Assembly: GCA_039105265.1 (NCBI GenBank)
Contig: JAPFFF010000012.1
Span: forward strand, 372,001 to 436,000
Origin: Tritrichomonas musculus
Lineage: Eukaryota > Parabasalia > Tritrichomonadida > Tritrichomonadidae
Direction of reading: 5' to 3'
Length of the DNA stretch: 64,000 nucleotides
Part shown: piece after piece, positions 1 to 64,000 of the stretch
Layout of the letters: every line of letters begins with the position of its first letter
Position numbering within the stretch: the stretch's first letter is position 1
Translations under genes and position numbers: made by a program
Notes under the pieces: generated by a model
Told to the model about the DNA's origin: nothing
The model's database searches: none
What the model saw: the letters and a program-made list of their open reading frames with translations, nothing else

Positions 1-35
1 ATAAAAAGGCAAAATCATACAAAAACGAGCATATA

Positions 36-1373
36 TTAATTTAATGATAAAGTTCCATGAAATTCAATAGCTCCGATATCGAGCAAATAGTGACCCAGCC
101 AATTTTTTCCAGTGACCCTCATTTGAATGTACTTGAACTCTTTTCCGGTGTTTTTTGCTATTTCGAACGTGTGAGTGATGTCTCTTCCATTTGTGAAATT
201 GCAGTTAGTCTGATGGTCAATTTTTTCCCAATTGACCTTGTCATTTGACCCTTCAATTACCCACGACTTTGGGTGGTAGTCGGACGACATGTCGGTTCTC
301 AAAGTGTAGCTCGTTGGCGAGACTCGATTTTCCTTGAAGTCGAACCTTATCCACGAATTCTGGCTGTTTTTCGTGTAGAAGTAGAGCTGGTCGGTCTCGT
401 ACTCGATGACATTTGAAGGCGGAAACAGCGGGTTTGCAACCGACGAGGCGGTTATTTCTATTGAATTTTGAGTGCCGTCAATGTCCTGGTTTCGGATGAA
501 GTTGATGATGCCATCAAACTGGTTCTCGTTGTTGAACAAGATCTCGATTTTGCTCGATTTATTCTTGGCGGTTGGAAAACGGTTTTTCTCAAATTTGTAA
601 CGATAATTCAATTTTTCATTTCTCTTTGTTTCTTGCTTCAACCTGGACGCCAAATTCAGCCACGTCTCACTCGTCAAATCATTGAAATTAAAAAATTCCA
701 AGAACTCAAGAATATTCTCACTCTCAACATTGACAAATTGAACATGCTCGTACAATTGAAAATATGATCGTTCAATTGAATAAATTGAATTGACTACTTT
801 CAAAAGTTGATCTTCCGCTTTCAATTGAAGTTTGGGAGAGTTTAGAATGGAATTCAAAATATTGAGAGGAAGTTGACTCATTTGCTTGATTTGTTCCTCA
901 TCGTCTTCATTGATCTCAAAAAATTGTGACGATATGAATTCAATTTCTGATTCAATTTCTTGTTTGAAAAATTTGTCATTTTTAAGGTGATTTTCAAGCC
1001 TTCCAAAAACATTGTTAAGAGTAAGAGTGTCGCTATTATTAGGACTGTGAACTTTTATCGTGTCTGAATTAAGTATTTTAATGACTTCTGAAATAAAAGG
1101 AAGTTCAGATTCTGGAATATTATTATGATCAAAATTTATTAAATTTAAAAAAACTGAAAAATCACCCGTTTCTTGGGTTTCAATTATAAAATTGTCGGAT
1201 GTTGGATCAATTGAATGGAGCTGACTAATTTTGGGTGATAATAAATCAGCAATAAAACGACTTGTTGGGAATTCTTCGCCATTAACAATAAACGAAAAAT
1301 CTTTCTTATACATATTGAATGGTGCATTAATTATTGATGATTTTTTGAGTTTTAAATAATTTATTTCAGACAT
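36..1373 (-). CDS. BTB-like / discoidin (F5/8 type C) domain protein, paralogue 1
   Basis: The 445-residue product opens with a BTB-like segment (about residues 25-115; motif FSFIVNGEEFPTS, then an LLSP-x-ISQLH stretch) and continues into a helical BACK-like middle part. It ends in a discoidin-type galactose-binding-like domain (about 285-440) with the landmarks WIRFDFKE, SYTLRT, SWVIEGSNDK and a terminal AIEFHG. The order resembles animal BTBD9-type adaptors, which suggests, by inference only, a protein-interaction or ubiquitin-ligase adaptor role in the cytosol. There is no signal peptide or membrane segment. It starts at an ATG and is divergently arranged with a clear paralogue at 1743. 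Family assignment is fairly secure; the function is not. Confidence 0.8.
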   Translation of the reverse strand: MSEINYLKLKKSSIINAPFNMYKKDFSFIVNGEEFPTSRFIADLLSPKISQLHSIDPTSDNFIIETQETGDFSVFLNLINFDHNNIPESELPFISEVIKILNSDTIKVHSPNNSDTLTLNNVFGRLENHLKNDKFFKQEIESEIEFISSQFFEINEDDEEQIKQMSQLPLNILNSILNSPKLQLKAEDQLLKVVNSIYSIERSYFQLYEHVQFVNVESENILEFLEFFNFNDLTSETWLNLASRLKQETKRNEKLNYRYKFEKNRFPTAKNKSSKIEILFNNENQFDGIINFIRNQDIDGTQNSIEITASSVANPLFPPSNVIEYETDQLYFYTKNSQNSWIRFDFKENRVSPTSYTLRTDMSSDYHPKSWVIEGSNDKVNWEKIDHQTNCNFTNGRDITHTFEIAKNTGKEFKYIQMRVTGKNWLGHYLLDIGAIEFHGTLSLN

Positions 1374-1742
1374 AAAATTTATTGGAAGTTATGGTCAAAT
1401 AAAAAGACCTTTAAAATAACGGAAAAGCTTAAAATGATAAAAGAAATTATAACCATATTTTTGCGAAAATATTTTTACTAAAATTTTTTTAAAAAAATTA
1501 AATATTTGCATCTAATTTCATTCAAAAATTCAATTTTTAATAATTTCATATCTAATTTCAGACTAAATAATGCAGTATTGAAATTAATACAATTGAATAA
1601 AATTGTTAATTGTTAGGAAGTGATTTCCAAGTAATTATTTGTTATTAATTTTGATTTTCAATTGATAAATAACTACAAGAAATCAGAATTATTAATTTAT
1701 TCTTGGTGGAATTCAAGAAAAAAAAATTTGTCAAATAATTGT
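1374..1742. promoter_or_regulatory. Shared divergent intergenic region between two paralogues
   Basis: This 369-bp AT-rich gap separates the two divergently transcribed BTB-like/discoidin genes and must hold both promoters. A TGACCATAAC stretch about 20 bases upstream of the leftward ATG is a possible initiator-like site. I see no hairpin, RNA gene or further ORF here. The promoter role is inferred from geometry. Confidence 0.4.
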
Positions 1743-3152
1743 ATGAATCAAGAAACGATAACACTTTCATCAGCTGGATTAAAGAATATTGTTAAAACTA
1801 GTCAAGAAGGAAATTTAGACTTTTCATTTATATTTGGCGAAAAAGAAATTAAAATTCCTACAATTTTTGCAGAATTTATTTCACCAATTGTATCACATCT
1901 TCACCAAAGTGATCCCACTATTGACACACTTAATTTTAATGATATCGTAAATAACATTAGAACATTAAAAAAGAAAACAAACAATAATAAATTCATTACA
2001 GAGGCCACCCTTTCTAATCTAGCCAAAATTTCTCAAGGATATCCTATACCAATTTCAACTAATAAAGAAGAAGAAAATATAGAGATGCGAAATCTTTTAT
2101 ATTTATCGATTTTTATTGGAAACGACGAGTTATATCAAAAACTAAAACATATAACTATCATGAACAACGAAAGTACCGAAATCGAAACATCTCTTGAAGA
2201 GCTTGACATTTTTTATACTGTTTCAAGAATATTCCCAGGAATTGAATATTTTGGTCTAATTAATGATATAGCGAAAAAATTAAGATCGAAAGATAAAGAG
2301 AAAATGAAAAGCATTTCAAAACCAGTTTTATATTTACTTATTACTTCTCCACATTTTAACTTTGATGACGAAGATTGTTTAGTTGATATCATCAATGATG
2401 TCTTCACAAAAAGTTCTAATGACAAGAACGAATATGAAGAAGAAGAGTTGTACATCAACATCTTTTATGAAGCCGTTGATTTTTCACAAATAAGCATAGA
2501 AAAAATTGAAGAAATGCTGAATGAAATTGACTACACGAAAATGACAAAAAATCTCTGGAATATAATTTGTGAAGTCATCAAAAACAATATAAAAAGCACG
2601 AAAAGAAAGGAAAAAGAAGAACAAACATTCGAATTTGATGGAAACTCAAATCATCGATTTGAAGGAATTATTTTCAACCTGTCAAAAAAATCAGGTGGAA
2701 ACGTGTCAGACAAAGGAATCGTCGATGTCGCATCTTCTAATTTTAAACCCGAAATGCCTCCTAAAAATGCTGTTGATTTTGACAGCAGCAATTATTTCAA
2801 ATCAAACAGCATTTATGGCCAAGCCTGGCTGAAGTATGATTTCAAAGACAGGAAAATCCGTCCAACACACTACTCAATCAGAACGAGAAATAACAGTGAC
2901 AATCATAATCCGCGAACGTGGGTCATTGAGGTGTCAAACACTGGTCAGGAAAACGACTGGAGAACGATAGACACCAAAAGCAATGTGAGCAGCGTTTCAA
3001 AACGGAATCAAAGTGACACATTTGAAATCAGCACAAAACTGGCATCAAGCGAGTTCTACAGATACATCCGCTTCAGACACACAGACTTTACATCAGGAAA
3101 TTGTGGCGATTTGGCCATTTCATCACTTGAATATTTTGGAGATTTGATTTAA
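1743..3152 (+). CDS. BTB-like / discoidin (F5/8 type C) domain protein, paralogue 2
   Basis: I place the start at the ATG at 1743; the reading frame is open upstream only from a TTG at 1662. The 469-residue product has the same layout as its neighbour: a BTB-like segment (FSFIFGEKEIKIPT, then EFISPIVSHLH), a long helical middle and a C-terminal discoidin-like domain (about residues 300-467; WLKYDFKDRKI, HYSIRTR, TWVIEVSNTG, YRYIRFRHT, LEYFGD). The two genes face away from each other and look like an inverted duplication that has diverged strongly. An adaptor or ligand-binding role is inferred from domains only. A short stem (CTCACAA/TTGTGAG, 3194-3209) lies just past the stop. Confidence 0.8.
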   Translation: MNQETITLSSAGLKNIVKTSQEGNLDFSFIFGEKEIKIPTIFAEFISPIVSHLHQSDPTIDTLNFNDIVNNIRTLKKKTNNNKFITEATLSNLAKISQGYPIPISTNKEEENIEMRNLLYLSIFIGNDELYQKLKHITIMNNESTEIETSLEELDIFYTVSRIFPGIEYFGLINDIAKKLRSKDKEKMKSISKPVLYLLITSPHFNFDDEDCLVDIINDVFTKSSNDKNEYEEEELYINIFYEAVDFSQISIEKIEEMLNEIDYTKMTKNLWNIICEVIKNNIKSTKRKEKEEQTFEFDGNSNHRFEGIIFNLSKKSGGNVSDKGIVDVASSNFKPEMPPKNAVDFDSSNYFKSNSIYGQAWLKYDFKDRKIRPTHYSIRTRNNSDNHNPRTWVIEVSNTGQENDWRTIDTKSNVSSVSKRNQSDTFEISTKLASSEFYRYIRFRHTDFTSGNCGDLAISSLEYFGDLI

Positions 3153-3738
3153 TTTTTATAAATATTTATTTAAATACTGTTCAAAAACTAGACCTCACAA
3201 TTTTGTGAGTAAATTGAATTTTTTGTGATATGGAAACATATTGAAAATTTTTATTTAATACTTTGTTAACCAAAATCTTTTAATAAAATACGTGAATCAT
3301 CAGCACTTCACACTCTTTTAAAAGTGGCGCTGTTGAATTGATGGCTCTTAATGATGGTATTGCTGCTGATTGGTCTTAATGACTATCTTCATTATTACCA
3401 ATATCAGTGTGCTTTATCATCCAATTCTGTTGCAAACAATGCTTGATCTAAAACAATTACTTTTTTCCTTTTATTCGTCTATTCTGATATGCTCGAATAA
3501 CCTCTGATCTTCAATCGATATATCTATATGAAAATTGTATTTTTTTCAGTAATATTATATATAATAAATTAATTTTATTGAAAAAAAAAAAAAAAAAATA
3601 TAGTTTATTGAAATCGAATGACATTTATATTTTGACAAAAATTGAATACTTTATGATAACATAAAATTTTTGAATATAAATTTCGTCGATAAAAAGAATT
3701 TAAAAAAATAGTATCTTTTATTAAATCATTTTTTATTT
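3153..3738. other. AT-rich intergenic spacer
   Basis: There is no supportable gene in these 586 bases. The stretch holds the small CTCACAA/TTGTGAG palindrome near 3194-3209 and a long A homopolymer near 3580-3600. The promoter of the next gene must lie at its right end. Confidence 0.5.
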
Positions 3739-5487
3739 ATGAATCCAAAACCAAATAAATCCATTTTTCATAGCTCACCGTTGCCATTTCCAAAGGTTGA
3801 TACAAATGAATACCTGAAAATCAATAAAAAAAGATATGAAATAATATCCGCATTTCAAAATCAAGTAAATAACATCACATCTGAAACATATCCATCCATA
3901 ATCAAATATGTTGAAGATAATTCGGAATGTTTTTTAAAAGATAATGATACTGCAGTTTTATTTCTTCGAATTCTTAACCACTTTATTCAATTAAAGTTCA
4001 AAGAAATAGAACTTATTATTGACATTGGTATTTATTTTTCCGATAAAGTCAAACAATGCAAAATTACAGAAACAGATATCATAAGATCTGCATCATTAAC
4101 CACAATTAATTATTTATTCATGAAAAATGCAATTTCGATTGAAACCATCATTGAGAAATCCAAAACCGATGATCTTATTTTCATCAATTTTTATCCAGAA
4201 ATTAAAATATATGAACAAATATACATTCAAAAGAAAGAAAAAATATTTAAAAATGGTCGCGAACCAAATGATGAACTCATAAAAATTTTGGAGGATATCA
4301 AAAAAAATCCAGAAAACCATATTTTAAATAGGAACAACAATTATTATCCATCACCGCTTTATAAAGCAATTGTTGAAGATGACGTTGACACTTTCCAATC
4401 AATTCTTTCGAAGAACAATTTCAGTGTCAATTATATATTTGAGAACTCAATATATGAGCGTGTTCATGCAATTGATTATAATTTATCTCTTCTTCAAGTC
4501 GCTGCAATTTATGGATCATTGAATGTTTTCAAGTTCTTGTGGATGCAAAGTGACATTGATATTAAAGGAAATCTTTTATGCTACGCTTATTCTGGAAGAA
4601 ATAGAGATATAATTCACTTGTGTGAACAAAAATGTTCATTTGATAATGTCATTAATTTCGCCATTTCTTCACACCAAAACGATCTTGTTGACTATTTCAT
4701 TGAAAACTTTGAAGATAAACTCATTGAAGACGATGAATATATTTTGAATTATTTCCAAGATGATTCTTTCAATGACGATAATGATAATCCATATAAAAAA
4801 TTGCCTTTCAACAGCATTTTAATAGCATTCAGAGCTTTAAATTACAATATAATTCACAAATGCATCAACAAGATTGTGTTTTTGATCGAGAATCTCCAAA
4901 AGTCATCATACATATCGTTAATTCTTGCAAATTGCATGTATGACTTGGAATTGTTTAGATTCATGCTGGCACACCAAAACAGATACCCACACTTGATTGA
5001 CTCGCATGGAATAATTGAGTATGATAAAGCAACAGATTGTCACGCATTGGCTGCAATAAAGGTAGTTATAAGTTATGAAAACATGAACTTCTTGTTCCAA
5101 TTACTCAACATTTGTGTTATCAATGATCCAACTGTTGTTGATCTCATTTTGGACTTGCAAAAGGCTCCAGGATGGGATGAGTTTCATGAATTTGTTAAAG
5201 AAAGATTCCATAAAGAGTTGTTCTTACAAATTTTATTGTTCTGCTCCGAAGAAACCATCATAAAAACGTTTAAACTTTATAATTGTATTGAATCTGAAGA
5301 TTTTTTAGATGAATTTGCATTAGTGGCGTCAGATTGTTTTTCTAAAAAAATGTTTGAGTCAATCATTGAAAAACTTTCATCGATATTATCGAAGGAAACA
5401 ATGAAGAAGATAAAAGATAACTTTGAAAACAAAGGAAATACTGAATTTGCTCAAATAACTTCATCAACATATAATACTAATAAATAA
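3739..5487 (+). CDS. Ankyrin-type protein with DUF3447-like region
   Basis: The 582-residue protein follows the plan of the large trichomonad ankyrin family: a helical N-terminal region, then weak ankyrin-like helices such as SPLYKAIVEDDVDTFQSIL (about 205-225) and SLLQVAAIYGSLNVFKFL (about 250-267). A DUF3447-like stretch follows, with YSGRNRDIIHLCEQK, then NVINFAISSHQNDLVDYFIE. Ankyrin repeats bind proteins; no catalytic motif is present. The repeats are poor matches and the C-terminal third has no recognisable repeat. It starts at an ATG, and its stop lies 70 bases from the stop of the convergent GTPase gene. Confidence 0.75.
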   Translation: MNPKPNKSIFHSSPLPFPKVDTNEYLKINKKRYEIISAFQNQVNNITSETYPSIIKYVEDNSECFLKDNDTAVLFLRILNHFIQLKFKEIELIIDIGIYFSDKVKQCKITETDIIRSASLTTINYLFMKNAISIETIIEKSKTDDLIFINFYPEIKIYEQIYIQKKEKIFKNGREPNDELIKILEDIKKNPENHILNRNNNYYPSPLYKAIVEDDVDTFQSILSKNNFSVNYIFENSIYERVHAIDYNLSLLQVAAIYGSLNVFKFLWMQSDIDIKGNLLCYAYSGRNRDIIHLCEQKCSFDNVINFAISSHQNDLVDYFIENFEDKLIEDDEYILNYFQDDSFNDDNDNPYKKLPFNSILIAFRALNYNIIHKCINKIVFLIENLQKSSYISLILANCMYDLELFRFMLAHQNRYPHLIDSHGIIEYDKATDCHALAAIKVVISYENMNFLFQLLNICVINDPTVVDLILDLQKAPGWDEFHEFVKERFHKELFLQILLFCSEETIIKTFKLYNCIESEDFLDEFALVASDCFSKKMFESIIEKLSSILSKETMKKIKDNFENKGNTEFAQITSSTYNTNK

Positions 5488-5556
5488 TATCATTTTCACA
5501 TTCATATTTAAATAATTATAATATTTCGTAGGAAATAATCTTTTATTAAAGCTTTT

Positions 5557-6810
5557 CTATCTTTTTCTCTTTTTTGCTATTTCATTTTGAAACATTGGCT
5601 GAACTATACCTTTGAGAGTATCTGGCTTTAAAGAATTAATATCAATATTTTCTTTGATGACATAATCGATAAATGTTGTGTAAGTGGCACCAATTGCACC
5701 AGTTATAAATGCAGCTGATGTACCAGAAATAACTCCTCCGATGACTGTTCCAATTCCAGGGATACATTTTATTGCGTTTACAACTGCTGTTCTTACCAAA
5801 AAGCTAGCTGCACCATTATATAAAGTGCATGAAAGTATCAACAGAATTTTCTCAGGTGAAACATTAATCCCATATATAGCGGTTATACCTGCTAGCATCG
5901 CTATTTCTACTGGAATTAAAAGAGCAGCATCTGTGAATGGAATTGGACTTCCTCCAGCAGCAGCAGCAGCAGCAACTGCTCCAGATATCACGCCAATTGA
6001 GCAGTCTCGTTTATGTTTTATAGACGCAATTTGGGCATTATTTAACGTTTCATGCAAAATACATGGCAAATTATCTTTGATAAGACCAACAAGTTCTTCA
6101 AGACCAAATGCTTCATATACATTTTGGTTAATAATGCGTTCTTTGGCCAAAACAGGAATAACGCCAACCACATTCAAGTTAATGCTTTCAATGTAACGTT
6201 TCATTTCATTACTGACATGAGTATCAAATGATTGCGTGATAACAATGATTATTGGTATATTTTTCAAATCTGAATGATTTGAGAACTTTTCAATGAAATC
6301 TTTTTCAAAATTTTGAAAACGCTGCGCTTCAGATTTTACACAATATAGCAAACAATGGATGCACTGGCTAATGTCTTTTGGGTTATGAATTTTTGAAATT
6401 CCTTTTAATAGCTCTTTTTGTCTTGATTCTCCAAGTTCAAAACCAGGTGTATCGTATATATTTAAATTGAGATCTGGCTTACAATATTTTGTAATATGCT
6501 GAGTAACAGCATTTCCAATTCCTTCATCAGCTAATTGTTCACGGAAAAGATTGTTAATAAGCGTGCTCTTTCCACAACCAGTGATCCCAACAACCATTAT
6601 GTTCAGTGTTTTCAGTTTTTTTAGTTTTCCTTTTAAGCAATTTTCAACACATGATGTCAACTTATCTGAAAAACGGTCTCGTTGTTGACTAGATTCATTG
6701 CTTGGTTCATTTAAGTCAAAGAGAATGTTTAAATCTGATGTTTCAATTGATTCGTTCCAATTGAATTCTTCACTCAATTCACTCTCTTGGCTGCTTTGGC
6801 TCGATCCCAT
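5557..6810 (-). CDS. P-loop GTPase with DUF697-like hydrophobic C-terminal domain, possible N-myristoylation
   Basis: The frame is open from 6912, but I choose the ATG at 6810 because it gives MGSSQSSQ, a good N-myristoylation signal (Gly2, Ser6), and removes an unlikely AT-coded leader. The 417-residue product has a P-loop GITGCGKST (75-83), Walker B/G3 DTPG (120-123) and a G4-like TQSFD (192-196) in place of the usual N/TKxD. Residues about 265-385 are rich in Ala, Gly and Ile and include GGSPIPFTDAALLIPVEIAM, typical of the DUF697 region found with bacterial Era-like GTPases. The protein probably cycles on GTP at a membrane. A bacterial origin is possible but not shown here. Confidence 0.8.
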   Translation of the reverse strand: MGSSQSSQESELSEEFNWNESIETSDLNILFDLNEPSNESSQQRDRFSDKLTSCVENCLKGKLKKLKTLNIMVVGITGCGKSTLINNLFREQLADEGIGNAVTQHITKYCKPDLNLNIYDTPGFELGESRQKELLKGISKIHNPKDISQCIHCLLYCVKSEAQRFQNFEKDFIEKFSNHSDLKNIPIIIVITQSFDTHVSNEMKRYIESINLNVVGVIPVLAKERIINQNVYEAFGLEELVGLIKDNLPCILHETLNNAQIASIKHKRDCSIGVISGAVAAAAAAGGSPIPFTDAALLIPVEIAMLAGITAIYGINVSPEKILLILSCTLYNGAASFLVRTAVVNAIKCIPGIGTVIGGVISGTSAAFITGAIGATYTTFIDYVIKENIDINSLKPDTLKGIVQPMFQNEIAKKRKR

Positions 6811-7872
6811 TTGCTTTCTAAGGACAATAAATAAATGATATGATTTATTAAAATTTATTTCATAAGGTGAAAAGGCTGTCTTACTTTTACTTGAAAAAAA
6901 AAAAATCAACATCTGAAATTTGAATTACCTACGTTGACGGTTGGAAAGTTTTCTGAAGTTTATATTTTTAAATCTTTTTCATTTAATAAGTATTATTTTT
7001 AAGAATTAAATTTCATATCAAAATAATTTTTTTAAATAATCTTATCAATTTTTTTATGTCTAACTTTTTTCAAATAATTATAAAGGTTTCCGAACAAAAA
7101 CCAAATAATTATAATCTTAACGAAATAGTTTGTTTATTTACACATATTCACAAATATAAGGTATAAGCCTTGTTAGTTATCTATTTGAATAAAAGCACGT
7201 TACTTTTTTTAAGAAGGTTCCTCAGAAAAAGCTTAAATTTACCCAAACCGTTTTCATAAATTTTAATACAAATATATTCCATTCTTTTTTAAAGAAAATA
7301 TTATGAATGCTTCTAAAAAAGCATTAAAGAATGATGATTTTATAACATACCATATAAGAACTTTTATAGAAAAAGTATACGTTTAAAAATTGAGAGATGC
7401 AAATCTTTTAAAAAGTTCATTCAAAAAGTTTATCCTTTATTATTTGAAAGATTTACAGTAAGTTGAAATATCTTGGACCAATTCAACTTACTGTATTGTT
7501 TAATTTTATTAATCTAAATATAGATTGATTTTAAAAATACTTTTTATTAATAAATCTTAATATTGATATGAATATTAATTATATTTGTGACAATGGTTCA
7601 ATCTACTCAAATCAAATACTAAAATCTAATTGTTTATTTATTACAATTCAGCATGAAAATATTGAGATTATTAAAAATTATTTATAATTTTGAAATGAGT
7701 AATCATTAAATATATCCAGAGAATCACACAAACTTTTATTTTCATGAAACCTCGTTATTTTATAATTTTGACGGTGCATTAGTGCATTATACATTATTAG
7801 AGAATCACACATAATACGCACACACCCCAAAAAAAAAAAAAAAAGAGAATTTTTTAAAATAAAATTGAATTT
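6811..7872. other. Gene-poor AT-rich spacer with one hairpin
   Basis: I see no coding sequence in this kilobase. It contains a perfect 14-bp stem at 7454-7495 and a 13-bp direct repeat AGAGAATCACACA at 7718-7730 and 7799-7811. The left end must hold the GTPase promoter. Confidence 0.5.
7454..7495. repeat. Perfect 14-bp inverted repeat with 14-nt loop
   Basis: The arms TACAGTAAGTTGAA (7454-7467) and TTCAACTTACTGTA (7482-7495) are exact reverse complements around a 14-nt loop. It stands alone in non-coding DNA and is not next to a gene end, so neither a terminator nor an RNA gene can be argued. Confidence 0.7.
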
Positions 7873-10800
7873 TTAATGACTATTGTTAATAAAATTTTCA
7901 ATTATAGATCTTATTTCACCATTTTCTGCTAAATCATAAGGCGTTTTTCAAAAGTATTATAAAAAACCGTGAAACAATAATAATTTAATTTCAAAAACAA
8001 ATAAAACAATTAATGTTATCTTTTATATTAGTACGAATATTACTTTTTGATAATAACAACTTTACAATCTCTACATTAGAATGCATGACTGCAAAATGCA
8101 GAGCAGTTAAATGAGTTAAAAAAAGAATAAAAGAAGAATATTATTAAAAATTACAAATCGGTTAATATTATTAAAATATTAAAATTGAATTGGATTCAAA
8201 ATATTTCATTCAAATTTCATTTATAAAATGAATAATTGAATATCATTTGAAAATAAAATCTATTAAAAACCCAATTAAAAAATTAAAATTTAATGCAATT
8301 TAAAACTGATGATTTTAAATTATATGAAAAGTAATTGAATTTAAAATTTGATTAATTTGAATTGAAAATACGATTAAATTATTAAGTTGTAAACATAATG
8401 AAAAATAGAAAACATAAAAATATATAATACATTTACATCAATTGTTTTACATGATAATAAAAGTTTAACTATAACTATATTATCTAAATTAACTGCTAAA
8501 TGTAACGGTGCACTATAAAAAAATTTTTTTTCCAATTTTATCAATTATTTTGTCAGAACTGAATTTAAAAAGATTTTTCATTTTAAATCTTCGTATTAAA
8601 ATATTTTATTTCGAATTCCATTTTAATATTATATTTAAAATACCATAAATATATATTATTTTAAAATCCAATTCAAATAGTATATTTGAAATATCATTGA
8701 ATTATTGTATTGAAAAATATGATCAGGTAAAAATTGAATTTAAAATATAATTTCTTTTATTTACGTCAATATCATCACGAGATAATAAAAGCTTAACAAT
8801 TTCAATTCTATTCCTCATGACAGCAATATGCAAAGGATTATCATTAAAAATATTTCAAAGAATTATATTGTAACATTTTATTAAAAATATATTCTCCATT
8901 CAAATATTTTGAATTAAATATAATTTAAAATAATATATATTGAAATATCATTCAAATAAAAAATTTTGAAATACCATAAATAATTGTTATTTTATTATGA
9001 ACTTCATTAAAAAAAAAGAATTAAAAATTACTATTGTATTAACATCTATTTGCTTATTTAATAATAAAATTTTAACCATTTCCACATCATTTTTTTCAAC
9101 CGCAATTCTTAATGGTGATTGGTTAATTTATAAGAAAAACAGCATTTCAAATAATAACTTGTATAAATTGCATTTAATATTTGAAATAAAACTACATTAA
9201 AAGATATGAATTGAAAAATGAAATTAAAATTTTTAGTATATAAAATTTCATTAAACTGTTAATATAAATACCATTTATATACAATATAATAAATTACATT
9301 AAATAGCTTTAATTGGAAATATAATTAAAATATTTACTTTTTAAATTTGATTTAAAAATAAATTGTTTTTGGAATCCTATTTAAAAATAAACTCTCATAA
9401 ATACCTTTCAATTTAAGATCGATTTTGTCAGATGATAAAAATAATTTAACAACTTCATATTTCTTTTCTTCAATAGCTATAAATAATGGTGTTACTTCAT
9501 CAATAAAATCATAAATAGAATTTTCGTAGTTTCTTTAAGTTTTCTAATTTTATTTAATAATTAAAATAAAAATGCCTGGAAGATTTGCGTCAATTTTTGG
9601 ATGTGATAATAAAAGTTTACAAATATTTACATATCCCTTTTCAGCTGCAATATATAATGGTGTTCCATTTTCATATAAAATTAAAAATTTTATTAAATTA
9701 AAGAATATAAAATTTTATTTAAATCTAATAAAAATTTCATTAAATATGAATAAAATTCCATTTCAAAATACATTTTAAAATGTTATGAAAAAAAGTTTGA
9801 TAAAAATGCTATAAAAACAATTTTTTTGATATTAAAACTGTATGAAAAAAAACAAAATATTTATAATATTAATAATGTTAACATCAATGTTTTCGTTTTT
9901 TAATAAAAGGTCAACAATTTCAAAAGAATTCTTTTGAACTGCGAAACCCAATGGACTAATAAAAACCAAAATAATTTAAACATAACAAAAAAAATATTTT
10001 TAAGTAATATTATTCAAAACTATTTGAAAAATGCATCCATTTAAATTATTAATTATAAATTGCATTAATAATATTTATTGAAAATTGCATGAAAAAAATT
10101 TTAACTTGTTTAAAATTATATTAATATAATAACAATGAAACATAATTAGAAAAAAAATATTTGTTTTTAAAAATACCTGCAAATAAATTAACATTAGTTC
10201 TTTTATTGGACAATAAAAGTTTGACAATATCAACATTCTTTTTTCCAATGGCTGCTGTCAATGGAGTAAGTGTATATTCCCAAAATCTTTTTTCAAAAGT
10301 AGCTTGATAATTGACATTTACTAAATTTTCACTTAAGATATCATTAACAAGATTGTAATATCCATATCTACATAATAGAAAAAACTCAATGTTCTTATTT
10401 GCTGGTTTAAAAACAAATGAGAAATTGTAATTCAAAAGACTTTTTCTAGAAATATAATGATTAAATTGATCATTTGACAATTCAAGAAAATACGATGCCA
10501 TTTCATTATGATGACATTTAATGCTTTCTTTAATACATTCTTTATAATCACATTTTATTTTATATTCTTCAAGAATGTGAATGATTTCAGGATTATTTCC
10601 ATGAATTGCATATAAATAAGTTCTATCAGTCATTTCAACATTGTTTAATCTTAAATAATTAAATATTTGAATTGATCCATAAAAAGATGCATAGTTTATA
10701 AGATTCGTTATATAATTTCTGAGTAGTTTATTTGATTCAAAAAATGATTTATTAACATTTGACGAGAGATTTATGTTGTTTTTGTTAACATGAATAACAA

Positions 10801-11365
10801 ATTCATCGATTAAATCGTTTTGAATTAATGTGCAAATATAGCTGTCATTCGTTCCTTTTTTCCTTTTATTTTCAAAATCTTGAATATCACAAATTTTTTC
10901 TTGTATTTTTCGTGATGTTTCGTCATCCAGATATTGCTTGATTTCTGGATATAAAAAGCATTGATATTGTATAGAAGCTGATTCCTTGATATAGTCTGCA
11001 ATATCTTGATCAATGACAATAATTTCTTCTTCGATACAAATTAAAATAAGAGTCCTTTGTACCATAAATATATTGAAAAGCTCTCGATTTGAAAAATTCA
11101 ACTTAATATCGTTTTTGAAATGATGCATAATTCTCTTAATTTTATTGTAAAAATTTGATAAGCGGTAATGATTATTCGTAACTTTTAAAATTAAATTAAG
11201 AAGTATTTTGAACTCTAGCTTATCTTCTGTGATTTTTTTGTCTAATATTATTTTAATTAGATTTTGAAAACGATAATCCTCTTCTTCTTCAATAGAATTA
11301 TCTAAAAATGAAAGGAAAGTCTCTTGGATAATTTTTTTCTCTGAAAAATATTCATTAAAATCCAT
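7873..11365 (-). pseudogene. Ankyrin protein gene with repeats scattered as islands (spliced gene or broken gene)
   Basis: The first part (11365 to about 10177) is an intact frame from the ATG at 11365 (the frame opens at a TTG at 11404). It encodes a DUF3447-type N-terminus and one good ankyrin repeat (TPLTAAIGKKNVDIVKLLLS). Downstream on the same strand, single ankyrin repeats recur in order at about 9877-9957 (SPLGFAVQKN), 9575-9672 (TPLYIAAEKG), 9405-9530 (TPLFIAIEEKK), 9036-9126 (SPLRIAVEKN), 8766-8850 (NPLHIAVMRN), 8434-8516 (APLHLAVNLD) and 8019-8128 (TALHFAVMHS). A last one at 7873-7950 (TPYDLAENGE) ends with a stop. AT-rich spacers of about 45-305 bases separate them. Each island is open, but most lack an AG at the left boundary, so ordinary introns are not supported. 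A degenerate gene is the conservative reading. Confidence 0.6.
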
Positions 11366-11739
11366 TTTATTAAACAAAAATATATAAGGTAGAATCAATA
11401 ACAATAAGTAACCTATTTCAATGCATTATTATCGTCATGGTGAAAAATTAAATTTAAATTATGAATAAAATTTTAGAATGACTGTATTGCATTCTCTTTT
11501 ACAATTTGAAAATATGTTTTTATAAATATATATACTCCAACATGAACTAATATCAAAATTAAAAATAAAAAAATTATTCATATAATGCATATATTTCATG
11601 ATAATTTATAAAAAGTGCAAAAAAGTTTCAAACTTTTTTTTCTGATGTACGGTACAAAGTCAATATTGACCTTAACCTCTGGGGTCAATAAGTATCGGGG
11701 GCGATAAGGATTCCCCTTTTTTTAAAAAAAAAAAAAGTT
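11366..11739. other. Spacer with a compact palindromic block
   Basis: Most of this stretch is AT-rich and empty. At 11664-11690 the arms TATTGACC and GGTCAATA flank an 11-nt loop, directly followed by TATCG...CGATA (11693-11706) and GGGGG...CCCC (11697-11716). This unusually GC-rich patch abuts a poly-A tract and the left end of the TIR element that follows. It may be part of another element; I cannot tell. Confidence 0.45.
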
Positions 11740-11741
11740 TA

Positions 11742-13708
11742 TAGTTAGTGGAAAAAAGTCTGTTTCAGGACAAAAGTCTGTTTCACTTCACATGTCGAAA
11801 AAAATAAGTTTTTTAAAACAATATAGAGAGTTTTCACTCTTTGTTTATAATGAATATAAAATATTTATGTATAAATATTTTATTTAATTCAAGTAAATAC
11901 TAATTTCTTTTATATTCATGAAAATTCCTTTATTCAATTTTGATAGGACAAAAAAAATAAAATCGTTAATTTTTCAAAAATTAAATAAGATTCAAGATTT
12001 ATAATATAACATTTATATACTAATACTATTAATCTTCATTATATAAATTGTGTGAGAACTTAATTATTTGATATTGACTCTTTTTTATACAATATCAAAT
12101 ATTCTGAAAATTTGAAAATTTTATATTAAAATCATACCTTTTAGGAAATGGCATGTTAATTAACTAATAAACAATTTTAAGCTATTCATGAATATGCTAT
12201 TTATTTTGAAGAATATCCTTTATACATTTGGATAAACGCCATTTTTTAAAAAAATAAAAATTCAACAAATATAATGATATTTTGTATTTAAGACACAATA
12301 TTAAGTATTCTAAATATTTGATTGTGTATGTTTCATTTTATATGTTTAAATGCTTTATTATTTGAAATTTTGGTGAAATTCATTGAAATCCATATTTTTA
12401 ATAATTTCATATTTCCTTCCAATTCTTATTCATATTTTATTTATTTTATTTATTCAATAAGAATTATATCGTAGATGATTCTCAAATAATCTAATAATAA
12501 TAAAAATTATAGATCGGATTTGTAAATATCATTCTTTTTTATAATATATTTTTAAGATGACCTCTTCTGCAGAGTTATCATAGTCTCCATATTTTGTTTA
12601 TATGATATACTAATACGTGTATTTTGGTATAATAATATATAGAAATCACAGTATTTCATGAAAAATTCAGCTGGATAATGATGTTTATTGTAAGTTAATA
12701 ATTTTTTGAATTCAAAAATGTTTTTTTACTATCTTCTGAGCTATTTTAAGCAATATAACTTCACTTTTTATGAACAAGTTTTTCGTTCATATTTACACTA
12801 TATATATATATAAAACATAATATAATTCTGCATTAATATTATCAGATATGATTATTTGGAAAAATTGAAATAAAGAATATAGATAAAGTTTTATTTGGAA
12901 TATAAAGATATATAATTATAATATATCCATAAGATAAAAAAATAGCCGAGAAATGTTCTAAAATTCAATTATTTGCATTCATTTTTTTGTCATTTAAATA
13001 AATATTGAATATTTTATTCAATATTTCATTAATTAAAATCAGGTACTACTGTTTTGTTTGCTTCAAATTTATTTGGGCATCTTTTCAAAATTAAAAGTAA
13101 TATTAGCATGATACCTAATTTGCAGAAATAATATTCATTTGATGATTTAGTTTCATCTTATACTATTGTAACAAGCGAAAGTGATTACATAATAGAAGAT
13201 AATTTTTATATTAAAAATGAATAATTTTTAATTAGATTTTGATAAAAATAAAAATGAATAATTAGTTTTTATAAATTTGATTTATCAATTATTTTACAGC
13301 CATTACTCTTTTTACTTACCATTACTCTTTAATAAATGCTCATTTTTCTTCAATTTTAAAAGATTTTTAGTAAATGTTTCAAAAAGTTTACTTTTGAACT
13401 TTTTGAGACTGATGCCAAAAGAAATATTTTAAATTATCTTAATAAAAACATAGTAATATGAAGAAAAATTCCCATCAATTAAATATAAATATATATACAA
13501 ATACTAAAAAATGAAAACATATGATTGTTTTTATCAATTATTTATATGATTTTATTTTTCCTTTAAAATACTTTTAAATGGTATAAAAAATGATTGCATT
13601 TAATGCATTTTATTATTATAAATTTTCATGGAAAAATTATTATTCTATAATGAAGAAACAGTAGTGAAACAGACTTTTGTCCAGAAATTGACTTTTGTCC
13701 ACTAACTA
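11742..13708. mobile_element. ~2 kb TIR element flanked by TA (Tc1/mariner-like, non-autonomous or decayed)
   Basis: A 48-bp inverted repeat lies at 11740-11787 and 13663-13710, both counts including the TATA flank. It starts TATAGTTAGTGG and carries the direct sub-repeat GGACAAAAGTC twice; the arms differ at four positions. Both ends are bounded by TA, as expected for TA-targeting elements of the Tc1/mariner type. The interior is very AT-rich and has no ORF of transposase size, so this copy cannot encode its own transposase. A short interrupted coding relic lies at 13039-13224. The right end is only about 70 bases from the start codon of the PARG gene. Confidence 0.7.
13039..13224 (+). pseudogene. 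Short interrupted coding relic inside the TIR element
   Basis: Reading this segment gives SGTTVLFASNLFGHLF, an in-frame TAA, then YSFDDLVSSYTIVTSESDY and a final stop. The composition is much more protein-like than the surrounding DNA. I do not recognise the family; it could be cargo or a scrap of the element's own gene. Confidence 0.3.
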
Positions 13709-13780
13709 TACATTCTTTTTATTCTTTCAATTTTTTGAAAAGATATTTAGCTGGTTATAAAAAACCTAAAATTTCATTGA

Positions 13781-16117
13781 ATGAGTTTCAGAAAATTTGA
13801 TATACAAATCAAGTTAATGAATTTGGATGAAGCATTTATAATACAGGTTCAAAATTCAAAAAGTAAACTCAAAATAGATGAAAGTAATCTTGACATATTT
13901 TTTAGAATAATCAAAGGAGAAAAGGTCAATCTCTGTGTTTCTAATTTATTTGATATATTTAAACTATCAACATACTTTAAAAGCAATGATATCTTAGAAT
14001 TGCTAGATAATACATTATTGAAAGTTTCTAATATTGGCGATATTTGCTACATTTTATTAAACAAACCAATTTCAAAAGAAGAAGAAAAATATCTCCTTAA
14101 ATTTCTGAAAATTGGAAAGATGGGAGAAAAACTAAGCAATCAAATTGATGAATTTATCAAAGATTGCCATTTCATTGATTTTCCAACATCTTCGATTTTC
14201 CAAATTTTATTAGGATGCACAAAGAAAGGCTTGATTAATCACGATCATTTATATCGAAAAATTCTGACTTCAATATCAGAAAATTTGTGTTTGCTGCCGT
14301 TTATTGATGCATTTGAACTTGTCGACGAAGAAAAGCAGGAACTGTTCTCTGCAATTCAATCAATTGAAAAGAAATGCGAAAACCAAGAAAAAATTAGAAA
14401 TGAAATTAATCAGAAAAGTTCAGAAAACAAGCCCGAAAATGATGAAATTCTCAAGTTACAAAAAGCAAATGAAAAATTCTTAAAGGAAAGACAAGAAAGA
14501 GAAGAAATAATGAAAAACTTGAAACAAGAGAATGAAAAACTTAAGAAGCAACTATTGAAAGAAAATTCAAATAATGTGCAAGAACAAAGTGAAAACTCAA
14601 ATGATGTAATTTTAAAGTTACAAAAAATCATTGAAAAACAAAACAGAAAATTTTCAAAGAAACTGCAAGAAAAAGAAGAAATGATTAATAAAATGAAAGA
14701 AGAAAATGATGATCTCAAAAATCAAATAGCAAATATAAATCATCACGATAACTCTGGAAACAATATTGAATCAAATGATAAAATTTCAAATTTACACAAA
14801 ATAATTGAAAATCTCAAAAAAGAGCAGAATGAAAGAGATGAAATAATAAATAAATTAAAAGAAGATAATGACAATCTGATTAAACAATCAAAGCAAGAGA
14901 AATTGGAGCCAAACAGCAGCTTCCAGTTTGATGAAAATGAAATTGCTGATCTCTACAATTTATGCACGAAATACAAGTCATATTTAGAAAAAGAGCAAAA
15001 GAAGAGTGAAGAAAAGGATGAAACTATTCAAACACTGGAAGAAAACAAAGAAAAATATAAAGAAGCATTCATAAAAGAAAAAGAAAAGAATGATTTCAAT
15101 ACAAAACTTATCTCTGACTTAACAAAGGAGAATGAACAACTTAAGAAACAAACAAATGAAAACATCATTGATAAAGAACAACCCCCAATTAATGCTATAA
15201 TTGGGAGAAAAGATAAATATCATCCACCAACATCGCCGAAAGAATTGAAACGAATAGAAACGTTCAAAGAAAATGAATCAATCGTAGAAAACGGTTTTTA
15301 TACATACAAAGATAAAATAACACATAAAAATGTTACAAAGTTTATTAAAAAAGATCTTGACAAATCGATCTCCCAAACGGAGATAATTTCATCTACTACA
15401 CAATTGAAAATAGATGCAAAGTCATTATCGAAACATGAAAAATTGTCAATATTTCAAAGAATTGATGTTTGGGAAGCAACAACTTTTTATGAAGCAATTT
15501 ATATGAAGAAGAAAGTTTCAAATAAAGTTTGTGTGCTCAATTTTGCATCATCAACACAACCTGGCGGAGGAGTTTTAAATGGGCGTAATGCACAAGAAGA
15601 GACTCTTTCAAGACAGTCATTTTTATATTTTTCATTAAATTCTAAAAAAGAATTTTACGAACATAATAAAAAGTTTTATGATCCTTTCGGAACAGATTAC
15701 ATGATTTATTCACCTAATGTGATGATTATTCGTGATGACAATGATGAATTAATTGAGGCTGTTAAAGTTTCCATCATTTCAGCTGTCGCTGTGAATTATT
15801 CTGAAATTAAACAAAAGTATAAAAAAGGTGAAAAAGATCAAGCTGTCTATGATAAAATGAAAAATAGATGTCGTAGAATTCTGAAATTGTGTTTATTGAA
15901 GGGAAACGATATCATAATATTGGGCGCTTTTGGCTGCGGCGTTTTCCAAAATTCACCTAAAATGATCAGCGAAATATTCAAAGAGCTTCTTGTTGATGAA
16001 TCAATAGGAATAAATTTCAAGAAGATTATTTTTGCCATTAAAACTAAACCAGGAACATCAAACGAGACTTTTCAAATATTCAAAAATACATTGTCATTGC
16101 CAACTAAAAAATTTTGA
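13781..16117 (+). CDS. BTB-like / coiled-coil / microbial-type PARG (DUF2263) fusion protein
   Basis: The 778-residue protein has three parts. Residues 1-190 resemble the degenerate BTB-BACK-like N-terminus common in trichomonads. Residues about 195-480 are charged coiled coil with Asn/Lys/Glu-rich heptads. Residues about 545-775 are a microbial-type poly(ADP-ribose) glycohydrolase domain. It carries the signature GGG (595-597), a seven-residue gap and QEE (605-607), preceded by NFASSTQP, and the distal LGAFGCGVFQN (about 714-724). In this family the QEE glutamates hydrolyse the ribose-ribose bond of poly(ADP-ribose), so the enzyme is probably active. The coiled coil likely oligomerises it. 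The ATG at 13781 lies about 70 bases from the right end of the TIR element. Confidence 0.88.
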   Translation: MSFRKFDIQIKLMNLDEAFIIQVQNSKSKLKIDESNLDIFFRIIKGEKVNLCVSNLFDIFKLSTYFKSNDILELLDNTLLKVSNIGDICYILLNKPISKEEEKYLLKFLKIGKMGEKLSNQIDEFIKDCHFIDFPTSSIFQILLGCTKKGLINHDHLYRKILTSISENLCLLPFIDAFELVDEEKQELFSAIQSIEKKCENQEKIRNEINQKSSENKPENDEILKLQKANEKFLKERQEREEIMKNLKQENEKLKKQLLKENSNNVQEQSENSNDVILKLQKIIEKQNRKFSKKLQEKEEMINKMKEENDDLKNQIANINHHDNSGNNIESNDKISNLHKIIENLKKEQNERDEIINKLKEDNDNLIKQSKQEKLEPNSSFQFDENEIADLYNLCTKYKSYLEKEQKKSEEKDETIQTLEENKEKYKEAFIKEKEKNDFNTKLISDLTKENEQLKKQTNENIIDKEQPPINAIIGRKDKYHPPTSPKELKRIETFKENESIVENGFYTYKDKITHKNVTKFIKKDLDKSISQTEIISSTTQLKIDAKSLSKHEKLSIFQRIDVWEATTFYEAIYMKKKVSNKVCVLNFASSTQPGGGVLNGRNAQEETLSRQSFLYFSLNSKKEFYEHNKKFYDPFGTDYMIYSPNVMIIRDDNDELIEAVKVSIISAVAVNYSEIKQKYKKGEKDQAVYDKMKNRCRRILKLCLLKGNDIIILGAFGCGVFQNSPKMISEIFKELLVDESIGINFKKIIFAIKTKPGTSNETFQIFKNTLSLPTKKF

Positions 16118-17119
16118 TAATTTTCATTTTATTTCTTTTAGATATTATACATAATTAGTGAAAAAGATTTGTTTTTTCAATTAATTTAGATTTTTTTTTC
16201 TCAATGATTTCCACTTTTTGAAAGTTCATCAGAAAAGACTATTTATACTTTCAATGATCCATAACAAATAATAATAATAATAATAATAATAATAATTAGT
16301 TATATTAATTACTTTGCAATCTATTTCATGGAACTCATAACTTTTTGTTTAAAAAATAAATACAAAAATAATGATTGCAGTCGAAAATTGATTTTTTTAG
16401 ATATTGAAAATTTTCATGATTTCCTCATTCTTTGGAAATGAATCAATAGAATTATATTCCATGTAGAAAATGATAATAAGTAATTTAATAATTAAATGAT
16501 GTTTAAATCAAAATAATTTATGAAATTCTAGCAATTGGAATCCTATTAAAATCCTCCTAAATGAATAATCAAAGACGGTAATCATTCTTATTTAAAATAA
16601 TTTAAATATAATAATGATTTTGACGATTTGATTTTGACTCCTGATTCATCAACTAGTGCATATGATTTGAAGCAAATATTGAATGAACAAAATCGACGAT
16701 TTCATTTTTGCATGAATAAATTAGATAACTCATCTGTGATAATTCTCATGATTTTTGGTTCATATCTGATCATAATTCATCTATGAACAAACATGTATGT
16801 TTCTAAGATTCCATAACTTTTTTCATACTCTGAATCAGGCAAATAATCATCAAGCAAATTGTACATTTTTGCAACTTTTTTTTTCCAAATACTGCTGATA
16901 TGTAATTGTTCGTTCTTTCTAGTTGTATTTTTTCTCAGAATTATCAATGAGAAGAGACCATAATTCAAGAATCATCTCACGAATATATTTTTGGAAAAGC
17001 ATTCATGTGTATTTACAGTTGGAGCAAAAAGAAGTTGAATGAAAAAATATTTTATAAAAATCTAAGTTGTATAATTATTCAACGAAATGTTGTTACATTC
17101 AAATAAAAAAAGATCTTTT
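16118..17119. other. Spacer with trinucleotide microsatellite and possible gene scrap
   Basis: An (AAT)n microsatellite of about ten units lies near 16266-16297. Around 16615-16790 the + strand reads DFDDLILTPDSSTSAYDLKQ followed by a further short open stretch, which looks protein-like but has no start and soon meets stops. I do not recognise it. Nothing else is supportable. Confidence 0.4.
16266..16297. repeat. AAT trinucleotide microsatellite
   Basis: About ten consecutive ATA/AAT units in non-coding DNA. It is likely to be length-polymorphic. Confidence 0.85.
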
Positions 17120-20100
17120 TTATTGTAGTTTTAACTCAAAACCTTCATAAAAAAGTTCATTAATCCTTTTTGCTTTTTTTGATAAATTTTTCATGTTAAC
17201 TCTGCCAAATAAAATTCGATATGGTGGAGAATATAAAGCTGTACTGACTTCATTAATAATATGCTTTAATTCATCAGTAAAACAATTCATATATTCTTGA
17301 TTTTTTTCAATGATATCAAATAAGTCTGATGGATTTAGAATAGGATCTTCTTTGTTTACTAAATATATATGATCATCATTTGCATATCTATTTGTATAAT
17401 GCTTAACTGATAAATATTTTTCATCAAATTCAATTTTTACTTGAGTTTTTGTAATTCCATCTTTCATAAATAAATTATCAATATTTGTGGAATTCATTAC
17501 TTTTTTTGAATAGAGTTTTTTATTGGAAGCATTGTGATCTTCTTTATATTTTTCTTGATCATAAAATTTCAAAAGATCTAAAATATAAAATCTGATATAC
17601 AAAAAAAGGCTTTTGTTACTTTGGGTATTATGATTAAAATGAAAAATAAAAGGATTATTTTGGTTTAACTTGATTATGTTTGTTAAAGATCTAACAAAAT
17701 ACAATTTGGCATTAATATTATCAGATTCTTCAGATAGATAATAATAAGTGAGTTTTAAGTTTGCTAAACAAATAATGAAAATTTCTGATATTCGCATTCT
17801 TTCATCTTTAAAAGTTCTTCTTCGAAATATTAAAGGAGCATTTTCTTCATTTGACGCTTTTTCATAATATTTAATTGATTCTTTTTGATTGCCATCTATT
17901 TCATATAATCTTCCTAAATTGTAACTTGCCATTGCAAAGCAATGTTCTGATGAACTCTTAAACATATGGTATGCATAATCTTTTTTTCTTAAATAAAGGA
18001 TACACATTAATCCATAATTGTATTGACCAAAAGGATATTCGCTGAATGCTGCTTCTTTCAAATAATTGCTTGCATATTGAATATTCTGTAACTTCTCTTC
18101 AATAGCATATATCAACCCTATTTCATTAACTGCAAGATAATAATATCCATTAGAACGTATTTTCGATGATAAATACTCACAATCATTGTCTAATTTAATT
18201 AAACGTATTAAATAATCAATCGATTTTGATATTTTCTCATTTAAAAATGATTGATATATTAATGCCAATTTATATAAAGCTTTGTAATTGTTTTGTTTTG
18301 CTGCGCGTTTATAAAGTTTTATTGCTTTTAATTCATTTTTTTCTACAATAACCCCATTATAAAATATTTTAGCCATCTTATAAAGGGCTTTAGAATTATT
18401 TAAAACTGCTGAATATTCATAATAATCTTTTGCTATTTTAAAATCTTTTTTAACACCAAGTCCTTTCTCATATATTTTTCCTAATTTATAAAATGCTTTT
18501 GAATTTTTTTCTTTTGTAGCCAATTCATAGCAAGCTTTTGCTATTTTATAGTTATGATTAAATCCAGTGTTATTTTTGCAGTAAAAGTCACCGATTTTAA
18601 GAAAAGCATCAAAATCCTCGCTAACTTCATTTTCATCAAATTCAATTTTAACTTCTATTTCATCATCGTTGTAAAGTGGTAATTCTACATTTGCAAGGAA
18701 ATAATAACATTGATCTAAATATTTTGGATCTTCCTTATCTAAACCATTATAATGCATTTTTTTAAACCTTAAAAATGTATTTAAATGATTAACCATTGCT
18801 GAAGATGTATAATAATCATAAGCAGCCATACAATCTTTTACTACTCCTAAGCCTTTTTTATAAAGGTTTCCAAGTTTTATATATGCTTTAGAAGGATTGC
18901 ATATTTCTAATAAATCATAATATTTTTTGGCTTTTAAATAATTCCTTTTCACTCCTTTTCCCTTATAATATATATTCCCCAAACGTAGTATTGCATCTGG
19001 AATACAGTCATTTTCAATTGACTCATACAACACTTTAGCTTTCACATAATTTTTGGGAATTATTGTTCCTTTATAATACATATTAGCTAATTTTAATATT
19101 GCATCAGAATTATTAAAACTAGCAGAAAGTTTATAATAATTGATAGCTAATGAATAGTTTTTTGGTACAGATATCCCATAAAAATAGTAATCACCTAATT
19201 TTTTTAATGCCAGTGGATTATTTTCATTAGCTGATAATTCATACATTTTTTTTGCTGTTTCATAATTTTGTTCAACTCCTAACCCCTCATAATACATATT
19301 AGCTAAATAATAAAAGGCTTCATTATGGTTTTGATTTGCAGCTAATTCAAATAATTCTTTTGCCTTTGTATAATCTTGGTTTACTCCATCTCCATTTAAA
19401 TAGCAAATGCCTGCACATGTTTGTCCTAAAGGATTATTTTGATCTGATGATAATTTATAATAATAAAATGATTTTGATTGATCATCTTGAATAATTCCAA
19501 ACAAATTATTATAAAATGATTTTTCTAACAATGAAAGTTCATTACTTTCATTTATAATTGATCTTGATTCTTTTTCATTTGAATCAAAAGAATTGAACTT
19601 TTCTAAGGCATAAATATCGCCTAACAAAGATGATTGGTAGTAAAAATCTTTTGCCTTTTTATAATCTTTTTCAATTATTGTTCCTTCATAATAAAGATTA
19701 CCTAGTTCATAAAGAGCATCAGAATTATTTAATTTTGCCGATTTTTCATAAAATTCAATTGCTTTTATATAATTTTGTTTCACACCTAAACCATTAAAAT
19801 AAAGTTGTCCTAATTTAAATAATGATTTTGAATTATTTTGATTTGCTGATTTTTCATAAAATTCTATTGCTTTTAAATAATCTTGTTTGACACCTAGGCC
19901 TTTTTCATGCATTTCACCTAATAACTCAAAGGCCTCAGAATCATTAGATTTGGCTGCTAATTCATAGTATTTGTATGCCTTATCATAATCAATTGTAACT
20001 CCTTTCCCTTCCCGATAAAGATCACCTAATTTAACTAAAGCAAAATAATGGTTTTGTTTGGCTAATATTTCATAGTATTTTATTGCTTTTTTATAATCTT

Positions 20101-21727
20101 GTCCAACAAATATCCCATCTGAATAAATCTCTGCTAAAATTAATATTGATTCTGTATTATTTTGCTCTGCTAATAATTCATAATATTGAATTGCTTTTGT
20201 GATATTTTTTTCCACTCCTTTTCCTCTTAAATATAGTCCTGCAAGAAGTCCTAATGCATCAGAATTACCATATTTTATTGATTCTTCATACAATTCTTTT
20301 GATTTTAAATAATCTTTTTTTAATCCTAGACCTTCTTCATATGCCATCCCCAATAATAAATAGGCATCTGGATCATTTAAACTTGCAGCTTTTTCATAAT
20401 ATTCTTTTGATTTTAAATAATCTTGTTTAACTCCTTTTCCATCAGCATATAAATTACCCAAATTCAAAAGGGCCTTTGAATTATTTAAACTTGATGCTTT
20501 TTCATAATATTCTTTTGCTTTTAAATAATTTTGTTTAACTCCATTTCCACTCGCATATAAATTTCCTAAATTCAGGAAAACTGTTGAATCATTTAAATCC
20601 ACTACTTTTTCATAATATTTCCTTGCCTTTTTATAATTTTTTTCCACTCCCAAGCCGTAGTAATATGAATTTCCTAAGCTTAAAAATGCTAATTGATTGT
20701 TTTGTTGGGCTGATAATTTAAAGTATTTTACTGCTTTTTTATAATTTTTCATGCATGCTGAATATAGATAACCAATTAAATATAAAGCTTTTGAATTATT
20801 ATGTTTGAGGGCTAATTTATAAAACTCTTTTGCTTTTAAATAATCTTGTTTAACACCAAATCCTTCTTGATATAATTGACCTAAATGCAAAAAAGCCTCA
20901 GAATTATTTAAATTTGCGGCTAATTCATAATAATCTCTGGCTACAGAATAATTTAATTCAACTCCTTTGCCTTCTAAATATAAATCACCTAATACAATAA
21001 ATGCTTTAGAATCATTATATTTAGCAGCCAATTCAAAATACTTTTTTGCCATTTGGTAATTTTGTTCAACTCCCTGGCCTTTATAATATAAAATGCCCAA
21101 ATTAAAAAAAGCATTTGGATTATTATGGCTTGCTGATATTTCAAAACATTGTTTAGCTTTTACGAAATCAGTTTTTATGCCTTTTCCTTCTGAATAAATA
21201 ACTCCTAAAGGTATCAAAGCATCATAAAAATTCAAATTTGCTGCTAATTCAAAATATTTTTTGGCTTTTGCATAATCAATTGAAACTCCATTTCCATTGT
21301 TATAAAGACAACCCAACCTGAAAAATGCTTCTGGATTGTTCAAATCTGAAGATATTTCACAATACATTTTAGCTATCTTATAATTTTGTTCAACTCCAAT
21401 ACCAAATTCATGAAGCTCTCCCAAATACAAATAGGCATCTGGATTTTTTTGTTTTGCAGATAATAAAAAGTATTTTTTTGCTTTATTATAATCTTTTTGA
21501 ACAATATCACCCTTTATATACAATTCACCCATTTTTAAAAGAGCTTCGGGATTATTTTGATTTGCTGACATTTGGTAATATTTAATTGCAAGTTTATAAT
21601 TGTTTTCATTATAATACACATCACCCAAGAGAAATAAAGACTTGGAATTGTTAATAATGCCATTTAAATTATAATAATCATTATTCTGATTTATTAAAGA
21701 TTTGTTTTGATAAGCACTATAAATCAT
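17120..21727 (-). CDS. Giant Sel1-like repeat protein (3' part of a split kinase-Sel1 gene)
   Basis: From the ATG at 21727 the product has about 1535 residues and consists mostly of Sel1-like (SLR) repeats of about 36 residues, roughly three dozen of them. The recurring core is A-x3-LG-x-LY-x2-GxGV-x-x-DY-x-KA-x-x-YYE-x-A. Sel1 arrays are helical superhelices that scaffold protein complexes. A gap in the array (around residues 770-800) and a less regular C-terminus (about 1330-1535) are visible. The kinase ORF upstream ends only 58 bases away in a different frame. Removing one copy of a 16-bp duplication at 21797-21828 would put both in one frame, so this is probably the C-terminal part of a kinase-Sel1 protein of about 2070 residues. 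Confidence 0.88.
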   Translation of the reverse strand: MIYSAYQNKSLINQNNDYYNLNGIINNSKSLFLLGDVYYNENNYKLAIKYYQMSANQNNPEALLKMGELYIKGDIVQKDYNKAKKYFLLSAKQKNPDAYLYLGELHEFGIGVEQNYKIAKMYCEISSDLNNPEAFFRLGCLYNNGNGVSIDYAKAKKYFELAANLNFYDALIPLGVIYSEGKGIKTDFVKAKQCFEISASHNNPNAFFNLGILYYKGQGVEQNYQMAKKYFELAAKYNDSKAFIVLGDLYLEGKGVELNYSVARDYYELAANLNNSEAFLHLGQLYQEGFGVKQDYLKAKEFYKLALKHNNSKALYLIGYLYSACMKNYKKAVKYFKLSAQQNNQLAFLSLGNSYYYGLGVEKNYKKARKYYEKVVDLNDSTVFLNLGNLYASGNGVKQNYLKAKEYYEKASSLNNSKALLNLGNLYADGKGVKQDYLKSKEYYEKAASLNDPDAYLLLGMAYEEGLGLKKDYLKSKELYEESIKYGNSDALGLLAGLYLRGKGVEKNITKAIQYYELLAEQNNTESILILAEIYSDGIFVGQDYKKAIKYYEILAKQNHYFALVKLGDLYREGKGVTIDYDKAYKYYELAAKSNDSEAFELLGEMHEKGLGVKQDYLKAIEFYEKSANQNNSKSLFKLGQLYFNGLGVKQNYIKAIEFYEKSAKLNNSDALYELGNLYYEGTIIEKDYKKAKDFYYQSSLLGDIYALEKFNSFDSNEKESRSIINESNELSLLEKSFYNNLFGIIQDDQSKSFYYYKLSSDQNNPLGQTCAGICYLNGDGVNQDYTKAKELFELAANQNHNEAFYYLANMYYEGLGVEQNYETAKKMYELSANENNPLALKKLGDYYFYGISVPKNYSLAINYYKLSASFNNSDAILKLANMYYKGTIIPKNYVKAKVLYESIENDCIPDAILRLGNIYYKGKGVKRNYLKAKKYYDLLEICNPSKAYIKLGNLYKKGLGVVKDCMAAYDYYTSSAMVNHLNTFLRFKKMHYNGLDKEDPKYLDQCYYFLANVELPLYNDDEIEVKIEFDENEVSEDFDAFLKIGDFYCKNNTGFNHNYKIAKACYELATKEKNSKAFYKLGKIYEKGLGVKKDFKIAKDYYEYSAVLNNSKALYKMAKIFYNGVIVEKNELKAIKLYKRAAKQNNYKALYKLALIYQSFLNEKISKSIDYLIRLIKLDNDCEYLSSKIRSNGYYYLAVNEIGLIYAIEEKLQNIQYASNYLKEAAFSEYPFGQYNYGLMCILYLRKKDYAYHMFKSSSEHCFAMASYNLGRLYEIDGNQKESIKYYEKASNEENAPLIFRRRTFKDERMRISEIFIICLANLKLTYYYLSEESDNINAKLYFVRSLTNIIKLNQNNPFIFHFNHNTQSNKSLFLYIRFYILDLLKFYDQEKYKEDHNASNKKLYSKKVMNSTNIDNLFMKDGITKTQVKIEFDEKYLSVKHYTNRYANDDHIYLVNKEDPILNPSDLFDIIEKNQEYMNCFTDELKHIINEVSTALYSPPYRILFGRVNMKNLSKKAKRINELFYEGFELKLQ

Positions 21728-21785
21728 ATTTTTCAAATGGAAAACAATTATTGGCTCTATATTATTTTGAATATCTGTATTTTGA

Positions 21786-23348
21786 TCAAATATGATTCGA
21801 AAAAGAATAACCTCGAAAAAGAATAACCTCGAAAAAGTAATTAATTATATCTATGATTTTAATTTGAATTATATGTTTTTTTAATATATATTCTTCAATA
21901 TATGAATTCAAATTTGTTTCATGATATATCATTTCATATATTTCAGGTAATTGTGCTCTCTTATCTTGGTTTATATCCATACATTTAAGAATAATATCTT
22001 TGATGGATGCGGGGATATTTTTAAAATCATACTCAGAAATTGTTTTAAATGTTCGCAATTCATTAGTTAATATAAAATAAAAAATTAAACCAAAGCCATA
22101 AATATCTGTTTGGAAATTTATATACATACCATTAATTTGTTCATATGATGAATAATTGTTTCCAAAATCATAAGTATAAACATCATTATTTTGTAAATAA
22201 TCATTTTTATCAATAATTTTTCGAACAGTTTCAAAATCAGAAATATAAGTATTATAATCATGATCAATAAGAATGTTTTCAGCTTTTAAGTCTCTATGGA
22301 TTAAATTATTAGTATGAAGAAAATAAAGTCCTTCATAAAGTCTTATTATTGTTGTAAATGTAAATAAAGGATTTATTTCTTTCTGGTTCTCAGAAATGTA
22401 TTTTGAAAGAGAGTCATTGCACATGAATTCATATATCAAAAACAAACCCTGGCCATATTTTATAAAACCATAACATCTCAAAATACATCTATGATAATTG
22501 TGGTAAAAAGTTTCTTCATGACTTGAAATGGTTGTCACTTTCTTTAATGCAAATAAATATAAACTTGGGAGATGAATACATAAAAAAATATTTACATATA
22601 ATTCTTTTAAAAAGACAAAATCACTTTTATCAAATTCTTGATATCTATTTTTAGATTCACTACTATGGTCCATATTTTTATTAATTTCAATATTTAAATT
22701 ATTTTGTATTTTTTTGACTTCTTCCATTGAATATGAGCGAAATAAATTTGTTAATTGTACCTTAATATTTCTTTCGAATTTGTCAATTTTTTGATCAAAT
22801 GTGAAAAATGATTGGTCTTGAAAATAAATTGATGGATAATAATAACGTCTAATTAAATATGAAATAATTGCCCTAATTGTATATTTAACAAATGCATTTG
22901 TCTGAATATAAGATTGAAAATGTTTAATAAATGTATTAATGTCATTATTAACTTCAATATCAATTGAACTTTTTATTAAATCAAAATTCTTAATATCGCA
23001 GTTGATTTTTGATGATTTTATTTTGTTAATAATTGGAATCAGAACGTTTATGTCCATTGATTCAAGAATAAAGCATTTTTTTTCAGCACAGAAAATTGAA
23101 TTTACTTTTGATTCTTTTGTATAAATTTGGTAGGTTATAAACCGATTTTCATTTGTAAAATAAAACAAGCAATCTTCTATTGATGTTTGATTTGTTTTTT
23201 GATCTTCAAATTTCATTATTGAAAAATCAAAATAAAAATATTTAAATTGCGAATATATTTTGATAAATACTTTGTTTGAAATAGAACTAATAAAGTGCTC
23301 GTATTTTTCTGGTATATCTTTATATTCAAGATTTACAATTTGAGACAT
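21786..23348 (-). CDS. TKL-type protein kinase with altered DFG (5' part of a split kinase-Sel1 gene)
   Basis: The 520-residue ORF starts at an ATG. Residues 1-235 are a trichomonad-type N-terminal region with no clear domain. The kinase-like domain covers about 240-490. A glycine loop is hard to see, FALKK (266-270) probably supplies the ATP-site lysine, HRDLKAEN (351-358) is intact, but the metal-binding DFG is DFE (371-373). Activity is therefore possible but doubtful. The C-terminus runs through a 16-bp tandem duplication that shifts the frame and ends translation at 21786, just before the Sel1-repeat ORF. In this family a kinase followed by Sel1 repeats is a common arrangement. Confidence 0.8.
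   Translation of the reverse strand: MSQIVNLEYKDIPEKYEHFISSISNKVFIKIYSQFKYFYFDFSIMKFEDQKTNQTSIEDCLFYFTNENRFITYQIYTKESKVNSIFCAEKKCFILESMDINVLIPIINKIKSSKINCDIKNFDLIKSSIDIEVNNDINTFIKHFQSYIQTNAFVKYTIRAIISYLIRRYYYPSIYFQDQSFFTFDQKIDKFERNIKVQLTNLFRSYSMEEVKKIQNNLNIEINKNMDHSSESKNRYQEFDKSDFVFLKELYVNIFLCIHLPSLYLFALKKVTTISSHEETFYHNYHRCILRCYGFIKYGQGLFLIYEFMCNDSLSKYISENQKEINPLFTFTTIIRLYEGLYFLHTNNLIHRDLKAENILIDHDYNTYISDFETVRKIIDKNDYLQNNDVYTYDFGNNYSSYEQINGMYINFQTDIYGFGLIFYFILTNELRTFKTISEYDFKNIPASIKDIILKCMDINQDKRAQLPEIYEMIYHETNLNSYIEEYILKKHIIQIKIIDIINYFFEVILFRGYSFSNHI
21797..21837. repeat. 16-bp tandem duplication at the kinase-Sel1 junction
   Basis: TCGAAAAAGAATAACC occurs at 21797-21812 and again at 21813-21828, followed by the partial copy TCGAAAAAG (21829-21837). 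The 16-bp length is one more than a multiple of three and exactly accounts for the offset between the two ORFs. Confidence 0.9.
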
Positions 23349-23551
23349 TAAAATAAATGGTAATTTTTATATAATAAAATTCAATGAAATATAATCGTCT
23401 TCAGATACAAAATGAGACAGAAAGAAGCTATTTTCAATGAAAAAGTTATAGATTTCTTTAAATACTGTGCATCGATACTCGTTCATTTAATATTGAACAG
23501 GCTATGAATACTCAAAAGAGAATTAGATATTCAATTGAATTACTAATAAAG

Positions 23552-23751
23552 AATCAGCTAGATTAAAAGATCGGGTATCGGCGTATAATCTTGCACATCT
23601 TTATTTTCATGAAACAAATGTTGGTGATAAATGTTATGATGAAATCATTTAACTTCTTATAAATAAAAGACCTTATTTATGGAATCATGAAGAAGATCAA
23701 GTGGAGTTATACCCTAAATTGCGTAGTCAAATAATAATATATACTAAATAA
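23552..23751 (+). pseudogene. Relic of a Sel1-family protein C-terminus
   Basis: The + strand reads ESARLKDRVSAYNLAHLYFH, then a short stretch, an in-frame TAA, then LLINKRPYLWNHEEDQVELY and a stop. The SAYNLAHLYFHE motif resembles the distal part of trichomonad Sel1/kinase proteins. It lacks a start and repeats, so it is a broken fragment. It lies between the kinase-Sel1 locus and the next kinase, in opposite orientation to the former. Confidence 0.5.
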
Positions 23752-24138
23752 ACCTATAAACAAATTTATATCTTCAGACAGTAGCATTAACAATTAAGAA
23801 TTTAATGTCTCTGTTTAAATAAAACAAACTTCATCATTCTTTGCTAATAAGTATGATCTCATAAACAAAATAAACAAAAATTTGTATACTTGTTAAAATG
23901 GCCAATTCATTTAAATAGATTATGCTCGAATGGAAATATCTCATATTCAACTTTTCTTAAATTTTTAAACTGCATGCAAATTTTTGTTGATTTTATTTAT
24001 GAGATAATATTACTTTGAAGAATTGTTTTCTTTTCATCTTATTTTTAAAGATTCAACAGTTTATGAAAATTATAAAAAAGAAAGGTCAAAAATTCACCTT
24101 AAAATTTTTATTTTTTTATTTTTTGACCACATAAAAAT

Positions 24139-25638
24139 ATGAAAACCCGTCATATATCAGACTATAAAATAAATTTAAAAGATTATAAAATTCTGAAAGA
24201 GCTCAATCGAGGTGGATTTGGTGTTGTTTACAAAATCCGAAACAAAAACACAAATGAAGTATTAGCGGCGAAAGTCATCCTTTCAGGAAATTCAGAAAAG
24301 ATGCAGAAAATGATTGATCGAGAGATCAATATTATGATTCGAGTTGCCCATCCAACGATCATCAAGTTTTTCGGATTTTCGCTTGAAGATTTTTCAGAAA
24401 ATCAAAATGTAACGATCATCATGGATTTTGCGAAAAGAGGTTCACTTTCAGACATTCTAAAATTGATTAGTCGAGGTTTGACTCCTGAAGAATATGACAA
24501 CACGACTCGTCAAATCATTCTCATTGGAGTTGCTTATGGAATGAAGCATATTCATGATCAGCACGCAATTCACAGAGATCTTAAACCTGAGAACATTTTG
24601 ATTGATGAATATTTTCATCCGCACATTTCAGATTTCGGTCTTTCGAAGTTTTGTAAAGTAGGGCATTCTAAAGAACAGACGACATTTGGTGGCACATTTG
24701 AATACATGGCACCAGAAATCATAAGAAACCAACCATATGATGGGAAAGTTGATGTTTATTCATTCGGAATCATCATGTATCAAGTGATTGGAAATTGTTC
24801 TGCGTATCCACTTTTAGAGAACAAAAAAATGCCAATTTATCAATTCCAACAAAAAGTTGCGGAAGAGAATTATCGTCCTCATTTTGATGTTGATTTTAAT
24901 GCGACACAAGCATTGAAAGAACTGATTGAAAAATGTTGGTCTGCGAAGCCTGAAGATCGACCAACTTTTGAAGAAATATTCAACAATCTTGCTTATAATC
25001 AAAAATATTCAGTTTATGGTCTTTACACGACAGAAGATAAAGAAGATGCAGATGAAGATGAATGGGGTGATAAATATTACCTAAAAGACATTGATTTCAA
25101 TAAAATTGTTGCATATACAAATGAAATAACAAAAACTAAACAAGATACTAATATAATTTTGCTTAATTCAAAACTAGAAACAAATGAAAAACAAATTAAA
25201 GAACAATCAAGCAAATTTTCAGAACAAAGTCGAAAGATATCAGAATTAACAAAAAAAATTGAAGAACAAAATAAACTAATTTCTAAACAACATGATAAAA
25301 TTCATAATTTGAAAGATGCAATGAAAAAAATGATCAAACAAAAAACTAAACGAGATCAGCATATTAAAGAATTAGAAGGACAAATTGATCAACAAAATAA
25401 ATTAATACAAAATGTCACCGAAAATAATAATCAAATAATTCAGGAACAAAATAAACAATTTCAAGAATTACAAGATCTGAGTCAAAAATTAATCACACAG
25501 AATAAAGAACAAAGTAAAAGAATTGAAAAGTTAGAAGAAGAAATAAAAATGCAAAATAAAAAACAAAAAATAGAAAAAGAAGTAGAAAAAGAAAAAATAG
25601 AAAAAGAAAAAGAATTAGAGAGTAAAATCCCAAAATAA
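24139..25638 (+). CDS. TKL-type protein kinase with long C-terminal coiled coil
   Basis: The 499-residue protein begins with a complete kinase domain (about 17-285). It has the glycine loop NRGGFGVVY (23-31), AAK with Lys45, HRDLKPEN (145-152), DFGLSK (165-170), an APE motif and DVYSFG. All catalytic residues are present, so it should be an active Ser/Thr kinase of the tyrosine-kinase-like group. An acidic linker (about 295-315) leads to a Gln/Lys/Asn-rich coiled coil (about 335-495) that probably dimerises it. It has no membrane segment. The stop is about 100 bases upstream of the 22-bp satellite, so its 3' UTR may run into repeats. Confidence 0.92.
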   Translation: MKTRHISDYKINLKDYKILKELNRGGFGVVYKIRNKNTNEVLAAKVILSGNSEKMQKMIDREINIMIRVAHPTIIKFFGFSLEDFSENQNVTIIMDFAKRGSLSDILKLISRGLTPEEYDNTTRQIILIGVAYGMKHIHDQHAIHRDLKPENILIDEYFHPHISDFGLSKFCKVGHSKEQTTFGGTFEYMAPEIIRNQPYDGKVDVYSFGIIMYQVIGNCSAYPLLENKKMPIYQFQQKVAEENYRPHFDVDFNATQALKELIEKCWSAKPEDRPTFEEIFNNLAYNQKYSVYGLYTTEDKEDADEDEWGDKYYLKDIDFNKIVAYTNEITKTKQDTNIILLNSKLETNEKQIKEQSSKFSEQSRKISELTKKIEEQNKLISKQHDKIHNLKDAMKKMIKQKTKRDQHIKELEGQIDQQNKLIQNVTENNNQIIQEQNKQFQELQDLSQKLITQNKEQSKRIEKLEEEIKMQNKKQKIEKEVEKEKIEKEKELESKIPK

Positions 25639-25734
25639 AATTTATAAAATTTCAAAAATATTTAATGAAATTTCAATCAATATTTTATGAAGTTTTCAAT
25701 TATCATGTTATATCATGTTTAAATTAATATTTTA

Positions 25735-26590
25735 TGGCATTTCAACATATATTTTATATCATTTCAACATATATTTTATATCATTTCAACATATATTTTA
25801 TTCCATTTCAACATATATTTTATGATATTTCAACATATATTTTATTACATTTCAACGTATATTTTTTAACATTTCAACATATATTTTATTACATTTCAAC
25901 GTATATTTTTTAACATTTCAACATATATTTTATTTCATTTCAACATATATTTTATTCCATTTCAACGTATATTTTATAACATTTCAACATATATTTTATG
26001 ATATTTCAACATATATTTTATGAAATTTCAACATATATTTTATGATATTTCAACATATATTTTATGAAATTTCAACATATATTTTATATCATTTCAACAT
26101 ATATTTTATTCCATTTCAACATATATTTTATAACATTTCAACATATATTTTATGATATTTCAAAATATATTTTATGGTATTTCAACATATATTTTATCTC
26201 ATTTCAACATATATTTTATATCATTTCAACATATATTTTATCTCATTTCAACATATATTTTATGAAATTTCAACATATATTTTATATCATTTCAACATAT
26301 ATTTTATTCCATTTCAACATATATTTTATAACATTTCAACATATATTTTATTCCATTTCAAAATATATTTTATGAAATTTCAAAATATATTTTATGGTAT
26401 TTCAACATATATTTTATATCATTTCAACATATATTTTATCTCATTTCAACATATATTTTATCTCATTTCAACATATATTTTATACCATTTCAACATGTAT
26501 TTATGATATTTCAACATGCATTTATGATATTTCAACATGCATTTATGATATTTCAACATGTATTTATGATATTTCAACATGTATTTTATA
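25735..26590. repeat. 22-bp minisatellite, about 39 units
   Basis: The unit is 22 bp with the core ATTTCAACATATATTTTAT plus three variable bases, arrayed head to tail. Variants such as ACGTATATTTTTT and AAAATATATTTTAT recur at several places, suggesting spread by unequal exchange. The last units (about 26500-26590) shift to a 21-bp form with ACATGCATTTATG. Because 22 is not a multiple of three, stretches stay open in several frames, but they are not genes. Confidence 0.95.
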
Positions 26591-26599
26591 AGATTTAAA

Positions 26600-29590
26600 C
26601 ATATATTTCATTAAATTTAAATATTTTTTTTTTAATATAATTTCTAATTATATTTTACAAAATCTTATTAATAAGATATGTATCAACTATTTTAGTAATA
26701 AATTATAAGTAAAATATTTTTAAAAAAAAATTATAAATTTTTTCTCTCTTTTTTAATATTTAAATATGTTGAATTGAAAATGGTATTTACATATAAATTC
26801 TTGGTGAATCAAGAATGATTTTTGACTAATTATAAATAATATATAAATAGAGCTAATATAGCATATTATAGTAACATATGTTTTATATCATAAAACCGCT
26901 TGTATATCGAAAAAATGATGTGATTATTTGAAAACTTAATTGTTCAATTTCTCAAAATTGAATGATTGAAAAACAAGATAAATATATCCTTATAATATAA
27001 TAGTATTTATTAAATATAATCTTCATAAAACTAATAATATACCTTATATCAATCCTTGATTTTTGATGTATTTTACATTTTTGTATACAAAAAATATTGA
27101 CAAAAATATTAATAGAAATTGACTCTATGGCCCAAATTGATCCAATAAGTTCAACATTCTTATTTATACTATATTTATAAATAAAACAATAAATTATTGG
27201 ATATCTATGGAATTATTCAAAATATAAATTTTTCATAAATGGCCCAAAAAGATATTTTTTTCGAAATAATCACTTTTTCTAAAATGATATTAAGGATGAA
27301 ATCAATTTATCTTTGATTTCTTAATTACAATGATATATTAAATATTAATTTAATATTATTTCATACAAGACTTAATAATGAGTGTTTCTATCATCGAAAT
27401 AAAAAAGGATATCAGCATTGAGATTACAAAACTATATTAACAATTGCTTTTTTTATAATTTTTTTATATTGCCATTAATAATTTAAATATGTAAAAAAAG
27501 TTATTATTTTACAAATTATTAAAAAGATATTAATTAATATTATTACCAGTCGACTTTTTCAGAAGAATTTATTTTAAATTTTTTGAATTTTAATAAAAAT
27601 CAAATTTAGAGAAAAATTTTCCCGATTTTTTTTCGTCCATATTCACACATAATTTAATATTAAACTTAAATAATTGATATCCAAAATATTTAAGGAATTC
27701 GTCTTGACAATTTTTTAATATTTATATTTGAAAAAGCATAATATATTTGGCGCCAAAAAATCATAAAAATATTTGAACAAGAAATCTTACTATAATTAAT
27801 ATTTAATTATGTACGAATAACTCATTGCAGTAAGAAAGGCAAGACCAGATATTAGAGAAATAAAAAGAGAATCTTTGAATGATAAAAAAAATATTATATC
27901 TAATTAATCAAATTAATTCTCTTAGAAAAGAAAATAAACAATTATGCGAATTAGACGATCGATGAAAATGATGTATTCATTTAGACGAGGTTTTTTTTAA
28001 AAAAAAAAACAATTCATTGATGATAAAAAAAAAGAATACAATAACAGTGAATAAATATCTTTATGGTGCATATAATTGCCAAAAACTAAGGAAATATTAA
28101 TAGATAAACCAGTTAAAGGTCTAAAACGCACAAATTATGACAAAAGTGAAAAAAAAAAGTTTTTTTTTTGATAACATATACATTGAAAAGCTACATGGAA
28201 TGACGAGTAAATATTATTTATTACAAATAGTTTATATCATTAAAGAAATTGATCAGATTTGCAACTTTGGCCTAGGAAAAAACAAAGGTATGGAAACTTC
28301 TATCCACTCGACAGATCATTTTTCTTTCAAAATATATTTTTTAAATGATGGTATTAATGATAAATATAATATAAAAAAGACATATTTTTCGAGAGGAATT
28401 TAAGATAAAAATAAATTATTTTTTTGAAAAAAATTGAATCCTAATCTGGTTATCTTAATTCAAAAAAACAATTTTTTTTTATTTTTTTAATTATATTATT
28501 TTTAAATAGAATTATATAAGTAATTTATATTTCATGAGGAAGAACTCGAAATTTATCATTTTTTATATTCATATCACAAGTGATATGAATTATTTTAACC
28601 CAAAAGGCGAATTTTTTTTTACCTAAAAGGCGAATTTCAAAATTTTGAAAATTATGAGTTTAGGCTGGAAATTGTTTTCTAATTTTCTTCATATTGAAAT
28701 TAAAAATTCTATTCCCAATTCGTTCAAATCACTTTTTCCATTTTTATTGTTGATTATAAAGCATCATGGATAAGCAAACCAAGCAAAGATTATTCATTTT
28801 TAATATTTTTTCCTAAAACTCAAGCAAATTCGCCTAATTTACTAAATAAAAGCGATTTACAAAATAACTATCGTACAAATTCCAGCACATAGTTGGAAGA
28901 TTAAAAAACTATCGAATATTCATTTGTTTAAAAGGAAAATAAAATATACTGGAATTAATAAAGGGTGTAATTTTTTAGCACAGTGCTACAGCACAGAGAA
29001 CTTTTTGTATGCATATATGGTCTAAATAAACTTTTTGATAAATTAAAAAATAATAATTTTTAAACAAAATAGCATGACCCCCTATTCATGCTTTTTTTAT
29101 TCCTTTAAAATAATTTAAAAATACTTGTTTTCTTATTTAATATTGTTTTTAACCATTAAATCCTAAATTTTATCAATTTAGGAAGCCCAACAAGCCATTT
29201 GATTCTCTAAATCAACCATTTTTAAGAATAATTATAAATCAAATAATAATCTCATTTTTGAAAATTTTCGATTATTTCGCCTTTAACATATTCTCTAAAT
29301 GGCATAAATTAAGAAATCAATAAAAAATACAAGGAACTTTTAATCTTTTCTATGTAAAATAAAGCTCGAAAAAATGGACGATTATTTTCTTCTGAAAAAG
29401 TTGTATGTGCTATAAAGAATTCCTCATTAATAAAAGAATTATTTTGTAAAACGATCTTATTTAGTGAGTTTTTTGAATTTGTTTGAGTTTAAGGAAAAGA
29501 CATTCTAAAATAATTATCTTTGCATGGTTTACTTGTCCACGTTGCGCTGGTATATACCTAAAATTGTTTTGTAAACTACTCTTATTTAGT
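26600..29590. other. Gene-poor AT-rich region
   Basis: This ~3 kb has no convincing gene. A short open stretch at 28137-28403 has low-complexity composition and no recognisable domain. Near 28604-28640 the word AAAAGGCGAATTT occurs twice in direct orientation, and an inverted AATTCGCCT lies near 28827; this may be an old foldback element but is weak. A direct repeat (TTTTGTAAA-x-2-to-3-CT-TATTTAG type) sits near 29443 and 29567. Confidence 0.4.
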
Positions 29591-29599
29591 TATTGCTGT

Positions 29600-30939
29600 C
29601 TCTCTAGTTGAAACTGAGAGGATTGTTACTGTTTGCAGTTGATTTGAAATCAAATCCACAATTTTTTGTGCTTGCATAGTTTCTTAAAGATTCAAATTTC
29701 CAGTTGTTCGTTGTCGAATTGAAAATGTTGCTGCTTCCCGTGTTGAAAATAAAAGCATCGCTTCCAACTGGATTGGAATTGATGCTTGAAGCTGCATAAT
29801 TGTCATTGTTTCCATTGTCCTTGATACTTGCCTCGATTGAAATGAAGATGAATAAACTGTTCTTGGCAGCGTTGGTAATGCTGGTTTAATTCATGTTGAA
29901 ACTTTGAGCACTGATGCCAACCTGATTAAATCCAGTGCTACATGTTGCCTGGCTGCTGCGTTCTGTGGATGAAGCATTGTTGTTTCTTATGGAGTTGATA
30001 TTAATTGTTATGTTATCATTGGTAATTCCACTGATGTAATAAAGTGTTGTAATTGCTTCATTTGTTGTTAAAACTGAGAGAATAGTTGCTGTTTCCAGTT
30101 GATTTGAAATCAAATCCTTCGTTTTGAGTGCTGTTGTCGCTAATAAATCCGAAGTAAAAGTTAAGAGCATCGCTTGAAATAGGATTAATGACATTGGCAC
30201 TTGCACTGTTTCCTGTAGATCCAATTTCCACTTTTCTTCGTGCTCATTTTGAAACTGTTGCTGTCTTTTGTGTTGAATTTAAAAGCATCACTTCTTACTG
30301 GATTGTTAGCAATGTTTTTGATTCTTGTCTCTGTTGAAATGAATCTGTTGTTTTAGTTGATTTTATTCTTGCCAGATTTGTAGTTGAAATTGAGAGGATT
30401 GTTGTTGCTTGAAGTGCTGTTGATATTTCCTGTTTATTTGAAATCAATTCTGTTGTTTTTAATGTTGTTACTGGCACTACTCTTGTTACTTGAAATAGTA
30501 TCAGCACACTCAGACTGATTGATGCATCCTATCATTTTGGAACCAAAGTTTTTGATTGTTTTCTGTGTTGTTTGGTACATTGCTTCATTATTTCCATATC
30601 AAAATTTCAGCTGGAAAGGGAAAATGATTGTTTGCAATGTGGATTTGAGTCGTTTTTGAAGTTGCTTGGAAATCTCAACAGTGGATTTGGCAGTGCAATT
30701 AATAATTTATCTACAAACAAAATACACTAATTCAGCCAGTCATGATATTCTTATCTTCAGAAACTCCAAAAAAATAATTCAATGTTCAAAATTTCAGCTG
30801 GAAAGAGAAAATGATTCATATCTTCATCGAGAGTTCGGATAGTTTTTATTTTCATTCAATTCTTATTTTAATTCAAACAAAATTTACTTAAAGAATTGGC
30901 GTAATAGAAGATGAAAACAAAGCTCAGCATTATTTTCAT
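29600..30939 (-). pseudogene. Decayed Asn/Ser-rich secreted repeat protein
   Basis: An ATG at 30939 begins MKIMLSFVFIFYYANS, a good secretory signal peptide, but the frame stops a few codons later. Downstream, in shifting frames, related segments recur. These are NPVRSDAFKFNTKDSNSF near 30280, NPISSDALNFYF near 30170 and NPVGSDAFIFNTGSSNIFNS near 29750. Each set is followed by a GFDFKST-G/A-NSN-x-LSFN-like segment (about 30450, 30100 and 29640). These look like diverged tandem repeats of an extracellular Asn/Ser-rich protein with several frameshifts and stops. The DNA is visibly richer in G and C than its surroundings. I do not recognise the family. Confidence 0.55.
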
Positions 30940-31014
30940 GTGGCTTCAATGTCCTTCAATTTTTTTTTTCACAGTTTGCATGACGATTGGAATTGGATTG
31001 AAAAAAATCACCAC

Positions 31015-31161
31015 CAAATAAAGCAAGTATCGGAGATGGAAATAAATGTCTCGTTCTTGATCAATCAAAAAAGCAAAGTTCATGCAAAATTAAATAAGCA
31101 AAATAAAAAAGAAACAAGCTTATTCAATAGCTTTACTTGAACTCGATACTTGCTTTATTTG
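31015..31161. repeat. Perfect 18-bp inverted repeat
   Basis: CAAATAAAGCAAGTATCG at 31015-31032 is exactly complementary to 31144-31161, with 111 bases between. It lies just upstream of the decayed signal-peptide gene. It could form a long hairpin; no target duplication was found. Confidence 0.7.
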
Positions 31162-31326
31162 AGAGGAGATTTAAATGATGCAAAGTTTTAACTTCAAAAA
31201 TGAAGCTTCAATGGAAAACATGATTGCTGCAATTCTGTATGCAAAGTGCATTGAAGAAATTATATTAAAAACTAAAATATACCTTTAAGTAAGGATAACT
31301 CGGTTGTATGCATTTTGTTTAAAAAC

Positions 31327-31713
31327 TTAGTGTTTGTTAGGATTTGTTTTCATCCTATATTCATATGCTGACAGTCTGAAGTAATCTATCAGAAATTTGT
31401 AGTCTTCGTCGTCTTTGTAGCTGTATTGCGTGACATTCAATATGTAAAATGAAATGTTAGATGAAAAATGCATTGTGATGGTGGCATTATTGGCAAAAGA
31501 ATAATATCTTGAAAAGAGATAACTATTTATTATATACTTGGGAGAGGAGAAGTCGTCGGGGATTAATATTTCAAATGTTGATTTGTAAAAGTCTTTCATA
31601 GCCAATATCTGGCCTCTCGCCAAATATATTGTTTTAGGACTTTCTTCAGGTAAATATTCAGTAAAATTGATGACAGATATGGCATTTTTAAATAGAAATA
31701 AAGCCAAAAACAT
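31327..31713 (-). CDS. Small secreted protein, 5' end interrupted by a TIR element
   Basis: The 128-residue ORF begins MFLALFLFKNAIS, a hydrophobic stretch that looks like a signal peptide, followed by an unrecognised soluble region with a possible N-glycosylation site in NNATI. The ATG overlaps the TA target site of the element at 31715-32512. Reading across the empty site, the frame continues upstream for four more codons to another ATG (MILD before MFLAL). The element therefore sits within the original N-terminus or 5' leader. Expression from the present ATG would need a promoter in the element. The short length and AT-rich setting leave open that the whole ORF is a relic. Confidence 0.5.
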   Translation of the reverse strand: MFLALFLFKNAISVINFTEYLPEESPKTIYLARGQILAMKDFYKSTFEILIPDDFSSPKYIINSYLFSRYYSFANNATITMHFSSNISFYILNVTQYSYKDDEDYKFLIDYFRLSAYEYRMKTNPNKH

Positions 31714-31714
31714 A

Positions 31715-32512
31715 GGGGGGTCAACCGCCGAAAATGTGTCAAAAAATATATTTTTTAAAGATAATGATAAATAAATGATGGAAATATATTCCTTACTTTA
31801 TATAGTTTATTTTAAAATATTTATTATTAAATTTCATCTATAGGTCCACAAAAGGCAACAACTTTTCGAAAATTAAAAAAAAAAATTAACCATAATTCAC
31901 CATTTTATAATAAAGTGGCTTTTATGATTATTTGAATCAAATTGATTAATATTTTAAGTTTTATTCAAGAAGGTTATTATGAAAATATTTATTTGCTTAG
32001 GTTATCAATTTAAAATTAATTTTTGAATCACAATTTAAATTATTTAAAAATCATAATAATATAATCATTGATATATATTTCAATCTATCATAAAATTGAT
32101 TTTTAATAGATTTTCTCTTTTATTTTTTAATATTTTTATTACATTTGCATCAATTTCATATAATCATTTAGAATATAACTATCATATAACATTTTATGTA
32201 ATTAAAGAGCAGAATTAAAAAATTATCACAATTAAACCTGTTTTATAATCATTTCAATGGCAGAACAAAGTCTTTTATCAATTATCTTAATGATTTTACT
32301 GAAAATTTTTAAGAAATAACTCAATTTTCAAATCACAAGTCATTACAACTTTAATGCTTTGCCTTTTTTGGCCCTATAGATAAAATTAGGGAAAAATATT
32401 CTTAATAAATAGTATATTCAATGAACTATATAGTTCTATAATTATTATACCAAAATTCTCAGATTTTAAGTTTGCTTTAAAATTTTGACAAAAATTTTAC
32501 GGTTGACCCCCC
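31715..32512. mobile_element. 0.8 kb TIR element with TA target duplication (MITE-like)
   Basis: The left end reads GGGGGGTCAACCG (31715-31727) and the right end CGGTTGACCCCCC (32500-32512), a perfect 13-bp inverted repeat that extends imperfectly to about 30 bp (GTCAAAA on both sides). Each end is flanked by TA (31713-31714 and 32513-32514). The 798-bp interior is AT-rich and without an ORF. This is the structure of a non-autonomous TA-targeting element. Its ends differ from those of the element at 11742-13708, so it belongs to another family. Confidence 0.8.
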
Positions 32513-32816
32513 TATCCAAAATCATTAATTCAAATAAATAAATAAACCTTTTAAAAAGTTTACAATTTGTATAAAATCTTTAAAATGCAATTAACAATAT
32601 CTAAAACAAGTTTAAAGTAATACATTTCAATTATAAATGAATATTATTCTTGAGATGTTTAAATATTTCATAATATGCACCCCTGAATTTTTAATTAATT
32701 ATATTTTGATCAAAATTGATGTAACTAAAATTAAAATGCATGATAATATACCATAGTAAGTTAATAACAATCATTTATAAAAACAACATTACAAAATAAA
32801 TATATATTAATATTGG

Positions 32817-35399
32817 TCAATAAATATCATCATCCATATAATCAAAGAATGTCTCTGCGTATTCCTTATAATCTGGATCTTTCATAAACTTCCTAAAATC
32901 GTTGTCAATCTTCAGTTCCTTGAATTTCTTTGCGCATAAAGGATATTTGCACAATAAAGTAACTGCAGAGATGGCTGTTCCAAGGATGCTGCTGTCTGAT
33001 CTAATTACTTCCTTAAATTTATTAGAGAACATCAAATATTCAGGTGCGAAATCGACTTTGCCCACTTTAATAATAATCATCATTGCAGCATGCAGAGACT
33101 GATCGTCTCCGAAATCAAGTGCAGCTGAGAAAATGGCCTTAAAAACGCCAGATTCGCTGAAGCTTGCCACTATTTCTTTAGAAATTTTGAATTTTCTAAT
33201 AATCAATGACAGATGAGTGAGAACACGATTATCGTTTTCGTCGCACAGCTTAATAAAGAACTGATGAGTCTGAGGCAATCTCGAAAGCATCGGCCTAATT
33301 TCGCTGTGTGTCATTACGGCCAAATATAGCCTCAATGTGTCAATTGGAGTCGGCAAGTCTTGCGTGATCCACTTCGGCTTCTTCATTACCGCCATTGCGC
33401 CTTCCTGGATGCCGCAGATTCGAAGCAGGACGAGTGTTGCCTCGATTGAAGCTGTCGCTCGGTCGAGGAGGACAGAAATCAGCTCCGGAAGGCAAGGGAA
33501 GTCTTTCATGCGAATGAGAAGTTGCAAGCAAAAAGGAAAGAGAGAATCAGAGGATAAATGGTCGATCACCAAACCGTAATCAAGGTCAATATTTTTATGA
33601 AAAAAGTGGCAAAGGGCGTTATAAGCCTGTTTCACCGTATTTTTGTCCCGACTTTGTAAACCTTTCAAAAATACACCGATACAATAATTGAGTCGACTTT
33701 TTCTGTAGTCTGAATATTTGTAGCACAGAAAAAAAAGCGTCGAAATCAACTCTGAGCCAACGCTCGACTTGAAGAAAATGGCCGACTTCTGTATCATCAA
33801 GTCTAGCATCTCCCATGAATTGGTCGAGCTGTCAAACGACTTGGCCATCAAGGAAAGAAGAATCAAACTTTTTGTGGGATTCCTTGGTATCAGATCACTC
33901 ATTGTGTCGGTGAAAGACTCTTCAAACGTCTCTGGCGACTTCTCAAAAAGGACATGAAGCACATCTAGGCATGGATCGAGAAGCTCGTCGTTCTCAAGAG
34001 GAAGCTGGTGATGAAGGTCCAATTCAATGAACATTTCGCGATGACATTTTCGCTGGAGAATCTGCTGGAGAGACTGAAGAAGGACCGTCATTTCAGCAGG
34101 TCTCGTGTTCCCCTTAAAAAGCTGCGAGACAGTGTTCATGAATTGCCTGGATTGAACTTTTTGAATGCATCTTGCCGCCTTTTTCAATTCAGAACGATAA
34201 CTGTAGCTTCGAGGATCAGAAATGGCGTCAATGTCGAGAAACGGCGAATTATTGTCATATTCAATCATGTTCCTCATAAATTCACCTTCGTCAGATTCAT
34301 CATAACCGTTGAAATTTGACCTTGGATTTTCAATTTTACTTTCTGTGTATTTTTGTTCGGTTTTGACTGGCTTGGTTGAGCGGTTACGGTTATAACGGTT
34401 ATTATTGTCATTTGTGGCTTCTTCTTCATATTCTATCGTCTTTTTTCGGTTACTTTTTTTCACTTGAAAATCCGAAAATTTTGGATTTCGTGGAATTTTC
34501 ACTTTTTGGAGATATTTCGAAAGTTTTTGAACAGATCTATCGTCAGTATCAGGAAATGCAACATCGCTATTTGCAAACATTTCATATATCTCGCGAAATG
34601 AAGGACGACTCTTTGGATCTTGGGCCCAACACATTTTAATTAGACTTTTTAATCCGGATGGAGTGTTTCTGGGGATTTCTGGTCGCCTTTGTTCGACAAA
34701 TACTTTTTTAACTATCATGTCTCGGCTTAAATTTAACCATGGAACTTCGTTTGTAAGTAATTCATATAATATGATTGAAAAAGAATAAACATCTACTTCT
34801 GGTCCATAATCTCCTTCGTTTGAAAACATTTCTGGTGCCATCCAAAGAGAAGTTCCAATTTGGTGAGTCATTAATTCTGTGTTATTTGAAACATATCTGG
34901 CAATTCCGAAATCACATAACTTTGGTAAAAGTTGATCATCAAGAAGAATGTTTAATGATTTGAGATCACGATGAATAATTCCTAATGAATGAAGATACAT
35001 CATTGAATGAGCTATACCCATTGCTATTAAAGTTCTTTGGGTATTGTTCAATTTAATTTTACCACGTTGTGTTTGTCGATAACTGTAAAGTGATCCATTT
35101 GGATAATATTTGGTTACAATTGTAAGAGGATATTTAATTGAAAATCCTATTAATTCTAAAAGAAAAGGATGTTCAACGCTTGCCATAATCGAAACTTCAC
35201 GAATAAATGATTGTTTGAATTTGCTTGAATTTTTTGTTAATATTCTTTTTAAAACCACCATTTCACCAATTGATTTGTCTAATGCTTTGTATTCTTCCGA
35301 GTATCCTCCAGAATCTATACGTTCTTTTATTTCATAGTTTTTTATATCAATAATATAAGCACCAAGTTCAGCAGGTACTTCATATTCGTTTAAACTCAT
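32817..35399 (-). CDS. TKL-type protein kinase with C-terminal helical-repeat region
   Basis: The 860-residue product has a kinase domain at about 21-280. It has a glycine loop of reduced form (SGGYSEEY, 30-37), VVLK with Lys51, HRDLKSLN (143-150), DFG (163-165), MAPE (187-190) and DVYSFS. The catalytic residues are present, so activity is expected. A basic, Asn-rich linker (about 290-380) follows. The C-terminal 450 residues are a leucine-rich helical region of armadillo/HEAT type (for example LLSLMAKSF, LYLAVMTH and TAISAVTLLCK). This kinase-plus-solenoid layout is common in trichomonads. Codon use is richer in G and C than in the repeat-family genes, suggesting a conserved, expressed gene. 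Confidence 0.9.
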   Translation of the reverse strand: MSLNEYEVPAELGAYIIDIKNYEIKERIDSGGYSEEYKALDKSIGEMVVLKRILTKNSSKFKQSFIREVSIMASVEHPFLLELIGFSIKYPLTIVTKYYPNGSLYSYRQTQRGKIKLNNTQRTLIAMGIAHSMMYLHSLGIIHRDLKSLNILLDDQLLPKLCDFGIARYVSNNTELMTHQIGTSLWMAPEMFSNEGDYGPEVDVYSFSIILYELLTNEVPWLNLSRDMIVKKVFVEQRRPEIPRNTPSGLKSLIKMCWAQDPKSRPSFREIYEMFANSDVAFPDTDDRSVQKLSKYLQKVKIPRNPKFSDFQVKKSNRKKTIEYEEEATNDNNNRYNRNRSTKPVKTEQKYTESKIENPRSNFNGYDESDEGEFMRNMIEYDNNSPFLDIDAISDPRSYSYRSELKKAARCIQKVQSRQFMNTVSQLFKGNTRPAEMTVLLQSLQQILQRKCHREMFIELDLHHQLPLENDELLDPCLDVLHVLFEKSPETFEESFTDTMSDLIPRNPTKSLILLSLMAKSFDSSTNSWEMLDLMIQKSAIFFKSSVGSELISTLFFLCYKYSDYRKSRLNYCIGVFLKGLQSRDKNTVKQAYNALCHFFHKNIDLDYGLVIDHLSSDSLFPFCLQLLIRMKDFPCLPELISVLLDRATASIEATLVLLRICGIQEGAMAVMKKPKWITQDLPTPIDTLRLYLAVMTHSEIRPMLSRLPQTHQFFIKLCDENDNRVLTHLSLIIRKFKISKEIVASFSESGVFKAIFSAALDFGDDQSLHAAMMIIIKVGKVDFAPEYLMFSNKFKEVIRSDSSILGTAISAVTLLCKYPLCAKKFKELKIDNDFRKFMKDPDYKEYAETFFDYMDDDIY

Positions 35400-35724
35400 A
35401 AAATCTATTTTTTGGTTTTTTTAAGATTTTATTTTTGAATGCAGATGGACGAATATGCATACAAAAAGTTTGATCCTAAAAAAATCATTCTAAACATAAA
35501 TATCTTTTCATCAAATCAGTAAAAACCAAAAAATTAAAATGATATTTAACTTTTAGACGCATATAACATACATTAAACCAAAGAATAATAATAATTTTTT
35601 TAAAAAAAAACTATATTTAATAAACAAACATCAAATCTTTTCTCTCGTCAAATCGAAAAACAAATAAAAAAAAAGCGGCATTTGAATGAAACTAATTCAA
35701 ACACAACTAATTTCACAGAGAAAA

Positions 35725-38208
35725 TCAAGTTTTGAAAGGAGTTGAGTGTGACATTCTTGCCATTGCGGATTGCTGATTCTTCACCAGCGAAGTGAGCGCG
35801 CTCAGCGAGTCATTCTTCTCCTCGAAGACCTTCTTGGCCGACACTGCCATCTCGAGTATATTCCTCAGCCTATCTGTGAGAGACGCCATTGAGTTCATTG
35901 ATGAGTAAACGTTGCCCTGGTTGATTGGCAGCTCTGCGAGCTCCTCTGATATTCTGGCGAGCGTCACCTTGTGCTGCTGACTCAGCACCTCGAAGTCAGC
36001 ATTTGGCCTTAAATTGACCACTCTGCAGTTTGCGATTGAGAACGAGTTTGGCCTCACGAAATCGAAGGAGAAAAGTGGCAGCTGAAAAATGTTAAAAAGT
36101 GGCTTCATTTTCTGAAGAATCTCAATTAAAGTTGGACTTGCATTTGGCCTATTTTGGAAGATCATGGTCAAATTGTAATGTATGTCTTTCACAGCGGTTG
36201 TCACTTCCAAAACGAAGTTGTTTTTCTGGCGAAGATTTTCATGCTCTTCGCTGTACTTGTCTCTAAACTGCTCAAGGATCGGTTGTCTACTTTCGTATGC
36301 TGAAATAGTTGACCTTTGCTTGGAGACGATAGACTTCAGTTCACTTATTGTTTTTTCTTTACTTTGGATGTCAGAAAAGCACTTTTCGAGCTCCTTCTTG
36401 GGACATGACGAGCTCTCAATTGATTCAATACTTAATTGGCTTTCATTCAATTGCGTCGATAGAAATTCATTCTGGCTGGTCAAATTTTTGACCTTTGATT
36501 GTGAGTCTTTCAATTTTGAGACGACTTTCAAATGCTCCTGTTGAAATGAACGATACTCGTCTGAAATTTGTGACATGGTAACTTTGGAATGCTTGAGTCG
36601 AGATTGAAGCTCGCTTATTCTGAGATTTTGCTCTTCTTGGAGACCGTTTAGCTCTGTCACTTTTGTTTCGAGCTCTTTTTTGGAAATTTCAGCGTTTTGA
36701 TATAAATTTTGGAATTTTTTAGCTTTTTTCTTCATCTTCTTGAGCTCGTTGATACTGGTCTCAGCTATGTTGCGTAATTCTTCTATTTCTGTCTTCTGTT
36801 CTTCTTCGGCTGTGTAACGAAGTTGCTCATTCGAAAGTGTTAAATGCTGAATTTGTTGGTTGAGATTTTCTTCGAGTTGTTTGATCTTCATTTCCTTCTG
36901 TTGCGTTAAATTTTTTAATTGATTTATTACTTTTTGGTCTTCTTTCAATTTTTTGATAGATAGTTGATTTTCTGAATTTAATTCTTCATTTCGCTTCTTT
37001 TGTTTAATCAAGTTTAAGTTCAATTCAGATATTTTTTCTTTATATTTTATCTCTGATTCTTCAAATTCACTTATTTTTCTTGATAAATTCCGTGATTCTT
37101 GATCTTTATCACTCAAAATTTGAGTAATTTCTTCAAGACGTGTATCGTTGCATTTGCTTTGTAATTCTTTAATCTGATCTTGAAGCTTTTGAACTACACT
37201 TTTATGAGATTTACTAAATTCTTGAGATTGCTTTTGAATTATCTGTTCCATTTCAGCACAATGATTTTTAAGAATTTCATTCTCACTTTGTAGATGAGTT
37301 GTTGAATTTTGTAATTTGGGAATAACTGCAAGGTGCTGCTGTAAAGTATTTAATACGCCATCATAACTGCTTTCGTTTGGATCAACTTCAAGAGCTATAT
37401 ATAATTTTTGAATGAAATCATCTACTTCTTGAAATTTAGAATATGTATATTCAAGTAAGTCAGAGAGAGAAATTTGATCATTATCGATTTGACCAAAATC
37501 CCTCTCAATTAAAGATTTGAATTTAGAATAATCGACAATCATTGAATCTGATAAAATTTTTAATTCATTTTGAACAAAGGATTCATCATCATCAATCGAA
37601 ACAGCTGATGGATCAAAATTTTTAGCGAAATTGGCAATCATTTTATGCTCTGAAGTAATTTGTTTTTTAAGTAATTTTGTCATGTTTTGTGCATAATTAA
37701 GTTGTTTCGTTAAATTGGAAGTTTCAATCGTTGAGTTTCTCTCATTATCCAAATCCTGAATACTAAGTGTATGGGATTGTTGTAAGCATGATAAAACAAG
37801 TGATCGAACTGCAGTAAAAAATAGAGGAATTTTCTCTTTTAATTGAAGATGTGAATTATTTGAAAGTTGATTTATTGTTTCAAAAGATTTGTGAAATTCT
37901 TCAATGCCAAGTTGTTGTTCATTAATATCGGTAGTGAATTGTGAAAAAGAAGATATTTCATTTTCAACTATATTCAAGATGTCTTTTTTGTCTTTTAATA
38001 ATATTTGATTTTCTTGATTTGGATCTTGAGGAATGAAGCTTTCTTGGAATTTCTTTTGTTGCTGCCTTTTCTCGATTTTTAATGTATTAAGCTCATCTGT
38101 GATATTTCTTTTTTCTCGTTTGATTTTATCAAGCTGTCGTTGAAGTTCATTCATTTTTTGGATGAGTTCCTCTTTATCTGGATCAAGATTAGGATTTTGG
38201 TGATCCAT
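35725..38208 (-). CDS. Long coiled-coil protein
   Basis: The 827-residue protein is almost wholly coiled coil, with heptad-rich segments at about 8-60, 160-190 and 300-660. Less helical parts lie at about 70-290 and 665-827. There is no motor, kinase or membrane segment. The architecture suits a cytoskeletal, centrosomal or Golgi tether protein, but the sequence gives no specific assignment. It lies about 310 bases from the divergent CK2 beta gene, so the two share an upstream region. Confidence 0.8.
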   Translation of the reverse strand: MDHQNPNLDPDKEELIQKMNELQRQLDKIKREKRNITDELNTLKIEKRQQQKKFQESFIPQDPNQENQILLKDKKDILNIVENEISSFSQFTTDINEQQLGIEEFHKSFETINQLSNNSHLQLKEKIPLFFTAVRSLVLSCLQQSHTLSIQDLDNERNSTIETSNLTKQLNYAQNMTKLLKKQITSEHKMIANFAKNFDPSAVSIDDDESFVQNELKILSDSMIVDYSKFKSLIERDFGQIDNDQISLSDLLEYTYSKFQEVDDFIQKLYIALEVDPNESSYDGVLNTLQQHLAVIPKLQNSTTHLQSENEILKNHCAEMEQIIQKQSQEFSKSHKSVVQKLQDQIKELQSKCNDTRLEEITQILSDKDQESRNLSRKISEFEESEIKYKEKISELNLNLIKQKKRNEELNSENQLSIKKLKEDQKVINQLKNLTQQKEMKIKQLEENLNQQIQHLTLSNEQLRYTAEEEQKTEIEELRNIAETSINELKKMKKKAKKFQNLYQNAEISKKELETKVTELNGLQEEQNLRISELQSRLKHSKVTMSQISDEYRSFQQEHLKVVSKLKDSQSKVKNLTSQNEFLSTQLNESQLSIESIESSSCPKKELEKCFSDIQSKEKTISELKSIVSKQRSTISAYESRQPILEQFRDKYSEEHENLRQKNNFVLEVTTAVKDIHYNLTMIFQNRPNASPTLIEILQKMKPLFNIFQLPLFSFDFVRPNSFSIANCRVVNLRPNADFEVLSQQHKVTLARISEELAELPINQGNVYSSMNSMASLTDRLRNILEMAVSAKKVFEEKNDSLSALTSLVKNQQSAMARMSHSTPFKT

Positions 38209-38520
38209 TCAATTCAAAATTTTGGAGAACGTTTACGTCCATATTGAAACCCCGCCAATATCTAAATCAAATAAAAAACTTTTTATGGGAGTTAATTTAA
38301 AAAGTTTGATTTTGAATTCAAAAAATTGTATAAATTTTTTATATTTTTTCAAAAAGTAGAATTGAAAATATTACTTCAGCATTATTTACTTTATCTAAGG
38401 CAAGCTTAATATTATTAAACATGTATCAATTTTTATGGATTATTCTTTTTCTGTCAAAATCATTTCTAACTTTTTGAAAATAGGTTAACTTTTTAAATCA
38501 ATTTATTTTTTATAAACAGA
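38209..38520. promoter_or_regulatory. Divergent intergenic region between coiled-coil and CK2 beta genes
   Basis: This 312-bp AT-rich gap separates two divergent start codons and must carry both promoters. No distinct motif, RNA or repeat can be named. Confidence 0.35.
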
Positions 38521-39120
38521 ATGTCAACTTGGCTTGATTCTTTCCTTCAAAAGAGATCATCAGAATTTTTCGTTCGTGTTGATGAAGATTATCTTCAAGA
38601 TTCGTTCAATCTTTTTGGTATCAAAGATAGAATGACATATTTCAAAGAAGCAACCAATTTATTATTAAATGATCAAATCTCACAAAAAGTATCAGATCCA
38701 AAACTTATCAAAAAGAAAGCCGCTATATTATATGGGCAGATACATCAGCGTTTTCTTTCCACTCCTGATGGTTTAGAAAAAATGTACAAAAAATATAAAA
38801 AATCGCATTTCCCGAAATGCCCTCGCGTATATTGTAAAGGCGTTTCTTGTTTTCCATATGGAGTAACTGATCAACTTGGTGAACATAAACTAATGTTTTA
38901 TTGTCCTGGTTGTAATGATGTGTATAAGATTCAATTACCAGAAATTGATAAAGTAGATGGCGCATATTTTGGGCCTTCTTATGTTCATATGTTATTTCAA
39001 AAATATCCTGATGTTATACCAAATATTAAACATCAAACGTACGTTCCAACCGTATTTGGTTTTCGAATGTGTAAGGAGTCAGACGTTGAAGTTACAAATG
39101 ACGATGATTCAGATTTATAA
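38521..39120 (+). CDS. CK2B: Casein kinase 2 regulatory (beta) subunit
   Basis: At 199 residues the protein matches CK2 beta in length and order. The N-terminal SSEFFVRVDEDYLQDSFNL corresponds to the family's EFF-x-EVDEDYIQD-x-FNL. The zinc-binding cysteines are at 100 and 105 (CPRVYC) and at 128 and 131 (CPGC), and DGAYFGPSYVHMLF corresponds to the conserved DGAYFG-x-x-FPHMLF. CK2 beta forms the dimeric core of the CK2 holoenzyme and directs substrate choice. The usual acidic N-terminal autophosphorylation stretch is missing, while the C-terminus ends in an acidic DDDSDL tail. The stop lies inside TTATAAATC, which fits the trichomonad habit of a UAAA polyadenylation signal at the stop codon. 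Confidence 0.97.
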   Translation: MSTWLDSFLQKRSSEFFVRVDEDYLQDSFNLFGIKDRMTYFKEATNLLLNDQISQKVSDPKLIKKKAAILYGQIHQRFLSTPDGLEKMYKKYKKSHFPKCPRVYCKGVSCFPYGVTDQLGEHKLMFYCPGCNDVYKIQLPEIDKVDGAYFGPSYVHMLFQKYPDVIPNIKHQTYVPTVFGFRMCKESDVEVTNDDDSDL

Positions 39121-39772
39121 ATCTTTATAATATGAAATATCCGTAAAGAAAAAGATGAAATTATTTTGACAAAGATTCATGCTTATATTTATTATGTTTT
39201 TGTAGCCGATGATGTATTATGGTTTCATGGTTCTATTTAAGATATATTATTATCATGTTGATAAAAGATTTGCCAAATTAGCTAACTTTAATTTTGCATT
39301 TTTATTATTATTATTATTAAACTTGAATTGATTTAATTTTGTGGTTTATTTATATTGCAAGGATATTAATTATACCAAAAATGGCATTTTAAGTAAACAA
39401 CGTAAATACATTCAAACTTAATTGAGAAAAATTCTGAAAAATTTTCTGAGAAACATAAGGTTGAAAAAATAGTTTATTTAAATTAAAATAAGAGCTTGAT
39501 ATTATCAAAAATAATGATGATAAGAAAGAATAATGTGAATATTTTTTAAATATTAACGAACAAAAAATATTTTTAAAAACCTCTAAAATTCAATAATGAT
39601 TTTGGCCTTTTTCCAAAAACTTCAAAATATACTTGAAGTTTAAAAGTATATAAAAACTTTTTCAAAGGAGGTTAAAAAATCAAGATAATCTTCTTCTCAA
39701 AAATTTAACATCTTCTTAACTGAGATTATAATAAAATTTTGTCTATTCAATTATAAAAATTTATAATCAGAG
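39121..39772. other. AT-rich spacer
   Basis: No gene, repeat array or RNA is visible in these 652 bases. The end just before the Myb gene has TCAATTATAAAAAT about 25 bases upstream of the ATG, a possible initiator-like site. Confidence 0.4.
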
Positions 39773-40315
39773 ATGAATAGTGTACAACCAAGCAACACAA
39801 CTGCTAAAAAAAATATGATTCCATTCCAATACGTTCTCTTGAATTCTTATCCCACATCTCCAATTGTGGTTGTTCCATATAAGCAATTTTTCCCTTTGCA
39901 AGTGCAGCCAAGCAAACAAATGCAAACTCAGTCCTTATTAATTAAGAAAACACAAATTAATAAGAAAAAGTTCACACCCGAAGAAGATTCAAAAATTGTT
40001 GAGCTTGTTGGGAACGAGCAATTTCCATGTTGGCAAAACATTTCTCAACAAATTCCAGGTAAGACAGCTCGTCAATGTCGAGAGCGTTATCAACATTATT
40101 TATCTCCTAAGATTTCGACTGCTCCATGGACTGAAGAAGAAAATCAGCTTCTCGATAAACTCCAACAGCAATATGGAAACAACTGGGCCAAAATTACAGA
40201 ATATTTTAAAGGTAGAACGAACACTTATCTCAAAAATAAGTGGAATTTACAGCATCGAAAGCAGGAGTCAGAAGATTCTCGTATTATCCCTCCCAAAAAA
40301 ATTATTCTAGTATAA
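39773..40315 (+). CDS. Two-repeat Myb-like DNA-binding protein
   Basis: The 180-residue protein carries two Myb/SANT repeats. The first (about 64-112) has KKFTPEEDSKIVELV, CWQNIS and GKTARQCRERYQHYL. The second (about 116-163) has APWTEEENQLLDKL, NNWAKI and YLKNKWN. The recognition helix GKTARQCRERY matches the R2R3 class used by trichomonads as gene-specific transcription factors. The first repeat has Phe67 in place of the first Trp. The N-terminal 60 residues are unstructured and proline-containing. It should act in the nucleus; its target genes cannot be inferred. Confidence 0.93.
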   Translation: MNSVQPSNTTAKKNMIPFQYVLLNSYPTSPIVVVPYKQFFPLQVQPSKQMQTQSLLIKKTQINKKKFTPEEDSKIVELVGNEQFPCWQNISQQIPGKTARQCRERYQHYLSPKISTAPWTEEENQLLDKLQQQYGNNWAKITEYFKGRTNTYLKNKWNLQHRKQESEDSRIIPPKKIILV

Positions 40316-40958
40316 GGAATTTTCGTAATTTATGAAAAGATTACCTCCATATCTCTAAGTTGATAAGCAATGATCAAATTTTATTTATTATTTATAGTCT
40401 ATATATTATTATCTGTTATAATAAAATGCAAATATTACCTTACTTCAGAAGTATTATTCTATATTCTCATCCACGAATTCAATGAAAAACTGTTTTTATA
40501 GTATTTCAATAATTTATTTTTTGTTAAGGATGTACCATCTATTTTTCTTAAAAAGTTTTGAAGGATAGCAACACCCATTGAAAAAATGAGAATTTTGAAA
40601 TTTTGAAAGAATTCCCTTAGAAATTCAAAAAAATAAAATGCTCGAAATGCATGAGGTTTGTTTATTAAATATATCGCCATTTTGATAATCAAATTTTGAT
40701 TTAACATAAAATTAGTGAATAAATAGTAATTGATTTATATAATGATAAAAAAAAAAAAAAATGAACATCTTGAGTTTACTATTATTATTTAAATATATTA
40801 ATAATGATAAATACCTTTTCAGAAGCAAATTTCATTCTAAAAAAAAGCATTTTCATTTCCTCATAAAAGCAGTTTTGCTTTAAAATATTTTCCGCAATTT
40901 TCTTCCAATAATAATATATATATTATAATACAAATAATGAAAAAAAGCAATCTAAAAC
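40316..40958. other. Intergenic spacer between convergent genes
   Basis: An open frame at 40459-40707 on the minus strand is hydrophobic and low in complexity, and I do not accept it as a gene. A long A homopolymer lies near 40747-40760. Nothing else is visible. Confidence 0.4.
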
Positions 40959-43900
40959 TTAATATAATCCAATTTGAGCGTTAACCACAGTAGGTAAATT
41001 TAATCCCTTAAAAACGTCATCATGTCCAATAGATTCAATTAAATCAGAAGTAGGTAAAAACAAATCTGTTGTAACTGTATCAATTGTATTAATTTCCATC
41101 GTATCAATTTTTTCTTGTTCATCCATAACTTCCTTTGGTTTAGGAAGCTGAGGAGGTTCTATATTATATAGAACAACTTTATCGTCATCGTCGTCGACAT
41201 AAAGAGCTATTTCATGAGTCCATTTCTTAAAGGTCTCCCTATTAACATATTTGAACATCAGCTGCTTTTTATCGTCGATAACTTTCTCCTCAAGTTCAAT
41301 TGAGCAGCATTTAAACATCAAATCTGACCAATCTGTGAAAGGCTGAGCTAAAACTCTTTCAACACTTGTTTTAATTGTTGACATTATCGGGCAATTCAAA
41401 AATCCTGTATCAGAAGGCATTAAATAAGGGAAAGTTTCATTAATAGTGTTATCTTTTGATGGATTCTTCTCTTCTCCCATCGACTTCGCGTAGTCGATTT
41501 TGAAACTGAGCTTTGGAAAAGACAACTTACTTCCCAAAAATGGCTGTTGAGCAATTTCCACTCCATGTTTATTAATAGCCTTCAAAAGCTCTGTTATAGA
41601 ATGGAAATTGGAGAAGTTTTTATCAGCTTTAATAGGTCTTGCCAACATTTCAACATACTCATCATCGACATTTGTAGCAAGAATTTGGACACACAAATCA
41701 TAAATCAAAGGTTGATGATTACCTTTCATTTTGAAGAGGAATTGAGTAAGCAACATTAAAATTATGTTCAGATCTCGGACAGGATATTTCGATAAACTAT
41801 TTTCTGTCAAAACTGTCTGACTTTTCTCAGAGTCAATCACGTTCATTATTGTTTCTATTATTTCATATAAATATTTTGTCTCTTTTGCATTGTATCCGAG
41901 TTGTTTCAAATCAGATTTAGAATTTTGAATTACTCTGAAAAAGTCGAAGAAATAATTGGTTGTATTTTGATCAAAGCAGCAACTAGCAATCATTGGAATC
42001 AATCCTTTAAAATCATTAGGGAACTCTTCCTTTGACATTTTATGTGCAAAGTCAGGTGAGCTCAGCATCTTAGTAATATAAATAATCGATGCATTCAAGA
42101 CACTAGAAGTATCGTCGCCAGAAAGATTCAAGATAGAAGTTACGGTATAAAAAACGTCTTTTCTTGGTTCAGCCATTGACAATATATTAATTAAATTTTC
42201 AACATAACACATCGTCAATCTGTAATCAGGCTCCTTCTTCATATCAAGTACTTGATAAAGCCACTGTTTTTCAGCTGGAACTTGAATCTTGTGTGTTCGT
42301 TCATAAAGGACAGAAGAAACGACAAAAAGTGATTTAAGCACCGCATCTACAATATCATCAGTTACTTCAAGTCCAACAAATCTAAAGAAAGCAAGACCAT
42401 TCAACGCGATATCCAAATCGCCACAGCAAAGGCCCCAGGCCAAGCTCTGAACAGAAAGTCTTTCTCTCACTGGAAGATCAAGTTGAAGAATGAAATTATG
42501 AAGCTCTTCATCATCGCTGCCATCAAACGGAAGAAGGGCCGACAGAATGGGAAGGCACATGCTTGGATACTCGTTAATATTCACATATGAAAAGAGAACC
42601 AAATCAGGCAAAAATGATTCAAACGGCTCCTTCTTTTCATTGACACAATAAAGCATGATCGATAAGACAAAAGTGACAGTTGTCTTATAAATGTCATCGT
42701 CTTCTTCATCGCCGTCATCGTCTTCTTGCACATTCTTCGTAAAGCTTTGATTGGAACCGTAGTTGGGATTTGAATGAGAATTGATCGGAGTGTTCATTAA
42801 TATCGAGCCGTTGCTATTTTGGTAGAAATCAACCATCGATTCTTCTTGTTTAGAAGACGAAGTCGGCTTCTTTTTGTCGCTGTTGTGGGAGTCACCGTCA
42901 GTTGGCACTTTGTCGGTCGAACTGGCAGTTGACATGCCTGCTAATTGTGACAAAAATTTTGAAATGTCAAAAAGTGCATCCATCTTGTTGAATTGGACTC
43001 TGTTGTACTGCCAATAGTCAAAGCTGAGAATGTTCATGAGCATCTTCAATACTTTCTCTGGATATAACGTGTATAAATAGACGATAATGGTGGCATATCG
43101 TTTAGCATTCGACTTTTTGTGAAGTTTAGATGTGAAAATTTTTATGAAAATGAATTCAAATATATCAAGAGAATCTTTTTCTTGCTCTTCAATGACTTTC
43201 GCAATGATTCTGAGAACATTCTTGGATGACGGAAGTGATAATAGACAGGTAATGAAGGTGTCTGCAGTAAACATGGTGAAATATGATTCAGTCGGTGTGA
43301 TGACTTTTTGATGATTGTTGACAGAGGAAAGATTTATCGATTTAATCCAAGGTAAAACAATCAATGATAAACTTTCTTCTTTTGAAATAACAGTGAATAT
43401 TGAGAAAACAAATTGTTCACTCAAAAATGAAAATTCTGATGCAAGAACTTTTGATAATGAAGCACATGACTCAAGTGCTGTGTTCGAATGCTGAGAATTG
43501 ACTATGTGGGGACGTAGTTCTTCTATACGATGACAAAGTTTGGGTGATATATTATTTCTTGATATGGCTAATCCAATTGAGATTGATTGTAGAACTCTAA
43601 ATCCAGCCCCTCTTTCTAATCCATCACTAAGAAGAATATAATAGAATGATAAAGCAAGCAATGAGCCTGCATGTTTATAAATGATATCATAAAAACTCTT
43701 ATCTTGTAAAGTTGGTTCATTTCTCATTGATTTTTCAACATCTTTTATCACTTGGTCAACTGAAGAGGCTTCTCTAAACAAAGAAGCCAAAGCTTTAAAA
43801 TAACTCATCTTAATATGTGATTCATTAATAATGAAGTCGCAAAGCATATATTTATACGAATATTGCATATATAAAATACTCTGTATTAGTAGAGAATTAA

Positions 43901-46900
43901 TAACTTTTGCATTCATATCAAAAAGTTGTAAATTATGTAAAAATTGAGAATAAATTTTCTCTGAAACTGGGAAAACTCGCATTAAAGAGGTTAAAGTGTT
44001 TTGTGCGGATTTTCCAAGATGGTTATCGCAACCTCCTATGTTTAATAGGAATATCTGCCATGAATCAAGGTCCAAATTGACTTTGAAGGCAGGCTCGTTT
44101 GAGTCATTGTTTTCATTCGAATCATTGGAATCCTTTAAATCAATTGAATCTTTCAAGTAAAGACTTTCTTTATTATTTGGTTTGGTTGCTTTTGAAAAAA
44201 CAGAAACACGGTTAAATGGTGATGGTGGGTCTCTTTGATTATTGTACCTCAAAAAGCCAAACATTGTCTTTGAAAACTCCAGGAACGAGTGAAGTTGTTC
44301 TTCAAGAATGCAATTGTTTGGTTTAGGAGCAGTAAATGTTAGTTTTGTATGTGAAAATGAATTTGATTGGAAAAGGTCAAATGTTCTTTCTAGGAAGGAA
44401 AGAATGAGGAGAGTAAGTTCATTTGTAAGCCGAACTTCTTTGTTGTCAATTCTTCTTCTTAATGAGAAAAGAAGAGGAAGTAGAAAATGTTCATCTAATT
44501 TCGAATAACTTGAAACCATTGTCAAACATATTTCTGCATCTATTTCTGCTAAAAGAGCGAAATAAGGAGATTGACGATTCTTTTGATTTACTTGATCATC
44601 ATTCATTATTTCAATAAATAAATCAGCAAGTTTTGCCAGTGATTTATATTCAGATTTGGTGCATGAATTAAATAAGAATATTATTAAGTTTGCTATGTAA
44701 AGTTCATCAATATATTTTTTCTGTGATGATGGATTTGTAGAAAATGTGTTCTTTATGAAATCAATGATTGTCTTTCTTATTGCTGATAAATCATCTTTAT
44801 CGAGCTTTTCACGTAATTTTGAAGCAAATGCTGCTATTTCAAATTGATATAAAAACAAGAATTTGCTTTGCATCAGATCGTAATCGTTGAATGAAGAAGT
44901 ATCAGAAGTGGAATAATTTTTATATGAAATTGAAGAAAGAACATCGATTTTTGTAATATATGAAATATCTTCTGAATAGTTATCGAAGATATCACATACT
45001 GATGGCTTGTTTGAATTTCTTGAAATGTATTTACCAATATTATAGCCATGAAGTCTGATGTCATAGTTAGCGCTGCAAAGGCCAATACATGCTGCTTTAT
45101 TAAACATGAGACGATGCTTTTCACTGATTGAGAATTTTTTGTAACAAATTGAATCAAGAATGAGTTCAATTGTGTAAATTGTACGGAAGAGAACTTCATT
45201 TGATGATATTGTCCTTTTGTTGATAAAATGATCTACATAATCCATAATTTCTTCGACAATGTCATTGTTTTCAGATAGATGTATAATAGCCTGGAGGGAA
45301 CGAATCGAAGCTGCACTAACATCAGCTGATTCTGAGTAAAGGTTCATTGCAAGGTCTTCGATACAAAGAAGGCTCGGTTTTGCAATTGGTACGATACAAA
45401 TTGCAGAAGGAAGAATTAAATGATTTACTATATCAGGATTAAATGTTTTAAGTTGATGATCTTCATCTTGGAATAATGGAAGTGAAGCTAAATCAGAAGA
45501 AAACATTTTCTTCCATCGATTAATTACAGCTGTTACAACGGTTTTAGCTGTAGGCCTGGTATATGTTAAAGGTATTGATTCACTTTGATTATAATAATAA
45601 AGTTCATTTATATTATTGTGGTGTAACGTAACTGATTCAACAAAAGATCTGATTAAAAAGACTCTTAGCTTGGAAACTGTTTTTGTCCAATTATCAACTG
45701 CTGTAGGATCGTAGTTTGATGCTAGTGTTAAAGCTTTCTCTTGGAAATAGTTGATTAGATGTAAACGTTTTTTCTCGTCAATTGGGAAATGATAAGCAGA
45801 ATGAATAAGAACTCGGGCTGCTCCAAAAATAGCTTGGCCATGATCTTGGAGAAACAGTGATTTATGTCGAAATATTTTTTCAGGAAGCTTTGTTAAAATG
45901 AAGCTTTGTATATCTGCTGCTGCTATTTGAACAATAAATTCTGTCATCAAATCCTGATGAGGAGCAAAAACTGATGAATTGTCATATACAGAGTCAAACA
46001 TTTCATTAACAATGTGTAAATCTTTAATAATATGGAAATCAGGGGTGTATTGTTCACCATTATGATAAATTGCTTTATAATTAATACCAATTAGAAAAAT
46101 AATATAGCTATTTAAGAGTCTAAAAGAATGATCTGGGCTTTTAGCGTATTTTGTAAAATCTTGTAAATGTTTGCTCAAATCGTGTGCCTTAACTGCAAAA
46201 GTAATTAAAATTGCAAAGCATTCGAATGCTGGGCCTGAATAGTTTGTTGAGAGCATAGATTTTGCTTGTGGATAAACATCATTAATTAATCCTTTGGGAT
46301 TTCTAAAGCTATCATCTGACATGCAAAGATTGCCAACGAAATTTGTTAAAAATTTGTATATAGCACAATGAAGATCATAATTTTGTTTGATTGCTTTATT
46401 TGCGCTTTTTGAGAGTTGAGAAATTTGTTTTCGAATATTTTTATCAAGATCATGAACATCTCTAAAATAAATTTTACTGTAAAGATTAAAGTATATTGAT
46501 GGTTTATCATCAGTATAATCTTTGAAGGAAGAATTGTTTTTCAAATAATCAAGAGCTTGATTGTAAATAGAAGGATCTACTTTTGATAAATAAAAGAGTA
46601 CATTTGCGAATATTGAAGCAGAAATTGTCCTGAATTTGTTATACTGAGGATCTGTTATATTTGTAGAAATGATTGTTTTGATAAAAGTATAAATCTGTTT
46701 AGCGTCTTGTTGCTTTCGAGGAGATGAAAAATCAGCGTTTTCCACGATTTCAAGACAAAAAATAGCAGCAAGAACTTCAACGTATAAAGCAATACCGTAA
46801 CGTGAATGTTGATTAGACCAATCTATTTGAGGCTGAGGTTGTCTAATGAAAGCAATAAATGTGTTTAAAGTATTTAAGTTTGGTTGTTTTTCAGATGTTG

Positions 46901-47153
46901 CGTTAATATGAGGAAGTAAATCATAAAAAATTTTAATTGAACCAAATGGCGCTTCTGATGCGATTGAAGCTGTGTTTTGCAATATATCTCTGAATTTAGA
47001 AAGATCATCAAAATAGCCTTGTAAATATTTATAAAAATCTGCCAGTTGATAATTCGCACCTCCATTTTGGATTGTTGTAAGAATTTCTGTAGCATTTTTG
47101 CTAAAAGAGCTGAAAAGATTTCTTATTTGAAGTTCTAAAATATTTTCAGACAT
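40959..47153 (-). CDS. Very large helical-repeat protein (2064 residues)
   Basis: The protein is rich in Leu, Ile, Ser and Phe and reads as long helical repeats throughout, with low-complexity Asp/Glu/Asn/Ser loops at about 1010-1050 and 1400-1490. There is no kinase, GTPase or membrane motif. A segment around residues 670-740 (repeated helices ending IGLCSANYDIRLHGYNIGKY) recalls solenoid scaffolds such as the Furry/Mor2/Tao3 cell-morphogenesis family, but this is a faint resemblance and not an assignment. The ATG is the first in frame and gives MSENILELQ. The even codon use argues for a conserved housekeeping scaffold. Confidence 0.75.
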   Translation of the reverse strand: MSENILELQIRNLFSSFSKNATEILTTIQNGGANYQLADFYKYLQGYFDDLSKFRDILQNTASIASEAPFGSIKIFYDLLPHINATSEKQPNLNTLNTFIAFIRQPQPQIDWSNQHSRYGIALYVEVLAAIFCLEIVENADFSSPRKQQDAKQIYTFIKTIISTNITDPQYNKFRTISASIFANVLFYLSKVDPSIYNQALDYLKNNSSFKDYTDDKPSIYFNLYSKIYFRDVHDLDKNIRKQISQLSKSANKAIKQNYDLHCAIYKFLTNFVGNLCMSDDSFRNPKGLINDVYPQAKSMLSTNYSGPAFECFAILITFAVKAHDLSKHLQDFTKYAKSPDHSFRLLNSYIIFLIGINYKAIYHNGEQYTPDFHIIKDLHIVNEMFDSVYDNSSVFAPHQDLMTEFIVQIAAADIQSFILTKLPEKIFRHKSLFLQDHGQAIFGAARVLIHSAYHFPIDEKKRLHLINYFQEKALTLASNYDPTAVDNWTKTVSKLRVFLIRSFVESVTLHHNNINELYYYNQSESIPLTYTRPTAKTVVTAVINRWKKMFSSDLASLPLFQDEDHQLKTFNPDIVNHLILPSAICIVPIAKPSLLCIEDLAMNLYSESADVSAASIRSLQAIIHLSENNDIVEEIMDYVDHFINKRTISSNEVLFRTIYTIELILDSICYKKFSISEKHRLMFNKAACIGLCSANYDIRLHGYNIGKYISRNSNKPSVCDIFDNYSEDISYITKIDVLSSISYKNYSTSDTSSFNDYDLMQSKFLFLYQFEIAAFASKLREKLDKDDLSAIRKTIIDFIKNTFSTNPSSQKKYIDELYIANLIIFLFNSCTKSEYKSLAKLADLFIEIMNDDQVNQKNRQSPYFALLAEIDAEICLTMVSSYSKLDEHFLLPLLFSLRRRIDNKEVRLTNELTLLILSFLERTFDLFQSNSFSHTKLTFTAPKPNNCILEEQLHSFLEFSKTMFGFLRYNNQRDPPSPFNRVSVFSKATKPNNKESLYLKDSIDLKDSNDSNENNDSNEPAFKVNLDLDSWQIFLLNIGGCDNHLGKSAQNTLTSLMRVFPVSEKIYSQFLHNLQLFDMNAKVINSLLIQSILYMQYSYKYMLCDFIINESHIKMSYFKALASLFREASSVDQVIKDVEKSMRNEPTLQDKSFYDIIYKHAGSLLALSFYYILLSDGLERGAGFRVLQSISIGLAISRNNISPKLCHRIEELRPHIVNSQHSNTALESCASLSKVLASEFSFLSEQFVFSIFTVISKEESLSLIVLPWIKSINLSSVNNHQKVITPTESYFTMFTADTFITCLLSLPSSKNVLRIIAKVIEEQEKDSLDIFEFIFIKIFTSKLHKKSNAKRYATIIVYLYTLYPEKVLKMLMNILSFDYWQYNRVQFNKMDALFDISKFLSQLAGMSTASSTDKVPTDGDSHNSDKKKPTSSSKQEESMVDFYQNSNGSILMNTPINSHSNPNYGSNQSFTKNVQEDDDGDEEDDDIYKTTVTFVLSIMLYCVNEKKEPFESFLPDLVLFSYVNINEYPSMCLPILSALLPFDGSDDEELHNFILQLDLPVRERLSVQSLAWGLCCGDLDIALNGLAFFRFVGLEVTDDIVDAVLKSLFVVSSVLYERTHKIQVPAEKQWLYQVLDMKKEPDYRLTMCYVENLINILSMAEPRKDVFYTVTSILNLSGDDTSSVLNASIIYITKMLSSPDFAHKMSKEEFPNDFKGLIPMIASCCFDQNTTNYFFDFFRVIQNSKSDLKQLGYNAKETKYLYEIIETIMNVIDSEKSQTVLTENSLSKYPVRDLNIILMLLTQFLFKMKGNHQPLIYDLCVQILATNVDDEYVEMLARPIKADKNFSNFHSITELLKAINKHGVEIAQQPFLGSKLSFPKLSFKIDYAKSMGEEKNPSKDNTINETFPYLMPSDTGFLNCPIMSTIKTSVERVLAQPFTDWSDLMFKCCSIELEEKVIDDKKQLMFKYVNRETFKKWTHEIALYVDDDDDKVVLYNIEPPQLPKPKEVMDEQEKIDTMEINTIDTVTTDLFLPTSDLIESIGHDDVFKGLNLPTVVNAQIGLY

Positions 47154-47464
47154 TTTAACATTTCATAAAGAACGATATAAACGGTCTCCATTTTATATAA
47201 AAAATTAGAAAAAAACGAGAATATGAAATTTATATTAAAGAGAAAGTTCTTAAAACATGATATCAATTCTAAAATATTAAAATTCAAAATTTTTGTAATA
47301 AACAAAATAACCATAAATGGCACTACAAGGGAATTTCATAAGCATGTACAGTCTAGCCTATTGCTGAAAATTGTAAAAGATTAAATAAATAAAGAAGTAA
47401 GGAAAAAAAAAAAAAAAATGATTTAAAATATTGTATGTAAATAAAATAAATTTTATTCGTTTAT
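47154..47464. other. AT-rich spacer
   Basis: It holds the promoter of the large helical-repeat gene on its left and a 3' end on its right, with an A homopolymer near 47403-47418. No other feature is visible. Confidence 0.4.
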
Positions 47465-50400
47465 TTAAATTGCATCACGTAATACATTAAGATTATATTG
47501 TTTTTGGAGTTTCTTAAACACCGGAGCAGGATCGTATGTTGGCTCAGCGACTTGCTTTGGAAAAGACCAATTTGGCTGTTCGTATTGATCTGGTTTTGGC
47601 TTTGGTGCAGATTCGGCGAAAGAAGAAACAGCGCCTGAGTCTTTATTAGCGAATTTTTTGTTTTCAGATTGATTGGATTCCGATTCAGAAGCGGAGTCAG
47701 AGTCCATAATTGCTCTCTTTCTTGGCTCTCTTTTATAAGTAGACTTTCTGCTTGACTTCTTCTTTGGTTCAGATGATTCTTCTTCCTCATCTTCATATTG
47801 TCTCTTGCTCTTTGATTGTTTTCTGTCTTTTCGGCTTGATTTTTTCCTTGGTTCATATAACTCTTCCTCTTCATCTTCGTATTGCCTCTTTCTCTTATTG
47901 CTGCCTTTAGAAGCTTTGCTGTTCTTTCGGCTCGATTTACTTCTTGCTTCGCTTGATTCTTCCTCTTCGTCCTCATATTGTCTCTTTCGTTTGCTGCTTT
48001 TAGAAACTTTGCTGTTCTTACGGCTTGATTTGTGTCTTGGATCGCTTTCTTCTTCCTCATCATCATCATCTTCATATTGTTGTTTTCGTTTGTTACTCTT
48101 GGAAAGTTTACTATCCTTCCTTCCTTTCTTCCTTGGTTCATCTTCTTCCTCTTCTTCATCATCTTCATATTGTTGTTTTCGTTTGTTACTCTTGGAAAGT
48201 TTACTATCCTTCCTTCCTTTCTTCCTTGGTTCATCTTCTTCCTCTTCTTCATCATCTTCATATTGTTGTTTTCGTTTGTTACTCTTGGAAAGTTTACTAT
48301 CCTTCCTTCCTTTCTTCCTTGGTTCATCTTCTTCTTCCTCATCATCATCATATTCATATTGTCGTTTTCGTTTGTTACTCTTGGAAAGTTTACTATCCTT
48401 CCTTCCTTTCTTCCTTGGTTCATCTTCTTCTTCCTCATCATCATCATATTCATATTGTCGTTTTCGTTTGTTACTCTTGGAAAGTTTACTATCCTTCCTT
48501 CCTTTCTTCCTTGGTTCATCTTCTTCTTCCTCTTCATCATCTTCTTCATATTGTTGTTTTCGTTTGTTACTCTTGGAAAGTTTACTGTCTTTTCTTCCTT
48601 TCTTTCTTGGTTCATCATCTTCTTCTTCGTCATCATCGTCATCAATTTGTTTCTTTCGCTTGTTTTTAGATGATTTGCTATCTTTCCTGCCTGATTTCTT
48701 CTTTGAATCTTTTTGATCCTCTTCTTCGTCCTCACCAAGATGCCTATTCTTGTTACTCTTGGAATGCTTTATGTCGCTTTGATCTTCTTCCTCTTCGTTT
48801 TTATTCTTTGGATCTGATTCATTTACATCATTTCCAGATGGTTTGTGATCTTCTTGTTCCAATGTTAAATTGCGTGCTTCTTTTTCTGGAACTGTTTCAT
48901 CCAATTGTTTTATTAGTTCTTTGTTCATGTAAATTGGAAATTCTAATTTATCTTCAATTCGAAAGATTGCAAATGGAGGTTCTGGAACTTTTTCTTCTTT
49001 TTTATCTTTATCCTTCCCTTTGTCATTTGACTTCTTTTTACTGCTTTTCTTATCATCTTTCTTTTTCTTTTTGTCTTTGCTTTTGGATTCCTCATTTTCA
49101 TCATCTTTCTTTGTACCTTTTTCTTCAACATATGTAGCTGTTCCATATGAAAGTTGAGATAAGTTATTTCTAAGTTTCTTTATGTCATTTGATGAAATTG
49201 CATCTTTATCCTTTGATTTTAAAGATTCAATTTCTTCGTCTAGGTAACTTACATTGATTGCTCGTTGTGACTTAGCAAGACTATTTGTAAATGAGAGTAA
49301 TTCTTTGATATTGTTAACATTGCAATCATCAACATTGATTGTTTCGAGTGAATTAATGGAGGCAGCAAGTTCTGATATAGCTTGTAATCCATCGGATTCT
49401 ATTTTTTGTGAGTGAAAGTCAATTATCTTGAGTTTCGATGCTCCACTTAATTTTTCAATAAAATCTTTAATGTTGGGTCCAACTGAATGATCTGTGCTTC
49501 CATAAGCGTAAAACTCTTCTAAAGATCCAAGTTGTGAAACAGCTTCACCAAATTCTGGCAAGTTGCTGGCTTTGTCAAGAGCTAAGTTAGCTCGTAATAT
49601 CTTTAAATTAGAGCATTTACTAAGGAATTCGCTAAATTCAGAGCTAATTGGATTTCCACTCCAATTTAATTCGGTTAATTGAGATGGATTGCAATTTTTA
49701 AGGTAGCCAATGATTTCTGACCAACCAGATTCATCGTCAAGTTGAGCATAGCCAAGATTTAATTTGATTCCATGTCGATAATTATCTTCAAATAAAAGCT
49801 TCAAAAATGAGAGAAGAGAATCTTTTGTCCATTGAACATTAGAAACATCAACAACCTGAAGTGTTTGTGGAAGCAATTTCTTATCGAAAGTAATATTGCC
49901 TGATTTATTTCCACTTAAATTGATCATTTCAAGATTTTCAAAGTTTTTATTTTGAAGATCATCTATAAATTCTCCAATTTTAATGTTACTATTTGAAATA
50001 GATAATGAGCGTAAAAATGTTGTGTATTGTACGAGTTCGGTTATATTAACTGTACAATGGTCTAAGTTGAGCATTTGTAAGCTTTCTTCAACTTTTTCTA
50101 ATGATTGATAAAAGCTAGATGGTATATCACTTTTCTGAATTGAAAGTGAGACATATTTATTATTGGAAGCTAGGTCAATCAATTTTTCAAGATTTGAGTC
50201 TGATAATTTGCACTCGACAAGACTTATTCCAGTTAATTTATTTGATTCTGCAGATTCTGGACTTTGCGATAGAGAATCATAAAAATTGTCGAACGAATCG
50301 TCCCCAAGGCCTGAAACTAATAAATGTGCAAATGGCAATGGTTGGTTATTTTCAAGTAAAGATGGAAATCGAGGTAGCTCAACGCTTTCAATAAAATCTG

Positions 50401-50959
50401 CATCTTTAAGAACGCCATAAAAAGCGGAATCTGTATTGTCTACATCTGTAATTCTTAATACTTTAAAATGTGATTGAAGTGTTTTTAGAAAATTGGTATC
50501 AATTTTTTCTTTGTCTTCATTGTGGTCCTTAACAAGATATCTGGTTGTTGGAATAGTACATTTTTCATCAGTTCCAGTTGAATCTTCCTTTGCTTTAATA
50601 TCTAATTTGGCCGCTTCTTGTTGTGTCAATATTTTTGAAAGATAGTCAACAATCACCTTATTAATTTTGTCGATCTCTTTTGATTCTAAAATAACTTTTT
50701 TTGTTTTATCTTCTTTATTATATCCAATTTCTATTTTCTTATCAGCAAAATTGATTGATGTAATTTGGTCATAATATATTAAATTTTCAAATTTGGACTG
50801 TTTTTTATCACAAAAAGCAATATAGTAATTTGTCAGAGCAATAAAATAACCACTATTAGGCTTTCCATCATTCACGGTGAATTTCGTTAGTGCGTTTTGA
50901 TATACTACTCTATTCCCTTTTTTAGCAAGTCCTGATATTTTGTCGTTGTCTTTTCCCAT
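47465..50959 (-). CDS. CARMIL-like leucine-rich-repeat protein with charged repeat tail
   Basis: The frame opens at a TTG at 51001, but I choose the ATG at 50959 (MGKDNDKISG), giving 1164 residues. A PH-like segment (about 10-115) precedes leucine-rich repeats (about 190-590; for example LTGISLVECKLSDSNLEKL and LTELNWSGNPISSEF), the order found in CARMIL proteins that regulate actin capping. Residues about 640-1110 are highly charged. At least seven near-identical units of about 31 residues repeat EPRKKGRKDSKLSKSNKRK after an Asp/Glu run. The end (QPNWSFPKQVAEPTYDPAP) is non-repetitive. I saw no clear capping-protein-binding motif. The basic/acidic tail could serve in nuclear targeting or as a flexible linker. 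Confidence 0.85.
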   Translation of the reverse strand: MGKDNDKISGLAKKGNRVVYQNALTKFTVNDGKPNSGYFIALTNYYIAFCDKKQSKFENLIYYDQITSINFADKKIEIGYNKEDKTKKVILESKEIDKINKVIVDYLSKILTQQEAAKLDIKAKEDSTGTDEKCTIPTTRYLVKDHNEDKEKIDTNFLKTLQSHFKVLRITDVDNTDSAFYGVLKDADFIESVELPRFPSLLENNQPLPFAHLLVSGLGDDSFDNFYDSLSQSPESAESNKLTGISLVECKLSDSNLEKLIDLASNNKYVSLSIQKSDIPSSFYQSLEKVEESLQMLNLDHCTVNITELVQYTTFLRSLSISNSNIKIGEFIDDLQNKNFENLEMINLSGNKSGNITFDKKLLPQTLQVVDVSNVQWTKDSLLSFLKLLFEDNYRHGIKLNLGYAQLDDESGWSEIIGYLKNCNPSQLTELNWSGNPISSEFSEFLSKCSNLKILRANLALDKASNLPEFGEAVSQLGSLEEFYAYGSTDHSVGPNIKDFIEKLSGASKLKIIDFHSQKIESDGLQAISELAASINSLETINVDDCNVNNIKELLSFTNSLAKSQRAINVSYLDEEIESLKSKDKDAISSNDIKKLRNNLSQLSYGTATYVEEKGTKKDDENEESKSKDKKKKKDDKKSSKKKSNDKGKDKDKKEEKVPEPPFAIFRIEDKLEFPIYMNKELIKQLDETVPEKEARNLTLEQEDHKPSGNDVNESDPKNKNEEEEDQSDIKHSKSNKNRHLGEDEEEDQKDSKKKSGRKDSKSSKNKRKKQIDDDDDEEEDDEPRKKGRKDSKLSKSNKRKQQYEEDDEEEEEDEPRKKGRKDSKLSKSNKRKRQYEYDDDEEEEDEPRKKGRKDSKLSKSNKRKRQYEYDDDEEEEDEPRKKGRKDSKLSKSNKRKQQYEDDEEEEEDEPRKKGRKDSKLSKSNKRKQQYEDDEEEEEDEPRKKGRKDSKLSKSNKRKQQYEDDDDEEEESDPRHKSSRKNSKVSKSSKRKRQYEDEEEESSEARSKSSRKNSKASKGSNKRKRQYEDEEEELYEPRKKSSRKDRKQSKSKRQYEDEEEESSEPKKKSSRKSTYKREPRKRAIMDSDSASESESNQSENKKFANKDSGAVSSFAESAPKPKPDQYEQPNWSFPKQVAEPTYDPAPVFKKLQKQYNLNVLRDAI
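47750..48680. repeat. 93-bp-class tandem repeats encoding the charged tail
   Basis: Coding tandem repeats of about 87-96 bp lie inside the CARMIL-like gene. The most regular copies fall at about 48060-48620 and differ mainly in the number of Asp/Glu codons. Units near 47750-48050 are more diverged. All length changes keep the reading frame. Confidence 0.9.
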
Positions 50960-51354
50960 TTTTTGTTTCTGTTTTTTTTTGAATACTTTCAAGTTTTTCA
51001 ACTCTTTAACTTTTCAATTTTGGTTTTTTATTAATTGAATAGTTTTTTGAAAGATTGTATTTTTTCATTATCATTTGTTGAAATTTTTTATAATGTGTTG
51101 ATTATTTTATTATAATATGCATTAAATCCATTATTTTATAAAAAGAGAAAAAAAAATGATTCATCAAGTTAGTATATTATCTATTTTATTTGAAAAAGGA
51201 AATTGTTTACAACATCTGGTATTTGCATTTCATTAATAAATACATCTTTTTTATGAAAGCAATAGAAAAAATGATTTAAAATATTATTTAGAAATTCTAA
51301 ATAACAAATATTCAAATTATATGATGCAAGATGAAACATAGTACATGATAATGT

Positions 51355-52119
51355 TCAGAGAAAGCATTCAATGCCTTTTTTGGTTTTTAATTCTCGAGCA
51401 ACAATTTGAGCTGGTAATGGGCACGATGAAACAGAAAGCTTCTGGATAATTTCATAAGCTTTTGTGTTTTTATTGATAATATGTGGAACAATGGTAGAGA
51501 GAATAAATTTCATTCCTTCATTTGATGCGACTGCAGTCTTGACAATTTCATCTATGGGCATTTCTAAGATATATTTACTAATTAAATTTCCATATTGATT
51601 CAAAAGTTTAGGCTGTTCCTGAGTAGCAATTAGTGCAGAGTGTGCAATTTGATTTTCTAAAATAGAATTGGGAATTTGTTCGTTATTTAAAATTTGTGAT
51701 GCAACAATATATGGTGAAAAATCGTGCGATGTCGATGCATAAATTACATTTGTGGTAGCTTTTGATCTAATATGATTGGAGATAATTGTTTTGGCTTTTT
51801 CTCTTCCATTAGGAATATTTTTTACAAATGCTCGAATGATCATTCCAAGAATTTGTCGATCTTTTTGATCATTTAATATAGATAATGCATATTTAAGTAA
51901 AAATTCTGGTAAGATTTTTGCGTTTTCAGGAGGTCGTATAAATTTGAATTCGTTTATATAATTGTATAATCCAGAAAAATAGTTTTCATCTTGAAGAATC
52001 AGCGAATATTGATATGATTTTTGAATGATTTTCTCGATATTCTTTTCTTTCCATTTTCGAATGTCTTGAAACTTTTCGAAATTTTTCTTAAATCTGGAAA
52101 TATCTTCATCACTGATCAT
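51355..52119 (-). CDS. Conserved-looking helical protein of unknown function
   Basis: The 254-residue product begins MISDEDISRFKKNFEKF and is helical throughout, with alternating amphipathic helices (for example ILPEFLLKYALSIL and RQILGMIIRAFVKN) that suggest a small armadillo/HEAT-like bundle. I recognise no catalytic motif, signal peptide or membrane segment. It sits between two large genes on the same strand, each with its own upstream gap of over 300 bases. The sequence is clearly coding, but the family is not recognised. Confidence 0.75.
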   Translation of the reverse strand: MISDEDISRFKKNFEKFQDIRKWKEKNIEKIIQKSYQYSLILQDENYFSGLYNYINEFKFIRPPENAKILPEFLLKYALSILNDQKDRQILGMIIRAFVKNIPNGREKAKTIISNHIRSKATTNVIYASTSHDFSPYIVASQILNNEQIPNSILENQIAHSALIATQEQPKLLNQYGNLISKYILEMPIDEIVKTAVASNEGMKFILSTIVPHIINKNTKAYEIIQKLSVSSCPLPAQIVARELKTKKGIECFL

Positions 52120-52448
52120 TGCTAATTTTCATTTAATTTGATCAAATTGAAAACAAATTAGAACAGAAAAAGTTTGGTATAAAAGGGAAATGAAAATATA
52201 TTTTTAGCCTCACAGGGTTATCTAAATTTTCATTACAAATTGTTTTAAGCCCTTAGGTTTGAGTATTAAAAAATATTGTAATATTAAATATTGCATAAAA
52301 CATATTTTATAATATAAATATTTCAACATTCAAATAAAATGAAAAAAAAAGCTCTGATTTCATTAAAAAAAAATTAAAATAATATGATATGACCTTAAGG
52401 TACTGAATAGATTCTTATGTATGCATTTTTTATAAAACATTAACATGA
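52120..52448. other. AT-rich spacer
   Basis: Between two genes on the minus strand. It should contain the promoter of the small helical gene and the 3' end of the 1554-residue gene. No distinct motif is visible. Confidence 0.4.
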
Positions 52449-55400
52449 TCATTTTTTTTTTTTACGGCCAGGTACATAGGATTGAAGCATTTTTGTGTTA
52501 TTTTGGTTATTTTTAGGTGGTTGTAGTGAGAAATTTACTCTTTTTTGATTTGGCATTTGAGAAATTGCATATGAAGTATTTGTCCTTCTCAAGCGATGAT
52601 TAGCGTTGTTTTCACTTGGACTTCCGCTTTGTAATTTACTTGAATTGCCACCTATTCCAGAGTTATTTGGCTTTGGTGCGTTATTGTTACGAGGACGAAT
52701 TGATTTGAATAATGACATGTTATTGGCAATATCGTCCTGGGCAATAAAATCATAAGCTTCAATGTTCTCTGAACTATCGCTGTCCATTTGAAAAATGAGA
52801 GTTGTCCTTGATTTTTTATTTTCAATATTTTTCTGTGGTTCTTTTTGTTCAACTTTGTTTGTTTCTTCTTTTTGTTCAACTTCGTTTGCTTCTTCTTGTT
52901 CAACTTCATTTTCTTCTTCTTCTTGTTCAACTTCATTTTCTTCTTCTTCTTGTTCAACTTCATTTGCTTCTTCTTCTTCTTCTTCTTCAACATTTGGTTT
53001 TTCTTTCTGTTCTTCTTTTTCTTCTTGTTTTTGTTCCATTTCTTGTTTTGGTTCCATTTCTTGTTTTTGTTCCATTTCTTGTTTTTGTTCCATTTCTTGT
53101 TTTTGAAGTTTTTGTGTTTTCCATGTGTCTTGTTTAAGGATTTCTTCTTCGAAAATACTTCTCAGATTTTTAGTTTTCACACGGAAAATTTTATTTTTTT
53201 TATCTTCTTCTTTTTTGTACCATTCTTTAGTATCATATTGACTCAAGAACAGCACAGCCTCATCATAAAAGTAAGGAGAATAATATTCTTCAACATCACG
53301 ATGAGTCAAAACAGGTGAAATTCTTAACGCTTGGTCTAAGAAAAAGTAAGCACGATATTGAATTCTGGAAACATTTATGAAATTATCATTGTACTCACTT
53401 TCAGGCTTAGTCATAAGATCAAGTTGTAATTCATAAATTTTTTCATGAATAAGTTTAAAAACATTTTTCGCAATTGGAAGAATTTTCTCTCTTTCCGTTC
53501 CGTGAGCATCTTTATAAGGAACATAAAAATAAGAAGCACAAATAGCGTACAAAATTGCATTTGGCATGAATTCGTAACCAGGATAACATAATTTATATTT
53601 ATCGAAATAAACTTTATTTTCTTTTGAAGCTTTATTGTTACTAAATAAATCATCAACGCAAAGTACATTGCATAGATATTGAGGGAAATATTGGGAATAT
53701 GTATCGTTTGAATTTGCAGATAAACCAAACATTTTTTCATCATTTCCTGGATGAAGATATACACCACATTTGGTCGTATTTCGAAGTGGACCATAATTCG
53801 AGATAATGGCAGGATCAGTATGGCCCCAAGAAATTTTGACAGCTGCATTTAAAAGTTTTCTAAAGTAATGAGCTCGTCCAATAACAATTAATTCATAAAT
53901 TTGTTTACTTTGATCTGATTCTTCATTTTTATTGTTACTTTTTCGCTTCGCGTTGCTTTCATTCATCTTATTGGCTGCTTCTGAAACTACAGCATTAACA
54001 AGATCCATGATTTGTTGGCGCATTGATGCATCTTCAGCATAAAGAACTATTTCAGAAACTGCTTCCGGATGAAGGAGTTCAATCACTTTGGTAATATCTA
54101 TAATGCTCCTAAAAATGGGATCTCTTGATGAACCAACTTGGATAAAAAAATTGTAATAAAATGTTTTGATCATTTTGAAGCAACATCGGGTGGCATCTAA
54201 AAAATATCCATTACGATAAAAAGAAGGTGCAAAATATTGTACTAAATAAAAAAGAAATTTGCGTAAATCATCGCCTTTGATGAACTTGGTTGGTTTGTTA
54301 CTTTTCTTTTTCTTTTTTTCTTGTTTTTTCTCCTTTCTCGTTTTTTTGAGCGTTTTCGAATTCTCTTTGTGCGGTTCTTCTTGCTTTTTGGTATTTACTG
54401 GATTTTTATCATTGGGATCATTTGTATTTTTTTCTGGTAATTCTGCTGATTTTAATGTTTCTGTGGATTTATCTTTTTCTTGTTTTCCTTCTTTATGTTT
54501 TTCTTCTTTATGATTTTCTTTATCTGATTTTTCGTTTTTTTCAATTAAATTTGTTTTTGTAAGTTGCTTCATTGCAAGCTTAATTGATCTTTTTGTAAGT
54601 TGATGAAAGTCAATACAATCATTCCTACTGCTTTTGTTAATTTCAATTACTATTTCTTCTTTTCCAAGCTCATCAATTAGAGTTAAAGTTCTATTTGCAC
54701 AGTATCTACGATAAAAGTCATCGTCAGACAATTTATGTGCTGTTTTTGTATTTATTTCGTTTTTCGCTTTTTTTCTTTGCTTTCTTTGCTCTTTCTTAGT
54801 TGGTTTCTCGTTTTTATCTTTTTGAGTAGACTTGATTTCTTTAAAACCAATAAGAAGAAATGTTACCAATCTTTTTAGGATTTTTTCATTCAATTTGATA
54901 ATTGCTATGAAATTTTTCACTTCAGTTGGAATTTTTTCTTCAATCTCAATGTTTAATGGAAAAATTGTTCTGCAGCCAATTTCAGGGTTAAAAAATGCAA
55001 AGTTGACTGATCTTACAATAACTTCTGCTGAAAAGATGGTATTTACTAATGAATGAGATAAATCAGCGCCTTTTTTAAAAATTTTTAAAGGATTTAATAG
55101 CATTAATGAAAATTTATCGATATTTGTTATGCTCATCAGTAGATCCTCAATGTTATCAATGAAATTGGTGTTGAATGAAAATTGAGATAAGACTTGAACC
55201 AACTGAAATCCGCCAATAAGTTTTGAATTTGACTGTAAATAAAGAAAGGCGTAAAGGATCCTCAATAACGAAATTCTGACAGCAACAAATGAAAAAAAAA
55301 TATCTTTTTTTTTCGATTCTGAATCTTGATTTAATTGGGTGTTGGGAGGATTTTCCGCTAACTCTTGACTATCCATAACAATATTTACAACTGCATAAAC

Positions 55401-57113
55401 AGCTTCCATAAGATTAATTGTAAGGTCAGAATTCTGATTAACAGATGCGCTGTCAGCAATTTTGTATATCAAAGGGCATGTTCTTTCGCATATAAAGTTA
55501 TAAAATGTTTTAGTTATTTCATCAGAAGCTTTGTAAAAAGAAACAATGCAAGATGTCAATAATGATATATTCAATAAAAAGTCGTTATATTCCGAATTAT
55601 ACATCAAATCATTAATATTTGGTTTTTGAAATTCTCTCATAATTTCATATGAAGATAAGCTTAATGCTGATAAAACTTTTGGTAGATTAATATAAAGGCT
55701 TGCATCTTTTTGTCTTATTAACGGTAGAATGATTGTTAAAGCACAATTTAACATTGTTATATGAGCATTATTAAATTGAGTATTTGATTTCTTATTTTTT
55801 TTAAATATTCCTTTGTCATCATCGTTTTCGTCATCACAGTCACTATTTTGTTTTTCTTTTTGTTTCTTCATTTTAGCATCATCTTTTTTTTCACTATTCT
55901 TGTCTTTGTCTTTTACTTTCAAATAGATGTAAAACTTATCAATAAAGTCAGTCGATTTTTGAGGAAGTAAAAAATCTGGAGTGCAATGAATTGGGTCAGA
56001 TGGATCCTTTTGTCCATTCTTAGATTTGTCATTAGGTTTATTGGGATTTTGGTTCTTAGCTTTGTCTTTTGTATCTTTATCTTGTTTTGCTTTTTTCTCT
56101 TTTTCAGCCTTTTTGTTTTTATTCTTTTCATTATTTTTGCTATCTTTTTTATTTTTATCTTCTTTATCTTGTTGTTTCTCTTCATATCGAGTATAATTAT
56201 CTGTGATATTAAAATAAATATTTTTTTCTTTAAATAATTCGATTAATGGCCGGAATTTCTCTGGAATTTGAAACCTTTCGGCAAGATTTGACTGTTTTAC
56301 TTTCTTTGCCTCTTCTTTGACAGTCTTTTTTATATTAATTAATGATAAAATGATAATAATCCAGTCAATCACTTCACGAAAGTTGATAAGAATATTCGTT
56401 TCAAATTTATAAGATGAACTGTTTTTTCTGTAAGGTGAATAATCTGATCTAATATCAATTGAATTCCAATCAAATCTTTTGTCAGTATTTTGCTCATCAT
56501 TTTTGTCATCATAACTAAGATATTCGGTAACAATTGGTATAACTTTTTCAATAAAAGGTGTGATCATTCGAAGAAATGATTTCGAGTTTTCTTTAAAATT
56601 AAAAAATTCTGGGCCTGGTGCATACATATATTTTTTCAAATAAAAAATCTTGGCATAATTGACAAAAAATCGCATTGCTTCTTTACATAATGGAAAATAA
56701 TTTTCAAAATCAAAAAATATAATATCCTTTTCTAACCTTGTGTAAATTTGTGTAAAATAATGAGTCATTTGTTCGAGGTGATATTTTAAACAATCCTTCG
56801 AGGCCTGTGCTTTGATCATTTTTCGAAAAGCTATACGTGATTGGCGAGAAGTTGCTCTTGATTTCATTTTCGAACTCATTTTTCTCTTCGTTTTTGTAGA
56901 AAATGCAGAAATAGCATCATTTTTTGTAACATGATCTATATATACCGTTTCTTTTTTTTCTTTAAAAAATTTATAATTGGATTCAGCATAATCCACTAAT
57001 CCAGAAAGAAGTTGAACTGCATGTTGGTTGAAGGTCAACATTTGATCCATTAGGTAGCCAATGTAACTCTCATCTTCACTTTGAATCGTAGAATAAAGAT
57101 TAAATGGATCCAT
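52449..57113 (-). CDS. Large protein with acidic Glu/Gln repeat tail (1554 residues), unknown family
   Basis: The protein alternates helical, probably folded parts (about 1-270, 440-770 and 960-1340) with Lys/Asp/Asn/Glu-rich disordered stretches (about 310-440, 770-800 and 850-960). Near residues 1340-1420 short repeats of KQEMEQ and EVEQEEEEN form an acidic tail. A folded part around 1120-1260 contains YFRKLLNAAVKISWGHTDP and PGYEFMPNAILYAICASYFY. I do not recognise the family. The start codon lies only about 75 bases from the left end of the Mutator-like element, so that element now occupies its upstream region. Confidence 0.75.
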   Translation of the reverse strand: MDPFNLYSTIQSEDESYIGYLMDQMLTFNQHAVQLLSGLVDYAESNYKFFKEKKETVYIDHVTKNDAISAFSTKTKRKMSSKMKSRATSRQSRIAFRKMIKAQASKDCLKYHLEQMTHYFTQIYTRLEKDIIFFDFENYFPLCKEAMRFFVNYAKIFYLKKYMYAPGPEFFNFKENSKSFLRMITPFIEKVIPIVTEYLSYDDKNDEQNTDKRFDWNSIDIRSDYSPYRKNSSSYKFETNILINFREVIDWIIIILSLINIKKTVKEEAKKVKQSNLAERFQIPEKFRPLIELFKEKNIYFNITDNYTRYEEKQQDKEDKNKKDSKNNEKNKNKKAEKEKKAKQDKDTKDKAKNQNPNKPNDKSKNGQKDPSDPIHCTPDFLLPQKSTDFIDKFYIYLKVKDKDKNSEKKDDAKMKKQKEKQNSDCDDENDDDKGIFKKNKKSNTQFNNAHITMLNCALTIILPLIRQKDASLYINLPKVLSALSLSSYEIMREFQKPNINDLMYNSEYNDFLLNISLLTSCIVSFYKASDEITKTFYNFICERTCPLIYKIADSASVNQNSDLTINLMEAVYAVVNIVMDSQELAENPPNTQLNQDSESKKKDIFFSFVAVRISLLRILYAFLYLQSNSKLIGGFQLVQVLSQFSFNTNFIDNIEDLLMSITNIDKFSLMLLNPLKIFKKGADLSHSLVNTIFSAEVIVRSVNFAFFNPEIGCRTIFPLNIEIEEKIPTEVKNFIAIIKLNEKILKRLVTFLLIGFKEIKSTQKDKNEKPTKKEQRKQRKKAKNEINTKTAHKLSDDDFYRRYCANRTLTLIDELGKEEIVIEINKSSRNDCIDFHQLTKRSIKLAMKQLTKTNLIEKNEKSDKENHKEEKHKEGKQEKDKSTETLKSAELPEKNTNDPNDKNPVNTKKQEEPHKENSKTLKKTRKEKKQEKKKKKSNKPTKFIKGDDLRKFLFYLVQYFAPSFYRNGYFLDATRCCFKMIKTFYYNFFIQVGSSRDPIFRSIIDITKVIELLHPEAVSEIVLYAEDASMRQQIMDLVNAVVSEAANKMNESNAKRKSNNKNEESDQSKQIYELIVIGRAHYFRKLLNAAVKISWGHTDPAIISNYGPLRNTTKCGVYLHPGNDEKMFGLSANSNDTYSQYFPQYLCNVLCVDDLFSNNKASKENKVYFDKYKLCYPGYEFMPNAILYAICASYFYVPYKDAHGTEREKILPIAKNVFKLIHEKIYELQLDLMTKPESEYNDNFINVSRIQYRAYFFLDQALRISPVLTHRDVEEYYSPYFYDEAVLFLSQYDTKEWYKKEEDKKNKIFRVKTKNLRSIFEEEILKQDTWKTQKLQKQEMEQKQEMEQKQEMEPKQEMEQKQEEKEEQKEKPNVEEEEEEEANEVEQEEEENEVEQEEEENEVEQEEANEVEQKEETNKVEQKEPQKNIENKKSRTTLIFQMDSDSSENIEAYDFIAQDDIANNMSLFKSIRPRNNNAPKPNNSGIGGNSSKLQSGSPSENNANHRLRRTNTSYAISQMPNQKRVNFSLQPPKNNQNNTKMLQSYVPGRKKKK

Positions 57114-57190
57114 TCTAAAATTTTATAACACAATATTTGAATAATTATTGAAGTTTTTAACTTTTTGTAAACTTGAAAGAAAATGTTAGA

Positions 57191-57367
57191 CAATCGTTTT
57201 TCCTGTCGGACGACTTTTTGAGGGCATTTTTCTCTCAAAAAGTGGTGCTAAACATCAGAGGTTGTATCAAAAAGTGAAATTCTCTCAATTATTTTGATAG
57301 TAATTTGCAGTGAAAAAGTGAAATTCTCTCAATTTATTTTGATAGTAATTTGCAGTGAAAAAGTGGA
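57191..57367 (+). repeat. Left terminal inverted repeat of the Mutator-like element
   Basis: 177 bp, identical in inverted orientation to 58490-58666; it includes a tandem pair of ~46-bp units ending GTAATTTGCAGTG. Confidence 0.92.
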
Positions 57368-57444
57368 ATATTGATTCAAAAAGTTGTTTGCTTTTTGAAA
57401 ATATTATTTAAAAAATACATTTTTTATGTCGTTAATTAGTGATC

Positions 57445-58059
57445 ATGAACCAAACAAATCAAATCATCATTTCATGCTCAAAAATTCAAAATACTAAGTT
57501 TCCTGCTGAGATCAATGGAATTGAATATGAATCTTTAACAAATTATGTTCATCAAATCTCGCATCAAGCATTTCTCCCATTTTCAGCTCATGAAACATCA
57601 AAAGATAGAGCATCAGTTACTTATGGTTGCACTTTTTCTTCAATAGGATGCACAGCAAAATTAGTTTTTAAACAATCTCAATCATTTAATTCAGATTTTT
57701 ATTATTCGTTCGATCTTCAAAACAGTATTCTTACTCATAGTCAACATCTGCTAGATAGGCGTTTTATCGAAGATCATCGCAATTGCTTGACAAGTAAGCA
57801 AATCCAGGATATTAGATTTCAAACGGAGCTTGGCGTTTTGCCTGGAAGAATAAGAACAAATGTAAACGTTGATACTGGAAGTGATATTTACTATAGCATT
57901 CGACGCCCTATTTTACGTTATTTAAATAATGAAAGTTTAGATTCTCTAATAGAAAAACTCAGAAATGGAAATGAAAAATTAATTAAAATCTCAAAACCAA
58001 ATGATACATTAATCATTATTTTTTTATCTTTTTTTATCATTATTCTTATTTTGTTTTAA
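57445..58059 (+). CDS. Element-encoded zinc-finger (FLYWCH/FAR1-like) protein with C-terminal membrane tail
   Basis: I place the start at the ATG at 57445 (the frame opens at a GTG at 57439), giving 204 residues. Cys62, Cys69, His98 and His101 form a C-x6-C ... H-x2-H site inside a beta-rich segment (VTYGCTF, CTAKLVF and SILTHSQH), the pattern of the FLYWCH/FAR1/WRKY-GCM1 fingers that start Mutator-type transposases. The segment LTSKQIQDIRFQTELGVLPG (115-134) resembles the helical region that follows. The DDE transposase domain is absent. The last residues (about 188-204; LIIIFLSFFIIILILF) are purely hydrophobic and would act as a tail anchor. It is either a truncated transposase or an accessory protein of the element. 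Confidence 0.72.
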   Translation: MNQTNQIIISCSKIQNTKFPAEINGIEYESLTNYVHQISHQAFLPFSAHETSKDRASVTYGCTFSSIGCTAKLVFKQSQSFNSDFYYSFDLQNSILTHSQHLLDRRFIEDHRNCLTSKQIQDIRFQTELGVLPGRIRTNVNVDTGSDIYYSIRRPILRYLNNESLDSLIEKLRNGNEKLIKISKPNDTLIIIFLSFFIIILILF

Positions 58060-58489
58060 AAAAAATTCAATTAAAAATAATCGTTTTTTATAAATTCAAA
58101 AGTTTATATAATTCAAAAATAAGAAAAAAACTATTCAAAAAAATAGACAAAAGAATGAGTTATTTTAACTTTTAGTAACATTTTTAACATCTCGACAATA
58201 CGTATAAAATCATTTATATTATAATCATTGAAGCTGGATTTGTTATTTGATGAATATTATTTGTATTCATATTTATGATGCGCAAGATTAGTTAAGAATT
58301 GAATTAAAAAACATATTAAGATGTTTTGTTTGCTCTTCGTAACATTGAATAAAAAGGTTTATAATTGTTCTTTGTACAACGAAAAAATAAAAGCATGGCT
58401 ATTCATATGCCAAAATTATTTTTTCTGAAAAAGTCGATTTTCCATTATTGAAAAGTTTTTCAATATTGTGAAGAAAATATATAATTATA

Positions 58490-58666
58490 TCCACTTTTTC
58501 ACTGCAAATTACTATCAAAATAAATTGAGAGAATTTCACTTTTTCACTGCAAATTACTATCAAAATAATTGAGAGAATTTCACTTTTTGATACAACCTCT
58601 GATGTTTAGCACCACTTTTTGAGAGAAAAATGCCCTCAAAAAGTCGTCCGACAGGAAAAACGATTG
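58490..58666 (-). repeat. Right terminal inverted repeat of the Mutator-like element
   Basis: 177 bp, the exact reverse complement of 57191-57367 by direct comparison. Confidence 0.92.
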
Positions 58667-58828
58667 CCCGAAAATGTTAATTTTATTTCTAAGCTGATCT
58701 GCCAGCAACGGATCAAATCAACTTGACTTCAAAGCCAAAAAAAAAAAAAAATCTAATTCAATTACAAATGTAAAAAATGGTCTAAAGAGCCAAAAAAAAT
58801 AAAATAACAATAATATATTTATATACAT

Positions 58829-59860
58829 TTAATCTGTGCATTCAGATCTTGTTAATTTATGTGCAGAGAAGGGTCTTTTAAATTGTGGTGTAACAATTTT
58901 CTTTGGATTTAGCTGTCTTTGATGTATTATTGGACTTTGAAATTCTTTTTTTAAAGAAGGATCTATATAAGCTCTAGCAGAAGGTGGTCTATTATTAACT
59001 GCATCCGAAATTTGTTCAGTCATTATGCTATTGCCGTCATCAATTTCCTTTAACGTTGATAATGGTGATTTTAAACCTATACATGGAACTGAATGATCAT
59101 TAATCTGATTTTTTGAAGATAAGCTTTTTATATTGCATGGTGATTTGTTAACTACATCAAAATCTTTGATTACAACCTTTTTTTGTAGTGTGCTGCTTGA
59201 AAGATTCTCATGAATATTTTCTTTATCTTTATCTTTGTCTTTTTCCTTTCCATTTTTGGGTGTAATTAATAAATTTGTGGGTTTAGATTTTGGTGTCTTT
59301 GGTCTTAGTCGCTTTTCATCTAGATAAATTATCTGAGGCATTTTTTCCATTATATCTTTTCTATATGTTTTTGAGTTTGAGCATGGATTTCCAATTAGTG
59401 TTAAAGCTTTTAGTTTTTGGCATGCATTTAAAAATGAAACTGAATCAACATCAGGAATACGATTGTGTTCTATGTCAAGAACTTTTAAACGATTTAAAGA
59501 CATAAGTTCATAAATATCTGTGATTTTATTAAATGCTAAATAAAGTTCTTCAAGTCTAGGCGATATTGTTGCAATTCCATCTAGATTTGTTAGTTTACAG
59601 TGAGCTAAAGATAAAAATCTCAAATTGACTAAGGAAGATGAAATATCTCTCATACTTGGAATAATCGAATTATTGAGTCTGAGTTTTTGAAGATTTGGAA
59701 AAAAATCGCCGACAAAAGTAAGTGACATTTCAGTTGTATCTGCAAATGCTTCTAGTGTTTTTATTTGTTTAAAATTTTTTTCTCCGCTGTAATTAAATAT
59801 GCTTTCAGTATCATCGATATCAGGATCATATTCATTATCTAGAATGATATTCTGAAGCAT
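58829..59860 (-). CDS. LRRC56: LRRC56-like leucine-rich-repeat protein
   Basis: From the ATG at 59860 (the frame opens at a TTG at 59863) the product has 343 residues. Residues about 50-200 are SDS22-type leucine-rich repeats. Their order follows LRRC56 (Chlamydomonas ODA8): LQKLRLNNSIIPSMRDI, LRFLSLAHCKLTNLDGI, LEELYLAFNKITDI and LKVLDIEHNRIPDV. A cap with LTLIGNPC and MPQIIYLDEKRLRP follows. LRRC56 assists maturation or loading of outer dynein arms in flagella, which suits a flagellate. The C-terminal 140 residues are basic and disordered. The assignment rests on repeat-by-repeat resemblance recalled from the family, not on a search. Confidence 0.75.
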   Translation of the reverse strand: MLQNIILDNEYDPDIDDTESIFNYSGEKNFKQIKTLEAFADTTEMSLTFVGDFFPNLQKLRLNNSIIPSMRDISSSLVNLRFLSLAHCKLTNLDGIATISPRLEELYLAFNKITDIYELMSLNRLKVLDIEHNRIPDVDSVSFLNACQKLKALTLIGNPCSNSKTYRKDIMEKMPQIIYLDEKRLRPKTPKSKPTNLLITPKNGKEKDKDKDKENIHENLSSSTLQKKVVIKDFDVVNKSPCNIKSLSSKNQINDHSVPCIGLKSPLSTLKEIDDGNSIMTEQISDAVNNRPPSARAYIDPSLKKEFQSPIIHQRQLNPKKIVTPQFKRPFSAHKLTRSECTD

Positions 59861-59927
59861 CAAAAAATTTAAAAATTCATTTCAAGAATTATTAAACGTA
59901 CCAAAATATAAAAATTTTATTTGATTC

Positions 59928-61040
59928 AGAGGAGGGTGAACCAAAAAAACTTATTGAAAAAGTTTATTTTAAAAATAATGATATCTTCTTAAATAAAGAA
60001 TAATACCTTTATTTTCTTAATTATTAAATTGTATTTAATTGTATTATAAATATAGTATTTATTTAAATTTCTTAAATAAGATATTTTTTAAAATCTTTAA
60101 AATTATAATATTTTGAATGAAGTTAAAACGTCAGCAATCATCAATTATTATATGAAATGTATTTGTTTATGGCTTCTTTATGCGATTCTGAAAACATTTT
60201 TATACTTTTTCTAATCATTTAGGAAAAAATATGATTTTTGTTATACAAATTCAAAATAATTAGAATTTTTGATCCAAAAATCATAAATAAAGCATATATT
60301 TAGACATTGAATTAAAATATGAAACCATATTATACAATTCTCAATAAAAAATAAACTTATATTTTATTTTATTAAAGTTTTTTTAATTGTTTTTATTTTT
60401 GAGATTTTATTTACAGATATCTAAATAAATACAAAATATATTTTGATTTTTATTCATAAATTATTGTTTTATAATAGTTATGAATTTAATATAATTGATA
60501 TAAGCTATTTTGTGATTTTGGAAAATATTTTCAATGTGATATACTAATTTTATGTAAATCAAATTGATATATAATACAAGCATATATAAATAATTATATA
60601 TTAAAATAATTATAAATTATCTTTCAATAAATGTTGGGATATTTATTATTTCCAGCATATCTTTGATATAATAAATTTTGAGAATAGTTTATATCAATTT
60701 AGAAATATAAAAAATATTTCAATACTACAAATTGAGAAAAAACACGATTTCAATACTTTTAATTGAGAGAAAACACGATTTCAATACTTATAAATTGAGA
60801 AAAAACACGATTTCAATACTTTTAATTGAGAGAAAACACGATTTCAATACTTATAAATTGAGAGAAAACACGATTTCAATACTAAAATTTGAAATGGGAT
60901 TATCCGATTTGAATGAAAACTCCAAAACGTATAGAAGGATTTAATTGCTGAGTAGGCAATTTTATCACACATATGAATATGTTTAAACTCTCTTAATTTG
61001 GAAACCAACTAACGAGCAGATCTATGGTTCACCCTCCTCT
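59928..61040. mobile_element. 1.1 kb TIR element with 8-bp target duplication (hAT-like size class)
   Basis: AGAGGAGGGTGAACCA (59928-59943) and its exact complement TGGTTCACCCTCCTCT (61025-61040) bound a 1113-bp segment. TTTGATTC lies immediately outside both ends (59920-59927 and 61041-61048), an 8-bp target duplication. Eight-base duplications with short TIRs are typical of hAT and a few other superfamilies; the family here is not established. The interior has no transposase ORF but carries a 31/32-bp tandem array. It lies between the start of the LRRC56-like gene and the end of the RING gene. Confidence 0.82.
60730..60882. repeat. 31/32-bp tandem repeat, five units, inside the TIR element
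   Basis: Units begin AATTGAGA and contain ACACGATTTCAATACTT. Unit starts at about 60730, 60761, 60793, 60824 and 60856 give alternating 31- and 32-bp spacing, that is a 63-bp higher-order pair. Long internal tandem arrays are frequent in non-autonomous elements. Confidence 0.9.
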
Positions 61041-61100
61041 TTTGATTCTAAAAATAAATTTTTTATATCAAAAACAAATATCTTTTTTATGTAAAAACAA

Positions 61101-62519
61101 TCATTTATTTCCGAGTAATTGTAAAACATCTCTAATATACATGAATTTAGAAACAACAATAGCTAATGAATTATCAACAAAAGCTTTTGCTGCTCTTTCT
61201 CCGCATACAGGACAAATTGGTCCTTCCATTTGTTGATATTTATGAGAATGGCATACGCTATGGCCACAAGGTACTAATGTTACAGGTGTCTCTAAGAATT
61301 GGCCGCATTGCCCGCAAGAGACCGCCTTTGAAGCAGCATCAACAATTTCCTGAACACGAATTGCAGAATCCCTCAGAATCCTCTCTTTTATTGCAGCTTC
61401 CTGTGCTGCAGGATCATATTTTGCTATTCGAGCTCTTGATATTTTGTCGGCCAATTCTTCGACTTCGTTCGTTGATTGTTGCCACATTTGCTTCAATTCA
61501 TCTCTCCTTTTTGTAAGTTCTCTATTTTCCATTTCAAGGTCTGAGATTTCTTTTGTCTGTGTTTCTGGAAGAGCCATACGCTCTGCAAGTTGAGCCATAA
61601 GGTCTCCTAAGACTTTTTTCTTTTCTGCAAGTTCTTCGATATCACCTTGAGATCCATCTTTAAGTTGTTGGGTTTCTTCGACGATCTGTTCAATTTTTGC
61701 TTTTAATGAACCGATAAGATGAACTTGATCTTTGATTTTTTCATTGTGACCATCTATCTCTTTATTAAGATTGGCAATCTGTTGTTGATAACTGCTGATA
61801 GCTTCGTTCTTCTCTGTTGCAATTTCGGTTATTTGTTGTTCAGCCTCTGAAATCTCTTTTTCAAGCTGAGATATTTCTGCTTCTATTTTTTGCTCGTTTA
61901 AACAACTTTCACGACGCCAAATTTCAGCCTTTGCTTCCATTTCTGTAATTGCTTTTTGTGTTTCATCTATGCTTTGACGCAATTGTTGTCCTTTAGTTTC
62001 ATGAATTCGAAGATTACGAGTTAGATCAGAATGTTTATCCCATTGAACTTGAAGAGCAGCGCTAAGTTGTGTGATATTGTTTTGTGTACGTCGAATTTCT
62101 TGTTTAATGTTTTTTTTATTAACTTTTGCCTTTTCTTTCCGAGATAATGTTTCTTCATACAAGTGAGTTAGCTGATCAAGAATTATTTGTTGATCTTCAA
62201 TTTGATCTTGCATTTGAAGAACTGCTCCAGAGTTGAATTTTAAATCTTCTATCTCTTGGAGAACTTGATCAAGTTGAACTTGAAGCAATTGGATTTGAGA
62301 TTTATGGACAGTGCAATTTTTACTTTTTTCTTCGTATCCTTCAATTAGTTTTGAAAGCATTATACGTTGGTCTTTGACGCGATTTGTTGAATCAATAAAT
62401 TTTTGTTTGAAAACTGATATTTTTTGGCGCATTTCATCATTAAGACCAGGCATCCTTATTAGCCTAGCAATTATAATTTGATCTGTAGAAGAAAGCACTG
62501 GATCATTTGATGCCGACAT
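61101..62519 (-). CDS. Coiled-coil protein with C-terminal RING-type finger
   Basis: The 472-residue product is coiled coil from about 30 to 385 and ends in a RING-like finger. Its ligand series is Cys402, Cys405, Cys418, His420, Cys423, His426, Cys436 and Cys439 (CGQC, PCGHSVCHSH and CPVC). RING domains recruit ubiquitin-conjugating enzymes, so an E3 ligase role is likely, with the coiled coil binding substrate or forming oligomers. The layout recalls Bre1/RNF20-type ligases, but the finger is not diagnostic. The 3' end stands about 50 bases from the TIR element with 8-bp duplications. The start is 180 bases from that of a divergent coiled-coil gene. Confidence 0.82.
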   Translation of the reverse strand: MSASNDPVLSSTDQIIIARLIRMPGLNDEMRQKISVFKQKFIDSTNRVKDQRIMLSKLIEGYEEKSKNCTVHKSQIQLLQVQLDQVLQEIEDLKFNSGAVLQMQDQIEDQQIILDQLTHLYEETLSRKEKAKVNKKNIKQEIRRTQNNITQLSAALQVQWDKHSDLTRNLRIHETKGQQLRQSIDETQKAITEMEAKAEIWRRESCLNEQKIEAEISQLEKEISEAEQQITEIATEKNEAISSYQQQIANLNKEIDGHNEKIKDQVHLIGSLKAKIEQIVEETQQLKDGSQGDIEELAEKKKVLGDLMAQLAERMALPETQTKEISDLEMENRELTKRRDELKQMWQQSTNEVEELADKISRARIAKYDPAAQEAAIKERILRDSAIRVQEIVDAASKAVSCGQCGQFLETPVTLVPCGHSVCHSHKYQQMEGPICPVCGERAAKAFVDNSLAIVVSKFMYIRDVLQLLGNK

Positions 62520-62698
62520 TGTAAAACTAAGAGTATTTGTAATATTTTAAACGGGCCATATATAAATTGAATATTTTTTTTTTTTGAATTAAAAATACGT
62601 TTTTTCACAATGGAAATTTTGATACAAGATGTTATAAATGAATTGGGTATGTAAAAGATAATATTCAGTTGGTTCTGCCATCATATTAAATAGTTAAA
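62520..62698. promoter_or_regulatory. Compact bidirectional promoter region
   Basis: Only 179 bases separate the two divergent start codons. On the + strand TTTTTTCACAATG (62600-62612) resembles a trichomonad initiator (TCA-Py-A) placed directly at an upstream ATG. That ATG begins a 14-codon frame ending at 62654. A GTATGT at 62647 and an AG at 62692-62693 raise the possibility of a short intron. Confidence 0.4.
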
Positions 62699-64000
62699 AT
62701 GAATGGCAATCCTTTTCAGAATGTTTTTGGAGATCGTTTATTTCAGAAAAAGAAAAACAACTTTTTGAGCCATAAACCGTTAACAAATATAGCGCCAATG
62801 ATAACTCCACCGTCTTTAGGAAATCAGGATCAAATTGATGGTGGTAATAAAATAAACAATCTCAAACAACAGCTTCTTGAGGCGCAGCAAGAAATTTCTC
62901 GCCTTAAGGAAGAAAATATTACGCTCAAAAAACAATACGAAGAAGCACTAAAATTAACAAATCAAATGGACGAAATACACCAAGAAAATGCCGTTCTCAC
63001 TAGATCGATTACCAAGCTAAAATCAGAAAATGATGATTTAAATAAGAGATTAAAAATTTGCCTTCAAATGAATGAGGACAATAAAAATAAACAGCAAAAT
63101 TCGATACCTGATAATCGAGCAAATTTAAATGAACTTCGCGAATCGTTAGAAAAATCAAACAAAATTCATCAAGAACAAGTTGCTGAACTGAACAATGTTG
63201 TTCAGGAAACAACTCAAATGCTTGAATCCGTTAAAAATCAAAATTCCGATCTTAGATCAATTATTAAAGGGATTGTTGAAGCTGGTGAATCATACTTTGG
63301 TGAAACTTTTAGTTCACCTGAATCATTACGCCAATTCTTTTTAATACCAAAGCCAAAGATAGAAGTCTCTGATGAAAAAAAATCCGAAGTTCCTCAGCCA
63401 ATTGATTCTTCAGTGTTAGACGGATTAAAAGCAAAAATAAAAAATGAAAGAAAATTACGAAAAGAGTTGGCATCAAAACTTTCTGAAACAGAGAAGGAGC
63501 ATGAAAATCAAGCGCAACAATTCCAAAAAATTATAAATGATCTAGAGAATAAAGTTTCTGAATTACAAAAAATTTCAAAAGATAATGAACTAAAAAGAAA
63601 GCATGAAATAGCAGAAACATTATCAAAAACAACAATTTATGAGGATTCTATTAACCGTCTAAAAATAAAAATACAAGATTTGAAGGAACAAAATCAAAAA
63701 CTTGAAGAGCTTCAAAATAGACCAAATCCATTAGCTCCTGAGCTTAATGATTTAAAAGATCAAGTATCCTCTCAAAATCAAAAAATACAAGAAAATTTGG
63801 CTTCAATTTCAACCTTAAAAAATCAAATTTCTTCGTTAATTGCGCAATTGAAAGCATCTGAAATGAGAATAGAATCGACAAAGAAAAAATTAGGTGATTC
63901 CAAAGATGCAAATGAAAAATTAAATAAAGAACAAGTTAAACTAAGAACTGAGCTCAGTAAGCTTGAACTTACAAATGAAGAATTAAAAGAAAAATTAAAA
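62699..64000 (+). CDS. Long coiled-coil protein, cut by the window end
   Basis: From the ATG at 62699 the frame stays open through the last base, 434 codons without a stop, so the gene is incomplete here. After a short N-terminal leader (MNGNPFQNVFGDRLF), residues from about 50 to the end are mostly coiled coil with Lys/Glu/Gln/Asn-rich heptads. A less helical interval around 190-230 contains AGESYFGETFSSPESLRQFF. No catalytic motif is visible so far. It may be a cytoskeletal or centrosomal coiled-coil protein; the missing C-terminus could change that. An intron in the 5' region could add about 14 residues to the start (see findings). Confidence 0.85.
   Translation, partial: MNGNPFQNVFGDRLFQKKKNNFLSHKPLTNIAPMITPPSLGNQDQIDGGNKINNLKQQLLEAQQEISRLKEENITLKKQYEEALKLTNQMDEIHQENAVLTRSITKLKSENDDLNKRLKICLQMNEDNKNKQQNSIPDNRANLNELRESLEKSNKIHQEQVAELNNVVQETTQMLESVKNQNSDLRSIIKGIVEAGESYFGETFSSPESLRQFFLIPKPKIEVSDEKKSEVPQPIDSSVLDGLKAKIKNERKLRKELASKLSETEKEHENQAQQFQKIINDLENKVSELQKISKDNELKRKHEIAETLSKTTIYEDSINRLKIKIQDLKEQNQKLEELQNRPNPLAPELNDLKDQVSSQNQKIQENLASISTLKNQISSLIAQLKASEMRIESTKKKLGDSKDANEKLNKEQVKLRTELSKLELTNEELKEKLK

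Follow-up and report, generated by a model that had tools for sequence, protein, structure and literature searches.

The window analysed here is the whole 64,000-nucleotide stretch of Tritrichomonas musculus contig JAPFFF010000012.1 (positions 372,001 to 436,000, forward strand), and it holds a DNA transposon that sits between two minus-strand genes. On one side of the element lies a leucine-rich-repeat gene (58829-59860; LRR_4, E 5.8e-22), whose 3' end faces it, and on the other a frame of 1554 aa (52449-57113), whose start faces it. No Pfam family was found in the 1554-aa protein at E 0.01, nor any homologue at E 0.001 among 7992 candidates scored, and an Rfam scan of the window returned nothing above the gathering scores. 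The IMPDH encoded in this genome aligns with all 503 residues of PDB chain 1ak5, the enzyme of Tritrichomonas foetus, at 907.9 bits without being identical to it, which points to a Tritrichomonas or near relative that is probably distinct from T. foetus.

A preliminary description of this DNA had reported perfect 177-bp terminal inverted repeats (TIRs), and string comparison of the window agrees: the inner inverted repeats at 57191-57367 and 58490-58666 are 177 nt long and 100% complementary, which is far beyond chance. Comparison of ten family copies, each with its tips and target site duplications (TSDs), extends the full TIRs to 180 bp, the outer three bases being AGA at one end and GGG at the other, and gives the borders listed in the table below. 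The element is thus where it had been described, at 57179..58679, but with borders drawn further in, and of the 9-10 bp earlier given for the flanking duplication the lower value holds. The 10-bp duplication was rejected since the ten copies are consistent only with 9 bp plus an AGA tip; the tenth matching base, an A, is the first base of that tip and its match is coincidental. Each window TIR also holds one repeat unit twice, 45 bp apart, and the number of such units differs among family members.

Table. The element at the locus and its parts (positions in the window).
Feature	Position	Strand	Basis
65 bp separating the insertion from the start codon (ATG) of the 1554-aa frame	57114..57178	-	
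Target site duplication, left, 9 bp, GAAAATGTT	57179..57187	+	9/9 identity with the right one
Non-autonomous Mutator-like element, 1482 bp	57188..58669	+ (orientation from its ORF)	10-copy comparison
5' terminal inverted repeat, tip AGA, inner 177 bp perfect	57188..57367	+	repeat analysis and copy comparison
Direct repeat in the 5' TIR, 45-bp spacing (units at 57289 and 57334)	57289..57369	+	
204-aa ORF: transposase residues 1 to ~188 plus ~15-17 new hydrophobic residues	57445..58059	+	
Deletion junction, 5-bp overlap of the flanking full-length pieces	58008..58012	+	alignment to L017
3' terminal inverted repeat, + strand tip CCC, inner 177 bp perfect	58490..58669	-	
Target site duplication, right, 9 bp, GAAAATGTT	58670..58678	+	family border comparison

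The genome was searched with 196 bp of the left end as query (whole genome, 193 Mb in 746 contigs; all 22 candidates scored). The other copies of which the preliminary description had advised a search do exist: the 22 TIR matches resolve into ten two-ended elements and two single diverged ends (contigs C18 and C21). Copies other than the window's are named after their contigs (C1, C3a, C3b, C6, C10, C12b, C15, C48 and C63). Tips included, four of the ten are 1482 bp long (window, C48, C10 and C3b), and the others measure 1009 bp (C15), 1437 bp (C12b), 1490 bp (C3a), 2288 bp (C63), 2788 bp (C1) and 6433 bp (C6). All ten are flanked by a 9-bp TSD, perfect in nine and matching at 8/9 positions in C1. 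At the 5' tip, 10/10 copies read AGA; at the 3' tip, 9/10 read CCC and C6 reads CTC, so that the outer three bases of the two ends are unlike in every copy.

Two of these copies carry other DNA. C63 (L012) is of the 1482-bp form, but its 3' TIR contains a second, ~850-bp element, and this second element has 214-bp inverted repeats of its own that are 98% alike. C6 (L014) has a different deletion and contains ~4.3 kb and 0.35 kb of foreign DNA; frames in the ~4.3-kb insert resemble another DNA transposon.

The unlike tips recur in a more distant relative on contig C42 (L063:746-3319), which is 53% identical over residues 5-190 and has a perfect 70-bp inner inverted repeat. Its tips, read by eye, are AGATAATCG (5') and GGGCAAATCG (3'), with a duplication CATGATTAG. 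Since its ends differ likewise, the AGA/GGG asymmetry may be an old trait conserved in the family rather than a product of decay. When ten further loci were scanned with one tip pattern, L036, L039 and L040 had AGATAATCG upstream of the ORF, L039 and L040 being alike and possibly one duplicated place; matches at L018 and L064 were not read as tips, and the remaining five (L035, L037, L032, L019 and L038) gave no match.

The full-length relative is C1 (L017 1136-3923), whose 2788 bp contain an open ORF of 625 aa. This is the TIR-sharing relative with a DDE transposase that the preliminary description had proposed to look for, and it bears out the Mutator-like assignment: its TIRs match those of the window element, its protein contains PF10551 (MULE; E 3.6e-15, 56.6 bits vs a cut-off of 27.6), PF21056 (E 5.3e-7) and PF00872 (E 3.3e-6), and the TSDs of the family are 9 bp. 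Long TIRs, a TSD within the 8-11 bp range and a MULE-type DDE transposase, the features by which the superfamily is recognized, are therefore all present in the family. By eye, we assigned D212 or D213, D273 and E380 as candidate catalytic residues and recognized three motifs: CLVH (294-297), a CxxC...CxH segment (465-483) and, nearest the C terminus, a CCHC knuckle (600-613). In a large protein collection (ena/lgn entries) the transposase had 20 relatives, their identity running from 99% (across 81% of the query) down to 24%, and a sequence search of the PDB gave no match up to E 1. Matches to PF10551 number at least 142 in the genome, with 150 of 266 candidates scored.

Aligned to the full-length copy, the window element falls into two pieces. 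With position 1 set at 57191, its positions 1-822 and 818-1476 correspond to L017 1139-1959 and 3307-3920, and the 5 bp by which the two pieces overlap at the junction are microhomology. The PF10551 catalytic domain is deleted from the window copy. The same junction is common to 7/10 copies; C15 and C6 represent two other deletion types, which leave the transposase frame after ~95-100 residues. Capture of host gene fragments, as in a Pack-MULE, was rejected, the whole element being accounted for by two pieces of a full-length MULE.

What remains of the transposase gene is a frame of 204 aa, fully open in 6/10 copies. Because the 3' piece begins past the stop of the 625-aa ORF (3269), the tail of this frame derives from former 3' non-coding DNA; the mean hydropathy of its last 15 residues is 3.55. 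In C3a, 7 bp are inserted that nearly duplicate the adjacent sequence. The N-terminal domain of the 204-aa protein is possibly, on weak structural evidence, a WRKY/GCM1-like zinc finger (of the WRKY-GCM1/FLYWCH class) plus a helix-turn-helix.

We consider it about 95% probable that the window element is a non-autonomous MULE derived from a 2.8-kb MULE through a single internal deletion whose junction shows 5 bp of microhomology. This deletion removed the DDE catalytic domain together with the C-terminal zinc-finger-like segments, and spared the two ends of the element and the section of the transposase gene that codes for the N terminus. A transposase supplied by the full-length relative, or by a related family, would bind the long TIRs and presumably move the short form in trans, as in other MULEs. 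C1 need not be the direct source of the window copy, since the two are only 98.96% identical (15 substitutions in 1436 shared positions) and the TSD of C1 itself matches at just 8/9 positions.

The recent insertion put forward in the preliminary description is upheld by comparison of whole copies. Over all 1482 bp, the window, C48 and C3b copies, which lie on different contigs, show no substitution among them; relative to the window copy, C10 has two differences, C12b three and one 45-bp deletion, and C3a 14 and four indels. Since the window copy equals two copies on other contigs over its full length, the family moved recently. Segmental duplication was also considered as the source of the copies and is unsupported: the bases beside the ten copies differ, and in the window copy the left flank is unique in the genome.

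The identity of the TIRs could in principle have another origin, namely homogenization between the two ends, for instance by gene conversion, which would make TIR identity by itself a weak indicator of age. Such a process would suit the four copies (window, C48, C10 and C3b) whose TIR pairs equal the 177 bp of the window element, yet whose outer three bases, as in all ten, differ between ends; it would also suit C1, C6 and C12b, each with a single 45-bp unit in one of its TIRs. We hold it to be possible but rather doubtful, and the case for recency depends on the whole 1482 bp in three copies and not on the TIRs. Homogenization and recent spread are in any event compatible and can both be true.

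Precise insertion was examined through the flanks of five copies (window, C1, C48, C10 and C3b), which were searched for empty sites, and a usable one was obtained for C10 alone. The DNA beside C10 is a dispersed repeat (L009:501-3060; 40 matches scored of 61 candidates, itself included), and both of the relatives examined, out of 39 others, are uninterrupted and carry a single AAAAATATT. Against the C10 flanks, L070 aligns without gaps over 1207 bp, with 107/110 bases around the site identical, and the alignment of L069 covers 1192 columns, of which 20, near the site, are gap positions. For the C10 copy, therefore, the precise insertion into an uninterrupted site that is expected of a MULE is found. 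In the same search, the left flank of the window copy had a single match in the assembly and no second, and the left flank of C1 matched itself only. The left flank of C48 led to a dispersed repeat that stops ~100 bp short of the element, and the right flank of C3b to its own locus and a single relative (79%) whose start falls within the coding region; neither yielded a usable empty site. The dispersed repeat beside C48 (L010:560-954) has at least 40 scored matches, itself included. The window element is a genuine Mutator-type DNA transposon that jumped recently.

The distance of about 75 bases from the start codon given in the preliminary description is accurate, as the element starts 74 bp upstream of the ATG of the 1554-aa frame, and its duplication 65 bp. 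This closeness raises the idea that the element took the place of the 1554-aa gene's promoter or blocked it, and a sister copy, C3b, lies similarly close, 62 bp upstream of the probable start of a GH20 hexosaminidase-like gene (PF00728, E 2.2e-36). We nevertheless judge promoter loss to be quite improbable: 65 bp of the original upstream sequence are retained, in the flanks examined, a long frame begins this near to just 2/10 copies, and in trichomonads the initiator is reported to lie near the start codon. An initiator-like motif was scanned in 20 upstream regions of the window and was not enriched (4/20 in the last 40 bp vs 6/20 at -100 to -61), so the promoter itself is not locatable by this means.

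A preference of the family for promoters was also considered, and the cases are too few for it: with ~1 kb of flank inspected on each side, 2/10 copies lie 62-65 bp before a long frame. Two others, C48 and C63, have inserted into short frames (61 and 85 aa), and in flanks of the same size six copies have no frame of at least 60 aa within 450 bp. A 3' subterminal stretch of the window element (58412-58468) has 80-84% similarity to sequence lying upstream of the GH20 gene that neighbors C3b (L011:702-750 and 1014-1068). Weaker and shorter similarities to this stretch occur elsewhere in AT-rich DNA, so the resemblance may be a shared motif or chance.

As the N-terminal part of the transposase is kept in an open frame, a protein may be made from the 204-aa remnant, and it may bind the TIRs. 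Internally deleted P elements that retain the DNA-binding domain have been discussed as putative repressors (PMC12393704), and by analogy the 204-aa protein, if made, would bind TIRs through its N-terminal domain and compete with the full-length transposase, damping the family. We regard such competition as unlikely. Like the KP derivative of the Drosophila P element, the window element belongs to a set of spreading copies with internal deletions that preserve the N-terminal region of the transposase, putatively the DNA-binding one here; unlike it, it is of a different superfamily, and repression, which is described for KP, is hypothetical for the 204-aa protein (PMC12393704). A full Mutator counterpart of KP, in which the 204-aa protein would bind TIRs and restrain the sole full-length copy found, so that a family would be silencing itself in a parabasalid, seems to us distinctly improbable.

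The 204-aa query matched four proteins, among them P0021, with 183 aa and 98% identity, and P0022, with 248 aa and 72%, both of which terminate shortly after the same N-terminal domain; the end of P0022 looks like a translation of the C-terminal zinc-knuckle DNA in another reading frame, and P0023 and P0024 are shorter pieces. Since the four proteins may be partial and the query is itself N-terminal, these matches do not demonstrate that such derivatives are favored. Our search for literature on truncated or dominant-negative MULE transposases, with most subscription journals outside its scope, turned up a single paper, on piggyBac in Paramecium. With a recent pair of full-length and deleted elements whose ends are exactly defined, a possible role of truncated transposases that keep a DNA-binding domain as regulators of MULE activity becomes testable.

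Among the closest known systems are four MULE families of Trichomonas vaginalis, TvMULE1-4, with TIRs of 20-38 bp, described in a study whose abstract also mentions a search for TvMULEs in 12 trichomonad species and isolates (PMC2725143). By title and abstract, no other work on Tritrichomonas MULEs was found, most subscription journals lying outside the scope of the search, and the T. foetus genome paper counts DNA transposons in a main text that does not use the words MULE or Mutator (PMC11415386, main text). The main value of the present element lies in its exact anatomy and its paired full-length copy, in a Tritrichomonas genome rich in MULE transposases. As in TvMULE1, the transposase is encoded by one intronless ORF, of 629 aa there and 625 aa here, with a DDE signature and, near the C terminus, a CCHC-like zinc finger, and as in the TvMULEs generally, copies within the family are near-identical; in contrast, the TvMULE TIRs of 20-38 bp compare with 180 bp and an inner repeat here, and the target duplications listed for TvMULE2-4 are 10-14 bp as against 9 bp (PMC2725143).

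In a wider survey, MULE TIRs range from 14 to 500 bp and target duplications from 8 to 11 bp, the TvMULE group having 9-11 bp duplications with 20-38 bp TIRs and the MULE-Tv group a 9 bp duplication with TIRs of 100 and 31 bp (PMC6446971). The window element fits the MULE superfamily. In the same survey, the Entamoeba-type MULE1_EI, with its 9-bp duplication and 187-bp TIR, comes close to the TSD and TIR values found here, although its host is an amoebozoan (PMC6446971).
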